From Luteitalea sp. (GTDB lineage: Bacteria; Acidobacteriota; Vicinamibacteria; Vicinamibacterales; Vicinamibacteraceae): a DNA stretch of 64,000 bases. Of the stretch, positions 1 to 64,000 are shown in pieces (the stretch's first letter is position 1; each line of letters starts with the position of its first letter). The stretch spans positions 1 to 64,000 of the forward strand of contig WHTT01000009.1 of assembly GCA_009377605.1 (NCBI GenBank), read 5' to 3'. The translations under genes and the position numbers were made by a program. Below the pieces are notes generated by a model, which saw only the letters and a program-made list of their open reading frames with translations, was not told the DNA's origin and ran no database searches.

Positions 1-1
1 C

Positions 2-136
2 TTCAGCATTCTGGTGGAGAGCCTGGGAGAGGGGGACGCGGCCGTCCCGATGACGGTCGAGGTCTCGCGATACCAATCAACTGGCGGAGTCTTCGGGCGG
101 GCTGGCGGTGCGGCCCTGGCCACGAAGATCCAGTAG
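2..136 (+). CDS. 3' end of a secreted IPT-type protein (partial)
   Basis: The window opens inside a reading frame that ends at the TAG at 134-136. Its last 45 codons resemble the C-terminus of the 2285-residue protein at 1414-8271: both contain a VEVSRYQS segment and end in GGAALATKI plus one residue. It is therefore the tail of a paralogue with the same C-terminal AEGAT-type repeat domain, probably exported. The 5' part is outside the window, so domain content upstream is unknown. The two paralogues are separated only by the rhomboid protease gene. Confidence 0.75.
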   Translation, partial: FSILVESLGEGDAAVPMTVEVSRYQSTGGVFGRAGGAALATKIQ

Positions 137-291
137 CGCTAAACCCTACTGGCAGCCGCGCCCCGGCGCGGCTGCCTGCTCGTTTGCAGACGTCCGGCCC
201 GCTAGAACCCCAAACACCCGCTTCGCGTCAGCTTCTTTGTGTGATCGATCGGTTTGCCCTAGGATCGATCTCAGCTAGCTGGAGTGAAGCG

Positions 292-1050
292 GTGATTCCT
301 TACCACGACGAAAACGCAACGCAACGGACCGCCATTGTCACGCTCGCGGTGATCGCGATCAATGTGGGGATGTGGCTGCTCATCCAAGGCGCGGGCTCTC
401 CGCTCTGGTTGGCCAGATCGGTATGTAACCTGGGGCTCATTCCGGGGGAGCTGACCGGCGCCCTCACCCCGGGGACCGGTTTCGCGATGGGCGAAGGCCT
501 CGTCTGCCTTACCGACCCCGGCCCCCAGCTCACCAACGTGATCACGTCGATGTTCCTGCACGGCTCATGGATGCACCTGATCGGCAACATGTGGTTTCTG
601 TGGCTGTTCGGGAACAACATCGAGGATTCGATGACGCGGCCGCGCTTCGTGGCCTTCTATCTCTTGTGCGGGCTTGGCGCTGCGCTGCTGCAGGTGGTGA
701 CCGAGCCTGATTCCGGAGTCCCGATGGTCGGTGCGTCAGGCGCGATCAGCGGCGTGATGGGCGCGTACTTGGTCCTCTATCCCAAGGTTCGCGTGTTCAC
801 CATCGTGCCGCTCGGGTTCTTTCTCACCTCGGTGGCCTTGCCCGCCTGGGTCATGCTCGGCTATTGGGTGCTGCTTCAATTCCTTGGGGGCTTTTCGCGA
901 ATCGGTGGCGAAGGCGGGGGCGTCGCGTTCTGGGCGCACGTCGGCGGCTTCGTGGTGGGGCTGATCCTCATCAAGCTGTTCACACGGCCCGACCATTTTG
1001 CCGCGCATCGGTCGCACCATTGGCAGCCACGCCATGTTGGATGGCGATGA
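292..1050 (+). CDS. rhomboid family intramembrane serine protease
   Basis: A 252-residue polytopic membrane protein that should cleave transmembrane substrates within the membrane. The catalytic serine sits in GASGAISG (Ser about 149) and the partner histidine in AHVGG (His about 216). The HGSWMHLIGNMW segment with its conserved His and Asn matches the rhomboid oxyanion region, and about six hydrophobic segments are visible. I chose the GTG at 292 because GGAG lies 7 bases upstream; an in-frame TTG at 184 would add 36 hydrophilic residues with no ribosome binding site. The gene stands alone between two genes for large secreted IPT-type proteins, so a role in processing envelope proteins is possible but only inferred. 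Confidence 0.9.
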   Translation: MIPYHDENATQRTAIVTLAVIAINVGMWLLIQGAGSPLWLARSVCNLGLIPGELTGALTPGTGFAMGEGLVCLTDPGPQLTNVITSMFLHGSWMHLIGNMWFLWLFGNNIEDSMTRPRFVAFYLLCGLGAALLQVVTEPDSGVPMVGASGAISGVMGAYLVLYPKVRVFTIVPLGFFLTSVALPAWVMLGYWVLLQFLGGFSRIGGEGGGVAFWAHVGGFVVGLILIKLFTRPDHFAAHRSHHWQPRHVGWR

Positions 1051-1413
1051 GATCGCAAAGGTGTCAGCACCACCGGGAGCCGGCCCAGCCGTGACCCTCC
1101 GCTCGAGATTTCAGACAGCCCTTTCGCAAGGCCCTAAGCCAACGTCCGGCCCCGGCCGATAGCTTTGGGGTGTGGGCCCTATTGCGTCTGATACTCACCA
1201 GGTGTAATCTACCTTTCCCCCAGGATTCTACTTAACTGAACTATCGCTAAGTAGGAGCTCGACGGAAGGTCCCACACCGGTCGGCGAGGGCCACCCGGAC
1301 TTGGCCGCGCTCGCGACGTCTGCGTCGCGACCGCGGCGATCTGCGAAGGGGTGCCCACATCTCGCGCCTGCCCGGTACGGAGCAGGTGACAGACAGACGG
1401 AGGATGGTGGCTC
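1051..1413. other. intergenic leader of the IPT protein gene
   Basis: No gene is seen in these 363 bases. They hold a possible promoter (1182-1210), a 7-bp inverted repeat CTACTTA/TAAGTAG (1228-1234 and 1248-1254) and an 8-bp stem TCGCGACG/CGTCGCGA with a 4-base loop (1311-1330). They end in the GGAGG ribosome binding site (1399-1403) for the gene at 1414. The leader would be about 200 bases long. Confidence 0.5.
1182..1210 (+). promoter_or_regulatory. possible sigma-70-type promoter for the IPT protein gene
   Basis: TTGCGT (1182-1187), 17 bases, TAATCT (1205-1210). The spacing is ideal but both hexamers deviate from consensus, so this is tentative. Confidence 0.3.
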
Positions 1414-4400
1414 ATGAGACGGACACATTTTTCCTGGCCTTCCGGCCGCGTCCCGACCCAGCTGCGCATCGCGGGACTCGCGCTGGTGCTTTTTGCCGGG
1501 CTGTCCACGGTTTTGAGCGCGCTGCCGATAGGCGGCTTTGCGTTCTATGCGGCGTATACCAACCTGAACATCGGCGGAACGCCCGTCGGGAACGTGCAAC
1601 ACCTCCGGCAGAATCTGCCTGCAGGGGGTTGCATCCTTGGTCCCATAACGCCGTGTAGCACCTTCCCAACGAGTTGGCACCCCAGTACCGCCAACGCCAA
1701 CATGCCCACGCTGCTGAATAGTGGGGAACACATCGTGTCCCTCGCGTCAGGGGACCCGGATGGGAACGTCATCCTGATGCGAGTGCAGGGCCCCGATCGG
1801 TTTGTGCTCTTCCCGTACCCAATCTCGAGCCCCGGCGCAGGCACGACGGGATTCTTCCGTGTTGGGAGCTTCACGCTGGAGGGTGTCCTGGGTCCGGCGG
1901 GGTTCAGGACGACCGCGACGTTTCCGGCGGCCGGGTCCGACTGGTTCCCGACCGTGCTCGACCCCACCCTCTTCGCGCAAGCGCCACCCAATGTCCGGCT
2001 CGAGATCGAGGGTCTTGGCACGGTCTTTCTTCATGAGACCGAGAGAGAGCAGAGCGGCAATCAAACCATCGTTCGCGCCAACGGTGTTCGCTTCGACTTC
2101 GATCTCACGACCGTTCCAGACGCGGGTGTCCCCACGCCGATCATCGGTGAGTTTGTCCTGGGTCATGTCGAGATGTCTGCCGAGCGTCCGATTGTCGGTG
2201 ACATCTCGGCCGGCTCGGGCGGACCAGGCACGCCCATCACCATCACGGGAAGCGGATTCAGACCTGGCGAGACCAGCGTTGATATCGGCGGCGTCCCCGC
2301 AACGGATGTCGAGGTCGAGAGCCCGACGGAGCTGACCGCCACTGTGCCTGAGTTGCTTGGCGGCACCTGGCCGGTCAACGTGACGACCCCGGTCGACCGG
2401 TTCTCCCTCCCGGATGCTTTTACGTCTGTCAATCCAACCCCAGGCCTGCCGGTTGCCGGCGAGGCGTTCGCCGTCATGAGTCGGATCAATCCCGTCTCCA
2501 CGCCGGCGAATCCCTTGCCATTTGTCGGCCCAGTCGTCTACGGTCCATGGCCGGCTGCCGAGCTCCCAGAGGGTGGCGGAAGCGAATCCGAATCGCTCGG
2601 CCTCATGCCCGCGATTCCGGGCGCCAACCGCATACCGGGTCGGTTGCTGGATGCAGAGGGCCTCGAGGCGACCACAGAAGGCGGCCCGGCGAGCCCTTCC
2701 CTCGAGAGCGTTGCCTCCAGCGGCCCATTCAACATCGGTAATGGCCTCCTGGAAGCGGAGGGGGCCCTCGTCCGCTGCGCGCGGGAACCGAGCGGGCCCG
2801 TCTGCATCACGAGCTTCGTGAACCTGACGAGCAGCGAGCTCGGGGACCTGCCGGCGACACCCGAGCCGAATACCTCGCTCGAGATTCCTGGCCTGGGCGA
2901 AGTCGTCCTCAATTTCTACTCGGATGTCGTCGAGGACGGCATGCGTTTGGCAACCGCGACAGGCATCCGCGTCAACCTGAATATTCCAGGTGTGGCGACC
3001 GGGGACCTCTTCTTCCTGCGCGCGGCCATTGCGATCCAGTCCACGGACGTCTCCGGGCCGCTGGTACCGAACACTGGTCCCGAAACCGGCGGCACCATCG
3101 TCACGATTCCAGGGACCGGGTTCATTGACCCGATCGAGGTGACCTTCGGTGGAGTGCCGGTCCTCGACGTGACGGTCGACAGCGCGACCCAGGTCACAGC
3201 CATCACGCCACCGCATGCACCGGGCGCTGTCGATGTCGTCGTGACCAGCCCCGGCGGGAGCGAGACGCTGTCCGACGCCTTCACCTACACGCCGGCACCA
3301 GCGCCCACAGCCAGCAGTATCGTGCCAACGACCGGCCCGGTCGCCGGCGGCATCCTGGCCACGATTACCGGCACGAACTTCTTCCCCGGTACCACGGTGA
3401 CCTTTGGCACCACACCATCACCGATGGTCACGGTCCTCAAGCCGGAGCCCGGTTCAGATGAAATGACACTGCAGGCGCGCGTCCCGGCCGCAAGCGCTCC
3501 GGGGCCCGTGAGCGTCGTTGTCACGACCCCGCGAGGCTCCTCGTCGCCGCTTGGCCTCACGTTCACCTACACGAGCACGCCCGTGACACCACCCAGCATC
3601 ACAGGTGTCTCGCCGCCCTCAGGTGACGCCGGCACGGAGGTCACGGTCAGCGGCGCCGGCTTCGACCCCGGCGCGACCGTAACGATCTGCAGCCAGGTCG
3701 TCACACCGGATTCCGTGTCCGGCACCCAGGTCGTCTTTGCGGCACCGACCTGCTCCACGGGCGGACCGCAGGACGTCACCGTGACCAACCCGAATGGTGG
3801 CACCGACACACTGCCTGCGAGCTTCGCGTACCCGGGCTCGGGCGTCAGTCTGCCCGCAATCAGCAGCGTCAGCCCCTCCACTGGCCCCGTGGCAGGCGGC
3901 ACGCTCGTGACGATCTCCGGCGCGAACTTCCTCGCTGGGACGACGACGGTACACTTTGGTGGAACGCCCTCACCAGCCGTCAATGTGCTCAACCCGACGA
4001 CCCTTCAGGTACAACTGCCGGCCGCAGCTGGCGCACAAGAAGGCGCGGTCGACGTCGTCGTGGCGACGCCGATAGGCTCGGTCACGCTGGCCGGCGGATT
4101 CACCTACACCGCCGAACCTGGACCGACACCACCGCCGTCGATCACCGATATCTCGCCGTCTCAGGGTAACGCCGGGACCGTGGTCACGATTACCGGCACG
4201 GGCTTCCAGCCCGACGCGACCGTCACGATCTGCGCGCAGACCGTGACGCCCACAGGAGTCGGCGAGACCGCGATCACCTTCACGGCGCCGTTCTGCCTGC
4301 TGGCTGGGGCGCAGAACGTCACCGTCACCAACCTGGACGGGACAAGCGACACCGTGCCTGCGGCGTTCACATACGGGGTCGCCGGTCCGCCGACCATTGA

Positions 4401-7400
4401 CAGCGTTGCGCCGCCGTCAGGTCCGGTGGGTGGCGGCACGGTCGTCACGGTCACCGGGTCGAACTTCGGTGGCGCCGCGGTGACCTTCGGTGGCGTGGAG
4501 GCAACGACCGTCGTGCTCAGCTCGACGACACTGCTGGTAGACACGCCACCGGCGCCGGGCGGATCGCCTGGGCTGGTCGACGTCGTGGTCACCACCGCCA
4601 ATGGGTCCGCGACACTGGACGATGGCTTCGCATACTTCGGATCAGCCGTTACGCCGCCGGAGATTACGAGCCTCGAGCCAACGACTGGCGATGCGGGGAC
4701 GGACGTGACCATCACCGGCACCGGCTTCCAGGACGGTGCGACGGTGACGATCTGCGGGCAGGTTGTCGCCACGGTCTTCATGGATCCGACGGAGGTCGTG
4801 TTTGCTGCGCCGCTCTGCTTGGCTGGCGGACCGCAGGACGTCAGCGTCATGAATCCGGACTTCGGGAGCGATACGCTGCCCGCCGGCTTCACCTACGCGG
4901 GGCTGCAGCCCCCAACGGCGTCCAGCATCAATCCGACGTTTGGACCGGCCGGAGGCGGGACCATCGTTACTATCACGGGCACGAACTTCGTCCCCGGGAC
5001 ACCCGGGACAACGGTGGCGTTTGGCGCGGGCACACCGCAGTCTGCGGTTATCCTGAACTCGACCACGTTGCAGGTCACCACGCCGCCAGCGCCGGGACCG
5101 GTACCCCTGCAGGTCGATGTGACGGTCACGACACCGGGAGGCAGCGCCGTGCTGCCGGACGGCTTTACCTACGTCTCTGGTCCTGGTGCGCCACCGACCA
5201 TCACGGATATCTTGCCGCCGGAAGGTGACGCCGGAACACCCGTGACGATTACCGGCGCGGGCTTCCAGCTCGGTGCGACCGTCACCATCTGCGGCCGGAT
5301 GGTGACACCGGCGTCGGTGAGCGCGATGGAAATCGTCTTCACCGCGCCGCTGTGTCCAGCAGGTGGCCCGCAGACCGTGACAGTGACGAACCCGGATGGC
5401 GGTTTCGCCACGCAGCCGGGCGGGTTCACATACCCACCCGCTCCGCCGACGATCGACAGCATTACTCCACAAGCCGGTCCGGTCACGGGTGGAATTACCG
5501 CAACCATCACCGGCACGGGCTTCGTCCCCGGGGACACGGAAGTGAGCTTCGGTGGGGCGAGCTCGCCGGCGGTCAGCGTTCTGAGCTCCACGACGCTCCA
5601 GGTCGAGCTCCCGCCCGCACCGGGTGGCAACACCGGCCCCGTCGATGTCGTGGTGACCACATCGGGTGGGTCCGACACGCTGCCGAACGGCTTCAGCTAC
5701 ATTGCCGGAGGCATCACGCCACCGAGCATCACGGATGTGTTTCCCATCACTGGCTCGGTGGGCACGCCGGTCACCGTCACCGGCGACGGCTTCCAGCCCG
5801 GCGTGACGGTCACCATCTGTAATCAGGTGGTAGTGCCCGTGACGGCCAGTACGACGCTACTCACCTTCATCGCGCCAGGCTGCCCGCAGGGTGGACCGCA
5901 GGCTGTCACTGCCCTCAATCCTGACGGCGGTAGCGATACGGTGCCTGATGCGTTCACCTACGGCGTGGTTGGTCCGCCGACGATCGTGAGCGTTACGCCG
6001 CCGTCTGGTCCTGTCAGCGGGGGAACGACCGTGACGATCACGGGGACGAACTTCAACGGCACCAGCGTGGCCTTTGGAGGCGTCGACGGGACCAACCTCA
6101 CGGTGCTGAGCTCGACGACGCTGGTGGTCGACACGCCGCCGGCGCCAGGCGGGTCGACCGGCAGTGTGGACGTCGTTGTCACCACGGAGAACGGGTCGGC
6201 AATGTTCCAGGCGGGGTTCACGTACTTTGGGACGAATGTCATACCCCCGGAGATCACGAGCGTCGACCCGGCATCCGGCAACGCGAGCGAGAACGTGACG
6301 GTCATGGGAACAGGCTTCCAGCTGAACGCCACCGTGACCATCTGTGGCCAGATTGTGGCGACGGTGTTCGGAAGCGCGACCGAGGTGAGCTTCACCGCGC
6401 CGTCCTGCCTGGTTGGTGGACCGCAGGACGTTACGTTGAGGAACCCGGACTTCGGGAGCGATACGCTGCCTGCCGGGTTCACGTATGGATCGTTGCAGCC
6501 GCCGACGGTGTCCAACATCAACCCGACGTTTGGACCGCCGGACACGGTGGTCACGATCACGGGCACCAACTTCGTGCCTGGAACGACGGTGACATTTGGC
6601 TCGGCGCCACCGTCGCCAGTGATCATCTTCAACTCCACCACGGTGCAGGTGACCACGCCGCCCGCGCCAGGACTTCCGCCTCTTGTGGTCAACGTGACGG
6701 TGACCACACTCGGAGGTGACTTCACCCTGCCGAACGGCTTCACCTACTCCGGTCCCGGCACGCCGGTCGACAGCGACGGCGATGGGATGTCCGACGAGGA
6801 TGAGATCAACTACGGGTTGGATCCGAACGATCCGACCGATGCGCAGGAGGATCCAGACGGCGACGGCATCCCCAACATCGATGAAGTCAATGGTGATCCG
6901 CCGTCGCACCCGCGAGGGTTCTTCGTGCAGTATCTCGCCGAGGGTGCCATCGGGTTCTTCAACACCCAGGTGGGCATCTTCAACCCGAACGGTTCGGTGC
7001 CGGAGCGCGTGCTCGTGACGCTGTTCCCAGAGCCGCCACACGAGGCGGTCGGGCTGCCGTTCATGCTTGATCCCATGGGACGGCAGACCATCGACGTCGG
7101 CGCCGAGCTCGCCGACCTCCCACCAACCGGCGTGTCGATCCGGGTCGAGTCCGACGAGCCGGTCTCGACGATGCGGCAGATGCTCTGGGACAATCCAACG
7201 ACGCCGTATGGAGGCACGCTGGAGAGCGGCTCACCCATGCCGTCGAGGACATGGTTCTTCGGCGAGGGTGCGACCTACATCTTCGACCTGTTCTACCTGA
7301 TCGTGAACCCGAACCTGACGCCCGCCAACGTCACGATCCGCTACCTGCGAGCTGAGGGCGACCCGATCACGCAACAGATCGAGGTGCCGGCTTCCTCGCG

Positions 7401-8271
7401 CAGCACGATTCTCGCGAACCAGGTACCAGGTCTGGAGTTCGCGGAGGTATCGGCGGTCATCGAGTCCGACCAGCCGGTTGTCGCGGAGCGGGCGATGTAC
7501 TTGAGCCTCTCGGGCAGGCCGTTCGACGCGGGCCAAGCCGGAGTTGGCGTGACCGAACCCAGTATGGAGTGGTTCCTGGCGGAGGGGGCGACGAACTTCT
7601 TCGACACCTTCGTCTCGATGGGGAACCCGAACGACGAAGAGGCTCACATCTTGATCACGTATCAGCTGCCCGACGGCAGCACGCTGAACAAGCAGCATGA
7701 AATACCTGCGCAGTCGCGACGGACGATCCTCGTCGAATCAGAGGATCCGCGGCTCGTGGACACTGCCATGGCGATCAGCGTGAGATCCTCGAACGTGCCC
7801 ATCATCGTCGAACGGGCGATGTGGTGGGGGCCGACCGCCGAATCCTGGTACGAATCCCACTCGGCGCTCGGCTCCACCGAGACCGGAACGCTCTGGGCCG
7901 TTGCCGAGGGGGCCTCGGGAGGTCCGGCGGCTGAAGACACCTACCTCTTGGTGTCGAACACGTCACCGGAGCTTGCCTGGGTGCGGTTCACGATCTGCTA
8001 CGACGGCGACGACGGCGGTGGCAGTGGCGGTGGCGCTGGCGGGTGCGAGGACACGATCGTCGACTCGGTCGGCAACTCGCGGATGACGCTTCTCATGAGG
8101 AACCTGTTCCCGAATTCTGAAGGACGCCGGTTCAGCGTGCTCGTCGAGAGCAAGGCGCTCGACGCGACAACGCCGCCGGCGCCGATCTCGGTCGAGGTGT
8201 CGCGCTATCAGTCGCCCAACGGGCTCTTCGCAGAGGCGGGCGGCGCAGCGTTGGCTACCAAGATTAGATGA
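1414..8271 (+). CDS. giant secreted IPT/TIG-repeat protein with thrombospondin-3-like and AEGAT repeats
   Basis: A 2285-residue exported protein. An N-terminal signal peptide (hydrophobic stretch about residues 18-36) is followed by a region with no recognised domain and then about 15 IPT/TIG immunoglobulin-like domains up to about residue 1780. From domain 4 on, two kinds alternate: a GGGT...FGG kind without cysteine, and a kind with TVTIC and APxC about 21 residues apart, probably a disulfide. A calcium-binding thrombospondin type 3-like stretch (DSDGDG, DPDGDG) begins at residue 1786. The last 450 residues are four repeats opening with (G/A)EGA(T/S/I) and a NPN turn. Such proteins act as surface or secreted adhesive scaffolds; no enzyme domain is visible. 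GGAGG lies 10 bases before the ATG. Function is inferred from domains only. Confidence 0.85.
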   Translation: MRRTHFSWPSGRVPTQLRIAGLALVLFAGLSTVLSALPIGGFAFYAAYTNLNIGGTPVGNVQHLRQNLPAGGCILGPITPCSTFPTSWHPSTANANMPTLLNSGEHIVSLASGDPDGNVILMRVQGPDRFVLFPYPISSPGAGTTGFFRVGSFTLEGVLGPAGFRTTATFPAAGSDWFPTVLDPTLFAQAPPNVRLEIEGLGTVFLHETEREQSGNQTIVRANGVRFDFDLTTVPDAGVPTPIIGEFVLGHVEMSAERPIVGDISAGSGGPGTPITITGSGFRPGETSVDIGGVPATDVEVESPTELTATVPELLGGTWPVNVTTPVDRFSLPDAFTSVNPTPGLPVAGEAFAVMSRINPVSTPANPLPFVGPVVYGPWPAAELPEGGGSESESLGLMPAIPGANRIPGRLLDAEGLEATTEGGPASPSLESVASSGPFNIGNGLLEAEGALVRCAREPSGPVCITSFVNLTSSELGDLPATPEPNTSLEIPGLGEVVLNFYSDVVEDGMRLATATGIRVNLNIPGVATGDLFFLRAAIAIQSTDVSGPLVPNTGPETGGTIVTIPGTGFIDPIEVTFGGVPVLDVTVDSATQVTAITPPHAPGAVDVVVTSPGGSETLSDAFTYTPAPAPTASSIVPTTGPVAGGILATITGTNFFPGTTVTFGTTPSPMVTVLKPEPGSDEMTLQARVPAASAPGPVSVVVTTPRGSSSPLGLTFTYTSTPVTPPSITGVSPPSGDAGTEVTVSGAGFDPGATVTICSQVVTPDSVSGTQVVFAAPTCSTGGPQDVTVTNPNGGTDTLPASFAYPGSGVSLPAISSVSPSTGPVAGGTLVTISGANFLAGTTTVHFGGTPSPAVNVLNPTTLQVQLPAAAGAQEGAVDVVVATPIGSVTLAGGFTYTAEPGPTPPPSITDISPSQGNAGTVVTITGTGFQPDATVTICAQTVTPTGVGETAITFTAPFCLLAGAQNVTVTNLDGTSDTVPAAFTYGVAGPPTIDSVAPPSGPVGGGTVVTVTGSNFGGAAVTFGGVEATTVVLSSTTLLVDTPPAPGGSPGLVDVVVTTANGSATLDDGFAYFGSAVTPPEITSLEPTTGDAGTDVTITGTGFQDGATVTICGQVVATVFMDPTEVVFAAPLCLAGGPQDVSVMNPDFGSDTLPAGFTYAGLQPPTASSINPTFGPAGGGTIVTITGTNFVPGTPGTTVAFGAGTPQSAVILNSTTLQVTTPPAPGPVPLQVDVTVTTPGGSAVLPDGFTYVSGPGAPPTITDILPPEGDAGTPVTITGAGFQLGATVTICGRMVTPASVSAMEIVFTAPLCPAGGPQTVTVTNPDGGFATQPGGFTYPPAPPTIDSITPQAGPVTGGITATITGTGFVPGDTEVSFGGASSPAVSVLSSTTLQVELPPAPGGNTGPVDVVVTTSGGSDTLPNGFSYIAGGITPPSITDVFPITGSVGTPVTVTGDGFQPGVTVTICNQVVVPVTASTTLLTFIAPGCPQGGPQAVTALNPDGGSDTVPDAFTYGVVGPPTIVSVTPPSGPVSGGTTVTITGTNFNGTSVAFGGVDGTNLTVLSSTTLVVDTPPAPGGSTGSVDVVVTTENGSAMFQAGFTYFGTNVIPPEITSVDPASGNASENVTVMGTGFQLNATVTICGQIVATVFGSATEVSFTAPSCLVGGPQDVTLRNPDFGSDTLPAGFTYGSLQPPTVSNINPTFGPPDTVVTITGTNFVPGTTVTFGSAPPSPVIIFNSTTVQVTTPPAPGLPPLVVNVTVTTLGGDFTLPNGFTYSGPGTPVDSDGDGMSDEDEINYGLDPNDPTDAQEDPDGDGIPNIDEVNGDPPSHPRGFFVQYLAEGAIGFFNTQVGIFNPNGSVPERVLVTLFPEPPHEAVGLPFMLDPMGRQTIDVGAELADLPPTGVSIRVESDEPVSTMRQMLWDNPTTPYGGTLESGSPMPSRTWFFGEGATYIFDLFYLIVNPNLTPANVTIRYLRAEGDPITQQIEVPASSRSTILANQVPGLEFAEVSAVIESDQPVVAERAMYLSLSGRPFDAGQAGVGVTEPSMEWFLAEGATNFFDTFVSMGNPNDEEAHILITYQLPDGSTLNKQHEIPAQSRRTILVESEDPRLVDTAMAISVRSSNVPIIVERAMWWGPTAESWYESHSALGSTETGTLWAVAEGASGGPAAEDTYLLVSNTSPELAWVRFTICYDGDDGGGSGGGAGGCEDTIVDSVGNSRMTLLMRNLFPNSEGRRFSVLVESKALDATTPPAPISVEVSRYQSPNGLFAEAGGAALATKIR

Positions 8272-8629
8272 GAAAGGTCAGGGGTCAGTAGGGATCAGAG
8301 ACGAAGTTAGGGGTGTAAGGGCTGCTTGCGTGTGCTCGCTTTGCCGAGTCCGCCGAGCAGCCCCCCTCTTTCTCCTAGTAGCGATTCCTGCCAGTCGGGT
8401 GATTCCCACCCACTCCGCATTCCCACCGATTACGAATATCCGCAAACTCCTGATCCCTACTGACCCCTGACCCCATTCGACTTGCCTGACGGCCCGCCTT
8501 CGGCGGGCCGTCAGGCTCGCTCACCCCTCGACTTCACTCGGGGTGACCCTGAGCTTGTCGAAGGGTCATGGCAAGCCGACAGGCGAGTCGGATGCCCTGA
8601 GCCCGCTTTTCGTCTACAGTACGCTGTAG
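8272..8629. other. intergenic region with a long inverted repeat
   Basis: No gene is seen in these 358 bases. They contain the 23-bp inverted repeat listed separately, a GGCGGGCCGTCAGG-type palindrome near 8490-8515, and a possible operator/promoter at 8613-8630 overlapping the addB start. Confidence 0.5.
8276..8472. repeat. 23-bp perfect inverted repeat of phrase type
   Basis: The arms 8276-8298 and 8450-8472 are exact reverse complements, built from GGTCAGG/GTCAGTAGG phrases, and enclose about 150 bases. This is the same purine-left, pyrimidine-right architecture as the phrase hairpins near 19.8, 23.5, 44 and 54.7 kb. It could act as a terminator for the IPT gene, but there is no T-run. 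Confidence 0.8.
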
Positions 8630-8630
8630 A
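8613..8630 (+). promoter_or_regulatory. palindrome overlapping the addB start: operator or -10 element
   Basis: TCTACAG-TACG-CTGTAGA is a perfect 7-bp dyad whose last base is the A of the addB ATG. It includes TACAGT, a plausible -10 hexamer 9 bases before the ATG, which would give a leaderless mRNA. A repressor bound here would block transcription and translation together. The regulator is unknown; a LexA- or BlaI-like site is possible but the half-site spacing fits neither classic consensus. Confidence 0.4.
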
Positions 8631-11600
8631 TGTTTCGGTACTTCGAAGCCTCCTCGGCTGCAGATCGTCTGGACGCGGCCCGTGGGTTCCTCACCACTTT
8701 GGCCCCTGCGAGTGAAGTTCTCCTTCTTGGTGCGCAGCGCGACGCCCTCGACGACCTCTGTCGCACTCTGACCCGCGACGCGGGCGCGACGTTTGGCCTG
8801 CACCGCTTCACTCTTCTGCAATACGCGTCCCGGGCCGCCTCATCTCGACTCGCGTCGCGTGGCTTGGCGCCAGGAACCCCACTAGGTACCGAGGCGATTG
8901 CAGCGCGAGCCATCTTCGAAGCGGCGCGCGCGGGTAGGTTGCGCTACTTCACGCCGATGGTTGGTTGCCCCGGCTTTCCGCGCGCCCTCGCCGCGACACT
9001 CGCGGAGTTGCGGCAAGCGCACGCGCGGGCGGAGTCACTTGAACATCTCGGAGCCGCTGGCCGCGACCTCGCGGTCCTGCTCCGTGAGCACCTGCGCCTG
9101 CTCGACGATGTACGTGTGGCGGATCGCGCCATGTTGCTCGCCGAAGCGGAACAGGCGGTGCGCGCCCTCGCGCCGGAGAGTCTCGCGGGGCTGCCCGTGC
9201 TGCTCGTCGACGTGCTGCTCGGCACGCGCGCGGAGCAAGACGTCGTACGCGCCCTCGTCGAGGCGGCGCCATCGGCGCTTGCGACGATACCAGCGGGTGA
9301 CCGAGCAGCCCGGTCGTTCGTGAGCGGCCTGGGTACCGCGCTCGAGGGCCACACCACTAGCGCCGTAGCGCAGGCCTTCAGGCCTGCCAACACATCGCCG
9401 GCACCGTTGGGTCTGTCACGCGTGCGCGATCGGCTCTTCTCAGAGGAGCCATCATCTGCGCCCGCCGAGGTGGGAGACGATGTGCAGTTCTTCTCGGCCC
9501 CTGGTGAGGGACGCGAGGCGATCGAAGTGGCGCGGCGCATTGTGGCGGAGGCGAAACGCGGTGTCCCGCTCGACGAGATTGCCGTCGTGGTGCGGCTGCC
9601 TGGGACCTACTGGGGCTTGCTGGAGCACGCATTCCATCGGGCGGGAATCCGCGCGTGGTTCGCGCGAGGCACGCGCCGGCCGGACCCAACCGGACGAGCG
9701 TTTCTCGCGCTGCTCGCTTGCGCCGCGGAGGGCCTCTCAGCGCGGCGCTTTGCAGAGTACCTGTCGCTAGGACAAGTGCCGGTGCTCGATCCGGAAGGCA
9801 CGCCGCCCGAGCTGCCTGCACCTTGGGTACCGCCGGTTGAAGAGACACTCACCGTTGGCCAGCTCTCGCTGTTCGATTTGATCGACGCGGGGCCAAAAGG
9901 CCCCGCGTCGGACGCCGCTTCCGAAGGCGCGGATCACGAACCCACCGAATGGGCTGGCACCCTGCGAGCGCCACGGCATTGGGAGGCGCTCATCGTCGAA
10001 TCGTCTGTGATCGGTGGCGCCGATCGTTGGGAGCGTCGTCTCGCGGGCCTCGCCGCAGAGCTCGACATCCGTTTGACCGAGGAGATGGCAAACGAGGGTG
10101 ATTCGGCACGGGCAGCGGCTCTTCGTCGAGACCGGGAGCAGCTGGATGCCCTGCAGCGATTCGCTCTGCCCATCGTCCGTGCGCTCGCGCGGTTGCCACC
10201 GGAGGCGCGCTGGGGTGACTGGCTCGAGCGCCTTGTCGCGCTCGCGCCCCGCGTCCTGCGGCATCCCCTGCGAGTGCTCGAGGTGTTAGCAGAGCTGAGA
10301 CCGATGGCGGCGGTTGGACCGGTCTCCCTCGATGAGGTCCGTGGCGTGCTCTTGCCACATCTGACCGCCATCGACCGGGAGCCTCCCAAGCACCGCTATG
10401 GCCGCGTGTTCGTCTGCACGCCAGGACAGCTGCGCGGCCGATGCTTCCGCGTTGTGTTCGTGATGGGCCTCGCCGAGAGGATTTTCCCGCAGAAGCCGCG
10501 AGAGGATCCATTGTTGCTCGACGTTTTCAGACGTGACCTGGATCAGGGACTGGAGACGCAAGAAGACCGCATCCACGGAGAGCGGCTGCTCCTGCAATTG
10601 GCCGTTGGCGCAGCACGGGAGCGGCTCTATGTCTCGTACCCGCGACTCGACTTGGCGCAGTCGCGACCACGTGTGCCATCGTTCTATGCGCTCGACTTGG
10701 TTCGTGCGCTGACGGGACAGGTGCCGGACTACGAACAGCTCGAGCGCGACATTGCCACCACCTCCGCCGCGTGGCTGGTGTGGCCGGCGCCCGAAGATTC
10801 CGCGCAGGCAATAGACGACGCGGAGCATGACCTGGCGGTGCTGCGCCCTCTGCTCAAGCCAGGTGGGGCTCGCGAGGAGCTGCGCGGCCGAGCGCACTAC
10901 CTGCTCACGCTGAATCCCTGGCTTGCAGAATCGCTGCGCATGCGATGGGCGCGCTGGAAGCGCGGCTGGTCGCGCTACGACGGCTTGGTCTCTCCAGCTG
11001 ATGTGCTGACGCTGCTCGGGTCGGAGCGCCTTGGCGCGCGGCCGTACTCGGTGTCCGCGCTGCAGCGCTACTCCGCCTGTCCGTATCAGTTTCTGTTGGG
11101 TGCCATCCACCGATTCGAGCCGTTCGCGGTGCCACAGCCCTTGGAGCGTCTCGATCCGCTGACGCGGGGCGCGCTCTTCCACGAAGTGCAGCGCGACGTC
11201 CTACGCCGCTTGAAGGCGCGTGGGCTGATTCCGCTGGCGGAGGAGCGAGCAGACGCCGCCCGCGAGCTCCTCGACGAGACCCTCGACGAGGTCGCCGATC
11301 GCTACCGCGATCGATTGGCACCCGCGATTGCCCGCGTGTGGCAAGACGAAGTGGAGCACCTCCGGCTCGACCTCCGCACGTGGCTCGCGATGCTCATGAC
11401 GTCCGCCGGCACATGGGAGCCAGCGTACTTCGAGCTGAGCTTCGGGCTGCCGCTCGATCGTGAGCACGATTCGGCCAGCGTGCGAGAGCCGGTGCTCGTC
11501 GATCGGCGGTTCATGATGCGTGGCGCCGTCGATCTCATCGAGCAGCGAGTCGGCAGCCCCGGGCTGCGGGTGACCGATCACAAGACAGGGAAGAGCCCTG

Positions 11601-11968
11601 CGTCGAGCTGGCTCATCGTCGGTGGCGGTGCGACGTTGCAGCCGGTCGTCTACGGAATGGTCATCGAGCAGGTGCTGCAGCAACGCGTCCTCGAGTCGCG
11701 CCTCTTCTTTGCCACGGCGCAAGGGGGCTTTTCGACGCACGCCTTGACGCTGACCGACGAAGTGCGGCGGGCGGGCGTGGAGGTGCTCGAGATCATCGAC
11801 CGCGCGGTGGAGCGAGGCACGTTCCCCGCCGCGCCGCGCGAGAAGGCGTGCCGCTGGTGCGATTTTCGGCCCGTCTGCGGCCCGTCCGAGGAGCAGCGCT
11901 TCCTGCGGAAGGATCGATCGGACGCGTCCGCGGTCGGCGATCTGCTGGCGCTGCGGCGGATGCGGTGA
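8630..11968 (+). CDS. addB: AddB-like PD-(D/E)XK nuclease subunit of a helicase-nuclease
   Basis: A 1112-residue protein, close to the usual AddB length, that would pair with AddA (next gene) to resect double-strand breaks for recombination. The N-terminus keeps the helicase-like layout but lacks a clean Walker A motif. The C-terminus has the nuclease core GAVDLIE (Asp968) followed by TDHKTGK (Asp983, Lys985). Four cysteines arranged as in AddB iron-sulfur nucleases are present: Cys817 in SACPYQF and Cys1074, Cys1077 and Cys1083 in the CRWCDFRPVC stretch. Two GC-rich palindromes (9370-9387 and 9883-9910) are embedded in frame in the less conserved first third. No ribosome binding site is seen; the start lies just after TACAGT, so translation may be leaderless. 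Confidence 0.88.
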   Translation: MFRYFEASSAADRLDAARGFLTTLAPASEVLLLGAQRDALDDLCRTLTRDAGATFGLHRFTLLQYASRAASSRLASRGLAPGTPLGTEAIAARAIFEAARAGRLRYFTPMVGCPGFPRALAATLAELRQAHARAESLEHLGAAGRDLAVLLREHLRLLDDVRVADRAMLLAEAEQAVRALAPESLAGLPVLLVDVLLGTRAEQDVVRALVEAAPSALATIPAGDRAARSFVSGLGTALEGHTTSAVAQAFRPANTSPAPLGLSRVRDRLFSEEPSSAPAEVGDDVQFFSAPGEGREAIEVARRIVAEAKRGVPLDEIAVVVRLPGTYWGLLEHAFHRAGIRAWFARGTRRPDPTGRAFLALLACAAEGLSARRFAEYLSLGQVPVLDPEGTPPELPAPWVPPVEETLTVGQLSLFDLIDAGPKGPASDAASEGADHEPTEWAGTLRAPRHWEALIVESSVIGGADRWERRLAGLAAELDIRLTEEMANEGDSARAAALRRDREQLDALQRFALPIVRALARLPPEARWGDWLERLVALAPRVLRHPLRVLEVLAELRPMAAVGPVSLDEVRGVLLPHLTAIDREPPKHRYGRVFVCTPGQLRGRCFRVVFVMGLAERIFPQKPREDPLLLDVFRRDLDQGLETQEDRIHGERLLLQLAVGAARERLYVSYPRLDLAQSRPRVPSFYALDLVRALTGQVPDYEQLERDIATTSAAWLVWPAPEDSAQAIDDAEHDLAVLRPLLKPGGAREELRGRAHYLLTLNPWLAESLRMRWARWKRGWSRYDGLVSPADVLTLLGSERLGARPYSVSALQRYSACPYQFLLGAIHRFEPFAVPQPLERLDPLTRGALFHEVQRDVLRRLKARGLIPLAEERADAARELLDETLDEVADRYRDRLAPAIARVWQDEVEHLRLDLRTWLAMLMTSAGTWEPAYFELSFGLPLDREHDSASVREPVLVDRRFMMRGAVDLIEQRVGSPGLRVTDHKTGKSPASSWLIVGGGATLQPVVYGMVIEQVLQQRVLESRLFFATAQGGFSTHALTLTDEVRRAGVEVLEIIDRAVERGTFPAAPREKACRWCDFRPVCGPSEEQRFLRKDRSDASAVGDLLALRRMR
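9370..9387. repeat. palindromic repeat inside addB (GGCC-TTCA-GGCC type)
   Basis: GCAGGCC-TTCA-GGCCTGC, preceded by GTAGC, lies in frame in addB and encodes an AQAFRPA peptide. The sequence at 44187-44208 shares CGTAGCGC and the CCTTCAGG centre, so both belong to one dispersed family. Confidence 0.75.
9883..9910. repeat. 12-bp-arm palindrome inside addB
   Basis: The arms CGACGCGGGGCC and GGCCCCGCGTCG are perfect complements around an AAAA loop. It lies in frame and encodes a GPKGP-type insertion between conserved parts of AddB. Confidence 0.75.
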
Positions 11969-12037
11969 CAGGTGATAGGGTGGCACGGTGACAAGGTGAC
12001 GGCGTGAAGGGTGGTTTGGTGGCCCTTGTCACCCGTC
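11965..12037. repeat. 8-bp phrase repeat between addB and addA
   Basis: Successive GTGANNRG-like octamers run from the addB stop codon to about 12016, with a short complementary CCCTTGTCACCC arm at 12023-12034. It fills almost the whole gap between addB and addA and belongs to the same family as 19824-19920. Confidence 0.65.
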
Positions 12038-12047
12038 TTCGAGAGAC

Positions 12048-15000
12048 ATGCATCAATCACCCCCGCTCGTCGATGCGGAAGATCGCGAGCGCATTCGCAC
12101 ATCGCTCGACGAGACGATGGCCGTCGAGGCCGCTGCGGGCACGGGTAAGACCACGGTTCTCGTGGACCGCATCGTCAACGTCATCGCCTCCGGCCGCGCG
12201 GACGTTGACGGCATCGTCGCTGTGACCTTCACTGAAAAGGCCGCCGGCGAGCTGAAGCTGCGGCTGCGCGCCGGCCTGGAGCAGGCGCGGCAGCGACAGG
12301 AGGGCGCGACGCGGACGCTGGACAAGGCGCTTGCGCGCCTGGAGCAGGCGCACGTCAGCACCATCCACGGCTTCTGCGCGGACCTTCTGCGGGAGCGGCC
12401 AGTCGAGGCAGGTGTGGATCCGCAGTTTCGCACCCTGACGGAAGACGAAGCGGAAGGGCTGTTTCGCGAGGCCTTTCGGCTCTGGTTGCCGCGGACCCTC
12501 GAGAATCCACCGGAGGGTGTGCGCCGAGCCCTGCGGCGGCGTAGCTTCGACGAGGAGGGCCCGATCACGCGCCTCGAGCGCGCCGGCTGGACCCTGACTC
12601 AGTGGCGGGACTTTCCCGCGCCGTGGCGCCGCGATCCATTCGACCGCGAGACCACCATCGACCGGCTGGTGGCCTCGTTGGACGCGTTCGTGGCGCTCAC
12701 GCGCGAGCCCGCCGATCCCGCCGACTCGTTCTTCTCGAGCATCCAGGCAGCGCATCGCCTGGCCCGTGACGTCTCGCTCGCCGAGCGGGTGCATCCGCGA
12801 GATTACGATGGTCTGGAGGGTCGTCTGGTCAGCCTGGCGCGGAGCAGCGACTTTCGCCGTCCACGCACCGGTCGCCGTACGGTGCCCTATCGGCAAGGAC
12901 TACCGCGTGCGGAGGTGCTCTCGGCGCACGAGGCGTTGCTGAGCGGGCTCGATGCCTTCGCTCAGACCGCAGACGCTCACCTTGCTGCGCTGCTCCAAAC
13001 GGAGCTGCACGAGCCTCTCGATCACTACCGGGCGGCGAAGATGCGGCTGGGCGCTCTCGATTTCCTCGATCTTCTGCTGTACGCGCGTGACCTCGTCCGC
13101 GACCATGCGGAGGTCCGGCGCGATTTCCAGCGGCGGTTCACCCACATCTTCGTGGACGAGTTCCAGGATACCGATCCGCTCCAGGCAGAGCTCCTTCTCT
13201 TGATCGCGGCAAACGATCCCGACCTGCGCGATTGGCGTGCAGCGGTGCCGGAAGCCGGCAAGCTGTTCATCGTCGGCGATCCCAAACAGTCGATCTATCG
13301 CTTCAGGCGCGCTGATGTTGGCGTCTATCAGGACGTGCGCGAGCAGCTGCGGCGGGCGGGCGCCGCATGCCCAGTGCTCACCACGAACTTCCGATCGGTG
13401 CCACGGCTGCAGCGCTTCGTCAACGCTGCGTTCCAGCCCTGCATACGCGCCGACGACGTGTCGTTGCAGGCGGCCTACGTGCCGTTGTCATCCTCGCGTG
13501 TAGACGAGGGCTCGCAGCCGGCTGTCGTCGCGCTGCCGGTGCCGGATCCGTATGGAGGCCGCGATGGTCGAACCGTGACCGAGCGCGCCATCGAGACGTC
13601 TCTTCCCCAAGCGGTTGGCGCGTTCCTCGCTTGGCTGGTCAACGATAGCGGGTGGACGATCACCGAGCGAGAGGCGCCGGACCAGCTCGCGCCGGTCGCG
13701 GCGCGGCATGTGTGCCTGCTGTTTCGACGCTTCGACGTCCGGCGATTCGACGGCCGTCTCGACGACATCACGCGGCCCTACGTGGAGGCGCTCGAGTCGC
13801 GAGGGATTCCGCATTTGCTCGTTGGGGGTAAGTCCTTTCACGATCGCGAGGAAATCGAAGCCGTGCGCACGGCGCTGACGGCGCTCGAGTGGCCCGACGA
13901 TGAGCTCTCGATCTACGGAACACTTCGCGGGATGCTGTTTGGTGTCCGGGACGAGCTCCTCTTCGAATATCGGCGAATCGTCCGGCGTCTTCACCCATTC
14001 AAGCGTCCGACCAATCCGGTGCCGGAGCAGCTGTCGCCCATCGTTGCGGCCCTCGATCTTCTCGGCGAGCTGTACACGCGTCGAAACTCGCGACCGGTTG
14101 CGGAGACCATTGCAAGGTTGCTCGATGCCACCCGAGCGCATGTTGCGCTGGCGCTACGTCCCGCGGGCGAGCAGGCGCTTGCCAACGTGCACCATATCGT
14201 GGAGCTTGCCCGCCAGTACGAGGCGGCTGGCGGCTTCTCCTTCCGTGGCTTCGTCGACGCATTGCGCGAAGAGGCGGAGCGGTCGCGTGTTGCCGAAGCG
14301 CCAGTTCTCGAAGCGGGCAGCGACGGTGTCCGCTTGATGACCACGCATCGCGCCAAGGGGTTGGAGTTCCCGGTTGTCGTGTTGGTCGATCCAGGATGCA
14401 AGCTCTCGCGCGGCTTCGCGAGCCGCTGGATCGACCGCCACTCGGTCCGTGCAGCTGTCAGTCTCACGGGCTGGGCACCGGTCGAGCTGCGCGAGCACGA
14501 GCAAGAGGAGGCGCTGCGTGACGAGGCGGAGGCTGTACGCGTGGCTTACGTGGCGGCTACGCGCGCGCGCGATCTCTTGGTGGTGCCCACCGTGGGTGAT
14601 GGCCCCCGGCACGGCGGGTGGTTGTCACCACTCAACCAAGCGATCTATCCGGATGAGGACCGCCGGCGGGATCCCCTGCCCGCGCCCCGATGCCCGACAT
14701 TTGGGAATGACAGCGTCCGTACCCGAGACGTTGGTGCCACCCCCATCTGGAACGTTCGACCGGGCGGTCACCGCTTCGGCGGGTCCGAGTCATCTCCGGA
14801 AGGCTATTCCGTGGTGTGGTGGGACCCGTGCGTGCTGGAGCTCGAACGACCGCCTGCACCAGCTCTGCGGCGCGAAGAGCTCATTGCACGCAACGCGCCA
14901 GAGCCCATCGTGAAGCGGGCGCTCACCGAGTATGAAGCGTGGCGCTCGTCGAAGCAGCAGGTGTTGGAGCACTCCAGCACGCCGTCGACACGCGTCTTGA

Positions 15001-15581
15001 CGGTGCGGGCGCACGCGTCGCAAGCGTCCGATGTCGGCCCGACCGGACACGTGAGGTCGGGCGACGAAGGAGCAGGCGGCGACTCGCTCGTTTCCGCTGT
15101 GACGATCGATCGCGTGCACGGCGTGGAGGGCCAGGCGCGGCCCCGCGGCGCACGATTTGGGGCGCTCGTCCATTCTGTGTTGGGTCTCGTCCCAATCGAG
15201 GCAAGTCCCGGCCATGTAGGCGAGATCGTGGATCAACAGACGCGGATTCTTGGGGCGACGCCAGAGGAGCGTGCAGCCGCCGTGACGCTCATCGCGAGCA
15301 CGCTCCGACATCCCGTCTTCGCACGCGCACGCGCCGCCGCCGCCCATGGTCGCCTGAGGCGCGAAACGCCTATTGCCCTGGTCGGAAACGACGGCGTGAT
15401 CGTGGAAGGTGTGCTCGACCTTGCCTACGAAGACGAGGACGGATGGGTCGTCGTCGACTTCAAGACGGATCAGGAGCTGGACGGGGCGCTCGAGCAGTAT
15501 CAGCGGCAAGTGGCGATCTACGCCGAGGCGATCGCCCGTGCGACCGGGAGACCGTCGCACGGCATCATCCTGCGCCTCTGA
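12048..15581 (+). CDS. addA: AddA-like UvrD/RecB-family helicase-nuclease
   Basis: A 1177-residue superfamily 1 helicase with a C-terminal nuclease, the motor partner of AddB. Motifs run in order: Walker A AAAGTGKTT (Lys34), Ia TFTEKAAGEL, STIHGFC, Walker B VDEFQDTD, motif III GDPKQSIYRFR, motif V TTHRAKGLEFP and motif VI VAYVAATRARD. The nuclease core is GVLDLAY (Asp1124) and VDFKTD (Asp1137, Lys1139). The ATG at 12048 follows GAGAGAC. The phrase repeat separates it from addB by 79 bases, so the two are probably co-transcribed. The last 17 bases overlap the convergent fucosidase gene. Confidence 0.92.
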   Translation: MHQSPPLVDAEDRERIRTSLDETMAVEAAAGTGKTTVLVDRIVNVIASGRADVDGIVAVTFTEKAAGELKLRLRAGLEQARQRQEGATRTLDKALARLEQAHVSTIHGFCADLLRERPVEAGVDPQFRTLTEDEAEGLFREAFRLWLPRTLENPPEGVRRALRRRSFDEEGPITRLERAGWTLTQWRDFPAPWRRDPFDRETTIDRLVASLDAFVALTREPADPADSFFSSIQAAHRLARDVSLAERVHPRDYDGLEGRLVSLARSSDFRRPRTGRRTVPYRQGLPRAEVLSAHEALLSGLDAFAQTADAHLAALLQTELHEPLDHYRAAKMRLGALDFLDLLLYARDLVRDHAEVRRDFQRRFTHIFVDEFQDTDPLQAELLLLIAANDPDLRDWRAAVPEAGKLFIVGDPKQSIYRFRRADVGVYQDVREQLRRAGAACPVLTTNFRSVPRLQRFVNAAFQPCIRADDVSLQAAYVPLSSSRVDEGSQPAVVALPVPDPYGGRDGRTVTERAIETSLPQAVGAFLAWLVNDSGWTITEREAPDQLAPVAARHVCLLFRRFDVRRFDGRLDDITRPYVEALESRGIPHLLVGGKSFHDREEIEAVRTALTALEWPDDELSIYGTLRGMLFGVRDELLFEYRRIVRRLHPFKRPTNPVPEQLSPIVAALDLLGELYTRRNSRPVAETIARLLDATRAHVALALRPAGEQALANVHHIVELARQYEAAGGFSFRGFVDALREEAERSRVAEAPVLEAGSDGVRLMTTHRAKGLEFPVVVLVDPGCKLSRGFASRWIDRHSVRAAVSLTGWAPVELREHEQEEALRDEAEAVRVAYVAATRARDLLVVPTVGDGPRHGGWLSPLNQAIYPDEDRRRDPLPAPRCPTFGNDSVRTRDVGATPIWNVRPGGHRFGGSESSPEGYSVVWWDPCVLELERPPAPALRREELIARNAPEPIVKRALTEYEAWRSSKQQVLEHSSTPSTRVLTVRAHASQASDVGPTGHVRSGDEGAGGDSLVSAVTIDRVHGVEGQARPRGARFGALVHSVLGLVPIEASPGHVGEIVDQQTRILGATPEERAAAVTLIASTLRHPVFARARAAAAHGRLRRETPIALVGNDGVIVEGVLDLAYEDEDGWVVVDFKTDQELDGALEQYQRQVAIYAEAIARATGRPSHGIILRL

Positions 15582-17004
15582 TCTGGCTCCGGTGCAAACT
15601 GATACTGGCCAGCGTCGGACAGGCCCTCGCCTCGTCCAGGATGATGCGTACCTGCCGCGTCGTTGTTGGTGGCACGGTCACGATCCGTTTGTGGCCAATG
15701 GTCGTGCCGAAGCCAATCCGTTCCCACGATTCCCCAACCTTGGCCTCGATGAGAAAGCCGTCGACACGCTGGCCGAGAGGGATGTACTCCTGGAGCACGA
15801 CGCGATCGAAGCGGCGCGCTTCCGGCAGGGTCAGCGTGACGCTGGCGCGCACGACTCCATCAGGCGCCGCCCAATACGTATCGACGTCTTGATCGACAAC
15901 GTTCGCAGGCGCGAACGCGGCGCCTCGGACGGCGTCCGCTTCGACCCGCGCGCCGCTGGCGAGGTCAAGGCCGTAGGTCGCGTCGAGGAGCTGTCGAAAG
16001 CCTTCGAGCGCCGCAATGTCGGGATCAGCAATGCGCCCCCGCCGATCCGGCGGCACGTTGAGGAGCAGCGTGCAGTTGCGTCCGACCGATGCCTCGTAAA
16101 TCTCGAGAAGTCGACGCGACGACTTCACACGCTCATCTTCGGACGAGCGATGAAACCACCCGGGCCGGATGGAGACGTCACATTCCGGCGGCACCCAGTC
16201 GCGGCCGAAGCGCGACCCCTCACCGAGCTCGTGAGACAGCGGCGTTCCTGGAAAGTAACGGGATCTGTCAAGGAGCGACCACGCGGTGAGCGGTGCCTCG
16301 CCTCGCTCGTTGCCCACCCAGCGCACGTCGGGCCCGCTGTCGCTGAACATGACCGCGCTCGGCTGCAGGCGGCGCACCGTCGACTGAAAGAGATTCCAAT
16401 CGTAGATCTGGCGCTTGCCGTTGGGGCCTTCGCCGTTCGCGCCGTCGAACCATACCTCGAAGATCGGGCCGTAGCTCGAGAGCACCTCCTCGAGCATGTC
16501 GGCGAAGACGCCGTTGTACTGGGGTGTGCCATAGGTCGGATGGTGACGATCCCATGGTGAGAGGTAGACGCCAAACCGGAGTCCGGCGGCCCGGCAGGCG
16601 TCCGAGAGCTCGCGCAGCAGGTCGCCCCTGCCTCCGCGCCAAGGGCTCTGGGCCACGGTGTGCGTGGAGAGCTTCGACGGCCAGAGACAGAACCCATCGT
16701 GGTGCTTCGCGGTGATGACAACCCCTTTGAACCCGGCGTTCTTGAAGACGCGAGCCCACTGTCCCGCGTCGAGCTGGCTGGGGTTGAACACACCGGGGTC
16801 TTCACGGCCGGTTCCCCACTCGGCGCCGGTGAATGCGTTCGGACCGAAATGAACGAAGGCGTTGAGCTCCAGCCGCTGCCAGGCCACCTGCGCCCCGGTT
16901 GGCACCGGCTGAACCGGCGCAGGCGGACCGCCAGTCGGTCGGCCAGACAGACCGGTTGCAAGCATCCAGGCGCACACCAGGCAACTAATTGGACGGATCG
17001 TCAT
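15565..17004 (-). CDS. secreted GH29 alpha-L-fucosidase family protein with C-terminal discoidin-like domain
   Basis: A 479-residue exported glycosidase that should release fucose from glycans. From the chosen ATG (17002-17004) a signal peptide covers about residues 1-25. The family signatures HFGPNAF, AKHHDGFCLWPS and FEVWFDGANGEG follow; Asp187 in WFDG is the expected nucleophile. After about residue 355 a beta-rich domain (VVDQDVDTYWAA) looks like an F5/8 type C carbohydrate-binding module. An upstream in-frame start at 17046 would put extra charged residues before the signal peptide and is less likely. It is transcribed divergently from the PHP gene and overlaps the 3' end of addA. Confidence 0.85.
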   Translation of the reverse strand: MTIRPISCLVCAWMLATGLSGRPTGGPPAPVQPVPTGAQVAWQRLELNAFVHFGPNAFTGAEWGTGREDPGVFNPSQLDAGQWARVFKNAGFKGVVITAKHHDGFCLWPSKLSTHTVAQSPWRGGRGDLLRELSDACRAAGLRFGVYLSPWDRHHPTYGTPQYNGVFADMLEEVLSSYGPIFEVWFDGANGEGPNGKRQIYDWNLFQSTVRRLQPSAVMFSDSGPDVRWVGNERGEAPLTAWSLLDRSRYFPGTPLSHELGEGSRFGRDWVPPECDVSIRPGWFHRSSEDERVKSSRRLLEIYEASVGRNCTLLLNVPPDRRGRIADPDIAALEGFRQLLDATYGLDLASGARVEADAVRGAAFAPANVVDQDVDTYWAAPDGVVRASVTLTLPEARRFDRVVLQEYIPLGQRVDGFLIEAKVGESWERIGFGTTIGHKRIVTVPPTTTRQVRIILDEARACPTLASISLHRSQIRGAG

Positions 17005-17064
17005 CGAAGCGTCGCGATTTTGGATTATCCTGACGGGGCCGGTCAACTACCGCGCCAATCGCCC

Positions 17065-17793
17065 ATGCTGAAAGTTGAGCTTCACACCCATACGGCAGAC
17101 GACCCCGAGGATTACATCCCACATACTACACATGAGCTGGTGGACCATGCGGCTCGCCTCGAGTACGACGCGTTGGCCATCACCCTCCACGGTCGGCAAC
17201 TGGATCTGACACCCGAGCTCTCGGAATACGCGCGGGCGCGCGGCATCACACTCATCCCGGGTGTCGAAGTCAGCATTGAAGGGCGCCACGTGCTGCTCAT
17301 CAACTTCCCGCGGGAGGCGGGTGCCGAGCGTGTGCAGACGTTCGACGAGATCGCCACGCTTCGGGCGCGCGCTGGCAGCACCGGCTGGCTCGTCGTCGCC
17401 CCGCATCCGTTCTACCCGGCCTCATCATGTCTCAATTACCGGTTGGACGCGCACGCTGATCTGTTCGACGCCGTCGAGATCAGTGCGTTCCATACACGGT
17501 GGGTTGACTTCAATCGCCGGGCACGCGCGTGGGCACACGCGCACCGGAAGCCGCTCGTGGGTAACTGTGACGTTCACCGCTTGAACTTCCTCGGGCCCAC
17601 GTACTCACTCGTTGATGCGCCCCGCGATCCGGAGGCAATCTGCGAGGCGATTCGTGCCGGCCGCGTCGACGTTCGTTCGACGCCGCTCTCCTCCGCCAGC
17701 GCTGCCTACCAGCTCGGTCAGCTGTTGTATGGAGACCTGCAGAAGATACGATGGCGTAAGAGTGGTCGTCCGGCACCCGTGTCGGCGGCATGA
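17065..17793 (+). CDS. PHP domain metal-dependent hydrolase
   Basis: A 242-residue protein of the PHP (polymerase and histidinol phosphatase) superfamily. The N-terminal metal motif ELHTHTADD, the conserved GVEVSIEGRHVL strand, APHPF and GNCDVH supply the expected His/Asp/Glu metal ligands. Small stand-alone members hydrolyse phosphoesters, but the substrate cannot be read from sequence. I start it at the ATG 17065, where the metal motif begins; the much longer in-frame upstream extension would run antisense to the fucosidase and carries no motif. It is probably co-transcribed with the HD gene 61 bases downstream. Confidence 0.8.
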   Translation: MLKVELHTHTADDPEDYIPHTTHELVDHAARLEYDALAITLHGRQLDLTPELSEYARARGITLIPGVEVSIEGRHVLLINFPREAGAERVQTFDEIATLRARAGSTGWLVVAPHPFYPASSCLNYRLDAHADLFDAVEISAFHTRWVDFNRRARAWAHAHRKPLVGNCDVHRLNFLGPTYSLVDAPRDPEAICEAIRAGRVDVRSTPLSSASAAYQLGQLLYGDLQKIRWRKSGRPAPVSAA

Positions 17794-17854
17794 TTGGCGC
17801 CAAACCTAACTCGTCTGCCCAAGCGCAAAGGCGGAAGGTCGGGCCCATACGCAG

Positions 17855-18616
17855 ATGATCTCCGACTCGCATTCGCACACTGGCGCTTACTCTCCACGCC
17901 TCGACCGCGCCTTGAAGCTCGCGGCAATCGTTCACCGGCGGCAGCAGCGCAGGGGTACTCGTATCCCGTACATCATGCATCCGGTCCAAGTGGCGCGCAT
18001 CCTGGAGCACTACGGCTACGGCGAGGATGCCGTGATCGCCGGGTTGCTGCACGACGTCATAGAGGACGCCCGGCCGGACGACGAAGAGATGCACCACGGC
18101 GTGGCGGAGACCTTTCCGCCATTCGATCCGACGGGTGGCGTCGAGGCGCCAGCCGAGCAAACGTCGCAGCGGCTGCGCACCCTCATCGAGCGGGAGTTCG
18201 GACGTCGTGTCCTGATGCTCGTCGACGCCGTCACAGAGCAAAAGCGTGAACATGGCGTCGATCGGCCGTGGAAGGTCCGGAAGGAGGAGGCGCTTGCCGC
18301 GCTCGCCGCGCGGGGGCGGACAGAGCCAGACATTGCCGCGTTGAAGGCGGCTGACGCCCTGCACAACGTTCAGTCAATCGCGCAGGATCTCGCGACGGGC
18401 GGCGTGCGGATCATGAGTCGTTTCAACGCCGAGCCACACGAGACGGTTTGGTACTTCCGCGCCGTGGCCCGCATTGTACGCGAGGCCACTGGTGATGCCC
18501 CGCTCGTGCATGAGCTGCAATCAGCCGTCGAGAACCTCGCAACGACCTTGCTTCAGGTGTACGAGGCAGGCAGACGCAATCTTCGGGAGCAGCTCTCCTT
18601 GCCGGTCCAAGAGTGA
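17855..18616 (+). CDS. HD-domain phosphohydrolase, SpoT/Mesh1-like
   Basis: A 253-residue cytoplasmic protein with the H...HD...D metal site of HD hydrolases: His27, His42 in YIMHPVQVA, His66-Asp67 in LLHDVIED, and a KAADALHN motif. The layout with TRIPYIMHP resembles the (p)ppGpp hydrolase half of SpoT and small alarmone hydrolases rather than dGTPases. No synthetase, TGS or ACT domain is present, so it would only hydrolyse. The alarmone substrate is an inference from that resemblance. It converges on the aminotransferase gene with only 3 bases between the stop codons. Confidence 0.75.
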   Translation: MISDSHSHTGAYSPRLDRALKLAAIVHRRQQRRGTRIPYIMHPVQVARILEHYGYGEDAVIAGLLHDVIEDARPDDEEMHHGVAETFPPFDPTGGVEAPAEQTSQRLRTLIEREFGRRVLMLVDAVTEQKREHGVDRPWKVRKEEALAALAARGRTEPDIAALKAADALHNVQSIAQDLATGGVRIMSRFNAEPHETVWYFRAVARIVREATGDAPLVHELQSAVENLATTLLQVYEAGRRNLREQLSLPVQE

Positions 18617-18619
18617 CTT

Positions 18620-19786
18620 TCACGTGCCGCGCAGGATCGCTCGAAGCCCTCGTGCCAATCTCTCGAGCCCTTCGCCGAGCCGATCGGCTGGAACCGCGCC
18701 ATAGGACAATCGAAGATAGCATCCGTCGGTCAGGCCAAAGGCACTTCCAGGCAGGAGCGCCACACCGTGCTCTCGGATTAGCCGCTCGACGAGCAGCAAT
18801 GGATCTACGGTACCGTGGATTCTGAGCAGGAGGTAGAAGGCTCCACTCACCGGCGGCACCGTGCAGACGTCTTGCATCTCGGCAAAGGCATCGAGCGCGC
18901 GATGCCTGAGATCACCCAGCGCCGCAACACGCGCGTCGCAATAGCTGCGGCCAACCTCCAGGGCCGCACAGGCCGCGCGCTGCGAGATCGACGGCGGGCA
19001 AATCACGTTCGTATCCTGAACCTTCGTCACCGGCGCGTACAGCGCCTCCGGCACGACCATCCAGCCTACCCGCCAGCTCGCAAGCCCATAGGCTTTCGAC
19101 ATCGAGTAAAGGGCAATCGTGTGCGGCTGGCTTGCCGGATCGGCTGCCGGCGAGTAGTGCGCGACGCCGTCGTACGTGAAGTACTCGTACACCTCGTCGT
19201 GGATGTGATAGACGCCAGCGTCACGACAGAGCTGGTTGATGGCGCACAACGTGGCGCGAGGATAGACGGCACCGGTGGGGTTGTTCGGTGAGATGGTGAC
19301 GACGGCTCGCGTTCGCGGTGTCATGGCGGCCCGGATAAGCTCTGGTAGCGGCTGGTAAGCGGCACTGGTCGAAACCGGGACGGTGCGACATCCTGCGATG
19401 GCGATTGCCATGTCGTGGTTGAAGTAGTAGGGGAGAGGCAGGATGATCTCGTCTTCGGGATCGGTGATGGCCAACACGGCAGTCAGGAAGGCCATATTGC
19501 CGCCGGCCGTCACCATGATTGCGCGCCCATCGAGCGGGATGCCGTTTTCTGTCCGCAGCTTGTGCCGAATGACCTCGATGAGGTCCGGCAGTCCTTCGTC
19601 TGGTCCGTAGTGGTGATCGTGGACCGTCTCGCCAAATGCGGCAACCGCGTCGAGCGCCTCTCGGGGGGGCCCGTAGCCCACCACGCCCTGCGCGAGCGAG
19701 ATGGCGCCGGGTGTCGAGCGAACGAGCTCGCCGACGTGGGGAACGACCGGAAGCTGAACGTTGGCAATCCGCTGAGAAGAACGCAT
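18620..19786 (-). CDS. class I/II PLP-dependent aminotransferase
   Basis: A 388-residue fold-type I aminotransferase. Conserved pieces include SLAQGVVGYGPP, the YGPDEGLPDL segment, VTAGGNMAFL, SPNNPTGAVYP, HDEVYEYF and the PLP-lysine motif SMSKAYGLASWRVGW. The C-terminal LRLSYGA supplies the carboxylate-binding arginine. Family members transaminate aspartate, aromatic or related amino acids; the exact substrate is not readable. The start is the ATG at 19784-19786, preceded on its strand by an AT-rich stretch that may hold its -10 element. The upstream gap carries the phrase hairpin at 19824-19920. Confidence 0.88.
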   Translation of the reverse strand: MRSSQRIANVQLPVVPHVGELVRSTPGAISLAQGVVGYGPPREALDAVAAFGETVHDHHYGPDEGLPDLIEVIRHKLRTENGIPLDGRAIMVTAGGNMAFLTAVLAITDPEDEIILPLPYYFNHDMAIAIAGCRTVPVSTSAAYQPLPELIRAAMTPRTRAVVTISPNNPTGAVYPRATLCAINQLCRDAGVYHIHDEVYEYFTYDGVAHYSPAADPASQPHTIALYSMSKAYGLASWRVGWMVVPEALYAPVTKVQDTNVICPPSISQRAACAALEVGRSYCDARVAALGDLRHRALDAFAEMQDVCTVPPVSGAFYLLLRIHGTVDPLLLVERLIREHGVALLPGSAFGLTDGCYLRLSYGAVPADRLGEGLERLARGLRAILRGT

Positions 19787-19823
19787 CAGCCATATATTCT
19801 GTATGACAATGAGACGCGATGAT

Positions 19824-19920
19824 AGGGTGTGACGGGTGACGGGGTGACAAGGTGAGGGGGTGAAACCACCCCACCCACGTTCACCGAGTCACCCGGTCAC
19901 CTGGTCACCGTGTCACCTCG
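19824..19920. repeat. hairpin of 8-bp phrase repeats (GTGANNRG)
   Basis: The left arm reads GTGACGGG, GTGACAAG, GTGAGGGG, GTGA. The right arm reads TCACCGAG, TCACCCGG, TCACCTGG, TCACCGTG, TCACC. The period is 8 and the arms pair imperfectly around a short loop at about 19866-19878. It lies between the divergent aminotransferase and sixA-like genes. Confidence 0.8.
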
Positions 19921-19944
19921 TAGCACCCTTCCCCGGAGCATCGA

Positions 19945-20409
19945 GTGCCGATCATGCGTGTCTTTCTCGTTCATCACGGCGACGCGCTCCCAGCCGATAT
20001 CGAGCCTGCACGACCGCTGTCGCCGCGCGGCCTCGTAGCCGTTCAATCACTTGCTGAAGCCGCTGTGGCCCGCACCGTCAAACCGGTCGAGATCTGGCAC
20101 AGTGGTAAGTTGCGCGCGCGCCAGACCGCCGAGGCCTTTTGGCAGGTATGCAACCCGTTGGCGACGGTCCTGGCCCAGCGGGGCCTTCAACCGGACGACC
20201 CGGCTGGCATCATCGCGGATCAACTCGGCGCGGAAGACCGCGAGACGCTCATCGTCGGCCACATGCCGCATCTTCCGGCACTGCTGCGTTGGCTCGTGGC
20301 TGGGTGGGACGATCCAGCGATCATGTTTCCGCAGCACGGGCTGGTCGCGCTCGAGCGGAGCGCCAACCGCTTGAAGTGGATCGAGCGCTGGAGGCTGGAA
20401 GTGGAGTGA
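19945..20409 (+). CDS. sixA: SixA-like histidine phosphatase
   Basis: A 154-residue histidine-phosphatase-superfamily protein of SixA size. It has the N-terminal VFLVHHGDALP, the KLRARQTAEAF segment and the second active-site HMPHLPALL. In the usual RHG motif the arginine is replaced by histidine (HHG); the catalytic histidine before the glycine is kept. SixA removes phosphate from phosphohistidine proteins, but this substrate is inferred. GGAG at 19935-19938 is well placed for the GTG at 19945; the ATG at 19954 matches where homologues begin and is an alternative. Confidence 0.75.
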   Translation: MPIMRVFLVHHGDALPADIEPARPLSPRGLVAVQSLAEAAVARTVKPVEIWHSGKLRARQTAEAFWQVCNPLATVLAQRGLQPDDPAGIIADQLGAEDRETLIVGHMPHLPALLRWLVAGWDDPAIMFPQHGLVALERSANRLKWIERWRLEVE

Positions 20410-20422
20410 AGGGAAGAGAACG

Positions 20423-20462
20423 AGGTAGCGAGGGGTCTTTAGACCCCTCGCCCACGCTACCT
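20423..20462. terminator. hairpin between convergent genes (repeat-family terminator)
   Basis: GCGAGGGGTCT (20428-20438) pairs perfectly with AGACCCCTCGC (20441-20451), flanked by AGGTAGCG and CGCTACCT. It sits between the stop codons of the sixA-like gene and the beta-barrel gene and could end both transcripts. The 34068-34092 region carries a related GGTCTAAAGA...CCTCGCTACG sequence, so it is also a dispersed repeat. Confidence 0.55.
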
Positions 20463-20471
20463 ACGGAAACA

Positions 20472-21065
20472 CTAGAAGCGGAAGGTCACGCCGACGTCGC
20501 CGCGCCAGAAGTCGAAATCACCCAAGCCGAGGTCCACAGGGAGGGCGCTGCCGGGATCTTCGTCGTTCAGTGACCGGAAGTAGCGAAGGTCACCCCGAAT
20601 ACCGATGTTCGGGCTGAAGAAGATCATCGCGCCTCCGCCGACGTTGATGCCAAAGTCGTTTCGTGTGGTGCCCTCGAAGAAGTCTCCCACATCCGAGACG
20701 TCGAACCGAATCAGACCGATGCCCCCGGTCGCGAACGGTCTGATCTGCGCGCCGCGCCGCGCGCCCACCGGTATGCCGATGAGAACGTTGCCCATCAGGG
20801 TGGTCACGCTGCCATCGGCATCGAAGTCACCGAAGTCCTCCGGGTCGAGCTCGAAGAAGTTCGGCGAGTAGCCGAAGTCGACCTCGAAGCCGATGATCTC
20901 GCTCGCCATGCCTCCGATGTCGATGCCGTAGTGCAGGCGATTCTTCACCCCCTCACCTCGCATATTCCAGCCGAGGAACGGCGTTATCAGACCGTCTGCG
21001 CTGGCGCGCGTCGGAAGCGCCGTCAGGGCCACCACACCTATCATTATCAATATCAGTCGTCGCAT
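20472..21065 (-). CDS. outer-membrane beta-barrel protein (tandem copy 1)
   Basis: A 197-residue exported protein. A signal peptide (about residues 1-23, ending in RASA) is followed by alternating hydrophobic and polar strands with many glycines and a C-terminal phenylalanine (GVTFRF), the usual BamA recognition end. It should form an eight-stranded outer-membrane barrel; ligand and function are unknown. The gene at 21280-21861 has the same layout and ending, so the two are tandem paralogues transcribed in the same direction. GAGGTGAA lies about 7 bases before the ATG. Confidence 0.8.
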   Translation of the reverse strand: MRRLILIMIGVVALTALPTRASADGLITPFLGWNMRGEGVKNRLHYGIDIGGMASEIIGFEVDFGYSPNFFELDPEDFGDFDADGSVTTLMGNVLIGIPVGARRGAQIRPFATGGIGLIRFDVSDVGDFFEGTTRNDFGINVGGGAMIFFSPNIGIRGDLRYFRSLNDEDPGSALPVDLGLGDFDFWRGDVGVTFRF

Positions 21066-21180
21066 TGTCCATTCACCTCATATGAGACCCGACGGTGCCG
21101 TTCACGTCCCTTTGGGAGAAGCGCAGCCGGGCCGGCGCAGGATCGCCGCCGCCGTGGGTTGCAAGGGCCGTGCCTCACGT

Positions 21181-21202
21181 TGAGGGCGGATCTTCGCCCT
21201 CA
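21181..21202. repeat. 8-bp stem palindrome between the two beta-barrel genes
   Basis: TGAGGGCG-GATCTT-CGCCCTCA. The rest of the 214-base gap (21066-21279) is GC-rich with no gene seen. It could be another dispersed repeat or a terminator. Confidence 0.45.
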
Positions 21203-21279
21203 GCCAACGGCGGAGACCTCGACCATTCGCCTTCGCTACACGGCCGCTTGGATCCCGGTGCGAGGCGAATTGGATCCCC

Positions 21280-21861
21280 CTAGAAGCGGAACGTGACGCC
21301 ACCCGTGAGGCGCCAGAAGTCAAAGCCCGGCAGTGGGATATCGTCGATGTCGAAATCTGTGAAGTCCGAGAGATTGAGGGTGGTGTCGAACGCACGAAAG
21401 TAGCGTACGTCGCCACGAATACCCACGCGATCCCCAGCAAAGAACACAGCACCGCCGCCCGCGTTCCACGCGAGCTCGTTACTGTGCACGCTACCGAGCC
21501 CGATGTCTCCAAGGATCGGGACGTCGGCGGAGAGCGAAAGGCGCATGAGACCGATACCTCCCGATCCGTACGGCTGCACGTTCCCGGTTGGCGCACGCAC
21601 GAGCAGGTTGCCCATGATGGTCGTCATGCTGGCATCGATATCCAGGAGGGGAATTCCATCGAGCCCCTGTCCTGGCGTGAACCCGAGATCGAGCTCGCCG
21701 CTGACCACGCCGCCGCCCGCGACACTGACGCCCACCGTGGCTGCCGTGAGATCCCCAGTCGTACCGACGCCGGCAAATGGCGTTAACCAGAGCTGCGCAT
21801 GCGCAGCGGTCGGCACCATGACGAGCGACAACGTGATCATCGTTCCGAGTAGTCGTGACAT
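21280..21861 (-). CDS. outer-membrane beta-barrel protein (tandem copy 2)
   Basis: A 193-residue paralogue of the neighbouring barrel gene. It has a signal peptide ending in AAHAQ, glycine-rich amphipathic strands, the shared IGLMRLS and GIRGDVRYFRAF segments (IGLIRF and GIRGDLRYFRSL in the other copy) and the same FWRxxGGVTFRF-like terminus. It is predicted to insert in the outer membrane; no specific function is evident. A GGATAGGA ribosome-binding-like stretch precedes the ATG. The pair looks like an old gene duplication, since conservation is limited to barrel strands. Confidence 0.8.
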   Translation of the reverse strand: MSRLLGTMITLSLVMVPTAAHAQLWLTPFAGVGTTGDLTAATVGVSVAGGGVVSGELDLGFTPGQGLDGIPLLDIDASMTTIMGNLLVRAPTGNVQPYGSGGIGLMRLSLSADVPILGDIGLGSVHSNELAWNAGGGAVFFAGDRVGIRGDVRYFRAFDTTLNLSDFTDFDIDDIPLPGFDFWRLTGGVTFRF

Positions 21862-21864
21862 GTC

Positions 21865-23388
21865 CTATCCCCGGTGCGTTCGGCGAACGCGCCCTACCTC
21901 CAGCCCTGCACGCAGTAATTCCCAGGCGCGTGAGACGTGTGCTTCGGTCGTCCGCAGATGACCGATGGCGAGGCGCAGAGCAAGACGCCCGCCAATCCGC
22001 GTGTGAGAGAGAAACGCCTCGCCGGAAGCGTTCACCCGGTCCAGTAGCGCCGCGTTGAAGGCGTCCAGCGCCTCGTCGCGGTCCGCTCGAGCGGCTTCCG
22101 CGAGTGTGCGTGGTACGGCGCGGAAGCAGACAACACTCAACGGCACCGGTGCGAGCCGCTCGAAGTCGGGATGGCCATCCACCCACGACGCGAACCGCCG
22201 CGCCAATCGCACGTGCTCGGCCAGCCGCGCGCGAATGCCAGCCGCACCGAAGTAGCGCAGGACGAACCACAGCTTGAGCGCACGGAACCGGCGTCCGAGC
22301 TGGATACCGGTGTCCATCAAGTTGCGCGCCGCGCCGGCTTCGCGCGTCTGCAGGTACTCGGGCGTCAGCGAGAACGCCGTTCGTACCAGATCCATGCGAC
22401 GGCAGTAACAGGCGCTGAGATCGAACGGAGTGAAGAGCCACTTGTGCGGGTTGAGCACGACCGAGTCGGCCCGCTCGACGCCGTCGAAGATCCACGCGCA
22501 GTCCGGCACCATCGCTGCGGGCCCTCCGTACGCGGCGTCGACGTGCAGCCACACGCGCTCGCTCTCGCACACATCCGCAATTGCCGCCACCGGATCGACA
22601 CTCGTCGTCGACGTCGTGCCAACCGTGGCGACGACGGCCATTGGCATCACACCGCGCGCGCGATCGGTGCGAATGACATCGGCAAGGGCGGCGGGACGCA
22701 TGCGAAACGCGGCATCGACCGGAATCTTCCGGAGACCGTCACGTCCAAGTCCCAGGAGCAGCACCGCCTTGTCGATCGAGGAGTGCGCTTCTTCCGAGCA
22801 GTAGACGCGGAGCGACGGTAAGTCGCGCCCAGCCAGCCCACTCACCGTGATCTCGGGAACCGCCGCCTCGCGCGCCGCGGCCAACGCATGAAGGCTGGAG
22901 ACGGACGCGGTGTCGTAGATGACGCCTTCGAACGTCGGTGGCAGCTGCACCAGCGACCGGAGCCACCCGAGAACCACTTCCTCGAGCTCCGTCGCTGACG
23001 GAGAGGTTCGCCAGAGCATGGCCTGCTGGTTGAGGGCTGCAGCCAGTAACTCTGCGAGCACGCCTGGACCGCTTGCCGAGATCGCGAAGTACGCAAAGAA
23101 GCCCGGATGGTTCCAGTGCGTCAGACCGGGCACGATCACTCGCTCGAAGTCCGCGAGGATCTCGTCGATGGACTCACCTTCTTGTGGTGCCTCCTCCGGC
23201 AGCGCCGCCCGGATCTCGCCGGGCCGAACGCGCGGCAGAATCGGGTACCGCTCACTCTCCTCGAGGTATCGGGCCACCCAGTCGACCAGCGCGTGGCCTG
23301 CTCGCCGAAAGCTCTCTGGGTCCATGTCGCCGTGGGGAAGCGCTGGCGATGCGGCCGCGCCGCCTGCGTGGGTGGAGGGCTCGGTCAT
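21865..23388 (-). CDS. PLP-dependent group II amino-acid decarboxylase
   Basis: A 507-residue enzyme of the aromatic-L-amino-acid decarboxylase family. Signatures are LTHWNHPGFFAYF, EEAHSSIDKA, VATVGTTSTTSVDPV, HVDAAYGG and the PLP-lysine motif LNPHKWLFTPFD. It should decarboxylate an aromatic amino acid or glutamate-like substrate; which one is not clear. I start at the ATG 23386-23388; an upstream in-frame start at 23475 would place 29 proline-rich residues of intergenic origin in front. The last codons (GRVRRTHRG) and the stop come from half of a palindromic repeat (21873-21898), so the C-terminus is repeat-derived. Confidence 0.88.
   Translation of the reverse strand: MTEPSTHAGGAAASPALPHGDMDPESFRRAGHALVDWVARYLEESERYPILPRVRPGEIRAALPEEAPQEGESIDEILADFERVIVPGLTHWNHPGFFAYFAISASGPGVLAELLAAALNQQAMLWRTSPSATELEEVVLGWLRSLVQLPPTFEGVIYDTASVSSLHALAAAREAAVPEITVSGLAGRDLPSLRVYCSEEAHSSIDKAVLLLGLGRDGLRKIPVDAAFRMRPAALADVIRTDRARGVMPMAVVATVGTTSTTSVDPVAAIADVCESERVWLHVDAAYGGPAAMVPDCAWIFDGVERADSVVLNPHKWLFTPFDLSACYCRRMDLVRTAFSLTPEYLQTREAGAARNLMDTGIQLGRRFRALKLWFVLRYFGAAGIRARLAEHVRLARRFASWVDGHPDFERLAPVPLSVVCFRAVPRTLAEAARADRDEALDAFNAALLDRVNASGEAFLSHTRIGGRLALRLAIGHLRTTEAHVSRAWELLRAGLEVGRVRRTHRG
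21873..21898. repeat. half copy of the GGTAGGG/CCCTACC element at a gene end
   Basis: GGTGCGTTC-GGC-GAACGCGCC followed by CCCTACC. It closely matches 27816-27841. It encodes the last residues of the decarboxylase on the minus strand. Confidence 0.7.
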
Positions 23389-23460
23389 GGGAGGCGCGTG
23401 AGGGCTCGGGACACCCCGGTAGTATACGGGAGGGGTGAGCGGCAGGCCACGTGGGGCAAG

Positions 23461-23752
23461 GGACCAAGGGGTCAAGGGATCGAGGAATCAAGGAGTCAAG
23501 GGATCAAGGAATCAAGGGATCAAGGGGTCAAGGGGTCAAGGGGTCAAGGGATCAAGGAATCAAGGGATCAAGGAATCAAGGAGTCAAGGGATCAAGGAAT
23601 CAAGGGGTCAAGGGCTGGAGCACACCTCTTACGTCGCTACCCTGCCTTGTCTGTCCCTCGATCCCTCGATCCCTCGATCCCTTGGTCCCTCGATCCCTTG
23701 GTCCCTCGATCCCTTGGTCCCTTGGTCCCTTGGTCCCTTGACCCCTTTCCCT
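23461..23752. repeat. large hairpin of 8-bp phrases (TCAAGGRR / YYCCTTGA)
   Basis: From 23461 to about 23614 the plus strand repeats TCAAGGRR roughly 19 times. After about 45 unrelated bases, 23660-23752 repeats the complement (CCCTCGAT, CCCTTGGT, CCCTTGAC). The arms can pair over nearly 100 bases. It fills the gap between the decarboxylase and glycine-zipper genes. The register is 8 bp and there are no unique spacers, so it is not CRISPR. Confidence 0.9.
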
Positions 23753-24875
23753 AGTATTCGACCTCGATGGTAAACGGTTCGGTCAGCCGTACGGTGACGT
23801 TGGATCCAGCTCGCAAGACCGCTGGCTCCGCCCGCTGGGACATGGCGGCCGCCGTACCGCCCCCGGCGCCCGCTGCCGCACCGATCGCCGCACCCTTGCC
23901 GCCACCGAGAATAGCCCCCAAGATCGCGCCACCGACGGTGGCGCCACCGATCTTTGCCGTGCTCTTGTCCGATGAGGACGTGCCGTCGCGGTAGATCGTC
24001 TCCGTGCGCAGCGGAACCTCGGTGCCATCGTCCAGCACCACCGTGTGGAAGCGTACGCCGAGGCGCGCACCCCCTTTTAGCCGACCGCCGCGATCGACCT
24101 CGACGACCGAGCCGCGGAGCTCGGTTCCTGCCGGAATGGCGACGAGATCACCCACGAGGACGTCGCGCGTAGCACGAGCTTCTACCCGATCTTCGACCTC
24201 TGCGGTGGCGCTCGAGATTGTGTTCTCGATGCGGAGTCCCACAACGGCGTCCGGCTCGACGGTGACGTTCTCTCTCTGGGGCAAGCGTGGACTGATGAGC
24301 CCCTCTGGCTGCTCGAGAACGGCAACAGTCTCGGCGGAAGACGCAACCGGCTCGGCGCTCCGGCTCTCTACTGGTAGCGCTGCCGGGCTCGCGGCGGGCT
24401 CCTCCGAGCTGTCGGGCCGGTCTGGGACGTCATCAATGGGCGCGCTGACGGGGGCCGAGTCACGCTCCGTGGCGCGCGCGGTCTCGCGGCTGGGCTCGGT
24501 GCGAGCGCTTGCCGGCGGAGTCGTCGCCTCCACCTCTGGTTGCCGGCGAGTGGCCCTTTCGCGATCCGAACGGGTGGTCCGGGGCGCTTCTTCAACTGCT
24601 GCCGCGCTCGGTTCCACGCCGCCAGGGTCGGCGGAAGGCGCCGCGGGGTCACTCTCCTCCGCAGACGAGGCATCCTGCTGGAGATCGATCAGCGTGCCGT
24701 CGGTAGCCGCTTCGTCCGAAGCGACGGCGTCTGGCGTCGAAGTCGCAGACGAGGGTCCAGGCGCGGCAGCGACGGGTGCCGACTGCGCCACGTGGCGCGT
24801 GGCCATATAGCTGCCCAGTCCAGCCGCCGTCACGCACCCGACAATGAGACCAGCAATCAGGACGGGTCGAGACAT
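23751..24875 (-). CDS. envelope protein with disordered linker, TrbI/VirB10-like beta domain and glycine zipper
   Basis: A 374-residue protein. An N-terminal membrane anchor (about residues 5-25) is followed by about 160 acidic, Pro/Ala/Ser/Glu-rich, probably disordered residues. A C-terminal beta domain (VRDVLVGDLVAIPAGTEL-like through GARLGVRFHTVVL) resembles the periplasmic VirB10/TrbI fold. Near residues 300-340 a glycine zipper (GGAILGAILGGGKGAAIG) could insert in a membrane. No secretion-system neighbours are present, so a conjugation role is unlikely. The function is unknown and an envelope-spanning role is a guess. GGAGG lies before the ATG, and TATACT 14 bases upstream of the start suggests a short leader. 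Confidence 0.6.
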   Translation of the reverse strand: MSRPVLIAGLIVGCVTAAGLGSYMATRHVAQSAPVAAAPGPSSATSTPDAVASDEAATDGTLIDLQQDASSAEESDPAAPSADPGGVEPSAAAVEEAPRTTRSDRERATRRQPEVEATTPPASARTEPSRETARATERDSAPVSAPIDDVPDRPDSSEEPAASPAALPVESRSAEPVASSAETVAVLEQPEGLISPRLPQRENVTVEPDAVVGLRIENTISSATAEVEDRVEARATRDVLVGDLVAIPAGTELRGSVVEVDRGGRLKGGARLGVRFHTVVLDDGTEVPLRTETIYRDGTSSSDKSTAKIGGATVGGAILGAILGGGKGAAIGAAAGAGGGTAAAMSQRAEPAVLRAGSNVTVRLTEPFTIEVEY

Positions 24876-25279
24876 TGGTCGTCCTCCGAAGTATAGTGAC
24901 GCAAGAGATGTGCCGGTGCTATCCGGGCCAGGTCCTATGGCTGACCTTGAACCCTCGAGAGCTCGGAACTTGATGCATTTAACGCAAGTTTTCGGGGCTC
25001 GAAGATGGTAGGGCGCGTCAGCCTCCCGCGCCGCTACGGCCGCCTCGGCGAGGCGGCCCTACCTAGGACTCTGACCTCCTTGGTCGCCACACTGTGGTTC
25101 AGCTCTTCACCTACCGGGGACACTATGTCCACTCGAAGAAACTCGGGAATCAGGACTCAGGAAACAAGAATCGGGAATCAGGAGAGGCCTGCCCAGCCGA
25201 AGGTCGGAACGGGGCTTGCCTAGCCGTAGCTTGCCGAAGACGAGCGAAGGCTGGTGCGCTGATTGCATCTGGGCCCAAC
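24876..25279. other. intergenic region packed with repeats
   Basis: No gene is seen in these 404 bases. They hold the 57-bp element at 25007-25063, an ATCAGGACTCAGGAA-type phrase at about 25148-25185 that recurs near 41205-41230, and a CCGTAGCTTGCCGAAG...CGAAGGCTGG palindrome at about 25221-25254. Confidence 0.5.
25007..25063 (+). repeat. 57-bp GGTAGGG...CCCTACC element, copy 1
   Basis: The outer ends are GGTAGGG and CCCTACC. An inner palindrome GGCCGCCTC-GGC-GAGGCGGCC lies on the right and GCGCGTCAGCCTCCCGCGC on the left. It is almost identical to the reverse complement of 56866-56922. Confidence 0.85.
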
Positions 25280-26107
25280 ATGATCAGGCTTCAACGCGCT
25301 TCGTGGAGACGCGTGAGCCGAACGCTCGCGTCGGCAGTGGTGACCCTGTTGCTGCTCGCGGCACCAGCGAGTGCGCTGACACTTGCCGAGATCATCGAGC
25401 TCAGCAAGACTGGGGTGAGCGAGGAGGTGCTGGTTGCCCTCATCGAGGTGGATGGCACCGCCTGGGATCTGACACCGCAGCAGGTTGTCGAGCTGACAGA
25501 GGCAGGCGTGAGCGAGCGAGTTCTGCTCGCGATTATCGACTCTGGCCGCGGTCGGCCAGTGCCCATCGCCGAGGAGCCGCTGGCGCCCGAAGAACCAGTC
25601 TACGACGCTCCGCAGGTCACAATCGTTCCCGCAGCTCCCCAGCCGGCGCCCTCGCCAGAAGAGCTCTTCTACGTCGACGCGCCAGGGACCGCCATTGTCG
25701 TCGAGCAGTATGAGACCCTCGTCCCAGTGCCGGTGTTCGTGGACCTGCCCGATCAGCGCCAGAAGCGGCACCCCCATCGAGCTCCGCCCGACTCGAAGGT
25801 GCGTTCCATCGATGAGCGGCCTCGCCATGCACGCGACGACGCATCGCAGCAGCACGGCGACCGCCCAGGGCGGCGTGGTGAGCTACCCAAGGAGCGATGG
25901 GCAAGGGATCTACCACGGCCGGGGATTCCTGCATCCGAGCAGCCTCGTTATCGGGATCACAGCCGAGATCTCGGTGCCCGCGACCTGCGTGCCTTACAGC
26001 GGGCGCATCTCGACAAGAGCTCGAACGATCGTTCCTCATCAGATGCCGCTCGCTCCCGGTCCGATTCTGACTCGGACCGCAAGCCTGGCTCCAGGCGCCC
26101 CCGGTGA
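25280..26107 (+). CDS. secreted hypothetical protein, probably frameshifted
   Basis: From the ATG at 25280 a signal peptide (about residues 15-33, ending PASALT) precedes two copies of a helical motif, LAEIIELSKTGVSEEVLVALI and its VVELTEAGVSERVLLAII repeat, found in small envelope proteins of unknown function. A Pro-rich stretch follows. From about 25820 the third codon positions of this frame lose their G/C bias and the protein becomes Arg-rich, while the +1 frame gains high third-position G/C and continues to a TAG at 26118-26120. A one-base shift near 25810-25830 is therefore likely: a real mutation, a sequencing error or a programmed event. The true product would then end at 26120. Function unknown. 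Confidence 0.55.
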   Translation: MIRLQRASWRRVSRTLASAVVTLLLLAAPASALTLAEIIELSKTGVSEEVLVALIEVDGTAWDLTPQQVVELTEAGVSERVLLAIIDSGRGRPVPIAEEPLAPEEPVYDAPQVTIVPAAPQPAPSPEELFYVDAPGTAIVVEQYETLVPVPVFVDLPDQRQKRHPHRAPPDSKVRSIDERPRHARDDASQQHGDRPGRRGELPKERWARDLPRPGIPASEQPRYRDHSRDLGARDLRALQRAHLDKSSNDRSSSDAARSRSDSDSDRKPGSRRPR

Positions 26108-26115
26108 GCCGATTG

Positions 26116-26176
26116 GGTAGGGCCGCCTCGCCGAGGGGGCCGTTGTTTCGCCGCGGCGTCCTGACGGCGCGTTCGG
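26116..26176 (+). repeat. degenerate copy of the GGTAGGG element
   Basis: GGTAGGGCCGCCTCGCCGAGG at the left end and GGCGCGTTCGGCGCC at the right; the CCCTACC end is missing. Its TAG supplies the stop codon of the alternative frame of the preceding gene. Confidence 0.6.
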
Positions 26177-26227
26177 CGCCACATGAGAGCCAAGCCGCTG
26201 CAGCCCCCGCTTTCCTCCATAGCCGCA

Positions 26228-26233
26228 TAAAAT
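26228..26233 (+). promoter_or_regulatory. -10-like TAAAAT, possible leaderless promoter of thiO
   Basis: TAAAAT ends 9 bases before the ATG at 26243 and no ribosome binding site lies between. The spacing would place transcription start at or next to the ATG. No -35 consensus is seen. Confidence 0.4.
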
Positions 26234-26242
26234 GACTGGTCG

Positions 26243-27403
26243 ATGGTGAGCAGTCGCGGGATCCGCCGCCGTCCGGATACGAGCATCGTGAAGGGCACGA
26301 CCGACGTTGTCGTCATCGGCGCAGGTGTGATTGGCTGCGCCGCAGCCTACGAAATTGCCCGGCGCGGGCTGAAGGTCCACGTCTTTGAGACCCGCGCTCC
26401 GGGAGCAGGGGCCTCGCAGGCTTCGGCCGGCGTCCTCGCACCCTACATCGAGGCGGAGTCACATAGCCCCCTCGAGGCACTGGGTGTGCGGAGCTTGGCG
26501 CTATTCGACGAGTTTCTGTCACGGGTGGCGACCGATGCGGGACAAGCGGTCCCGTACGTCCGCGACGGCACGCTGGAGGTGGCCACAGATGAAGCTGGCG
26601 TGTCGCAGCTCGAACGATCGTGGCGAACCCTCCAAAGCGTGGGCGTCGAGTGCGAGCTACTCACTGCGAGCGAGCTGCGAGAGCGGGAGCCAGCCATCGG
26701 TCCCCTCGCGCAGAGAGGGCTGCTGATTCCGACGCATGGGGCAGTCTCGGTACGCGATCTGGTCAGCGCGCTCGTTAGCGCTGCACAAGCACGCGGCGTC
26801 ACCTTCGACGAAGCGTGCACCGTACGTCGCGTCGCGCCCGGGCCCGGGCCCGAGGCCGAGGTCGAGACGGACCGCGGCGTCCTGCGGGCACAGAGCGTCA
26901 TCGTTGCCGCCGGCGCGTGGGGCGGTGGCGTGCCCGTGGAGCACGGAGGAGACGTTCCGGTCCGACCCGTGCGAGGCCAATTGCTCTCGCTCGCGAATGT
27001 TTCGACCGCGCCAGGGCGTGTTGTTTGGGCACCTGACTGCTACTGCGTTCCGTGGCCCCGCGGCCGCCTGCTCGTCGGCGCGACCGTGGAGGATGCGGGA
27101 TTCAACGAGCGTGCGACCCTTGGCGGCGTTCGGCACTTGGCGGCAGCCGTGAGTCGTCTCTTTCCGAGCTTGGAGCATGCAGAGCTGGAGGGCGTGCGCG
27201 TCGGGCTTCGGCCGAGCTCGCCCGATGGGCTCCCCATTGTGGGCCCGTCACGGCAACTGCGTTGGCTGATCTATGCGACGGGTCACTACCGCAACGGCAT
27301 TCTCCTTGCACCGTTGACAGCGCACGTCGTTGCCGATCTCATCGCAAGTGGCCGCGAGGATCCAATGCTCGAGGTAACCTCCCCCGCACGCCTCGGGCTA
27401 TGA
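26243..27403 (+). CDS. thiO: glycine oxidase ThiO-like FAD enzyme
   Basis: A 386-residue FAD-dependent amine oxidase of the DAO family. The dinucleotide-binding motif is VVVIGAGVIGCAAAYEIARRG. APGAGASQASAGVLAPYIEA and the C-terminal GLRPSSPDGLPIVG and ATGHYRNGILLAP are typical of ThiO, which oxidises glycine to iminoacetate for the thiazole ring of thiamine. No other thiamine gene and no TPP riboswitch is seen nearby, so a D-amino-acid oxidase role is also possible. The start is the ATG 9 bases after TAAAAT; a GTG at 26288 nearer the FAD motif is an alternative. Confidence 0.8.
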   Translation: MVSSRGIRRRPDTSIVKGTTDVVVIGAGVIGCAAAYEIARRGLKVHVFETRAPGAGASQASAGVLAPYIEAESHSPLEALGVRSLALFDEFLSRVATDAGQAVPYVRDGTLEVATDEAGVSQLERSWRTLQSVGVECELLTASELREREPAIGPLAQRGLLIPTHGAVSVRDLVSALVSAAQARGVTFDEACTVRRVAPGPGPEAEVETDRGVLRAQSVIVAAGAWGGGVPVEHGGDVPVRPVRGQLLSLANVSTAPGRVVWAPDCYCVPWPRGRLLVGATVEDAGFNERATLGGVRHLAAAVSRLFPSLEHAELEGVRVGLRPSSPDGLPIVGPSRQLRWLIYATGHYRNGILLAPLTAHVVADLIASGREDPMLEVTSPARLGL

Positions 27404-27412
27404 CCGCAAAAA

Positions 27413-27454
27413 GGAACCGGGTATCTTTTCGCGCCCGAAAAGGTACCCGGTTCC
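27413..27454. repeat. near-perfect palindrome between thiO and phhB
   Basis: GGAACCGGGTA and TACCCGGTTCC arms enclose a second stem CTTTTCG/CGAAAAG. It lies 10 bases after the thiO stop and 19 bases before the phhB start and could act as a terminator or be another mobile palindrome. Confidence 0.75.
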
Positions 27455-27473
27455 ATTTCTGGGAGAAGACGAC

Positions 27474-27767
27474 ATGCGACTGAGCGACGCCGAAATCGGT
27501 GAGCACCTGCGGGAACTTCCCGGCTGGAGCCGCAGGGGAGAAGCGCTCGAGAAGCAGCTGACGTTCGCGTCGTTCCCCGACGCGATCGCGTTTGTGACAC
27601 GGCTCGCGTTCCGCGCGGAGGCCGTCGATCATCATCCTGATCTCTCGATCAACTATCGCCGCGTGACCGTCGGCTACTCGACGCACAGCGAGGGAGGTGT
27701 CACGCTGAAAGACATTGAGGGAGCCCGACACGCCGAGGAGTTGGCGGCGCGCTGGACCACATCCTAG
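27474..27767 (+). CDS. phhB: pterin-4a-carbinolamine dehydratase
   Basis: A 97-residue single-domain enzyme that dehydrates 4a-hydroxytetrahydropterin, recycling the pterin cofactor of aromatic amino acid hydroxylases; some homologues act in other pterin routes. The family pattern is complete: GWSRRGEAL, FASFPDAIAFV, AEAVDHHPDLSINY (active-site histidines) and TH...GGVTLKDIEGA. The length is that of the family. No hydroxylase gene is nearby. GGGAGAAG lies upstream of the ATG. Confidence 0.92.
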   Translation: MRLSDAEIGEHLRELPGWSRRGEALEKQLTFASFPDAIAFVTRLAFRAEAVDHHPDLSINYRRVTVGYSTHSEGGVTLKDIEGARHAEELAARWTTS

Positions 27768-27815
27768 TGTGCTGTCTCGCCGAGGTGGCCGTTCTCTCAC
27801 CGAGGCGTCTGCCAC

Positions 27816-27841
27816 GGTGCGTTCGGCGAACGCACCCTACC
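27816..27841 (+). repeat. half copy of the GGTAGGG/CCCTACC element
   Basis: GGTGCGTTC-GGC-GAACGCACC followed by CCCTACC, preceded by degenerate TCGCCGAGG pieces from 27777. It lies in the 281-base gap between phhB and the protease gene, which otherwise shows no gene. Confidence 0.7.
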
Positions 27842-28048
27842 TTTCTGTTGGCTGCTTGCCGCCAGTCCGTGACTCGACTATAGTGGCCGGATATTCTGCG
27901 ACGCCCATGAGTAAGGATCACGTTTCCTAGCCCAGCCCTCGAGTAGCAACATGGGCACGGCGACGCGCGCACGGGCCATATCGCGCGTCGCAGGCGCCCG
28001 AGAACGTCGGGGACTAGTTCTCAACCTCGCCCACCTTCAGGAGGAGTG

Positions 28049-31000
28049 ATGAGCCGCGCCCCTTCCGCCCTCTGTACTATTCTGACGCTGGCGATGGCCG
28101 GTCCGGTTTGGGCACAGGATGACGCCCAAGCCGGCGGCACGCGCCAACCCACGGCCGAGGTCCTGGATCCAACGGCGGTTCAGCAGCTAGCCGCCGAGGC
28201 TGGCGGCGCCGACCGCGTAAGCATCAATCGCGCCACGGGCACCGCGCGCTTCGTTCGCGCTCGTCGTGCGGTTCAGTTGGGGTTGGATCAGCAACAGCGC
28301 GGCCCCGAGGCCGCGACGAGTGCCGGCCGTCACGGCCGCGTGATGGCATTTCTCGACAGACATGCGCGTGCGTTTGGCCTCGCCAATCCGCGCACCGAGC
28401 TCGGGCTGTTGAGCACGGTGCCGAACAGGCGCGGGGACGAGCATCTGACCTATCAGCAGACGTACCGCAATCTTCCTGTGTTCGGCGCCACTTTCAAGGC
28501 GCACTTCGATGCGGCAGACAACCTCACGGCCGTGAACGGCGCCATCGTGCCGGAGATCAGCGTTGATCCAACGCCCACACGGACCGCAGACGAGGCGGCG
28601 CGCGTCGCGGTCGGCGTGGTTGCCGCCGGGCATGAGGACGCAGGCGTCGCCGTACAGCACACGCGCCTGCTCGTATTTCGCGAGGGGCTTCTCAAGGGCG
28701 TGCCAGGACCGAATCGCCTAGCCTGGGAAGTGGAAGTCGGCAACCGACGAGACATCCGCGAGTTTCTCTACGTCGACGCACATACAGGGAAGATCATCGA
28801 CCAGATCACCGGCATTCACGATGATCTCGTTCGCCGCGCCTACGACGGGCGCAGCCTGGCCAGGGTGCCACCCGAGTATCCCGACTCGCCATTCTGGGTC
28901 GAAGGGGATCCCTTTCCCACGTCCTCCACCGAGGCGGACAACATGATCATCGCTTCGAAGGAAACCTACGACTTCTTCCTCGAGGCGTTCGGCCGCGATT
29001 CATTCGACGGCGCCGGCGCCGTGATGGACTCGATCTTCAACCGAGGATACAGCTGTCCCAACGCGTCGTGGAATGGCGTGTTCATCTCGTTTTGTCCGGG
29101 GTTCACGACCGACGACATCACGGCGCACGAGTGGGCCCACGCCTACACACAGTACACACACAATTTGATCTACCAGTGGCAGCCGGGTGCGCTCAACGAG
29201 GCCTACTCGGACATCTGGGGCGAGGTCGTCGACCTGCTGAATGAGCGTGGCACGGACGAGCAGAGCGTGCGCCGCGCCACCGGCTGTTCCGAGTTTCAGA
29301 TCTTCCCACCGAAAGTCACGGTCAATTCACCCGAGGCAATTGCCGGCGACTACCCGGCCGCGGCCGCGGCGTTCGGGCCGCCGCTCCGCGACACGATCAC
29401 CGGCGACCTGGCGCTCGTAAGCGATGGGGCGGGCGCGTCGCCCACTGACGCCTGCGAGCCAATTGTCAACACCGACACGATTGCCGGAAACATCGCGCTC
29501 ATCGACCGCGGAAATTGCGACTTCGTTGTCAAGGTCAAGAACGCTCAGGATGCCGGCGCGAGCGCTGCCATCGTCGCCAACAATCTCGATGACTCGCTCA
29601 TCTTCATGGGCGGTGCCGACCCGACGATCACGATCGCTTCGGCGTTCGTCGGCTTGACCACCGGCCAGCAGTTCAAGGCTCACCTGGGCGACGTCGTCAA
29701 TGTGACGCTGCTGCCAGAGCCGCCGAGCCCGATCATCGATTCTTCCGTGCGGTGGCTGATGGGCGAGGATCTCAATGGGCTGCCGGGGACGGGCGGAATT
29801 CGCGACATGTGGACGCCCACCTGCATGGGGCAGCCTGCCAAGGTGTCGGATACGGAATATTTCTGCCAAGAGCTCGATAACGGTGGTGTGCACTTCAACT
29901 CCGGTATTCCCAATCACGCCTTTGCGTTGCTCGTGGACGGCGGCGTGTACAACGATCAGAACGTCGCGTCGATTGGGCTCACCAAGGCTGCGCATCTCTA
30001 CTACCGCGCGCAGACTGTCTACCAGGTGCCGACGACCAACTTCGCCGATCATGCGGACGCGCTCGATGCCGCGTGCACGGATCTGATTGGAGAGCAGCTG
30101 ACCGATCTGAAGACCGGCGAGCCCGTCCCAGACACGCTCAGCGCGGCTGACTGCGAGCAGGTGGCAAAGGCGATGGTAGCCGTCGAGATGCAGCGCGAGC
30201 CGACGCAATGCAACTTCCAGCCGCTTCTCGCAAAAGATCCGCCGGATCGTTGTGGGGCGGACACGACCAAGGTCAATCTATTCTTCGACGACTTCGAGCG
30301 AGATCCGAGCCGCCGGTGGAGCGTCAGCCACGCACCAGTCGCACCGGCCGATTTCACGGAGCGAGACTGGGAGTGGACGAGCGAGATCCCGGATGGGCGC
30401 GAGGGCTCGGCGTTCTTTGCGGTCGACTTTCAGGGCGGGACCTGCGAGCCAGGTGGCGACGAATCCGCGGTGCTGCATCTCCAGAGCCCGTCCATCAGGA
30501 TCCCTAGTGGCGTGGCCGACCCTCTCGTCACCTTCCGTCATTGGATTGGCTCAGAGGAGGGCTGGGACGGCGCCAATGTCAAGGTCAGTGTCAACGGCGG
30601 ACCATGGCAGCTCGTCGCGCCGACCGACTTCACCTTCAACGCATACAAGACGACGCTACAGCCCGTCGCGGCAGGCAACACGAATCCAATGGCCGGTCAG
30701 CCTGCCTGGACGGGGGCCGATGAGGGAGGATTCACAGGCTCGTGGGGACGGTCGCATCTGCGCCTGGCGAGCTACGCGGGGCCGGGAGACACCGTCCGTC
30801 TTCGCTTCGATTTCGGCACGGACGGCTGTACTGGAACCTTCGGCTGGTACGTGGACGATGTCACCGTCCATGCGTGCACGTCGAACGCGCTCCCAACGGT
30901 CGACGTCGGCGACGCGAGCAAGGTGGAGGGCACCCGAGGCCTCACGCCCGCAACGTTTACCCTCAAGCTGTCACACGCCTACGCACGGCCCGTGATCGTT

Positions 31001-31294
31001 CGCTATCGGATCGCGGACGGCACGGCGCAATCGCCGCGCGACTATCTATCGATCGACAAGATCTTCCCGTTCGTGGTCGTGCCGCCGCTCAGCATCGCCG
31101 CGCGCGTGCCGCTGGCGCTCATCGGCGATCATGTCTCCGAGCCGGACGAGACGTTTAGCATCAGGCTGAAAGATGCCAAGAACGGTGTAATCGGCAAGGC
31201 GTCTGGCGTCTTCACCATCATCGATGACGACGGGCCCAACTTGTCGACAAACGAAAACAGCCCTGGGCTGTCCCCGTCTTCATCGATTCGTTGA
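28049..31294 (+). CDS. secreted M36/M4-like zinc metalloprotease with PA and Calx-beta domains
   Basis: A 1081-residue exported protease. The signal peptide ends near VWAQ. A FTP-like propeptide (YQQTYRNLPVFGATFKAHF) is followed by the catalytic domain with HEWAH (His360, Glu361, His364) and the third zinc ligand Glu384 in LNEAYSD. A PA domain is inserted around residues 430-560 (IALIDRGNCDFVVKVKNAQ), as in fungalysin-type M36 enzymes. The last 130 residues form a Calx-beta domain. AGGAGG is 4 bases before the ATG at 28049. It should be secreted as a zymogen and degrade extracellular protein. The tail-to-tail neighbour looks like its inhibitor. Confidence 0.9.
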   Translation: MSRAPSALCTILTLAMAGPVWAQDDAQAGGTRQPTAEVLDPTAVQQLAAEAGGADRVSINRATGTARFVRARRAVQLGLDQQQRGPEAATSAGRHGRVMAFLDRHARAFGLANPRTELGLLSTVPNRRGDEHLTYQQTYRNLPVFGATFKAHFDAADNLTAVNGAIVPEISVDPTPTRTADEAARVAVGVVAAGHEDAGVAVQHTRLLVFREGLLKGVPGPNRLAWEVEVGNRRDIREFLYVDAHTGKIIDQITGIHDDLVRRAYDGRSLARVPPEYPDSPFWVEGDPFPTSSTEADNMIIASKETYDFFLEAFGRDSFDGAGAVMDSIFNRGYSCPNASWNGVFISFCPGFTTDDITAHEWAHAYTQYTHNLIYQWQPGALNEAYSDIWGEVVDLLNERGTDEQSVRRATGCSEFQIFPPKVTVNSPEAIAGDYPAAAAAFGPPLRDTITGDLALVSDGAGASPTDACEPIVNTDTIAGNIALIDRGNCDFVVKVKNAQDAGASAAIVANNLDDSLIFMGGADPTITIASAFVGLTTGQQFKAHLGDVVNVTLLPEPPSPIIDSSVRWLMGEDLNGLPGTGGIRDMWTPTCMGQPAKVSDTEYFCQELDNGGVHFNSGIPNHAFALLVDGGVYNDQNVASIGLTKAAHLYYRAQTVYQVPTTNFADHADALDAACTDLIGEQLTDLKTGEPVPDTLSAADCEQVAKAMVAVEMQREPTQCNFQPLLAKDPPDRCGADTTKVNLFFDDFERDPSRRWSVSHAPVAPADFTERDWEWTSEIPDGREGSAFFAVDFQGGTCEPGGDESAVLHLQSPSIRIPSGVADPLVTFRHWIGSEEGWDGANVKVSVNGGPWQLVAPTDFTFNAYKTTLQPVAAGNTNPMAGQPAWTGADEGGFTGSWGRSHLRLASYAGPGDTVRLRFDFGTDGCTGTFGWYVDDVTVHACTSNALPTVDVGDASKVEGTRGLTPATFTLKLSHAYARPVIVRYRIADGTAQSPRDYLSIDKIFPFVVVPPLSIAARVPLALIGDHVSEPDETFSIRLKDAKNGVIGKASGVFTIIDDDGPNLSTNENSPGLSPSSSIR

Positions 31295-31804
31295 GCAGGC
31301 GCCACGGACAACGGGCCAGAGGGCAGCCAGCGCCTCGTGCACGGTGGCAACACCGGCCGGGGCGCCGGCGGGCTCGGCGCTGTCCGCGGTCCAGGAGGAG
31401 ACCAGTTGCTCCTCTCCCGCGGCGCTGGACGCTCGCGTAACCCTGAGATTCCACTGAAGCTGATCACAGCAGGGCGCTGGCTTGCTCTTGAGCACGCCAG
31501 CGCGCCAATGCTCCTGCGCGATGTTCGTCACGGCGCCGTCGAGCGCCGCGATTTGCGACATCGTCAACTTCGTCGTGCAGGCTGTCTGGGTGCCGAGTTG
31601 CAGTAACTCGGCCGTGCCGTCGGAGCTGACCGCGACGCCCCCGGTGCCCTTGCCCGTGATGCCACCGCTCGAAACCAGCTCCGCTCGCCAGTGACCCGTG
31701 GCGCTCCCGTCCGGCGCCGGGGGATCCTGTCCAGCGCTTGGCATGTTGACAATCGAGAAGAGAAGGAGCGTGCCAACCGTGCTTCGTTCGAGGTGCCCCA
31801 GCAT
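31280..31804 (-). CDS. exported emfourin-like metalloprotease inhibitor (probable)
   Basis: A 174-residue protein starting with a signal peptide (LERSTVGTLLLFSIVNMPSAG). The mature part has the emfourin-like signature SGGITG near its start, a mid-region LTMSQIAALDGAV and a DQLQWNLRVTR strand, followed by a C-terminal helix. Emfourins are small inhibitors of M4-type proteases encoded beside their target; here the gene lies tail-to-tail with the M36-like protease and overlaps it by 15 bases. Two cysteines (PAPCCDQL) and one more (TACTTK) could form a disulfide suited to the periplasm. The assignment rests on motif resemblance and context. The start is taken at the ATG 31802-31804. Confidence 0.5.
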   Translation of the reverse strand: MLGHLERSTVGTLLLFSIVNMPSAGQDPPAPDGSATGHWRAELVSSGGITGKGTGGVAVSSDGTAELLQLGTQTACTTKLTMSQIAALDGAVTNIAQEHWRAGVLKSKPAPCCDQLQWNLRVTRASSAAGEEQLVSSWTADSAEPAGAPAGVATVHEALAALWPVVRGACSTNR

Positions 31805-31889
31805 TCCAGCTTCAATCCTGACGTCTCGCACGACAAAATGCAAAAGGACGAGGATGCGGCGGCCCTACCCCAGATTCCGGCTCGTGTCG

Positions 31890-31895
31890 TAGACT
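31890..31895 (+). promoter_or_regulatory. -10-like TAGACT before the carboxypeptidase
   Basis: TAGACT ends 6 bases before the ATG at 31902 with no ribosome binding site between, suggesting leaderless translation. Confidence 0.35.
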
Positions 31896-31901
31896 CGTCG
31901 C

Positions 31902-33311
31902 ATGTCGCCGCGTCGCCTTCGGCTTGCGCTCGTTCTCTCCCCCCTCCTCACCGGCTGTGTGGCGGCTCCAGCGCCGGCCCAGTCTGCTGTCGACCCGCAA
32001 GTGCTGGCTCGTGCCTGGGACGCCGAGCGCTTACCTTTGCCACCGGCGCCGCTAGTGCGTCACGCGGACGTCCTCCGTCTCATCGAGCAGTTGAAGACCG
32101 CCGACGGGAGCCTGTTCCAGGTCGAACGGATTGGAGCGTCCGTCGAAGATCGGAGCCTGAACCACATCTGGTTCGGGAACGGGCCGTTGCACGTGTTGCT
32201 CTGGTCGCAGATGCATGGCGATGAGCCGACTGCGACCAGTGCGTTGTTCGACGTGTGCACCTACATTGCCCGCCATCGCGTTGAGCCGCACGTGGCGCAG
32301 ATCCTCGAACGTCTGACGGTTCACATGGTGCCCATGGTCAATCCGGACGGAGCTGAGCGTTGGACACGCCGGAATGCCCAGGGCCTCGACATCAATCGCG
32401 ATGCGGCGCTGCTTCAATCACCTGAGGCGCGCGCGCTCAAGGCGCTTCGGGATCGGCTCGAACCGGCGGTCGGGTTCAATCTGCACAATCAGAACTGGCG
32501 GACCTCGGTGGGAGCGCCGCCGCAGCCGGCCGCCATCTCGTTGCTCGCCGTCGCGTCAGACGAGGCGCTCAGTGACACGCCGCAGCGCGTGCTTGCCAAG
32601 AAGACGGCGGCGGTCGTGAGACAGGCCATCGAGCCCTTTGCTCGAGGCCAGATCGGCCGCTACGACGAGACGTTCAACGTCCGGGCGTTCGGCGACAACT
32701 TCTCTCGCGCAGGCACCGGCGTCGTGCTCATCGAGACGGGGCCGTGGCCCGGACCCGAGCCTGATCGTGCGCTCGTCCGGATCAATTTCGTGGCGATCTT
32801 CTCTGCCCTCGAGGCGTTGGCCTCCGGCTCGGTCGATCGCGCGGACCCCGAGCTCTATACCACGCTGCCCGAGAACGACTCGAATCTCTTTCACACGATC
32901 GTGAAAGGCGGAACGATTTGGCCCGGCACTGGTGTCGCGCCGTTCAAGGGCGACATCGGCCTCGGCGCCACGCGCGTTGTCCGCCAAACGAAGGCCGGTC
33001 GCGAAATCCAGTGGGTGTCGAGTATTCAGGAGCTTGGAGACATGCGGGTCTACGGCGCCCTGGAGACGATCGACGCGGAAGGACTCGTGGTTGCTCCTCG
33101 AATTACCGACGCAGACATCGGGCAAGTCATCAGCCTACCCGAGGCGTCACCCGCGAGCCCGAGCAACGGAGATTCGAGTGAACCCTCCGAGCGCGGACCC
33201 GCGAGCCGGCCCTTCATCGGCCTCGGCCAGCCCGCGGAGCTGCTCCTCCTCGAGCCGCAGAGCACGCCTGGCCGGTATCGTGTGCGGCAGATCGTGGTGG
33301 TTGGTCCTTGA
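31902..33311 (+). CDS. M14 zinc carboxypeptidase lipoprotein
   Basis: A 469-residue predicted lipoprotein (LLTGC lipobox at residues 15-19). The metallocarboxypeptidase motifs are present: MHGDEPT (His105, Glu108), NPDGAERW with the RNAQGLDINRD specificity loop, the third zinc ligand His195 in FNLHNQ, and the catalytic Glu278 in VLIETGPWPG. A C-terminal beta region of about 150 residues is probably accessory. It should trim C-terminal residues from peptides in the periplasm or at the surface and would complement the protease encoded upstream. The ATG at 31902 has no ribosome binding site. Confidence 0.88.
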   Translation: MSPRRLRLALVLSPLLTGCVAAPAPAQSAVDPQVLARAWDAERLPLPPAPLVRHADVLRLIEQLKTADGSLFQVERIGASVEDRSLNHIWFGNGPLHVLLWSQMHGDEPTATSALFDVCTYIARHRVEPHVAQILERLTVHMVPMVNPDGAERWTRRNAQGLDINRDAALLQSPEARALKALRDRLEPAVGFNLHNQNWRTSVGAPPQPAAISLLAVASDEALSDTPQRVLAKKTAAVVRQAIEPFARGQIGRYDETFNVRAFGDNFSRAGTGVVLIETGPWPGPEPDRALVRINFVAIFSALEALASGSVDRADPELYTTLPENDSNLFHTIVKGGTIWPGTGVAPFKGDIGLGATRVVRQTKAGREIQWVSSIQELGDMRVYGALETIDAEGLVVAPRITDADIGQVISLPEASPASPSNGDSSEPSERGPASRPFIGLGQPAELLLLEPQSTPGRYRVRQIVVVGP

Positions 33312-33368
33312 CCGACAGTTCCCGCTCAACGTGCTCCACTGGCATCACCATTGGGTCCCTCCGCAATC

Positions 33369-34040
33369 TCAGCGCCAGAAGGTTACGCAGGCGTCGAATG
33401 GTTTCTTCGTGATGACCGGGACCTCCACATCTTCGGCCGGATAGCCGACAACGAGCAAGAGAAATGGACGTTCGTGGGATGGCCGGCCGAGAATCGTATT
33501 GAGAAAGCCCATGGGGCTCGGTGTGTGCGTGAGCGACACCAAGCCAGCATGGTGTACAGCCGCGATGAGCAGGCCGGTCGCCAGGCCAACCGATTCCTGG
33601 ACGTAGTAGTGCTTCACTCGGCGGCTGTCGGACAGCACGCCGTAGGTCTCGGCGAAGATCGCGATCAGGTGCGGTGCGGCTTCGAGGAAGGGCTTGCGCC
33701 AATCGGTGCCGAGCGCCGCGAGGGCATCGAGCCACTCCTGCGGTGCCCGCTTCTCGTAGAACTCCCGTTCTTCGGCCTCTGCGGCCTCGCGGATCCGCCG
33801 CTTCGTGCTGGCATCGCTGACGACGACGAAGTGCCACGGCTGCATGTTCGCACCGCTAGGTGCCGTCAGCGCCGCGCAGAGGCACTGCTCGATGACAGCA
33901 CGTGGGACGGCCCGTTCCGAAAAGTGGCGCACGGTCCGCCGCTGGCGCATGTCTTCGTAGAACGCCCGCGCGCGCCGCTCCATTTCGTCAGGTGGATACT
34001 CGCGCCACGTCGAGAGGCGCTCGAAACGCGGTGTTGCCAT
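33369..34040 (-). CDS. nitroreductase-fold flavoprotein of iodotyrosine deiodinase type
   Basis: A 223-residue FMN protein of the nitroreductase superfamily. [29 protein letters not shown] and [16 protein letters not shown] match the iodotyrosine deiodinase (IYD) branch. The three lid residues that bind the halotyrosine zwitterion in IYD are present with IYD spacing: Glu91, Tyr95 (EREFYEKR) and Lys116 (DWRKPFLE), i.e. gaps of 4 and 21. The expected reaction is reductive dehalogenation of halogenated tyrosines. It converges on the carboxypeptidase gene. The substrate is inferred from the motif. Confidence 0.82.
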
Positions 34041-34130
34041 GGCGGTTGCTTTCTTGGTCGCGCGGCGATGGGTCTAAAGAACCCTCGCTACGTGCTCGGG
34101 CTGGGCACTCGAGCCGGACCACGGTTAGCC

Positions 34131-34136
34131 TATACT
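34131..34136 (+). promoter_or_regulatory. -10-like TATACT, probable leaderless promoter of the PfkB kinase
   Basis: TATACT ends 8 bases before the GTG start at 34145; no ribosome binding site fits in that interval. This is the clearest example of a pattern seen at several genes in the window. Confidence 0.5.
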
Positions 34137-34144
34137 GACGCGTC

Positions 34145-35074
34145 GTGACGTCACACACCTCTTCCGACCAGTTTCGCTGGGATGTCGTCGGCCTGGGGGC
34201 GAACTCGGTCGACTTCGTGTACCGGCTGCCGGCGGCACCTCAGGCGCAGGGCGCATGCGCGAAGATGCGCATCGCTCAGCGCACAATCTCGTGCGGCGGT
34301 CAGATGACTACCGCGCTCGTCGCCTGCGCGCGCTTTGGTTTGCGGACAAAATACCTGGGCGCCACGGGCACCGACGAGAATGGCCGGCGGATTCGTCAGG
34401 AGCTCGCCCACCACAAGATCGACACTGCGGATGCGGTCATCCATGACGCGCCGAACCAGTACGCCGTCATCTTGGTCGACGAACGAAGCGGCGAGCGCAT
34501 CGTTTTGTGGGACCGCGACGAGTGCCTACACCTTCGCCAGCGTGAGATCCCGAAGAGCGCGATCACGTCGGCGCGGCTCCTCCACGTCGACGACGTGGAT
34601 CAGGAGGCAGCGATCAGGGCGGCGTTGCTGGCGCGGGAGGCTGGTCACCCCGTCACGACCGACATCGACCGGCTGACCGACCGCACGCTTGATTTAGTCG
34701 ACGCCGTGACGATCCCGATCTTCGCAGAGCACGTGCCGCTCGGCCTGACCGGTGCCCGTGACGCCGAGACGGCCCTGAAGCAGCTGCGGACGAGGCAGCC
34801 TGGGCTCTTGTGCGTCACGCTGGGATCGGAAGGTGCGCTGGCGCTGGACAGCGATCAGCTGATCCACTCCCCCGCGTACGAAGTGACCGCCGTCGACACA
34901 ACAGGCGCCGGTGACGTCTTTCGGGCTGGCTTCATCTATGCCTGGCTGCAGGGCTGGCCTACCGATCGCATCCTCCGCTTCGCCAATGCCGCAGCCGGCC
35001 TGAGCTGTACTCGCCCCGGCGCGATCGCAAGCGTGCCCTCGCTCGATGAAGTGCTACGTCTGCTGGACAGTTAG
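34145..35074 (+). CDS. PfkB/ribokinase-family carbohydrate kinase
   Basis: A 309-residue sugar or nucleoside kinase. The family signatures are an N-terminal VVGLGANSVDFVYRLP, the GGQMTTALVACARFG substrate segment and the C-terminal DTTGAGDVFRAGFIYAWL, whose GAGD aspartate is the catalytic base. It phosphorylates a hydroxymethyl group of a sugar using ATP; the substrate is not readable. It starts at a GTG 8 bases after TATACT. The gene stands alone between repeat elements. Confidence 0.88.
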   Translation: MTSHTSSDQFRWDVVGLGANSVDFVYRLPAAPQAQGACAKMRIAQRTISCGGQMTTALVACARFGLRTKYLGATGTDENGRRIRQELAHHKIDTADAVIHDAPNQYAVILVDERSGERIVLWDRDECLHLRQREIPKSAITSARLLHVDDVDQEAAIRAALLAREAGHPVTTDIDRLTDRTLDLVDAVTIPIFAEHVPLGLTGARDAETALKQLRTRQPGLLCVTLGSEGALALDSDQLIHSPAYEVTAVDTTGAGDVFRAGFIYAWLQGWPTDRILRFANAAAGLSCTRPGAIASVPSLDEVLRLLDS

Positions 35075-35085
35075 ACGAGTCCTTA

Positions 35086-35178
35086 GGTAGGGCCGCCTCG
35101 CCGAGGCGGCCGAACGGCGCGTTCACGCCTTCGCGCTCCGCGCTACGGCGGACGAGTCGGCGAACTCGCCCTCCCTAC
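35086..35178 (+). repeat. expanded GGTAGGG element between kinase and amidohydrolase
   Basis: GGTAGGG at the left, a perfect GGCCGCCTC-GCC-GAGGCGGCC palindrome (35091-35111), then GGCGCGTTCACGCC and TTCGCGCTCCGCGC blocks, ending CTCCCTAC. Its right end supplies the TAG stop codon of the minus-strand amidohydrolase. Confidence 0.75.
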
Positions 35179-36515
35179 TCTGTCTGCGTGTCGTCCTCCG
35201 CGCGGCTGTACACGACGCGCCCATCGAAGATCGTGGTCTGGACGACGCTGTCGGCAAGACGGTCGGGAGGCAGCGAGAAGATATCGGTGGAGAGTACCAC
35301 GAGGTCCGCGAGCATCTCTGGCGCGATAACACCCTTGCGACTGTCCTCGAAGGACGCATAAGCGGGCGCGCGCGTGTAGGCGTCGATCGCCGCCGCGAGC
35401 CTCTGGCCGTCCGGCCCGGCGCCAGCCGCCGTGAAAATGGCGGAAAGTGGATCGCCTGGATCACCCAGCCAGCGGCTGCCGAGCAGGATCTCGTCGCCGC
35501 CCTCGAGCGACGCAAAGGAACGCGCGACCGGCGATGCGAGATCGGCGAGAATGCCGAGCGACTGGAAGCGGAGCCAGTCGACGTTGTCGAGCGGGACGTC
35601 GAGCTCGATGCGATGGCGGCGGATATGTCTCTCACCGCCGCGGTTGACCTCGAGCGCATGGAGAAATGCTTCGAGTCCCATATCTGCAACATCGGCAGTA
35701 GGTGCCTGAACCATCACCTGCCAACCACGCTCATCCATCAGCGCGACGACGTGGTTCAATTCTGCCTGCGTCGGGCGAAGTGGCGCGCTGGTGTCGGCCT
35801 GGCGCAGCAGCTTCTGCGGCCCGCTCTCCACCCCAGGCCGGCTGCCGGCCTGGGGACCCCGCTGATCGAGGACGTCCCCCACGGTCACGCGCACGCCGCC
35901 GGTCTTGAGCAGCGGGTCATCCAGATACTGTTTGCGAACGGCGTCGAGGCGTGCGGCGTCCTCCTCTGTGAGATCGGTCCGCACGGCGAGGAGCGCATAG
36001 ACACGTACTCCTAGCTCGTCCGCAGCGCGAAGCTGCTCGTAGAGCTCCAGATCTTCGGCGCCGGCGCTGATGTCCTGAATGCTCGTGATGCCGAGGCGAT
36101 GCGCCCGAGCCAGCACGCTGCGGATGGCCTGCAGACGCTCGCCGCGCGTGTGCTGCGGCTCCACTGGCTCGACGAGTGTCCGAGTGTCCTCGTCGCGTGA
36201 GAGACCGGCCTCCACCACACGGGCGTGTGCCTCATTGAAGCCGGGCAAGACCGTCCCGCCATGTGCGTCGACGAAGCGCGTTTCGCGGCGGCGGAGGCGT
36301 CTGATTTCCCAATCGGTGCCGACGCGGAGGATGCGATTGCCGCGGACTGCGACCGCTTCGGCCATTGGCTGGCCAGCGCCAGTGTAGACCTTACCGTTGT
36401 ATATGATGAGGTCCACCGGGCCCTCACCGTCATTTTGCGCTCCAACGAGGAGGCCGGCGATGAGCGTGCCAGCGACGATGACAGAGACGAGGTAAGCAGT
36501 TAGGCGTGCGGCCAT
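35175..36515 (-). CDS. degenerate exported amidohydrolase (probable pseudoenzyme)
   Basis: A 446-residue protein with an N-terminal membrane segment or signal anchor and the layout of YtcJ-type amidohydrolases (LIIYNGKVYTGAGQPM, VRGNRILRVG, TVLPGFNEAH, RHRIEL, SLPPDRLADSVV). The metal ligands look lost: HxH reads HAR, the expected His in the MVQAPTAD segment is absent, RIEH reads RIEL and GSD reads GSR. It is also shorter than the usual 530-560 residues. A palindromic repeat (35831-35855) is inserted in frame in the middle and encodes QRGPQAGSRPG. It may be decaying or have kept a binding role. TAGAAT lies 24 bases before the start. Confidence 0.65.
   Translation of the reverse strand: MAARLTAYLVSVIVAGTLIAGLLVGAQNDGEGPVDLIIYNGKVYTGAGQPMAEAVAVRGNRILRVGTDWEIRRLRRRETRFVDAHGGTVLPGFNEAHARVVEAGLSRDEDTRTLVEPVEPQHTRGERLQAIRSVLARAHRLGITSIQDISAGAEDLELYEQLRAADELGVRVYALLAVRTDLTEEDAARLDAVRKQYLDDPLLKTGGVRVTVGDVLDQRGPQAGSRPGVESGPQKLLRQADTSAPLRPTQAELNHVVALMDERGWQVMVQAPTADVADMGLEAFLHALEVNRGGERHIRRHRIELDVPLDNVDWLRFQSLGILADLASPVARSFASLEGGDEILLGSRWLGDPGDPLSAIFTAAGAGPDGQRLAAAIDAYTRAPAYASFEDSRKGVIAPEMLADLVVLSTDIFSLPPDRLADSVVQTTIFDGRVVYSRAEDDTQTE
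35831..35855. repeat. 12-1-12 palindrome inside the amidohydrolase gene
   Basis: CCCCAGGCCGGC-T-GCCGGCCTGGGG, perfect arms, flanked by CCA and ACCCCG. It is the same design as 41599-41623 but differs at two base pairs with both sides changed. Confidence 0.85.
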
Positions 36516-36627
36516 AGCGACGCTCGTGGCGAACGCGTCATTCTAGATCGGAAAGGGCGTCCGGCGTCGGAAAACGGGAAAACGGGGAGAAACATGCCCG
36601 TCATCTTTTCTCGTAACATGGGCGTGC

Positions 36628-37452
36628 GTGATGACATCAGTCTACGTGCTGTTGGTCGTGGGCGGCGGCGCCGTCGCTGGCGTGCTCGGGGCGCTGCTCG
36701 GCCTCGGCGGTGGCGTCTTCCTGGTGCCGCTGCTGACGTTGGGCCTCGGCCTTCCATTCAGGCATGCGGCAGCAATCAGTCTGCTCGCGGTAATCGCCAC
36801 CTCCAGTATGGTCACGGCCGGGAGCACCGGCCGCCGCGTCATCAACGTCCGGCTTGGCATGGTGCTCGAGGTCGCGACGACATTGGGCGGTCTGGCGGGC
36901 GGCCTGACCGCGCTCACGCTGTCGCACCGCGTGCTCAGCGCGCTGTTTGGCGTCGTGGCGATGCTCATTGCCGTGGTCATGTTGCGCCAGCGCAACGAGC
37001 TCGTGACCGTCCTCGACGAAGCGGCCGATCCCGGGTGGCTCGGCGGCCGCTTCTACTCATATGACCGGGGCCGTCAGGTCACCTATCGCGTCAAGCGGCT
37101 ACCCGTGGCACTCGGGATGTCCTTCCTCGCCGGCAACGTGTCAGGTCTGCTGGGCGTTGGCGGCGGGATTCTCAAGGTGCCGGCACTGAACGCGTGGTGC
37201 GGCGTGCCGCTGCGTGTCGCAGCGAGCACGAGCTCGCTGATGATTGGCGTCACGGCCGTCGCAACAGTTCCGCTCTACTACGCGAACGGCGATGTGGTGC
37301 CTCATCTGGCAGCGGCGGCCGTCCTCGGGGTGCTCGCCGGATCCCAGGCGGGCCTCTGGCTGTGCGAACGCACGCGTGCGAAGCGGCTGAAGATCCTCAT
37401 GGCCTGCGTGCTGCTCACTGTGTCGCTTCTCATGGTGATGGGGGTACGATGA
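36628..37452 (+). CDS. TauE/SafE (TSUP) family membrane transporter
   Basis: A 274-residue integral membrane protein with about eight hydrophobic segments and the duplicated TSUP motif: GALLGLGGGVFLVPLL in the first half and GLLGVGGGILKVPAL in the second. The family exports sulfite, organosulfonates or related anions; the substrate here is unknown. Start is either GTG 36628, 8 bases after TAACAT, or ATG 36631. Its TGA overlaps the ATG of the DUF1634 gene, so the two are translationally coupled. Confidence 0.9.
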   Translation: MMTSVYVLLVVGGGAVAGVLGALLGLGGGVFLVPLLTLGLGLPFRHAAAISLLAVIATSSMVTAGSTGRRVINVRLGMVLEVATTLGGLAGGLTALTLSHRVLSALFGVVAMLIAVVMLRQRNELVTVLDEAADPGWLGGRFYSYDRGRQVTYRVKRLPVALGMSFLAGNVSGLLGVGGGILKVPALNAWCGVPLRVAASTSSLMIGVTAVATVPLYYANGDVVPHLAAAAVLGVLAGSQAGLWLCERTRAKRLKILMACVLLTVSLLMVMGVR

Positions 37453-37775
37453 CGCACCTTTCGTCCACCGCCTCCAGTACCGAAACCCTCGCTCGGCTCG
37501 AGCTCATTGTCGGCCGTATCCTGCGCATTGGCGTGGTCGTGGCGACGGTGCTGCTCGTGGTGGGACTCGCGCTCTGGGTGCCTCGCGTCGAGCCCACGAT
37601 AGCGCTCCAGCTGCTTCATGCCGGTCTCATCACGCTCATGCTTACGCCAGTGCTGCGCGTCGTGGTCTCGGTCGTAGAGTTTGCGCGGGCGCGAGACTGG
37701 TTCTTCATGCTGGTCACGCTCGCGGTGCTGGCCGTGCTCGGCGGCACCTTCTGGGCGGCGATGCTTCAGCGATGA
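37449..37775 (+). CDS. DUF1634 membrane protein
   Basis: A 108-residue protein with three hydrophobic segments (VGRILRIGVVVATVLLVVGL, an HAGLITLMLTPVLRVVVSV stretch and FFMLVTLAVLAVLGG). DUF1634 proteins are regularly encoded directly after TSUP transporters and are thought to be accessory subunits. The ATG overlaps the TSUP stop codon (ATGA). A longer in-frame start far upstream would lie inside the TSUP gene and is rejected. It converges on the methyltransferase gene 18 bases away. Confidence 0.85.
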   Translation: MTHLSSTASSTETLARLELIVGRILRIGVVVATVLLVVGLALWVPRVEPTIALQLLHAGLITLMLTPVLRVVVSVVEFARARDWFFMLVTLAVLAVLGGTFWAAMLQR

Positions 37776-37793
37776 CCAGACGACCGTGAACGC

Positions 37794-40700
37794 TCAGCCG
37801 GGCTCGTGCAGCCTTCGACTGAATTCCTCCAGCGCCGCCTGCCGCAGGGGCGCTTCCACGAGAGGGAAGCCAGCGAGCACGTGTGCATAGAGCGCCTTGT
37901 CGAGCCGATAGAGGTGGGCGACGGCCGCTTGCAGCATCGCATGTGATGCGAGATCCGCTGGATCGTCGTGCAGACGGCGCGCCAGCGAGACGATGACGCT
38001 GTGCTCAGGACTACCGCGTGGCGGTCGCGGCACCGGGAGTGTCTCGAGGAGCGTGGTGGTGACGTGGTTACTGATGAACAGCCTCACGTAGGCGTTCGCG
38101 ACATAGCTGTTGAGCACGGCACACAGGAATAGCTGCTCGTCACGCTCGAGCGGCGTTTCGAGCGTGAACAACGTATGCGTCGACGCGGTCATGGCCGGCA
38201 GGATGGCCGCGATGAGACTCACGCGATTCGTTGCAGAGGCGACATCTCGATACGCGAGCCTCTCATGGCGGACTCTCGCGAGCCGGCCCGGTGTCGCGCC
38301 CAGCAGATCGAGCGGTACGCTGGCTCGCGAGGCGGAGACATCCACGACGAACGGTCTCACGTGCTTCCCCTCGACAACGGGCATCCCGTGGCCTGGCAAC
38401 CGAAGTCGAGCGCGATCGTCGCTGGCGTTCAGCTCACGTCCGAAGTGGACTTGCCAGCCGTCAGAGCTGCCAAGTGCCGGCGCCGAGGCGCAGAGGTGTG
38501 CGAGAAAGCGGAGGTCAACTGGCGACCGCACATTGGGGATTGCGAGCCGCGAGCCCGAGAGCCGACGCAGGAGCGACGTTGCGATTGAAGTCCAGAACCG
38601 AACCGGCTCGCCGTGGTGAGTATCGGGAATGCTGTCGAGGTCACCTGGTGTGACCACGCCAAACCGGCACGGTAGGTGGTCCGTGCGTCCGGCGGCCGTG
38701 GCGGCGAGCAGTAGAAAGCGCACGCCGCGATGGATGGGAAACACACCTCGCGTGTTCTCGAATCCGACGAGCGCATCCAGCGTGCAGGTGTCGAGCAGTC
38801 GCTGCCGCAGCCCGCTCGAGCCCAGGTCGGTGGCCAGACCCCACGGGAGAACCATCCCTAGGCGGCCACCTGATCGCGTAAGTTGCAGCGCTCGCTCGAC
38901 GAAGAGCTGATACGAGTTCACGTGCGCCTCGCGGCCGGTCGCGTAGATGCCCGAGTCACGCACGAAGCGGGCGATGCTCTTCGCCCGTGCTCGAGACTGG
39001 CCACGGTCCGATTGCGTGTCGGCACGGAGCATGTCCCACGGAGGATTGCTCAGCACCGCGTCGAACCCCTGCGCCGCTCGGGGCGCCCCATCGGTGTTGG
39101 CAAACACTTCGGGGAACTCGAGTGTCCAGTGAAACAGCCGAGCCTCCGCCGCGACCTCCGTTCCTCGTGTGCGCCACGCGTCGCACAGACCGTGCGGGAC
39201 GACCGAGTCTCGGCCCAAGAGATCGTCGATGATTCCCCCAGCCATGGCCGGCGACAGCGGGAGCCCCTCAGGCCGAAGGAAGGAGGTGCACCAGAAATCG
39301 AGGACACGCCGCCACTTGGCAAGCGGTGCACCGTCAGAGCGTAGTGCCGCGAGGCGGCGCTCCTTGCTCGTCACCACCTGCGGGGATGCGTCCTCGTCCA
39401 GCGCCAGACGCCAGACATCCGGGAGCGTGGCGCGCACATCCGCCTCGAGTGCCTCCGCGTCGAACAAGGGGATCTGCCCGCCGGCCGATCGCGCCCGACG
39501 AATCCGGGCGCCTGGTTGACGGCGCGCGACGTCGGCCAACGACGCACCAAGCAAGCTGTCGCCCACGCGGAGGTGATGATCGAGGAAGGTGAGCGGGAGG
39601 TCCGCCGCGAGCGACGCCAGCCAGAGTGAGAGGCGAGCGAGCTGCACAGCCATTGGATTGAGATCCACCCCATACAAGCAGCGCTGCGCCACGAGGCGGC
39701 GAAAGACCACGCGCTCCTTGTCCGTGATGTCGCCTGGCCCGGCCCGTCGTTCCGCGACCAAAGCACGCTCGTAGGCATCGGCGAGGAACCGGCACGCCGC
39801 AACCAGGAATGCGCCGCTGCCCATGGCCGGGTCGAGCACTTTCAGCCTGAGAATGTCTTCACTTCCCGCGTCCACCACGAGCGGGGCCAGCGTGCGCCGC
39901 ACGAGGAAGTCCGTGATGCTTCGCGGCGTATAGAAGGTAGCGGTCTCCTTGCGCGTCGACGGCCGCTCGCTGCGGCTATCCTTCGACTCCTTCAGGTCGA
40001 GCGACACCGCGTGGTCGAGCACACGCTCATAGACGGCGCCGAGCTCCTCGACGCCCAGGTCCCCGTATGAGATGTGCTCGCGGCCACCGACCGTCCGGCG
40101 GGTCGTGAGCGCGAGCAGCACGTCACGCATGACGTCGTCCGACACCCGTGCCGCTTCACCAAGCGGGGTGCGCGCCGGAGCAAAGAGACGGCCGTTGAAC
40201 GGCGTGACGATGAGGTCTTCGAAGCGACAACCGCTGTGGGCGAGACGGCACGTGGCCTGGAGCGAGGACCACAACCCAACCGGGGGGCGTGACGAGCGAA
40301 GCGCGTCGATCAAGGCCGCCATCGAGTAGCTCGCCCGATAGACGGGATGCCAGACGGGCACGAGCCGCCGTGCCTCGGCGAAGAGCAGGAAGAGCAGGCG
40401 ATAGATGAGCGTGAGCGATTGCTCGGCGAGCCCCGGGCCCAAAGAAGGAGCCTGGGAACGAGCCTGGGCACGAGCCTCGGAACGGGCCCCTGCCTGGCCC
40501 TTCCGCTTTTCGCGCGACAGTCTCCTTTCGCTGGGCGCGAGGGCAGTGCCAAGGCGGTCCAGAGCCAGGCGCACGCCGCCGTGCAGCGACTGGCACACGC
40601 TCACGCCGTGACGCGCCGAGAGCGCGACGATCTGCGCAAAGAGCGTGTCATCTCCGCCCAGACGAGGGTTGGGTGCGAACGCTGCCGCCCGGCACAGCGC

Positions 40701-41198
40701 CCACATCAGGGCAAAGAGGTGAGGATCGCGCTCCGCCGCTGCAAGATCGAACTCGACATATCGTCTGGCGTGAGAGCGCCGAATATCAACCACCCGCAGG
40801 CGCGTGCCGTTACAACAGATCGACCAAGGGGTACTGCGCGCAAGCCCGTCGCGCACGGTCGCCCGCCATCCCGCTGCAAGCGAGGCGTCCCAGGCTAGGA
40901 CGACCAGCCCGAGCCGAACCTCACGCAGCGCCCGCAGCTCACCAAAGAGCGCGTTCTCCTCGCGAACTGCGTCGTGCACCGTGTAGCCGAGCAGCCTCGC
41001 CACCGGGGTAACCGCCACCTCCAGAACGGCGCGCAGACCAGATGCCGGACCGAGCGTCGCCTGTGCGGATCGTTGACACGCGCGAAAGCGGCGGCCGGCA
41101 CCGGCTGCGCTCTGCTCGCCAAGCTGGCCGCGGAATGCCGGCCACACGAGGTGGCTCGCCGCGTGATGCGAGATGAGCGGACCGTCCAGACCTTCCAT
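37794..41198 (-). CDS. N6-adenine DNA methyltransferase, DrmMI/Eco57I-like
   Basis: A 1134-residue protein with a large N-terminal region, the SAM motif DPAMGSGAFLVAACRFLADAY and the catalytic motif NPPWDML of gamma-class N6-adenine methylases. FYTPRSITDFLVRRTL just before is typical of type IIG/BREX/DISARM methylases. A C-terminal target-recognition-like region (LPGHGMPVVEGKHVRPF) follows. It should methylate host DNA at a specific site. It lies directly downstream of the SNF2-type helicase gene on the same strand, 29 bases apart. Near residue 240 three 12-bp in-frame repeats (40448-40483) give an Arg/Ala-rich low-complexity insert. No nuclease domain is recognised. Confidence 0.85.
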   Translation of the reverse strand: MEGLDGPLISHHAASHLVWPAFRGQLGEQSAAGAGRRFRACQRSAQATLGPASGLRAVLEVAVTPVARLLGYTVHDAVREENALFGELRALREVRLGLVVLAWDASLAAGWRATVRDGLARSTPWSICCNGTRLRVVDIRRSHARRYVEFDLAAAERDPHLFALMWALCRAAAFAPNPRLGGDDTLFAQIVALSARHGVSVCQSLHGGVRLALDRLGTALAPSERRLSREKRKGQAGARSEARAQARSQAPSLGPGLAEQSLTLIYRLLFLLFAEARRLVPVWHPVYRASYSMAALIDALRSSRPPVGLWSSLQATCRLAHSGCRFEDLIVTPFNGRLFAPARTPLGEAARVSDDVMRDVLLALTTRRTVGGREHISYGDLGVEELGAVYERVLDHAVSLDLKESKDSRSERPSTRKETATFYTPRSITDFLVRRTLAPLVVDAGSEDILRLKVLDPAMGSGAFLVAACRFLADAYERALVAERRAGPGDITDKERVVFRRLVAQRCLYGVDLNPMAVQLARLSLWLASLAADLPLTFLDHHLRVGDSLLGASLADVARRQPGARIRRARSAGGQIPLFDAEALEADVRATLPDVWRLALDEDASPQVVTSKERRLAALRSDGAPLAKWRRVLDFWCTSFLRPEGLPLSPAMAGGIIDDLLGRDSVVPHGLCDAWRTRGTEVAAEARLFHWTLEFPEVFANTDGAPRAAQGFDAVLSNPPWDMLRADTQSDRGQSRARAKSIARFVRDSGIYATGREAHVNSYQLFVERALQLTRSGGRLGMVLPWGLATDLGSSGLRQRLLDTCTLDALVGFENTRGVFPIHRGVRFLLLAATAAGRTDHLPCRFGVVTPGDLDSIPDTHHGEPVRFWTSIATSLLRRLSGSRLAIPNVRSPVDLRFLAHLCASAPALGSSDGWQVHFGRELNASDDRARLRLPGHGMPVVEGKHVRPFVVDVSASRASVPLDLLGATPGRLARVRHERLAYRDVASATNRVSLIAAILPAMTASTHTLFTLETPLERDEQLFLCAVLNSYVANAYVRLFISNHVTTTLLETLPVPRPPRGSPEHSVIVSLARRLHDDPADLASHAMLQAAVAHLYRLDKALYAHVLAGFPLVEAPLRQAALEEFSRRLHEPG
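40448..40483. repeat. three tandem 12-bp repeats inside the methyltransferase gene
   Basis: GAGCCTGGGAAC, GAGCCTGGGCAC, GAGCCTCGGAAC in a row, in frame, encoding an Arg/Ala-rich stretch in a poorly conserved part of the protein. Confidence 0.8.
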
Positions 41199-41227
41199 TT
41201 TCGGGATTCAGGATTCAGGAACGGGAC

Positions 41228-44026
41228 TCAACCGTCGGCAATCAGGAGCGCGAGCTGCAACGAGACGCGGGTGATGTAGCGCGGCTCGGGTGGTGCAAAG
41301 GTCCGAGTATCCGTTGTCGCACGTCTGGGTTGCGATAGATGCGTGGGTGAGCGGCCGAACAGATCCGGCGCGTGGAGGCGTGCGAGCCGCTCACGCTCAC
41401 CGTGAGCTCGTCGCTCACGTTCACGGAGACGGGCGAGCAGGCGCTCGTCGGCGTCGCGCGCCGCTGCGAGGGCTGCGTCAGTCGCAGCCGCAACGCGCTC
41501 GCGCCAATGCGGGCTCGCGACCAACTGGTCGATGAACTGTCTGGCACGGCGCGTTCGGCGGACCCGCCCCACCATAGGCGGAAGGTAGGGACGGGCCACC
41601 CCAGCGCGGCTGCCGCGCTGGGGACCCCGGCGCCTCGCCGAGGCGTCCATTACCTTTCTCTCTCCTGTCACACCCTGGAGCGCCGAGCACGCTCCGGCCA
41701 GTATCGTTGGGATGGAGATGACCGCGCGCCCAGACGAGTCCCGCAGCTCCGTGATAAACAGCAGCACCAGCGTTGTGCCGGGCATCCACGCCGCTGGCAG
41801 CGCGGATCCCCCTTGCCTGTGCTTCATGCGCCGGCGCGCGTCGAGCACGGCAATCCAGGGCGCCCGGCGCTGCATCTGCCCGACAACGGAGGAGATCTCG
41901 CGGATGCGAGGTATCTTCCCGCCCCACAATGCCCTGAGCCGCCGGAGGCGCCGCAGCTCTGCACACGCCTCGCGGCTCTGCACTTCGAGGTCCAGCCTGG
42001 AGAGGAAGTGCGCCTGCTCGTCCGGCGGCGTCAGTCGAGTCTGCCCATCGCCGGTCCTCACCACCTGCGCCGGATCGCCCTGTGTCGCGCGAGGCTCGAG
42101 CGTGTGACGTGGATCCCCGAGGGCGCCGTGATTGCCGACGACCATTGCCGCCTCCAGCGCGTGCATCGCGCTGTCAGGGCCGATCTTTGCCGGGCGATCT
42201 GTGCGGGTCGCTGAGTCCGCGGCTGGCTCTCCGAAGGGATCGAGAGCTGCACCGATGCGCGACAGGCGAGCACATAACCGGGTGAGGACGGTGTCTTCGC
42301 GCGAGCCCGCGAGGACGAGCTCGATCACGTGGACACGCTTCGCCTGTCCAAGTCGGTCGACGCGCCCGATGCGCTGCTCGAGACGGTTTGGATTCCACGG
42401 GAGCTCGTACACGACCACGAACCGGCACCGCGCATGCAAGTTCAGCCCCTCGCAGGCAGCGTCGGTGGCAACCAGGACTCGCGCGCGGCCATCGTCGAAG
42501 CAAGCCAGCGCGTCACGGCGCTCCCCAGCGTCCTGCGCTCCGTGGAGCACGGCAACGGAGGCAACCCGCCTCACTGCCTGCACCAGCATGGCGAGTGTGT
42601 CGCGGTACTCCGTGAACACCACCAGAGGCTCGTCGGTCCGTCGAACGAGCCGCACGAGGGCAGCCCGCTTGCGCTCGGTCTCTTGTGCACGCATTGCCAA
42701 GGTGCCGAGCGTGCCAAGCCAGCGCTGCTCGAGCCTGCGGTCCGAGAGTCCAGGCGCCATCAGCACCTCGTCCGACACATCGTCTTCGGGCCGGGAAGGC
42801 TCCGTGCCGACGTCGAGCGGCAGCGAGAGCTGTTCGGTTTCGAGGGAAGGCGCTCGGTCCAGCAGCGCACGCCGCCGCTCGAGCGATCTGGCGAGCGAAA
42901 AGGCGCACGATAGCGCGCGCTTGGTGAGCACGGACGTGACCAGGCGTGCGCCCGCGCTCACCGACGGCTCCGCCCAGATGCGCGTGGCGTAGCGCGTGAG
43001 CTCGGCGTGGAGGCGTACTTCCGCGGTCGACGGGCGTATGCGCAAGACACGTGTCGTGCGCGCGCGTAGAAGGCCTACATCCTCGCGCCGTCTCCGGAAC
43101 ATGACGACCACATCGTCATGTCCGAGGCGACCTGTGTTGCACAGTGCGCGGAACGCCGCCTCGTCGCCCCGATGTGGTGTAGCCGTGAGCAAGAGGAGCC
43201 AACGTGCCGTGCGGCCGAGCCGTTGAGCGGCCTCGGCACGCCACGTTGGCGGCGTGAGCGTGTGCGCTTCGTCGATGATCACGAGATCCCAGGAACAGGC
43301 GGCAACCGCATTCAGTACTTCCGGCTGTTTGATGTAGTCGTGCGACACGAGACAGACCGCCGGTAGCTGCCATGGATTGGTGTCCGGCGGCAGTGTCTGT
43401 CCGACGCGCATGGCCCAGGCGGCATCGCCGACCTCGGCATGGATGTCCACGCGAGTAGCTAGCTCGCCCTGCCACTGCTCTCGCAGGCCAGCAGGCACGA
43501 TGATGAGGGCGCGCCGCACGAGGTCGCGATCGGTGAGCTCACGGAGGAGGATTGCGGCCTGGATGGTCTTGCCGAGGCCCACTTCGTCGGCCACGAGAAG
43601 TCGCGATGCCTGGCCATTGAGAACGGCCAAGGTCGGCGCCAGCTGATATGGGAACAGGGCCACGCGAGCCAGAGCGGCTGAGCGCGGAAGCGCGTACGCA
43701 CCGTCGTGGAGACCTAGTGCCACCAAGCCGCGCAGCCACCGACCCAGCGTCACGCCATGCGGCCGTGCGGGGCACGCGATCGGGACGATCTGCTCGAACG
43801 GTGCGAGCACGGTCCGCGCATCGTGTCGATTGTCGGGTTCCACACCGCAAAGAGCGAGCGCCGCCACGTCATCATCGCGGTGCGTGCGAGTAACGCGCCA
43901 GGCGCGGTCACGGAGCCGGACGAGATCACCCGGCCAGGCGACCGGCTCACGCAGCTCCCTCGCTCTTTGGCCCTCACCCCTTGCCTTTGCCTCGTCACCC
44001 CTCGCCCCTTGCCCTGTGTGTTGCAT
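41228..44026 (-). CDS. SNF2/RapA-type DEAD/DEAH helicase, DrmD-like
   Basis: A 932-residue superfamily 2 translocase. It has an N-terminal PGDLVRLRDRAWRV SH3-like segment as in DrmD/RapA-type proteins, motif I DEVGLGKTIQ, motif II DEAH, motif III TATPH, and motifs V-VI ATDAACEGLNL and QRIGRVDRLGQ. With the methylase it forms a two-gene unit resembling the DrmD-DrmMI pair of class 1 DISARM. The first 25 or so residues are encoded by an 8-bp phrase repeat, and near the C-terminus about 35 residues come from palindromic repeats (41549-41623), so both ends have been altered by repeats. No other ATG start is available downstream before the conserved domain. Confidence 0.82.
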   Translation of the reverse strand: MQHTGQGARGDEAKARGEGQRARELREPVAWPGDLVRLRDRAWRVTRTHRDDDVAALALCGVEPDNRHDARTVLAPFEQIVPIACPARPHGVTLGRWLRGLVALGLHDGAYALPRSAALARVALFPYQLAPTLAVLNGQASRLLVADEVGLGKTIQAAILLRELTDRDLVRRALIIVPAGLREQWQGELATRVDIHAEVGDAAWAMRVGQTLPPDTNPWQLPAVCLVSHDYIKQPEVLNAVAACSWDLVIIDEAHTLTPPTWRAEAAQRLGRTARWLLLLTATPHRGDEAAFRALCNTGRLGHDDVVVMFRRRREDVGLLRARTTRVLRIRPSTAEVRLHAELTRYATRIWAEPSVSAGARLVTSVLTKRALSCAFSLARSLERRRALLDRAPSLETEQLSLPLDVGTEPSRPEDDVSDEVLMAPGLSDRRLEQRWLGTLGTLAMRAQETERKRAALVRLVRRTDEPLVVFTEYRDTLAMLVQAVRRVASVAVLHGAQDAGERRDALACFDDGRARVLVATDAACEGLNLHARCRFVVVYELPWNPNRLEQRIGRVDRLGQAKRVHVIELVLAGSREDTVLTRLCARLSRIGAALDPFGEPAADSATRTDRPAKIGPDSAMHALEAAMVVGNHGALGDPRHTLEPRATQGDPAQVVRTGDGQTRLTPPDEQAHFLSRLDLEVQSREACAELRRLRRLRALWGGKIPRIREISSVVGQMQRRAPWIAVLDARRRMKHRQGGSALPAAWMPGTTLVLLFITELRDSSGRAVISIPTILAGACSALQGVTGERKVMDASARRRGPQRGSRAGVARPYLPPMVGRVRRTRRARQFIDQLVASPHWRERVAAATDAALAAARDADERLLARLRERERRAHGERERLARLHAPDLFGRSPTHLSQPRRATTDTRTFAPPEPRYITRVSLQLALLIADG
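41549..41623. repeat. composite palindromic repeat inside the helicase gene
   Basis: A degenerate GGCGCGTTCGGCGGAC...GGTAGGG piece is followed by the perfect palindrome CCCCAGCGCGGC-T-GCCGCGCTGGGG (41599-41623). A GCGCCTCGCCGAGGCG palindrome follows at about 41629-41645. The frame stays open throughout. Confidence 0.8.
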
Positions 44027-44309
44027 TTCTTGCGCGCGTCACGGACGTTCGCGGTGCAGAATCTGCACGAAACGCCATCTTCGCGCCTCCTCACACAGTG
44101 ATCAGGCAAGGGACGTGCCGGGTCGGAGGTGACAAGGTGAAGGGGTGAGGGGGGAAGGGGACGGGGGTCGCTTTCAGCGTACGTAGCGCGGGGCCTTCAG
44201 GCCCCGCGGAGGAAGCAGCGGTAAACCGCACGGCGTGAGGGGGTGATTCGTTCATCGCGACGAAGCGCCACTGTCTCGGACAACGACCTATACAGTCTCG
44301 GCCTGCCCC
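44027..44309. other. intergenic region filled with repeats
   Basis: No gene is seen. GTGACAAG-GTGAAGGG-GTGAGGGG phrases lie at about 44130-44155. A CGCGGGGCC-TTCA-GGCCCCGCG palindrome (44187-44208), related to the one in addB, follows. Complementary CTCACC phrases begin near 44310 and run into the 3' end of queF. Confidence 0.6.
44187..44208. repeat. 9-bp-arm palindrome (GGCC-TTCA-GGCC type)
   Basis: CGCGGGGCC-TTCA-GGCCCCGCG, preceded by ACGTAG. The flank and centre match the copy at 9370-9387 while the arm bases differ and still pair. Confidence 0.8.
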
Positions 44310-44678
44310 TCACCTTGTTACGCCCTCACCTTTGCCGCTTGCGTACTCCACTGTCACCGACGTCTTGATCCCACCGCGGACCGAGAAGTCGCCGACGATC
44401 GTCATCCGGCGCGGCTGGCAAGATGCGACGAGGTCGTCGAGGATCTGGTTGGTGAGGGCCTCGTAGAAGACCCCCTTGTTCCGGTATTCGAGCAGGTAGT
44501 ACTTGAGGGCCTTGAGCTCCAAGCAGTGGGCGTCCGGAACGTAACTGATCCGAATCTCGCCAAAGTCGGGCAGCCCAGTCTTGGGACAGACCGACGTGAA
44601 CTCGGGGCAGCGGATGTCGATGGTGTAATCGCGATTGGGCTCGGGATTGCGGAATGTTTCCACGCGTGAGCCACTCAT
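44310..44678 (-). CDS. queF: NADPH-dependent 7-cyano-7-deazaguanine reductase
   Basis: A 122-residue short-form QueF that reduces preQ0 to preQ1 in queuosine biosynthesis. The catalytic cysteine is Cys31 in FTSVCPKTGLPDFG, with Asp38 as proton donor. CLELKALKYYLLEYRN and the GDFSVRGGIKTSV strand are conserved. On its strand TACACT ends 6 bases before the ATG (44676-44678), with no ribosome binding site, so it is probably leaderless. The last residues (GKGEGVTR) and stop codon come from a CTCACC phrase repeat. No other queuosine gene is nearby. Confidence 0.92.
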   Translation of the reverse strand: MSGSRVETFRNPEPNRDYTIDIRCPEFTSVCPKTGLPDFGEIRISYVPDAHCLELKALKYYLLEYRNKGVFYEALTNQILDDLVASCQPRRMTIVGDFSVRGGIKTSVTVEYASGKGEGVTR

Positions 44679-44684
44679 CAAATC

Positions 44685-44690
44685 AGTGTA
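44685..44690 (-). promoter_or_regulatory. -10-like TACACT before queF
   Basis: It reads TACACT on the minus strand and ends 6 bases before the queF ATG, consistent with a leaderless transcript. Confidence 0.45.
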
Positions 44691-44850
44691 TCATTCAGGC
44701 GTCATTGCGAGCCGAAGCCGCCAGACGGGCTTGAACAGCGCTGAGGGTGGGATCCGGCGGGGCCGCTCGAGATGCTGCGGGCTAGGGGAGCCCGTGTGCG
44801 AGCTGTCGGGGTAGGTCGGCTGCCTCGGAAGTCACCTGGCCGCTCGTCCA

Positions 44851-44879
44851 TTGAGGGTTTCTCGGCAAACTGCTAGGAT
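44851..44879 (+). promoter_or_regulatory. sigma-70-type promoter of the HU gene
   Basis: TTGAGG (44851-44856), 17 bases, TAGGAT (44874-44879). The transcript would start near 44886, giving a leader of about 105 bases that opens with the stem-loop at 44886-44908. The rest of the 311-base gap after queF shows no gene. Confidence 0.55.
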
Positions 44880-44885
44880 TTGGCG

Positions 44886-44908
44886 CCCACGCGGCGGGAC
44901 CGCGTGGG
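44886..44908 (+). promoter_or_regulatory. 9-bp stem-loop at the 5' end of the HU leader
   Basis: CCCACGCGG-CGGGA-CCGCGTGGG is a perfect stem at the predicted transcript start. It could stabilise the mRNA or bind a regulator. Confidence 0.5.
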
Positions 44909-44989
44909 GTGCAATCCGTGAGTGTCTGCCGCCTGCGCGCGCGGCGGCTCGCGGTCGCCTGACTCACGCATGCGCGCCAGGGGGTCACG

Positions 44990-45289
44990 ATGGCCGAAGC
45001 CCGGAGAATGGGGAAGTCTGAGCTGTTTTCGCATTTCGCGGAAAAGTACGACATGAAGCGCACCGAGGTGCGTGAGCTCTTCGACGAGGTCACCACGCTC
45101 GCGGAGAAGGAGCTCAAGCGCTCCGGCGAGTTCACCATCCCGGGCGTCGTCAAGCTGGTGGTCCAGAAGCGGAAGGCGCGGATGGGTCGTAACCCCGCGA
45201 CCGGTGAGCCGATCAAGATTCCCGCCAAGACCGTGGTGAAGGCGCGGCCGGTCAAGCAGATCAAAGACGCGGTCCTGCCGCGAAAGTAG
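44990..45289 (+). CDS. HU-family nucleoid DNA-binding protein
   Basis: A 99-residue histone-like protein. The HU/IHF fold pattern is present: two N-terminal helices (KSELFSHFAEKYDMKRTEVRELFDEV), FTIPGVVKLVVQKRKAR, and the DNA-binding arm MGRNPATGEPIKIPAKTVVKARPVK with the conserved RNPATGE. It ends in a Lys-rich tail. It should bend and compact DNA. AGGGGG lies 5 bases before the ATG. It is monocistronic, converging with the histidine kinase gene. Confidence 0.95.
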   Translation: MAEARRMGKSELFSHFAEKYDMKRTEVRELFDEVTTLAEKELKRSGEFTIPGVVKLVVQKRKARMGRNPATGEPIKIPAKTVVKARPVKQIKDAVLPRK

Positions 45290-45383
45290 GCGGCAGCGGT
45301 GCGGGCTGGAGAGCCCGGGCGCCGGGAACCGGAGAGTGGTGGCCACCGCGCCATCTCGGGTTCCCGCGTCCGGATGCGTGCGC

Positions 45384-47141
45384 CTAGGAGGCGACCGGTC
45401 GCTGCAAGTGCTCCTGCTGCCGCGCGAGCGCCGGGAACCGGAGCACGAACGTTGTCCCTTTGCCCACTTCGCTCGCGACAGCGATCGTCCCATCGAGCTG
45501 CTCCACAATCTTGCGTGAGATGGCGAGGCCGAGGCCAAGGCCGCGGCGCTTCGTGGTGACGAAGTCGTCGAAGATCGCGGCCAGGCGATCGGGCGGGATG
45601 CCGCATCCGGTGTCTGCCAGGGAGATCTCTACCTGCGAATCGACGGCGCGCGAGGTGAACGTGACCCGCCCGCCCGGCGCCGTCGCTTGAAGCGCATTCG
45701 TGATGAGATTGCGCAGGACGCGGCTGAACGCGAAGAGATCGCCTTCGATGTGCACCTCGTCGTCGGCGAGATCGAGCTCGATGTCCACACCCGCAGCCTG
45801 TTGGGGCGCGCGCATGCGCTCGACGACGTCGAGAATCGAACGATTGACATCGAGGGGGAAGCGCTCGAGCGGAATCGGCCTGGCGATGTTGCGCAGGTCT
45901 TCGACGATGCGCTGAATCGTGCCGAACTCGCGGCTGACGGTGCGGTCGAACAACCCGCGATAATCGGTGTCGGTGTGGAGCTTCAGAATCAGCTTGCAGT
46001 TGTTCTTGATGTTGTGCAGCGGGTGAGACAGGTCGTGGGCGAGACCGGCCGCGATCCGGCCGAACATCGCCTGACGCTCTTGCCGAATGGTCTTCCGCTG
46101 CAGCTCGAGCAGCCGGTCCGCCATGCTGTTGAAGGCGTCGCCGAGCGTTCGAAACTCGTCACGCCGGGCGATGTGGACATGCGTGTCGAACCGCCCTCGG
46201 GAGAGCGCTTCGGTGCCGCGCAGGAGCGCAAAGATCGGCCGAATGAACGACCTGCCCCAGGCTCCTCCTACGACCACGGTGGTGAGGAGAGCCAGGGCGA
46301 CCACCGTAAGCAGCAAGCTGCGAAGGCGGCGGGCGGCCGCGAACGCTTCGGCCGTCGGCTGATCCACGAGAACGATCCACTCGAGCTGCGGGACCGACGC
46401 CGCCACAGAGAGAAGCTCACGCCCGGCGGCGTCTCGGTACTCGACGGTTGTCGGCCCACCGCCATTGGGGAGGGTCGCCGCAACCAGCGGATGATCGCGC
46501 AAATACTCACCGCGCGCGATGCGCGCCTTCTCGTCCGGATTCCCGTGCGCGATTAGCTTGGCGGCGCGATCGACGAGCAGGGCAAATCCTTGATCGCCGA
46601 TGCGGATTCGGTCGACGAGGCGCCACAGTTCTTCGAGCGTGAGGTCGGCGACCAGCATACCAGCACGATCGCCTTGGCCTCGGAGAGGCAGCGTCATTGT
46701 GCTGCGAGGCAGGAGATCATCGTCGACTTCGATCGGAGAGACCAGCACGCCACCCAAGCTGGTGACCTCGGACGTCTGTGGCTGGAGAGCAGTCTCACCA
46801 AGCCGGCTCGTCGCCAGCACACGCCCGTTCACGTCGAAGAGCGTAATCTCGCGCACTTCCGGGAACGCCAGGACATAGTTTCGGAGAATGCGCTCCCGCT
46901 GCCAATGATCGAGACGCGTGTGCTGCAGGTCGGCCGCGACGGCCTGGAGCATCTTCATGTTCTGTGAGAGATAGGAACCGATCTCCTCGGCCGCGCGCCT
47001 TGCGGTTTCCTGGTTGGCCAAGACCGCCGACTCTCGCGTCCGTGTGTCGAGCGACCAGATCGCGACGATGCCGAAGAGCAGCAGCGGCGCAACGGCAGCC
47101 GTGGCCACCAACATCACGAAGCGCTGAGTGAGCGTCGTCAT
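45384..47141 (-). CDS. CACHE-domain sensor histidine kinase of the peptide cluster
   Basis: A 585-residue membrane kinase. TM1 (about 10-30) and TM2 (about 274-292) flank a periplasmic double-CACHE-like sensor, followed by HAMP (297-348), a dimerisation helix with phospho-acceptor His369 (AHDLSHPLHNIKN) and a HATPase domain (NLITNALQA, DTGCGIPPD, GLGLGLAISRKIVEQL). Its ATG overlaps the stop of the oligopeptide-binding gene (ATGA), so the two are translationally coupled. It has no receiver domain; the natural partner is the NtrC-type regulator at the other end of the cluster. It probably senses a small ligand, perhaps delivered by the binding protein. Confidence 0.88.
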   Translation of the reverse strand: MTTLTQRFVMLVATAAVAPLLLFGIVAIWSLDTRTRESAVLANQETARRAAEEIGSYLSQNMKMLQAVAADLQHTRLDHWQRERILRNYVLAFPEVREITLFDVNGRVLATSRLGETALQPQTSEVTSLGGVLVSPIEVDDDLLPRSTMTLPLRGQGDRAGMLVADLTLEELWRLVDRIRIGDQGFALLVDRAAKLIAHGNPDEKARIARGEYLRDHPLVAATLPNGGGPTTVEYRDAAGRELLSVAASVPQLEWIVLVDQPTAEAFAAARRLRSLLLTVVALALLTTVVVGGAWGRSFIRPIFALLRGTEALSRGRFDTHVHIARRDEFRTLGDAFNSMADRLLELQRKTIRQERQAMFGRIAAGLAHDLSHPLHNIKNNCKLILKLHTDTDYRGLFDRTVSREFGTIQRIVEDLRNIARPIPLERFPLDVNRSILDVVERMRAPQQAAGVDIELDLADDEVHIEGDLFAFSRVLRNLITNALQATAPGGRVTFTSRAVDSQVEISLADTGCGIPPDRLAAIFDDFVTTKRRGLGLGLAISRKIVEQLDGTIAVASEVGKGTTFVLRFPALARQQEHLQRPVAS

Positions 47142-48802
47142 GGCGAGCTGGCCGTGCTCAGGCGGCCCCGTCGTGCACCGGGCTGCGTATCCGCGATGCT
47201 CGCCTCAGCAATCATGCTGAGCATGTCCCCTTCGGAGCTTTCCGGAAGGGTGAACCGCGCGCTCAGGGCACGGGAGGTCTGCTCCCAATACAGGAACAGT
47301 CCGGGTGGATCGTCACGCAAGACGCGCTGGAATTCGCGAACCGCCACGGCGGCCTCGGGGGTGGTTCGAGCATGCCGCAGTCGATCGAGGGCCCCATCGG
47401 CGGCCGTATACCCGGACGCGACCCACGGCGCATCGTCGCCAGTTCCTGAATGCCAGAACACATAGGGATAGTTCAAATGCGCCGCCATCTCTACGAGGTA
47501 GGCGTCGAAATCGCCTCGCGCGAGACGGCGACCCAGCTCATTCAGCGGAAGCAGCTCGATCCGCATGTCGACTCCCACTTCGATGAGTTGCCGCTGCAGC
47601 AACAGCGCAAGGCGCTCGACACGGGGGATATGAGCGGCGACGAGACAGGTGAACTCCACGCGTTGTTCATTAGCACTTGCCAGGAGGGCCGCCGTGCGAT
47701 CGGGTTGGTACGGAAACGTCGTGACACCCTTGTCGAAGGCCCAATGCTCGGGCGAAATGTGTCCGCTCGCAGGCACGCCACGGTCCGCCAAGACCTGCTC
47801 GACAATGGTCTTGCGGTCCACGGCGTAATTCAGTGCCAATCGCACATCCTGCCGCCGGAGCACCGGGTGGCGAAGATTGAAGCCAAGGAGCGTGACGTAA
47901 GGGCGCAAGAACGAGCGCACCTGCACCTCGCGGGCATGCTCGAGAAAGCCGAGCGCTTCTGGTGCGACGTCGTAGACGAAATCAATGTCGCCGCGGAGGA
48001 GCGCTGCCCAGGCCGCGCGTGGGCGCGCATACCCACGCAATGTGATGCGGTCGATGGCCGGTCGACGGCCGTAGTACTCCTCGAAGGCGAGCAGCGTCGC
48101 TTCCCTACCTTGTCGCGGCCCAATCATGAAGGGGCCGGCACGGCGCTCGACGCTCGTATCGCTGATGTTGTGCAGGCTGAGCGCCTCCAGGAGGAGCCAC
48201 GAGGGCGCGCGAAGGCGGATCACGAGCTCTGTGTTGCTCGCTGCTTCAATGGACACAATATCCCGTAAGCCGGGATAGAGCGTTTGGCGGGGCCCCTCCA
48301 AGGCCTCGGAAAGGACTCTCGCGAGGGTGTCGGCGGTGAGCAGCGTGCCACTGTGGAACCGAAGGTCTGGCCGCAACCAGAAGTGCCACGTGCGGCCGTC
48401 GCCAGACGTTTGCCAGCGCTCCGCCAGCCCAGGTTCCACCTCACCGGCTCGGGTCGGCGTGACGAGTCGGGCTTCGGACAGAAAACTGAGGACGGCCTCC
48501 AAGCCGACGCGGCCGTCCGCCTTCTCAGCCGGCTGCGGGGCGGCGTAGCCGATTCGCAGTGTCACAGGACCGTCCGACGTCGCAGCACCACGGCTTTGAG
48601 AGCTGCAGGCGCTCGCGAGTGTCACTACGAATGCAGCCGCGGTCAGGGCGCCGAGCACACACCCATTCCCTCGGCGAATCCAGGAGCGCCGATTACACAC
48701 ACTTGTTACCGGTCGGCCGGACAGCCGAACTGCCTCGGGGGCCGACTCGGCCGTTGCGCGCGAGAGTGCCGGTTGCTTCACCAGGGCATCCGTAGTGCTC
48801 AT
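47138..48802 (-). CDS. family 5 oligopeptide-binding lipoprotein (SBP)
   Basis: A 554-residue extracytoplasmic solute-binding protein of the OppA/DppA type. A hydrophobic stretch ending TLASACSSQ (lipobox-like, Cys about 67) follows a long N-terminus. Family pieces include EPGLAERW, WHFWLRPDLRFHSGTLLTADT and RLALNYAVDRKTIVEQV. It should bind peptides in the periplasm. No permease or ATPase gene lies nearby, so it may serve as a receptor rather than a transporter. I start at ATG 48800-48802; a longer frame from 48979 would run through the last precursor gene. It follows the precursor genes and overlaps the kinase gene by 4 bases. Confidence 0.8.
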   Translation of the reverse strand: MSTTDALVKQPALSRATAESAPEAVRLSGRPVTSVCNRRSWIRRGNGCVLGALTAAAFVVTLASACSSQSRGAATSDGPVTLRIGYAAPQPAEKADGRVGLEAVLSFLSEARLVTPTRAGEVEPGLAERWQTSGDGRTWHFWLRPDLRFHSGTLLTADTLARVLSEALEGPRQTLYPGLRDIVSIEAASNTELVIRLRAPSWLLLEALSLHNISDTSVERRAGPFMIGPRQGREATLLAFEEYYGRRPAIDRITLRGYARPRAAWAALLRGDIDFVYDVAPEALGFLEHAREVQVRSFLRPYVTLLGFNLRHPVLRRQDVRLALNYAVDRKTIVEQVLADRGVPASGHISPEHWAFDKGVTTFPYQPDRTAALLASANEQRVEFTCLVAAHIPRVERLALLLQRQLIEVGVDMRIELLPLNELGRRLARGDFDAYLVEMAAHLNYPYVFWHSGTGDDAPWVASGYTAADGALDRLRHARTTPEAAVAVREFQRVLRDDPPGLFLYWEQTSRALSARFTLPESSEGDMLSMIAEASIADTQPGARRGRLSTASSP

Positions 48803-48842
48803 GTTACCGCGACTTGCCGGATGGAGCCCAGCGCGGCCGAGA

Positions 48843-48869
48843 GCAGCCGGGCCCCTGGTCCCCGGCTGC
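48843..48869 (-). terminator. stem-loop between the precursor genes and the SBP gene
   Basis: GCAGCCGGG (48843-48851) pairs perfectly with CCCGGCTGC (48861-48869) around a 9-base loop. It lies 24 bases after the last precursor stop. Such a hairpin could let most transcripts end after the peptides and reduce expression of the SBP and kinase genes. Confidence 0.5.
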
Positions 48870-48893
48870 ATGTTCACGAGCGGACACGGGGGC

Positions 48894-49010
48894 CTACGCC
48901 TGCTTTTGAGGCCCCAGGGGCGGCACGTCGGGCACGTCGACGAGCCACGGAGAGATCTTGCCCTGAACGCGACCTTCATCGTTGTCGCGTGCGACGATTC
49001 TGATCTTCAT
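48894..49010 (-). CDS. RiPP precursor peptide A1 (new)
   Basis: A 38-residue peptide beginning MKIRIVARDNDEGRVQ and containing SPWLVDVPDVPP, ending Lys-Gln-Ala. AAGGAGG lies 6 bases before the ATG (49008-49010). It matches peptide A2 over residues 1-31 with only three changes (V6A, D9N, I19V), while eight codons differ only synonymously. The basic, beta-strand-like start (MKIRI) suits binding by the RRE-like domain of the radical SAM protein, and PWLVD is the likely modification site. No protease gene is seen in the cluster. It resembles no precursor family I know. Confidence 0.8.
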   Translation of the reverse strand: MKIRIVARDNDEGRVQGKISPWLVDVPDVPPLGPQKQA

Positions 49011-49073
49011 GACGAACCTCCTTCGTCTGCTGTGAACGACAGCAGGGACGTTCACCCAGCTAGAAGCCTGGGC

Positions 49074-49175
49074 CTACTTCTTCGGCGCCGTCGGCATGAA
49101 ATCGACGTACCAGGGGCAGTTGTTGCTCGACGGAGCGATGTTGCCACTGCGGACGACGGTAATTTTTGCCTTCAT
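49074..49175 (-). CDS. RiPP precursor peptide B1 (new)
   Basis: A 33-residue peptide with MKAKITVVRSGNIAPS at its start and NNCPWYVDFMP near the end, finishing PKK. AAGGGAGA lies before the ATG (49173-49175). It shares the MKxKI start and PW(L/Y)VD core with the A peptides but has a cysteine where they have serine. Codons 7-28 encode exactly the same residues as in B2 despite 10 synonymous differences, showing selection on the peptide. Cys20, Trp22 and Tyr23 are candidate modification sites for a radical SAM/SPASM enzyme. Confidence 0.8.
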   Translation of the reverse strand: MKAKITVVRSGNIAPSSNNCPWYVDFMPTAPKK

Positions 49176-49282
49176 CTAAATCTCCCTTGCGCGTTATTCG
49201 CGATTCTCGAGAGCGTGGCGCGCGCGTCCCTCAAGAAAGCTCTCTCAGGCGCACCGCGCGTCGCACGCACAATTTCTACGTG

Positions 49283-49393
49283 CTACTTGTGAGGTCCTGT
49301 TGGTGGCACATCAGGGACGTCGACGAGCCACGGAGAGACCTTGCCCTGAACGCGACCTTCGTCGTTATTGCGAGCGGCGATTCTGATCTTCAC
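49283..49393 (-). CDS. RiPP precursor peptide A2 (new)
   Basis: A 36-residue peptide, paralogue of A1, starting with GTG (49391-49393) after the same AAGGAGG at the same spacing. It carries NDEGRVQGK and SPWLVDVPDVPP and ends GPHK. It lies 56 bases after the B2 stop. Together with B2 it forms the first of two B-A units in the operon, which arose by duplication of roughly 375 bases. Confidence 0.8.
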   Translation of the reverse strand: MKIRIAARNNDEGRVQGKVSPWLVDVPDVPPTGPHK

Positions 49394-49449
49394 GAGAACC
49401 TCCTTCACCTGTGGGCCCCACGATGGCACCCACGAGTTGGCACTGTTGC

Positions 49450-49551
49450 TTACTTTTTAGAGGAGCTAGGCATGAAATCGACGTACCAAGGACAGTTATT
49501 GCTTGATGGAGCGATATTGCCGCTGCGAACCACGTGAATCTTGACCTTCAT
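49450..49551 (-). CDS. RiPP precursor peptide B2 (new)
   Basis: A 33-residue peptide, first of the four precursors after the maturase gene. It begins MKVKIHVVRSGNIAPS, carries NNCPWYVDFMP and ends SSSKK. Two ATGs stand in tandem (49552-49554 and 49549-49551); the second gives the same length and ribosome-binding spacing as the others. Its AAGGAG overlaps the stop codon of the radical SAM gene, so translation is probably coupled. Differences from B1 lie at residues 3, 6 and 29-31 only. Confidence 0.8.
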   Translation of the reverse strand: MKVKIHVVRSGNIAPSSNNCPWYVDFMPSSSKK

Positions 49552-49563
49552 CATCAATCTCCT

Positions 49564-50997
49564 TCACACACCACTCGCGGCTTCCTGCGCGAGCGAGACC
49601 AGCGCCGTTTCCATACTGCTCTTGTGACATGAGGGCGCGTGCATGTCACCCAGCTCCGTGTGCGCCGCGACCGAGCAGCCGCCTCCGCACACAGGAATGA
49701 ACGAGCAATCGCCGCACGCCTTCCACGGGGCGTGTTGCTCGAACCGTGCCGCTGCGGCCGTTTGCGAAGGCCGCTGCTTGTCATCGACATCGCCGACTGA
49801 CAGCGTGGGATCACCCGTGAACCCAGGACAGGCGTATAACTCGCCGTCGGGGCCAATCGTGTACGCGTGCCGTTTGTGCAGCTCGCATGGACCCATGTGC
49901 ACACCGTCGGGCGTGGGGAAACCTCGCTTCTTCGTTTCCTCACGTAAGAATGACAACTGCTCATCCACGAAATGACAGCTATCGCACGGCGAGCTGGTCG
50001 CAGCGCCCACCGACGTCATGCAGGTGCCGCCCAGCGGCTTGCCTTGACCATCGACCACTGCCAGCGGAATCATGTGGCGGCCGTCCGGCTGCCGGACGAC
50101 GGATGCCGTTTGGCTGGTACTCTGGTCGCGAATCACTGGCTTGAAATTGACCTTGACGAGCCCGTCGGCGAAGTCCTGCGCGCGGAGGAAGTCGAGGAGG
50201 GCAGGGTAGCTCTCGACCGTGTCGGCGTCGAAGTTGCCGCCGATGGCGATGGCGCACTTCCCTGAGATCTGACGGAGGTTGTGGATGATCTTGTCGAACG
50301 TGCCTTGCCCGCCACGCAACGGCCGCATCCGATTGTGCGTCTCACGGTCACCGTCGAGCGTGACCTTCACGCCGTTGAAGCCGTACGGCAGGAGACGATC
50401 GACGACCTCCGGCGTGAGCAGCAATCCGTTCGTAATCATATTGATCACGAGTGTGACGCCGCGCGCTTGTGAGACCTCCCAAACCCGCTCGGCGAGGTGA
50501 TACAAGACCGGCAGATTGATCAACGGCTCGCCACCAAAGAACGTCAGCACGAGCCGTTTCGGTTGCAAGGCGTCGATCTTCTTCTCGCACCAGGCCACCA
50601 CACGGTCAGCGGTCTGCAGAGACATCTTCGTCGCCTTGGCGTTGTAATCGCCATGGTCGCCCTGGATGCAATAGTCACACGCGAAGTTACACTGCAGCGT
50701 CGTGAGCACCGTGACTCGCAGCTCGCTCGTGTCCTCTCGGACGTCCCGAAAGAAGCGCTCGAGCTGCAGGCGCTCCTGCTCCCGGCTGGGCGCCACGAAG
50801 CCATGCGCCTGTAACGTCTCCACAGCCTCGCGCTCCTCGGTCTCGAGATCGGCCGGCCCCCTGCTTCCATCCAGCCGATCCAACAACGTCGCGACATCTT
50901 CCGAGACGATCAGCTGCGCGTCGGTGAGCGTGTTCATGAGAAACACTTCTCCCCGGTCCGGCAGCGGGACGCGAACATTGAAAAGCGACGCTTGCAT
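49564..50997 (-). CDS. radical SAM/SPASM peptide maturase
   Basis: A 477-residue enzyme. Residues 1-90 form a small domain (NVRVPLPDRGEVFLMNTLT ... LQAHGFV) of the kind that precedes peptide-modifying radical SAM cores and probably binds the leader. The radical SAM cluster is Cys103, Cys107, Cys110 (CNFACDYC), followed by FFGGEPL and ITNGLLL. The C-terminal SPASM domain has the cysteine set including MGPCELHK, YACPGF and CGDCSFIPVCGGGCS for two auxiliary clusters. Such enzymes install C-C, C-O or thioether cross-links in ribosomal peptides. The four small peptides directly downstream are its likely substrates. The stop overlaps the ribosome binding site of peptide B2. Confidence 0.9.
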   Translation of the reverse strand: MQASLFNVRVPLPDRGEVFLMNTLTDAQLIVSEDVATLLDRLDGSRGPADLETEEREAVETLQAHGFVAPSREQERLQLERFFRDVREDTSELRVTVLTTLQCNFACDYCIQGDHGDYNAKATKMSLQTADRVVAWCEKKIDALQPKRLVLTFFGGEPLINLPVLYHLAERVWEVSQARGVTLVINMITNGLLLTPEVVDRLLPYGFNGVKVTLDGDRETHNRMRPLRGGQGTFDKIIHNLRQISGKCAIAIGGNFDADTVESYPALLDFLRAQDFADGLVKVNFKPVIRDQSTSQTASVVRQPDGRHMIPLAVVDGQGKPLGGTCMTSVGAATSSPCDSCHFVDEQLSFLREETKKRGFPTPDGVHMGPCELHKRHAYTIGPDGELYACPGFTGDPTLSVGDVDDKQRPSQTAAAARFEQHAPWKACGDCSFIPVCGGGCSVAAHTELGDMHAPSCHKSSMETALVSLAQEAASGV

Positions 50998-51686
50998 AGC
51001 AAACTCCTCCCCTAGGGTGTAGATTCAGAACCGCGGAGCGTGGAGTGCTCGACACGAGCACGTGGGCGACACCCACGCTCTGACGCGCGTGCGCATCGGG
51101 TAGCTGGCCGGCCGCTCGACTCACCGGCGTGAGCCGAGCTAGTCACTCGATAGGACGAGAAAAGGTCGAGCGCTAGGAGACGAGCTCGACAGCAAAATCC
51201 AAGTGCCTGCTCGGGTCGCTTCGCGTCTAGCCCGAACGAGCATCGGCTAACATCTCGCACGAAAACCATGAGCAGCTTCGAGGCCGCTCGATGAGATCTG
51301 CTGACCGTTGCAAGCGCCGCTCCAACTCGTTGACGAGCGGGATCGTCACAAGCATCAGCCGCTACAACATACCTGAAGGGCGACGCTTCATGCCAGCCAG
51401 CAAGCAAGAAAAACGCTCGTATTTTCGGGGTGAAGAGGAGGTTTAATACTTAAGTGGTCCATAGTACATACAACTACGTCCCGAGATGATCAGGCGAAAA
51501 CCCATACCTCGTCTGTATTAAGAAATGTAGGGGAATGACACTAAGAAAGGGAGGAGAAGAACATAGTACACGACGACGGCGCCTCTTGAGAATCCTGAAA
51601 TCTGACAGTTGGTCGACGGCCGGGAGGTTGGGTCGCGGGGCTGTGGCTGTCGACCCTAGAGCCTGCGCGGTGCAGTCTCGGGCCTC
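50998..51686. other. long regulatory region upstream of the radical SAM gene
   Basis: No convincing gene is seen in these 689 bases, which are richer in A/T than the surroundings, especially 51410-51560. They contain the sigma-54-like site at 51309-51325 (minus strand), a CGTGGG-CGACA-CCCACG stem at 51061-51077, two copies of CATAGTACA (about 51469 and 51562) and the AGGAG ribosome binding site just before the radical SAM start. The leader from the sigma-54-like site would be about 300 bases. Confidence 0.5.
51309..51325 (-). promoter_or_regulatory. sigma-54 (-24/-12) promoter candidate for the peptide operon
   Basis: On the minus strand the site reads TTGGAGCGGCGCTTGCA. GG and GC are separated by the required 10 bases, and 15 of 17 positions fit the YTGGCACGrNNNTTGCW pattern. 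It points toward the radical SAM gene and lies just downstream of the gene for a sigma-54 activator. Confidence 0.45.
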
Positions 51687-53078
51687 TCATGACTCGCGAA
51701 GTCGCCGCGCCAGTCGATACACGTCCAGGCGACCGAGCTTGAACTTCAGCGTGCTGAGTGGAATGCCGAGATACCGCGCCGTAGCCGTGATGTTCCACTC
51801 GCACCGCTCGAGCGACTTGAGCAGGAAGCTGCGCTCGAAGGTGCTGAGTGCGTCATCGAGGAGACTGTCGCTGCGACCAGGACGTGTGCCGAGCTGCGAG
51901 AGATGGAGCTCGATGGGGACATCGCCCTCGGTGAGCACCAGAGCGTCGCTCGTCGCCACGAGCCGTTCGATGAGATTCTGCAGCTCTCGAATGTTGCCCG
52001 GCCAGTAGTAGCCCTTGAGGATCTCGAGCGCGCCGGGCGACAGGCCTGTGATCGGCTTGCGGAAGCGCGCCGCATATCGGCGCAGGAACACTTCGGCGAG
52101 CACCGGCACATCCTCGGCGCGCTCGCGCAGCGGCGGCAATCGAACCGGCACGACGTTGATGCGATAGTAGAGATCTTCACGGAAGCGACCTTCCCTGACG
52201 GCTCGCTCGAGGTCGATATTGGTGGCCACCACCAGCCGGAACTGCGTCTTGATCGGCTTGGTTCCGCCAACCCGCTCGATCTCTCCTTCCTGTAACGCGC
52301 GGAGCAGCTTGGCCTGCAGTTCCACGCGGAGGTCGCCAATCTCGTCGAGGAAGAGCGTACCGCCCGCCGCCATCTCGAACTTGCCCATCTGCTGGCGAAC
52401 GGCACCGGTGAAGGCGCCGCGCTCATGGCCGAAGAGCGTGCTCTCGACCAGCTCGGTTGGGATGGCGGCGAGATTGACCGGAATGAACGGACCGTCGCGC
52501 TGGGCCGAGTCGCGATGAACCCTGCGCGCCAGCAATTCCTTGCCGGTACCACTCTCTCCCGTCACCAAGACCGTGGCGGAGAGACCGGCAACCTTGGCCG
52601 CCAGCTCAAGGACCGCTCGGCTGTTCGGGCTCGGACCGATGATGAACTCACGCTCGTCCTGCTGCTCGGCCACTTGCGCCGTCAGCGTGAGGACACGGCG
52701 GTTGAGGTCCTGCCGCTCACTCGCGTGGCGCATCAACGACCGCAGCGCATCGTACTCGAACTCCTTCGTGATGTAGTGGTAGGCGCCCAACTTCATCGCC
52801 TGCACGGCGGTCTCGACCTCGCTGATGGCCGAGATCACGATGGCCTCGACCATCGAGTACTGCTCGCGGACGATACGGAGCAGATCCAGACCGCTCATCC
52901 CGGGCAGTCGGACGTCGAGCAGCATGAGATGCACGTTGACCGCCCGGAGGACCTCGAGGCCTGCTTCGGCAGACGCCGCCGTCCGCACCGTGTAGTCGCG
53001 CTTGAGGATCGCCGTCAGCGTATCGCGCATCCCCTCATCGTCATCGACGATCAGGAGAACTTTGGGCTCGATTGGCAT
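51687..53078 (-). CDS. NtrC-family sigma-54-dependent response regulator
   Basis: A 463-residue regulator. The receiver domain has acidic pocket VDDDE and phospho-acceptor Asp55 (LLDVRLPG). The AAA+ domain has Walker A GESGTGKE, the sigma-54 contact loop GAFTGA, Walker B FLDEIGDL and RFREDLYYRINVVPVRLPPLRER. A C-terminal Fis-type helix-turn-helix (ITATARYLGIPLSTLKFKLGRL) follows. It should activate sigma-54 RNA polymerase when phosphorylated. It is the first gene of the minus-strand block and the probable partner of the kinase at 45384-47141; the radical SAM operon is the obvious target. Confidence 0.93.
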   Translation of the reverse strand: MPIEPKVLLIVDDDEGMRDTLTAILKRDYTVRTAASAEAGLEVLRAVNVHLMLLDVRLPGMSGLDLLRIVREQYSMVEAIVISAISEVETAVQAMKLGAYHYITKEFEYDALRSLMRHASERQDLNRRVLTLTAQVAEQQDEREFIIGPSPNSRAVLELAAKVAGLSATVLVTGESGTGKELLARRVHRDSAQRDGPFIPVNLAAIPTELVESTLFGHERGAFTGAVRQQMGKFEMAAGGTLFLDEIGDLRVELQAKLLRALQEGEIERVGGTKPIKTQFRLVVATNIDLERAVREGRFREDLYYRINVVPVRLPPLRERAEDVPVLAEVFLRRYAARFRKPITGLSPGALEILKGYYWPGNIRELQNLIERLVATSDALVLTEGDVPIELHLSQLGTRPGRSDSLLDDALSTFERSFLLKSLERCEWNITATARYLGIPLSTLKFKLGRLDVYRLARRLRES

Positions 53079-53106
53079 CTGGACCGCGCCGGAAGGTGGG
53101 CTCGTA

Positions 53107-53134
53107 TTGTAATCCCTCAGCCTCTGGGTATGAT
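53107..53134 (+). promoter_or_regulatory. sigma-70-type promoter of the lpdA operon
   Basis: TTGTAA (53107-53112), 16 bases, TATGAT (53129-53134). The start of transcription would fall near 53141, about 80 bases before lpdA. Confidence 0.5.
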
Positions 53135-53220
53135 ACGTGGGGCGTCAAGCAGGGGTAACACCCTAGTGACCCATGACCCTTTCACTGTAGTCTCAACCTT
53201 TCAGCAATGGGAGCTATCTT

Positions 53221-54645
53221 TTGGCGAACGAGTTCGATGTCGTCGTGATTGGCTCTGGCACGGGCGGCTATGTGGCGGCCATCCGCGCCGCGCAGCTCGG
53301 CCTCAAGACCGCCTGCATCGAGAGAGAGCCGGTGCTTGGTGGGACCTGCCTCAATTGGGGCTGTATTCCGACAAAGGCGTTGCTGGAGCATGCGCACGCC
53401 CTGAAGATTGCTCGGGATGCCAAGGAATGGGGGCTGACGCTGGGCGAAGCCGCCGTCGGCATCGATATGACACGCGTGCACGCCCGGAAGGCCAAGATCG
53501 TCAAGGGGCTGACGAGTGGCATCGGCTATCTCTTCAAGAAGAATGGGGTCGAATGGGTCAAGGGGAGCGGCCGACTGTTGGGCGATGGTCAGGTAGAGGT
53601 GGCCGACGAGAAGGGGCAGACGCAGAAGATCGTTGGTCAAGAGATCATTGTCGCCACGGGCTCCGAGCCGCGGAGCGTTCCCGGGATCGAGATCGATCGC
53701 ACGCGCATCATCACGAGTGACGAGGCCATGAACCTCCGCGAAGTGCCGAAGTCGATCGTCGTGTTGGGCAGCGGCGCGGTGGGTGTGGAATTCGCCTCGA
53801 TCTTCAGCCGGTTCGGTAGTGAGGTCACGCTCGTCGAGCTGCTCCCTCGCCTCGTGCCGGCCGAGGATGCGGCGGTATCGGCGGAGCTCGAGAAGAGCTT
53901 CAAGAAGCAACGGATCAAGGTGCTCACCGGTACAAAAGTCACGGCGGCAGCGGTCAAGGCAAGCGCCGTGCAGATCGACGCGACGCTCTCCGACGGCAAG
54001 AGCACGAAGATTGTTGCCGACTACCTGCTCGTCGCGACGGGCCGCGGTCCGGTGACGAAGGGGCTCGGTGCCGAAGACGTGGGGCTCGCGTTCGACCGTG
54101 GCTACATCAAGGTGGATCAGCTGTTTCGCACGAGCGCTGCCGGCATTTCTGCCGTCGGCGACGTGATTACGCTGGGCGATGGCCAAGCGCATCCGCAGCT
54201 CGCGCACCTTTCATCCGCGGAGGGGATCGTTGCAGCGGAGCGCGCGGCCGGACGGGAGACGCGGCCAATCAACTACGATCACGTCCCGGCGTGCACCTAC
54301 TGCGATCCAGAGATTGGAAGCGTCGGCTTGACCGAGGAAGAGGCGCACGCACGCAACTACGACGTGGTCGTGGGCACGTTTCCGTTTGGCGTGCTCGGCC
54401 GCGCGAAGATTGCGGGCGAGACGGAAGGGTTTGTCAAGATCGTCGCCGAGAAGAAGTACGACGAGATCCTGGGCGTGCACATGATTGGCCCGCGAGCCAC
54501 AGAGCTGGTGGCCGAAGCGACGATGGCGTTGCGTCTCGAGTGCACGGTTGAGGAGCTGCTCCGCACCATACACGCACATCCCACGATGTCGGAGGCTGTG
54601 GGGGAGGCGGCTCATGCAGCGCACGGCGCGGCCATACATATGTAG
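53221..54645 (+). CDS. lpdA: dihydrolipoyl dehydrogenase (E3)
   Basis: A 474-residue FAD flavoprotein that reoxidises the lipoyl arm of the 2-oxoacid dehydrogenase encoded downstream. The FAD site is VVIGSGTGGYVAAIRAAQLG, the redox disulfide GGTCLNWGCIPTKA, the NAD site VVLGSGAVGVEFAS, and the C-terminal HAHPTMSE supplies the catalytic His-Glu pair. It starts at TTG 53221 with GGGAG 7 bases upstream; the next in-frame ATG would remove the FAD motif. First gene of the lpdA-E1alpha-E1beta-E2 operon. Confidence 0.95.
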   Translation: MANEFDVVVIGSGTGGYVAAIRAAQLGLKTACIEREPVLGGTCLNWGCIPTKALLEHAHALKIARDAKEWGLTLGEAAVGIDMTRVHARKAKIVKGLTSGIGYLFKKNGVEWVKGSGRLLGDGQVEVADEKGQTQKIVGQEIIVATGSEPRSVPGIEIDRTRIITSDEAMNLREVPKSIVVLGSGAVGVEFASIFSRFGSEVTLVELLPRLVPAEDAAVSAELEKSFKKQRIKVLTGTKVTAAAVKASAVQIDATLSDGKSTKIVADYLLVATGRGPVTKGLGAEDVGLAFDRGYIKVDQLFRTSAAGISAVGDVITLGDGQAHPQLAHLSSAEGIVAAERAAGRETRPINYDHVPACTYCDPEIGSVGLTEEEAHARNYDVVVGTFPFGVLGRAKIAGETEGFVKIVAEKKYDEILGVHMIGPRATELVAEATMALRLECTVEELLRTIHAHPTMSEAVGEAAHAAHGAAIHM

Positions 54646-54752
54646 GGATCAAGGGATCAAGGAGTCAAGGGATCAAGGGAGCAGGCGACAGGGCCACCTA
54701 TGGCTTCTCCCTCGACCCTGGATTCCTTGAGCCCTAGATCCCTTGACCCCTT
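54646..54752. repeat. TCAAGGRR phrase hairpin between lpdA and E1alpha
   Basis: ATCAAGGG, ATCAAGGA, GTCAAGGG, ATCAAGGG on the left and GATTCCTTGAGCCC, TAGATCCCTTGACCCC on the right, around a GC-rich loop. A small version of the 23461-23752 structure. Confidence 0.8.
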
Positions 54753-54757
54753 TGAGC

Positions 54758-55792
54758 ATGCTAGACCGAACGACGCTGCTCGAGCTTTACTACTATGCGC
54801 GGCTGACGCGCGATGTCGAAGAGCGGCTCGCGATCCTCTACCGCACCAACCAAGTCGTCGGCGGATTGTATCGGAGTCTCGGTCAGGAGGGCGAGTCGGT
54901 GGCGTCCGCCCTCGCCCTCGAGCCGAGTGACATCATTGGGCCACTCATTCGCAATCTCGGCTCCCTCCTCGCGCGCGGCGTACGACCGCGAGATATCTTC
55001 GCCCAATACATGGCCAGGGGAGCGTCGCCGAGCCGCGGCCGAGACCTCAACCTGCACTTTTCCCACATCCCGCCGGCGGCGAGCGGTGAGCCAACCATCA
55101 TCGGACCGATCAGTATGCTCGGTGATCTCATCCCGGTGGTTGCCGGCGCGCTGTTGGGAGGACGCATGCAACAGCGACGGCTGGTGGCGCTGACCTATAT
55201 CGGCGACGGCGGCACGAGCACCGGCGCATTTCACGAAGGCATGAACTTTGCCGCCGTCCAGCGGCTCCCGCTCGTCGTGATTGCCGAGGACAACAAGTTC
55301 GCCTACTCGACGCCCATTGCGCGCCAAATGGCCATCGAGCGAATCGACCAGCGCGCCGAGGCTTACGGCGTCGCACACGAGATGGTGGACGGCAACGACA
55401 TGATTGCCGTCTACGAAGCCACGAAGCGTGCGGTCGATCGTGGTCGTCGTGGCGAAGGCGCGACGCTCATCGGTGTTGACACGATGCGGATGCGCGGTCA
55501 TGCGGAGCACGATGACATGCGATACGTTCCGAAGGCGATGCTCGAACAATGGACGACGCGCGATCCCATCGCGAAGCTCCGCACCTTGCTCGTGGAATTG
55601 AGCCTTGCCACAGATACCGATCTCCACGAGATCGATCGTCGGACACGGAGCTTTGCGGAAGCGGAGGCGAACGACGCACTCGCGCAACCAAGGCCGGACC
55701 CGGCTGATGTGACACGGGATCTGTACGCGGGCACGCATCCGTTCCCAGGTCGCCGCGTCGAGCTCGTCCGCTCGCCGTTTAGGGAGTTGTGA
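54758..55792 (+). CDS. 2-oxoacid dehydrogenase E1 component, alpha subunit
   Basis: A 344-residue thiamine-diphosphate subunit. The ThDP motif is YIGDGGTSTGAFHEGMNFAAV; AEDNKFAYSTP and MRMRGHAEHDD form the conserved phosphorylation-loop region. With the beta subunit it decarboxylates a 2-oxoacid and passes the acyl group to E2. The sequence does not separate pyruvate from branched-chain substrates, and neither pdhA nor bkdA can be assigned. I start at ATG 54758; the TTG at 54743 lies in the repeat. No clear ribosome binding site is seen. Confidence 0.88.
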   Translation: MLDRTTLLELYYYARLTRDVEERLAILYRTNQVVGGLYRSLGQEGESVASALALEPSDIIGPLIRNLGSLLARGVRPRDIFAQYMARGASPSRGRDLNLHFSHIPPAASGEPTIIGPISMLGDLIPVVAGALLGGRMQQRRLVALTYIGDGGTSTGAFHEGMNFAAVQRLPLVVIAEDNKFAYSTPIARQMAIERIDQRAEAYGVAHEMVDGNDMIAVYEATKRAVDRGRRGEGATLIGVDTMRMRGHAEHDDMRYVPKAMLEQWTTRDPIAKLRTLLVELSLATDTDLHEIDRRTRSFAEAEANDALAQPRPDPADVTRDLYAGTHPFPGRRVELVRSPFREL

Positions 55793-55816
55793 GTTTTGAA
55801 CTGATCCCTCAGCGAT

Positions 55817-55868
55817 GGTAGGGCGCGTCAGCCTCCCGCGCTGTCATGGCCGCCTCGGCGAGGCGGTC
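55817..55868 (+). repeat. GGTAGGG element, copy between E1alpha and E1beta
   Basis: Same orientation as 25007-25063. The GGCCGCCTC-GGC-GAGGCGGTC palindrome has one changed base and the CCCTACC end is missing. Confidence 0.8.
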
Positions 55869-55891
55869 CGCAAGAACTCAAAAGTCCGATC

Positions 55892-56866
55892 ATGCCAATC
55901 ATCACGTACGTCGAGGCGCTCAGGCAGGCGCTGGCCGAAGAGATGGCCCGCGACGACCGCGTCTTTCTTCTCGGCGAGGATATTGGTATCTACGGCGGCG
56001 CCTTCAAGGTCACCGAGGGCCTCCTCGATCGCTTCGGCCCCGACCGCGTCATCGACAGCCCGCTCTCGGAAGCGGCCATCGTCGGCGCCGCGATAGGCGC
56101 CGCCTACATGGGCATGCGTCCCGTCGTGGAAATGCAGTTCATCGACTTCATTGCGGGTGCCTTCGACATGCTGACGAACTTTGCTGCGAAGAGCCGATAT
56201 CGCTCGGGCGTGGGCGTGCCGCTGGTCGTGCGGGGGCCGTGCGGCGGAGGTGTCAGCGGCGGGCCGTTTCACTCGGGAAACCCCGAAGCGTCGTTCTTGA
56301 ACACGCCAGGTCTCAAGATCGTCGAGCCCGCCACCGCCTACGACGCAAAGGGATTGCTCAAAGCAGCGATACGTGACGACGATCCGGTGCTGTTCTTCGA
56401 GCACAAGTATCTCTATAGACGCGTCAAAGATGAAGTTCCCGACGCCGACTACGTCGTGCCGCTCGGCCGCGCGTCGGTCCGGCGAGAGGGACGCGACGCC
56501 AGCGTTGTCACGTTTGGCGCCATGGTGCAGCATGTGCTCGATGCGGCGACCGAGCTGGCGCGCGACGGGATCGAAATCGAGGTATTGGATCTGCGAACAC
56601 TCGCGCCACTCGATCGCGAGACGGTTCTCACGTCAGTGGCCAAGACAAGTCGCATCCTCGTGGTGCACGAGGCACCGCTGACGGGCGGCATTGGCGGCGA
56701 GCTCGCCGCCATTGTTGCAGACGAGGGCTTTGAGCTCCTGGACGCGCCCGTCAAGCGGCTTGCCTCGCTCGACACACCAGTCCCATACAGCCCGCCGCTG
56801 GAGCAGGCCTTCATGCCAAACGCGGCCAAGGTGGCGGCCGCCGTAAGAGAATTGGTGGAATACTAG
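55892..56866 (+). CDS. 2-oxoacid dehydrogenase E1 component, beta subunit
   Basis: A 324-residue partner of the alpha subunit. Conserved parts are FLLGEDIGIYGGAFKVTEGL, DSPLSEAAIVGAAIGAAYMGMRPVVE (with the ThDP-activating glutamate), GPFHSGNPEASFLNTPGLKIVEPAT, FFEHKYLYR and the C-terminal VHEAPLTGGIGGELAA and DTPVPYSPPLE. Length is typical. The stop codon TAG is the left end of a 57-bp repeat element. Confidence 0.93.
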   Translation: MPIITYVEALRQALAEEMARDDRVFLLGEDIGIYGGAFKVTEGLLDRFGPDRVIDSPLSEAAIVGAAIGAAYMGMRPVVEMQFIDFIAGAFDMLTNFAAKSRYRSGVGVPLVVRGPCGGGVSGGPFHSGNPEASFLNTPGLKIVEPATAYDAKGLLKAAIRDDDPVLFFEHKYLYRRVKDEVPDADYVVPLGRASVRREGRDASVVTFGAMVQHVLDAATELARDGIEIEVLDLRTLAPLDRETVLTSVAKTSRILVVHEAPLTGGIGGELAAIVADEGFELLDAPVKRLASLDTPVPYSPPLEQAFMPNAAKVAAAVRELVEY

Positions 56867-56922
56867 GTAGGGCCGCCTCGCCGAGGCGGCCGTGACGGCG
56901 CGGGAGGCTGACGCGCCCTACC
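56866..56922 (-). repeat. 57-bp GGTAGGG...CCCTACC element, copy 2
   Basis: Full copy in the orientation opposite to 25007-25063, with the same outer ends, the same inner palindrome (56871-56891) and only the short linker between the two palindromic halves differing. It provides the E1beta stop codon. Confidence 0.85.
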
Positions 56923-56940
56923 TGTGTCGCGAGGTCCAAG

Positions 56941-58209
56941 ATGCCAACAAACGTTGTCATGCCCCAGATGGGCGAGTCCGTCGCGGAAGGGACGGTCACG
57001 CGTTGGATCAAACAGCTCGGCGACTCCGTTGACCGCGACGAGCCGCTCTTCGAGATCTCGACCGACAAGGTGGATGCGGAGATTCCGTCGCCCGTGGCCG
57101 GCGTCCTCGCGCAGATCCGCGTGAAGGAAGGTGAGACGGTGCCGGTTGACACGGTTGTGGGTGTAATCAACGGCGCTGAGGAGCAGGTTGTCGGGAACGA
57201 CGGCGATCGAGCAGCAGTGGAGCAGGCGCCAGCGCCCGCGCAGGAGGCCAAGCCGCTCCCCCTCGTTGAAGACGCTCGCCGACCGTCGAGGGACGAGCCG
57301 GTCTCGCCCGAGGCCGAGCGTGAAGGTTTGCGTCGGCGGAAGTCATCCCCGCTCGTGCGGAAGATCGCGCGAGAACACAACGTCGAGATCGCACAAATCT
57401 CCGGCACCGGAATCAATGGCCGTGTCACGAAGGCAGACATCCTGAAGTTCATCGACGAACGACAAAGACTGCCGGCGGTTGCCGCGGCGGGTGGCGCGCT
57501 GCCGCACGTTTCCGCATACGCGCCAGGCGAAGCGGTCGAGATCGTGCCGATGTCCGTCATGCGCAAGAAGATCGCCGACCACATGATCGTGAGCCGTCGC
57601 ACGTCGGCACACGTGCACTCCGTGTTCGAGGTGGACTTCACGCGCGTCGCGCGGATTCGCGAGGAGCGTAGAGCGGAGTACGAGCGCACGGGCACAAAGC
57701 TCACGTTTCTCTCGTTCATCGCCAAAGCCATCGTCGACGCACTTCGCACGATGCCGATTCTCAACACCTCTCTGGATGGCGACAAGATCGTGTACAAGAA
57801 AGCGATTAACCTCGGAATCGCGGTTGCCCTCGACTGGGGGCTCGTCGTGCCCGTGGTCCCTCACGCAGACGAGAAGAACTTGCTGGGCTTGAGCCGCGCG
57901 ATTCAAGACTTGGCGGCACGCGCGCGCAACAAACGGCTGAAGCCCGAGGAGGTGCAGGGCGGTACGTTCACAATCACGAACCCTGGCACGTTCGGCACCC
58001 TTTTTGGCATGCCGATCATCAACCAGCCGCAGGTGGCCATTCTGGGCGTCGGCGCCATTGAGAAGCGCGTGGCCGTCATTGACGACGCCATTGCCATCCG
58101 TCAGCGGGGGTATTTGACACTGGGCTACGACCACCGCCTCATCGACGGCGCAGCCGCCGACCAGTTCATGCAGCTCGTGAAACAGACCATCGAGCAGTTC
58201 GAGACGTGA
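56941..58209 (+). CDS. dihydrolipoamide acyltransferase (E2)
   Basis: A 422-residue core subunit of the complex. One N-terminal lipoyl domain carries Lys43 in STDKVDAEI. A peripheral-subunit-binding domain (about 137-173, SSPLVRKIAREH ... RVTKADILKFI) and the catalytic domain with YDHRLIDG (His398, Asp402) follow, joined by Pro/Ala/Glu-rich linkers. It transfers the acyl group to coenzyme A. GAGG lies before the ATG, just after the 57-bp repeat. Confidence 0.94.
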   Translation: MPTNVVMPQMGESVAEGTVTRWIKQLGDSVDRDEPLFEISTDKVDAEIPSPVAGVLAQIRVKEGETVPVDTVVGVINGAEEQVVGNDGDRAAVEQAPAPAQEAKPLPLVEDARRPSRDEPVSPEAEREGLRRRKSSPLVRKIAREHNVEIAQISGTGINGRVTKADILKFIDERQRLPAVAAAGGALPHVSAYAPGEAVEIVPMSVMRKKIADHMIVSRRTSAHVHSVFEVDFTRVARIREERRAEYERTGTKLTFLSFIAKAIVDALRTMPILNTSLDGDKIVYKKAINLGIAVALDWGLVVPVVPHADEKNLLGLSRAIQDLAARARNKRLKPEEVQGGTFTITNPGTFGTLFGMPIINQPQVAILGVGAIEKRVAVIDDAIAIRQRGYLTLGYDHRLIDGAAADQFMQLVKQTIEQFET

Positions 58210-58337
58210 AAAAGGGGACAGCCCCCATTTTACGAACCGCGTAAGAAGGTCCGCAGCTCTTCCTTCTGATGAATGAACAGAGAGGAACCGGGACCTTCTT
58301 ACGCGGTTCGTAAAATGGGGGCTGTCCCCTTTTTCAC
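58206..58337. repeat. perfect 47-bp inverted repeat downstream of E2
   Basis: The arms 58206-58252 and 58291-58337 are exact reverse complements around a 38-base loop. The outer sequence is AAAAAGGGGACAGCCCCC. It begins in the E2 stop codon. The arms resemble the AAAAGGGGACAG palindromes known around IS200-like REP transposases, but no transposase is here. It may serve as the operon terminator. Confidence 0.95.
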
Positions 58338-58381
58338 GTTGAGCTTTCGCTTGGCCACGAAGGACGTTACAATCCTGTGAC

Positions 58382-58597
58382 ATGTTCGAGCATGTCCCGC
58401 TGGCCCCGATTGCCTACATCGATCCTTCCGCGGGAAGCCTGGTCCTCCAGATCGTCCTCGGGGGGCTCGCGGGATTAGCCGTCGCCGCGCGGCTGCTCTG
58501 GCACCGCGTGGTCGCGCGGATCCGTGGCACCCAGCCCGGCGAGCGGCCGCCTGCGTCGAACGACCTGGAGAGCGTGCCGGTCGACGATGGGCGTTGA
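58382..58597 (+). CDS. small membrane protein with IDPSAGS motif
   Basis: A 71-residue protein. YIDPSAGSLVLQIVLGGLAGLAVAARLLW is one transmembrane segment with the conserved (Y/I)DPxxGS start found in small proteins near surface-polysaccharide or methyltransferase genes. Its function is unknown. TACAAT ends 8 bases before the ATG, so translation may be leaderless. Its last codons overlap the start of the methyltransferase gene, pointing to a coupled pair. Confidence 0.7.
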   Translation: MFEHVPLAPIAYIDPSAGSLVLQIVLGGLAGLAVAARLLWHRVVARIRGTQPGERPPASNDLESVPVDDGR

Positions 58598-59993
58598 GTT
58601 CGAGCCGGGGTCCTTTCGCGACGCGAGCGCTCGAGTCTTCTATCACAGCGGAGAGGTGTTCCGCGCGCTGTCTGCGCGTGCGGCCGCGGACTGGGCGAGC
58701 ATCGAGCGCACGGACTTTTGGCGGCGCGCCCTCGCAGGGGGACAGGTCGTTGCCACCACCCGGGTCGATGCCCCGCAGGATCTCGGCAACGACTGGCATC
58801 TCGTCCTGCGTCACGAGCGCATTCCGTTCATTTCCTATCCCTACGAGTGGAGCTTCGAGATGCTCCGCGGCGCGGCGCGTCTGCAGCTCGATCTGCTCGC
58901 CGCGGCGCTGGAGGAGGATCTCGTGCTCAAAGATGGCACGGCCTACAACGTCCAGTGGCGGGGCGTGCAGCCGGTCTTCCTCGATGTTCTGTCGTTCACG
59001 CCACTCCGCGCAGGCGAGCCATGGGTTGGCTATCGACAATTCTGTGAGCTCTGCCTCTACCCGCTCTTTCTGGAGGCCTACCGCGGCGTTCCCTTCCAGC
59101 CTTGGCTGCGCGGCCGTATCGATGGCATTCCGGCGGAGGAGATGCGTCGACTGCTCGGGGGGCGCTGCCTCCTGAGGCCGGGCGTCTTCAGCCATGTGCA
59201 TCTGCACGCACTGAGCCAGCGGCGCTATGCGGCGGCGCCTCGCACGTTGCGCACCGAGATCGCCGCGGGCGGGTTCGGCAAGGCGCTCATCCAAGCAAAC
59301 GTGAGAAAGTTGCAGCGGCTCGTGGATCGCCTGGCGCCCCCTGCGACGCGGAGCGCGTGGGCGGGCTATGCGGAGGCACCCGGGTACGACGATCGCGACC
59401 AGGCGGCCAAGCAGCAGTTCGTCCACCAAGCCCTTGCTGGGCGGCCCTGGGGGCTGGTCTGGGACTTGGGTGCCAATCAGGGCGTCTATGCACGGATCGC
59501 GGCAGAGTGCGCGCGTTACGTCTTGGCCATCGATGCCGATCGCGTCGTGGTGGACCGGATGTTCACCGATCTCCGGCGGCGTGGCGTTGACAATGTGCTG
59601 CCGCTCGTCGGCAACCTTGCCGACCCTTCGCCCAGCCAGGGATGGAGCGGTGAAGAGCGCTGGCGCCTCGAACACCGGGGCCGGCCAGAGTTGGTGCTCG
59701 CGCTCGCGCTGCTGCACCACCTTGTCATTGGCGCAAACATCCCGCTCACGGCCGTCTTGAATTGGCTGGCAGCGCTCACGCCACACCTCGTGATTGAGTT
59801 CGTCAGCCGCGCCGACCCGATGGTGGAACGGTTGCTCCGCTTCAAGGACCCGGCGCAACATGCCGACTACGACCTTCCCACGTTCGAGCAGGCACTGGCG
59901 GCACGCTTCGAGGTTCTGGCCCGCCAGCCCCTGGCCGGCGGCCGACGCATTCTCTTCTTCGCACGCGCCCACCGGGGCGCTGTGTTAGCCTGA
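58587..59993 (+). CDS. class I SAM-dependent methyltransferase
   Basis: A 468-residue protein. An N-terminal region (DLGNDWHLVLRHERIPFISYPYEWSFEM) is followed, after about residue 275, by a Rossmann methyltransferase core: VWDLGANQGVYARIAAE (SAM motif I), VLAIDADRVVV (motif II) and ELVLALALLHHL. The layout resembles NoeA/NodU-like methyltransferases acting on polysaccharide or lipid, but the substrate is not known. I start at ATG 58587, which overlaps the preceding small gene; a GTG 63 bases upstream would lie inside it. Confidence 0.78.
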   Translation: MGVEFEPGSFRDASARVFYHSGEVFRALSARAAADWASIERTDFWRRALAGGQVVATTRVDAPQDLGNDWHLVLRHERIPFISYPYEWSFEMLRGAARLQLDLLAAALEEDLVLKDGTAYNVQWRGVQPVFLDVLSFTPLRAGEPWVGYRQFCELCLYPLFLEAYRGVPFQPWLRGRIDGIPAEEMRRLLGGRCLLRPGVFSHVHLHALSQRRYAAAPRTLRTEIAAGGFGKALIQANVRKLQRLVDRLAPPATRSAWAGYAEAPGYDDRDQAAKQQFVHQALAGRPWGLVWDLGANQGVYARIAAECARYVLAIDADRVVVDRMFTDLRRRGVDNVLPLVGNLADPSPSQGWSGEERWRLEHRGRPELVLALALLHHLVIGANIPLTAVLNWLAALTPHLVIEFVSRADPMVERLLRFKDPAQHADYDLPTFEQALAARFEVLARQPLAGGRRILFFARAHRGAVLA

Positions 59994-59998
59994 CTTCG

Positions 59999-60724
59999 AT
60001 GTCGCCTCTCGACATTCAACGCCTCGGCGTCATCACCTACGAGGAAGGCGTCTCGCTCCAGGCGCAGCTTGCCGCGGATCGGCGTGCCGGCATCGCACCG
60101 GACACGCTGCTCCTCTTGCAACATCAGCACGTCATCACGCTGGGCGTGAAGGCGCGCAACTCACGGGCGCACATCATTGCCTCGGATCGGGAGCTGGCGG
60201 CGCGGGGCGTGGCCGTCTACGACGCCGGGCGTGGTGGCGACGTGACCTATCACGGGCCGGGCCAGCTCGTGGGCTATCCGGTGATCGATCTCAAGCCGGA
60301 TCGACAAGATGTGCATCGCTATGTGCGAGACCTCGAGGAAGTGCTCATCCGTACGGCGGCGGATTTCGGCGTCCGCGCCGGGCGGTTGGCTGGCCTGACC
60401 GGCGTGTGGGTCGCCCAACGAAAACTGGCGGCCATCGGCGTTCGGATTTCCCGCTGGGTGACGAGCCACGGCTTCGCACTCAACGTCTCAACCAACCTCG
60501 ACTATTTCGACCTCATCGTTCCCTGTGGCATCGCCGACCACGGCGTGACTTCCCTCGAGCTCCTGGCCGGCCCCCTCCCTATGGCCGAGATCGAGGACTC
60601 GTGTGTTCGGCATTTCTGCGACGTGTTCGACCGCTTCGAAGTTCGGACCTCCTCCCTCGAACCTCGTCCCTCGCCCCTCCCCTCGCCCCTGGGAATAAAT
60701 AAGGCTCCTCCGGTGTTCTCCTAG
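59999..60724 (+). CDS. lipB: octanoyl-ACP:protein octanoyltransferase LipB
   Basis: A 241-residue enzyme that moves octanoate from ACP to lipoyl domains, the first step of lipoylation, which the E2 encoded upstream requires. GRGGDVTYHGPGQLVGYPVIDL, Lys142 in KLAAIGVRI and the catalytic Cys176 in LIVPCGIADHGVTS are present. TAGCCT lies 7 bases before the ATG with no ribosome binding site. The C-terminal 25 residues (Pro/Ser-rich) are encoded by CCTCG/CCCCTCG phrases, a repeat-derived tail. Confidence 0.93.
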   Translation: MSPLDIQRLGVITYEEGVSLQAQLAADRRAGIAPDTLLLLQHQHVITLGVKARNSRAHIIASDRELAARGVAVYDAGRGGDVTYHGPGQLVGYPVIDLKPDRQDVHRYVRDLEEVLIRTAADFGVRAGRLAGLTGVWVAQRKLAAIGVRISRWVTSHGFALNVSTNLDYFDLIVPCGIADHGVTSLELLAGPLPMAEIEDSCVRHFCDVFDRFEVRTSSLEPRPSPLPSPLGINKAPPVFS

Positions 60725-60736
60725 TTTGGAGGCATC

Positions 60737-61351
60737 ATGAGGGACAAGTCGCAGTCCGAAAAGACGCTGGTCGGTCGGCTCCGGGCAGAGGATGGGACGG
60801 CCGTAGCCGAGCTTGCGGACACGTATGGTGCCAGAATCTATCAACTGGCGCTTCGTTATACGAAGAATCATGAAGATGCAGAAGAGATTGCTCAAGACGT
60901 GCTGTTGAAGGTCTTTCGTAAGATCCGCGCCTTCCGAGGCGATGCTGCGCTCTCATCCTGGATTTATCGCATCACGTACAACACGGCGATGTCGCGCCTC
61001 AGGAACGGCAAGTTCGCACGCCCGGCTGAAGTCTCGGCCGAGCTCCCCGACGATCGTCAACAGGGAAAGACCAGGCTGCTGGAGGCAACGGATTGGTCGG
61101 CGCTGGGTGACGAAGCCGTGCTCCGTCGCGAGCTCCGGGACCGCTTGCGGGTAGCGATCCGCGATTTACCACCCATATACAGGCGACCCGTCATTCTGCG
61201 CGATGTTCACGGCCTGTCTACCGAGGAGGCAAGCCGCGTGCTTCGTGTGAATACGCAGACGTTGAAATCGCGCCTTCACCGGGGCCGGTTGATCCTCCGA
61301 GAGCGCTTGGGCGACTTCGAGAGCGGGCTTACGTTGCATCGCGCCGCCTAA
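60737..61351 (+). CDS. ECF-type sigma factor
   Basis: A 204-residue sigma-70 family protein. Region 2 is ADTYGARIYQLALRYTKNHEDAEEIAQDVLLKVFRKI with FRGDAALSSWIYRITYNTAMSRLR. Region 4 is IRDLPPIYRRPVILRDVHGLSTEEASRVLRVNTQTLKSRLHRGR. GGAGG is well placed before the ATG. No anti-sigma factor gene follows, unlike most ECF loci, so its control is unclear. It lies 12 bases after lipB. Confidence 0.93.
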   Translation: MRDKSQSEKTLVGRLRAEDGTAVAELADTYGARIYQLALRYTKNHEDAEEIAQDVLLKVFRKIRAFRGDAALSSWIYRITYNTAMSRLRNGKFARPAEVSAELPDDRQQGKTRLLEATDWSALGDEAVLRRELRDRLRVAIRDLPPIYRRPVILRDVHGLSTEEASRVLRVNTQTLKSRLHRGRLILRERLGDFESGLTLHRAA

Positions 61352-61353
61352 CC

Positions 61354-61381
61354 ACCACGAAGACACGAAGTTCTTCGTGGT
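61354..61381. terminator. ACCACGAAG/CTTCGTGGT stem-loop after the sigma factor gene
   Basis: ACCACGAAG (61354-61362) pairs perfectly with CTTCGTGGT (61373-61381). Further CACGAAG/CTTCGTG copies continue to about 61425. It lies between convergent genes and could terminate both. The CACGAAG phrase is a widespread intergenic repeat motif. Confidence 0.65.
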
Positions 61382-61404
61382 TTAGCCTTCGTGCTCTTCG
61401 GTGT

Positions 61405-62718
61405 TTACCTTGGTGCCTTCGTGGTTGGACTACCCAACGCCACAATGCACTCGCTGACCCCGTGACCTTCTGTGGCTGTGACCTCGAAGTGAACCCCTTC
61501 GTAGTCGACGCGGTCGCCGATACGCGGAGGGCGCCCGAGCAGTGTCAAGACTAGGCCGCTGACGCTGTCGACGTCGGGATGTTCGAGCGCGACTCCGAGC
61601 TGCTCGCCCACCTCCTCGACGCGCACGGTTCCTTTCACGTGGAGGCGGCCGAGGTAGTCGCGCGAGATACTGGGCCGTGCCGGGCCTGCTTCGTCGATCT
61701 CTCCGATCACTTCATCGAAGAGATCCGAGAGCGTGACCACACCCGCGGTCCCTCCATGCTCGTCGATGACGATGGCCATGTGGGTCTCTTCCTTGCGGAG
61801 CATGTCGATGACGCTGCCCAGGGCCGCTGTTTCCGGCACGTACGGCATCGCGTGAACGATGTCTGCTGCGAGCACCCTGCCGTCCTCGCACGCGGCGATC
61901 AGATCCTTGACGTGCACCATGCCGATGATCTGGTCCAGGTCCTCGCCGTAGACCGGATATCGACTGTAGGGGCGCTCCGCCACGAGGGCTCTCATGGCCG
62001 ACCCGTCGGCTCCCAGCGGCAGGCCGGCGATCTGCACACGGGGCGTCATGACTTCTCGTGCCGTGAGCTCCCCAAAGTCGAAGAGCTCTCGAAGGATCCG
62101 GCCCGATTCGGCTCGCAGCAACCCGCCCGCCTCGCTCTCGCGCACGACGAGCTCCAGCTCCTCGGGCGAGTAGAGGTGCTCCCGCGTGCCCTCCTGACGC
62201 TGGAGGCCCAGCGCTTTGAGGAGCAGATTGCCAAGACCGTTCAGCCCGAAGACGATTGGATAACAGGCATACTGCATCCACAAGATGTGCGGAGTAATCC
62301 AAAGCACCGTGTGCTCGGCCCGCTGCAGCGCAATCGACTTCGGCACCATTTCGCCCACGACAATGTGAAGGTAGGTGAGCGCCGATACGGCAATGGCGCT
62401 CGCCACGGAATGCGCGCCGATGTAGTGCGCTGTGCCGCTGTCCGCGAGCTGACGCAGGATCCAGTCGGCGAGCACGTGCTCGCCGTACATGCCGAGGCCG
62501 AGGCTGGCCACGGTGATCCCGAGCTGCGCCGTCGCGATGTAGCGATCCTGGCGCCGTGGGACCTCGAGCACGCGGTGCACCACTTGGGCGAGCCGTTCCC
62601 CCGCGAGGGCGCGCCGTTCGATGGCGGCGCGCGGCGCGCCCACGATTGCGAACTCCGCGGCAACGAACAGGCCGTTCAAAACGACGAGCGAGATGATGAT
62701 CAAGAGCGCTATCAGCAT
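61405..62718 (-). CDS. CNNM/CBS-domain membrane protein (HlyC/CorC family)
   Basis: A 437-residue transporter-like protein. The N-terminal CNNM domain has four hydrophobic segments (LLIIISLVVLNGLFVAAEFAIV; ITVASLGLGMYGE; MVPKSIALQ). Two CBS domains follow (TPRVQIAGLPLG ... YSRYPVYGEDLDQIIGMVHVKDL and VIDMLRKEETHMAIVIDEHGGTAGVVTLSDL), then a CorC_HlyC domain. Family members move or sense magnesium or other divalent ions. It follows the second CNNM gene by 6 bases in an operon. Confidence 0.9.
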   Translation of the reverse strand: MLIALLIIISLVVLNGLFVAAEFAIVGAPRAAIERRALAGERLAQVVHRVLEVPRRQDRYIATAQLGITVASLGLGMYGEHVLADWILRQLADSGTAHYIGAHSVASAIAVSALTYLHIVVGEMVPKSIALQRAEHTVLWITPHILWMQYACYPIVFGLNGLGNLLLKALGLQRQEGTREHLYSPEELELVVRESEAGGLLRAESGRILRELFDFGELTAREVMTPRVQIAGLPLGADGSAMRALVAERPYSRYPVYGEDLDQIIGMVHVKDLIAACEDGRVLAADIVHAMPYVPETAALGSVIDMLRKEETHMAIVIDEHGGTAGVVTLSDLFDEVIGEIDEAGPARPSISRDYLGRLHVKGTVRVEEVGEQLGVALEHPDVDSVSGLVLTLLGRPPRIGDRVDYEGVHFEVTATEGHGVSECIVALGSPTTKAPR

Positions 62719-62724
62719 GAACGG

Positions 62725-63780
62725 TTATGCATATCGCCTGGACGCTGAGCCTTGAGCTGGCGTCAGTAGCTCTCTCAACAGGTCTTCGAGTGACACGATG
62801 CCGACGACCTGTCCAGACCCGTCCTGGACGATCGCTTGGTGCGTTCGCCGCTCGCGTAAGAGCGCCACGAGCCGATCACCGGTCAGTCGCTCGTTCACGA
62901 ACAGCGGCGGGCGCAAGACATCCCGGAGATCGCTCACCGCGTTTCCCGCCAGTCGCCTCAGAAGCAGCGGCTTCGAGTTGAGGATGCCGATGACGTGGTC
63001 CAGTGATCCCTCGAACACCGGAAACCGCGTGTAAGGGCTCGCCATCGCGCGTGCGTACACGTCGTGAATCGGCGTCCGGATGTCGAGCGCGCTCACCTGC
63101 TCGCGCGGGATCATCAGCTGGCGCGCCGTGCGCAGGCTGAAACGCAGCGCGCGCTGCAGGCGGACATGCTCGTCAGGCTCCAGAAGACCGCCGTCTCGGC
63201 TGTCGGCAATCAGCAGCTCGATCTCTTCAGGCGAGTGGATATGGCGGTGCCCGGCGTCGGGTCTCCGCAGCAACTTCAGGAGCAGCAGGGCGCTACCGTT
63301 CAGGAAGTTGATGAACCAGCCGAGCGTCGCCAGGGTCCAACGCATCGGCCAGTACGTTGCGAGGGCGAGCGGCATTGGGTATTGCAGCGCTATCGACTTC
63401 GGCATCAGCTCGCCGAGCAGAACCTGCAGCGCGGTGAGCACGAGGAGCACACCGACCGAGGAGACCGACCACGCTGCCGAGGCGCTGAGACCAAGCCAGG
63501 CGCCGATGTACGGCGCGAGATCGACCGCAATCGTGGCCTGGCCGTACGCGCCGAGCACGAGGCTCGAGAGCGTAATGCCCACCTGACTCGTGGCAATGTA
63601 GCGGTCCAGCCGCTGCGGATCTTCGAGCACCGGAAGCAGATGAACCGCGAGACGATGCCCTTCCTCGGCCAGTTGTCGAATCCGGCTTCGTCTGGTGCTG
63701 ACGGCGGCGAACTCGGCCGCCACGTACAGCGCGTTGACGGTAATGAGCACGAGGACGACGAGCGCATCAACGAGGCTCAT
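62725..63780 (-). CDS. second CNNM/CBS-domain membrane protein
   Basis: A 351-residue paralogue of the next gene. It has the CNNM segments (VLVLITVNALYVAAEFAAV, GITLSSLVLGAYGQATIA, LMPKSIALQYP) and two CBS domains (MIPREQVSALDI ... YTRFPVFEGSLDHVIGIL and LLRERRTHQAIVQDGSGQVVGIVSLEDLL) but stops before the CorC_HlyC domain, as some members do. Tandem pairs of long and short forms may work as heteromers. Its ATG overlaps the stop of the upstream dehydrogenase (ATGA). Confidence 0.9.
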   Translation of the reverse strand: MSLVDALVVLVLITVNALYVAAEFAAVSTRRSRIRQLAEEGHRLAVHLLPVLEDPQRLDRYIATSQVGITLSSLVLGAYGQATIAVDLAPYIGAWLGLSASAAWSVSSVGVLLVLTALQVLLGELMPKSIALQYPMPLALATYWPMRWTLATLGWFINFLNGSALLLLKLLRRPDAGHRHIHSPEEIELLIADSRDGGLLEPDEHVRLQRALRFSLRTARQLMIPREQVSALDIRTPIHDVYARAMASPYTRFPVFEGSLDHVIGILNSKPLLLRRLAGNAVSDLRDVLRPPLFVNERLTGDRLVALLRERRTHQAIVQDGSGQVVGIVSLEDLLRELLTPAQGSASRRYA

Positions 63781-64000
63781 CGGCGGCTCGCCAACACGTT
63801 GTCGAACGCGATGCGCTCACCGGGGCTCAAGGCCGGCAGGTTGATCTCGGCGACGGCACCCTTCCTGAACCGAACGGGCACTGCAGCGACTCGACCGCGG
63901 GTGCTCTCCTCGCCGTCCAGCGTGGCGAAGCAAGTCAATTGGCGGCGGGCTCCATCCAAGAGCGCTTCGGCGACGCGAGCGCCCGCCGACGCCAGTGCGT
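63777..64000 (-). CDS. malate/lactate dehydrogenase, C-terminal part (5' end outside window)
   Basis: The frame is open from the window edge (ALASAGARVAEALLDGARR) to the TGA at 63777-63779. CFATLDGEESTRGRVAAVPVRF, an AEINLPALSPGERIAFDNV helix and the length after it match the end of NAD-dependent malate or lactate dehydrogenases. The catalytic half is not in the window, so the substrate is open. It overlaps the start of the CNNM gene by 4 bases. Confidence 0.6.
   Translation of the reverse strand, partial: ALASAGARVAEALLDGARRQLTCFATLDGEESTRGRVAAVPVRFRKGAVAEINLPALSPGERIAFDNVLASRR

Follow-up and report, generated by a model that had tools for sequence, protein, structure and literature searches.

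A four-gene block found in soil and water Acidobacteriota of a single order specifies a very small, enzyme-modified peptide together with an outward-facing binding protein and a sensor kinase, encoded in one operon with it, that could detect it; the block has the look of a bacterial peptide-signalling circuit not studied before. The phylum is abundant in soil, and little is known of its signalling. In the stretch of Luteitalea sp. DNA analyzed here (64,000 nucleotides of contig WHTT01000009.1, hereafter the window), the genes run, toward lower coordinates, as an NtrC-type regulator, a 689-bp gap, a maturase, four peptide genes, a solute-binding protein (SBP) gene and a kinase gene. Our best reading, to which we assign a probability of roughly 0.5, is that the locus makes a thioether-type (ranthipeptide-like) RiPP that is sensed by its own SBP–kinase–regulator circuit. 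The features of the window on which the argument draws are as follows.

51687..53078, minus strand: NtrC/AtoC-type response regulator with receiver, sigma-54 interaction and HTH_8 domains (PF00072, PF00158, PF02954)
51309..51324, minus strand: weak candidate sigma-54 -24/-12 element, TGGAGCGGCGCTTGCA, the best match in the gap, located 327 bp before the maturase start
49564..50997, minus strand: radical SAM/SPASM peptide maturase (PF04055, TIGR04085; alignments; predicted model and fold match to CteB)
49551-49450 including stop, minus strand: Cys2, Cys-type precursor 2, MKVKIHVVRSGNIAPSSNNCPWYVDFMPSSSKK; second in-frame ATG at 49554
49393-49283 including stop, minus strand: PWLVD2, PWLVD-type precursor 2, GTG start, MKIRIAARNNDEGRVQGKVSPWLVDVPDVPPTGPHK
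49175-49074 including stop, minus strand: Cys1, Cys-type precursor 1, MKAKITVVRSGNIAPSSNNCPWYVDFMPTAPKK
49010-48894 including stop, minus strand: PWLVD1, PWLVD-type precursor 1, MKIRIVARDNDEGRVQGKISPWLVDVPDVPPLGPQKQA
47138..48802, minus strand: family-5 solute-binding lipoprotein (SBP_bac_5, PF00496), lipobox LASAC; no ABC permease gene alongside
45384..47141, minus strand: sensor histidine kinase (dCache, HAMP, HisKA, HATPase; Pfam), its start overlapping the SBP stop
44990..45289, plus strand: HU-family DNA-binding protein, a conserved gene, identified by eye, that bounds the far side of the cassette

Peptide genes and their maturase

An initial annotation of the window had proposed four unannotated precursor peptides in two B-A pairs, and the four genes are present on the minus strand adjoining the maturase, in the order Cys2-PWLVD2-Cys1-PWLVD1; here the B precursors are called the Cys type (CPWYVD) and the A precursors the Cys-less PWLVD type. 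The AAGGAG or AAGGGAG Shine-Dalgarno motifs that had been noted are found at the precursor ORFs. Recounting the codons reproduced the figures given for the Cys pair, in which codons 7-28 contain 10 synonymous codons and no amino-acid difference; for codons 10-31 of the PWLVD pair the single residue difference (I19V) stood, with six synonymous codons rather than the seven reported. The nucleotide differences between the complete Cys-type genes are concentrated at third positions (3/3/16 by codon position), and the number of amino-acid changes is far below that expected if substitutions were placed at random, both in the Cys pair (5 versus 14.6; 0 of 20,000 simulations gave a value as low) and in the PWLVD pair (5 versus 10.8; P about 0.0004), bearing out the earlier claim of purifying selection. 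The ratio pN/pS is likewise low between duplicated Cys-type copies inside other genomes (0.08, 0.13 and 0.17 at loci L037, L075 and L009, respectively).

Chance ORFs are excluded mainly by comparative evidence, which we regard as decisive: of the 49 loci for which sufficient sequence is available, 47 have a Cys-type peptide downstream of the maturase, giving the pairing of a short precursor gene with a peptide-modifying enzyme by which RiPP loci are recognized. The Cys-type gene lies within about 110 bp of the maturase or comes after a PWLVD-type gene. In one of the two exceptions (L038) the core is replaced, and in the other (L056) the precursor contains two in-frame stops (3327-3500); it is intact in the close relative L055, and the L056 copy is either a pseudogene or an assembly error. 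Two of the genomes carry MTIRIVKRGVSKDKPPFCPFLIDYPCDQPEPK and MTIRVVQRGSLKDKPYCPFLIDVPIEEVPEK. None of the family models that we searched covers the precursors, which match no curated family. The peptides, of about 30 residues, are thus products of real, conserved genes that go with the maturase.

Aligned across relatives, Cys-type peptides begin with an MKI(T/K)V(I/V)KK-like segment and place 16-20 residues before a Cys (position 0), which is the sole invariant residue. The profile contains Cys(0) in 55/55 peptides and Asp/Glu(+5), nearly invariant, in 53/55, with no indel between the two; the search behind these figures itself demanded C-x4-[DEAT], which makes the Cys count partly one by construction. 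This is a Cys-Xn-acceptor core motif of the kind that helps to define ranthipeptides. Pro is usual at +1, Val or Ile occupies +4 in 44/55 and Trp occupies +2 in 34/55, and about 12 residues, frequently ending in Lys, lie beyond +5.

The maturase has a CxxxCxxC motif and, by alignment, the complete set of SPASM cysteines, and its N-terminus (residues 7-88) is predicted to form a bbb-aaa, RRE-like domain (pLDDT mostly about 90). Among solved structures the thioether enzyme CteB is closest to it, in sequence as well as in fold; the second closest fold, TigE (8vpo), would suggest other chemistry. All 39 maturases compared match the TIGR04280, TIGR04463, CefB, PapB and SCIFF models. Of the curated models, the geopeptide model TIGR04280 scores best for the window maturase, with 264 bits where the cut-off is 400, and the SCIFF (TIGR03974; 102 of 425 bits) and PapB (NF047865; 133 of 340 bits) models also fall short; since the protein lies below every curated equivalog cut-off, we dropped membership in the geopeptide, SCIFF and PapB families. 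Taken together, these findings make it very probable that the precursors and the maturase form a biosynthetic unit.

The conserved block: putative receptor, kinase and regulator

The order is represented by 106 well-sequenced genomes, and 47 of them contain a relative of the maturase; in a 297-genome sample of the phylum all 14 matches fell within the same order. The homologues are 55-82% identical, and all are labelled Acidobacteriota save three loci from Acidimicrobiia-labelled bins (L034, L035 and L054); the cassette contigs of those bins have lpd neighbours as in Acidobacteriota, and the bins are probably mislabelled or mixed. The block regulator–maturase–peptide–SBP–kinase has the same order in every locus that is long enough, and beyond the kinase of the window lie the convergent HU gene and then QueF. 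The initial annotation had not linked the downstream SBP and histidine kinase, or the upstream sigma-54 activator, to the peptides.

The kinase, too, is found in 47 of the 106 genomes, a set that matches that of the maturase apart from two genomes each way (45 with both, 2 and 2 with one alone, 57 with neither; Fisher P 6e-25). Where the maturase occurs without the kinase, it is present as a fragment only (G045) or sits on a contig of 3.9 kb, which leaves no room for the kinase (G033). Of the kinases without a maturase, one lies at a contig end (G049), and in the other genome (G047, locus L136) the maturase, peptide and SBP are all lost, the regulator is kept and the kinase (2256-3946, minus strand) is frameshifted. 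The regulator, which adjoins the cassette in relatives, is retained in 71 of the 106 genomes, including genomes without the cassette; in cassette-less genomes the order is lpd-regulator-HU-QueF, with regulator and HU almost touching at the empty site. Because regulators that lack the cassette are nested at several points within the regulator tree, the four-gene block of maturase, peptides, SBP and kinase has probably been lost repeatedly as a unit.

SBP-activated kinases are often encoded beside their SBP genes (PMC11113362), and the arrangement here, in which an SBP gene adjoins the gene for a kinase with an extracytoplasmic sensor domain, is that of such two-component systems; it differs from them in that its own operon probably encodes the ligand, and in having no transporter gene by the SBP. 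The lipoprotein signal of the SBP is found in many relatives. The closest solved relatives of the protein are AppA, a nonapeptide binder and the top sequence match, and NikZ; the fold is common to oligopeptide, nickel and opine binders, which structure comparison cannot separate. Among the four larger proteins the SBP evolves fastest. In partial Mantel tests that control for maturase, regulator and kinase, which do not fully remove shared ancestry, SBP distances follow those of the peptide core (r 0.30-0.33, P 0.0005); they also track those of the kinase sensor region (r 0.51). The maturase shows an equally strong correlation with the core (r 0.33). The coevolution of SBP and core, together with their joint loss, supports a self-sensing loop, and on these sequence comparisons we put it at about even odds that the product is sensed by the SBP and kinase of its own operon.

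Features of sigma-54/NtrC-type control, namely a -24/-12 promoter with upstream activator sites, are present in most relatives and are unconvincing in the window. In most relatives an element of the form GG[A/C]AC-N5-TTGC is located 30-150 bp before the maturase start; about 100-200 bp further upstream, the palindrome CGGCCAA-N4-TTGGCCG or a close variant of it is present in one to three copies. Palindromes in the regulator–maturase gaps score far above shuffled sequences, exact palindromes occur at 46 places in the 106 genomes, 9 of them in a regulator–maturase gap (P about 1e-31), and the regulator is over-represented among palindrome-bearing genomes (Fisher P 0.002). In the genus of the window, promoter and palindrome are weak or absent: a search of the window itself gave only the weak site TGGAGCGGCGCTTGCA, whose -24 half is not kept in the nearest relative, L021. 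The gap of the window (50998-51686) is twice the usual length and has no palindrome, and its last 130 bp or so, highly conserved with L021, may constitute a different promoter or a leader. Separately, in one group of relatives (L027-L029, L031, L040, L046-L048, L050 and L063) a strong terminator-like hairpin lies between the peptide gene and the SBP gene, an arrangement under which transcripts of the peptide would outnumber those of the receptor.

The exact palindrome occurs at no fewer than 14 further places, between or beside a subtilase gene and another, family-5 SBP gene (L121, L124, L125, L127, L128, L140, L141 and L143-L149), including in genomes that have the regulator and lack the cassette. 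Several of these subtilases carry C-terminal IIWGD/IVWGN repeats, and an ABC-permease gene was detected alongside in some loci. No -24/-12 element was found beside the subtilase–SBP palindromes. It is possible that these loci belong to the regulon of the same regulator. At two of them (L125, about 3000-3300; L127, about 3300-3500) a small ORF, SVSRRTVYYRIRDGRL, lies between palindrome and subtilase; by eye it resembles an excisionase-type HTH protein and could be another candidate binder of the palindrome.

The same palindrome, by joining protein degradation to peptide uptake, lends some weight to an alternative that we consider possible if rather unlikely, in which the peptide is an effector (an antimicrobial or other released product) and the SBP, kinase and regulator sense an outside nutrient or a foreign peptide and switch production on; family-5 SBPs, moreover, commonly bind nutrient peptides, opines and nickel. 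Against it stand the findings that SBP divergence follows core divergence and that the SBP and kinase are missing, with few exceptions, where the maturase and peptide are missing. A locus that is near-fixed in many families of the order would also be unusual for an antimicrobial, and no conserved immunity or export gene stood out alongside. More broadly, no conserved exporter, protease or permease stood out within 10 kb, in an ORF clustering that was noisy with antisense ORFs.

Candidate chemistry of the peptide core

For the Cys-type peptides, a cross-link from Cys(0) to the +5 residue is somewhat favoured, most likely as a thioether. This proposal draws on sequence and on analogy with related enzymes: the radical SAM/SPASM maturase is related to CteB, PapB and QhpD, as expected of a ranthipeptide enzyme, and PapB joins Cys to Asp with 0-6 residues between them (PMC9413430), which makes Cys-x4-Asp/Glu a credible thioether site. 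Like SCIFF and other ranthipeptides with CteB/ScfB, and freyrasin with PapB, the system combines a radical SAM/SPASM maturase bearing an N-terminal RRE-like domain (predicted here) with a Cys and an Asp/Glu acceptor at short fixed spacing. In contrast to those systems, the peptides here have a single Cys, rather than six, in about 30 residues, with the spacing C-x4-D/E, and an SBP and a kinase are encoded in the operon. The geopeptide system supplies the best-scoring curated model, whose cut-off, as described above, is not reached. In one well-supported maturase clade (L014, L020, L042 and L060), Asp/Glu(+5) is replaced by Ser, Cys, Ala or Thr; L014, found without the profile filter, has Ser(+5). 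The core of this clade, CPWMI[SCAT]V, offers a natural test of the acceptor rule.

The PWLVD type, having no Cys, cannot be accounted for by a thioether. PWLVD is invariant in 11/11 peptides of this type, which are spread over three separate maturase clades and have leaders and tails that differ from clade to clade; the type is an accessory one. This invariance, and the frequent Trp(+2) of the Cys type, are what favour a reading in which the (S/C)PW(L/Y)VD core noted in the initial annotation would carry a Trp-centred carbon-carbon cross-link (cyclophane) and the two precursor types would, as suggested there, form a two-component product. The shared core holds for the PWLVD type, which alone keeps the Trp, but not for the Cys type: amino-acid change across the segment, named in advance as evidence against the proposal, is seen there (CITVVDD, CDFYIDD, CVQMVDD), and no aromatic residue is kept at a fixed position as a three-residue cyclophane would need. 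Two of these cores, CITVVDD and CVQMVDD, contain no aromatic residue at all, and we dropped a Trp-cyclophane as the general core. The scores of cyclophane maturase models are likewise far under their cut-offs. As the ratio of the two types is not fixed among loci, the evidence does not support a two-component product; in most relatives only the Cys type is present, and L021 has a ratio of 4:1. There, four near-identical tandem Cys-type genes with a 162-bp period (11578-12165, 150-737 bp past the maturase) are a recent amplification in the nearest relative of the window. We consider the combined cyclophane and two-component reading unlikely.

Cores rich in Cys, Asp and Glu, and the kinship of the SBP to NikA/NikZ, might instead suggest a metallophore captured by a NikA-like SBP, with the kinase sensing metal supply, but this is quite improbable: a lone Cys is all that is invariant in the peptides, the SBP is most similar in sequence to the oligopeptide binder AppA, and no conserved metal transporter or TonB receptor stood out beside the cassette. 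An AgrD-like thiolactone pheromone, in which the Cys would form a ring with the +4 residue and the acidic tail would be cut off, is nearly refuted, since despite a similar Cys-x4-acidic tail layout and one weak match of a Cys-type peptide to AgrD (E 0.0015; Pfam AgrD E 0.08), AgrB was found in 0/20 genomes of the order and the adjoining modifying enzyme is a radical SAM protein.

A putative peptide-signalling circuit

Combining a Cys-Asp/Glu cross-link with a self-sensing loop, we infer the following circuit for the thioether-type RiPP. The N-terminal MKITVIKK-like strand of the peptide would bind the RRE-like domain of the maturase, which, with SAM and Fe-S clusters, would join Cys(0) to the +5 residue (usually Asp/Glu) in a thioether, in the manner of PapB/QhpD-type enzymes. 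Because the operon has no protease or exporter gene, trimming and export of the core would fall to housekeeping routes. Outside the inner membrane the lipoprotein SBP would bind the core, and the loaded SBP would switch the dCache kinase, which would phosphorylate the response regulator. In most relatives, judging from promoter anatomy, the regulator would then bind CGGCCAA-N4-TTGGCCG and activate the sigma-54 promoter before the maturase, and the resulting positive autoregulation would make this a peptide-signalling, quorum-sensing-like circuit. Counting against this reading are the clade with Ser, Cys, Ala or Thr at +5, the operon's lack of an exporter or protease, the weak promoter and palindrome in the genus of the window, and the ability of family-5 SBPs to bind nickel, opines and nutrient peptides as well.

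Radical-SAM peptides have been tied to signalling before. In clostridia, SCIFF ranthipeptides have a part in quorum sensing (PMC8326336), and these peptides and the streptococcal RaS-RiPP clusters, which are under Rgg/SHP control, are linked to cell-cell signalling (PMC8326336; PMC13361665). Those systems are Gram-positive, whereas the circuit proposed here belongs to Acidobacteriota and uses an SBP anchored in the membrane, a kinase of the dCache type and a sigma-54 activator. Our search of the literature and family libraries, which was limited in scope and is not proof of novelty, found no description of a peptide–maturase–SBP–kinase system.

A more far-reaching reading, which we consider possible but less likely than not, is that a radical-SAM-modified peptide serves as a diderm pheromone and is read by a dedicated lipoprotein SBP, by the dCache kinase and by the sigma-54 activator; the same regulator site would govern a secreted subtilase and oligopeptide-uptake locus as well, and the peptide would thereby tune collective extracellular proteolysis. 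The system gives a minimal substrate of about 30 residues and a maturase family that falls outside every curated model. If the proposed circuit is correct, it would be a widespread peptide-signalling locus in a main order of Acidobacteriota, with maker, product, receptor, kinase and regulator together, and it would join radical-SAM RiPP chemistry with SBP–kinase sensing in one circuit.
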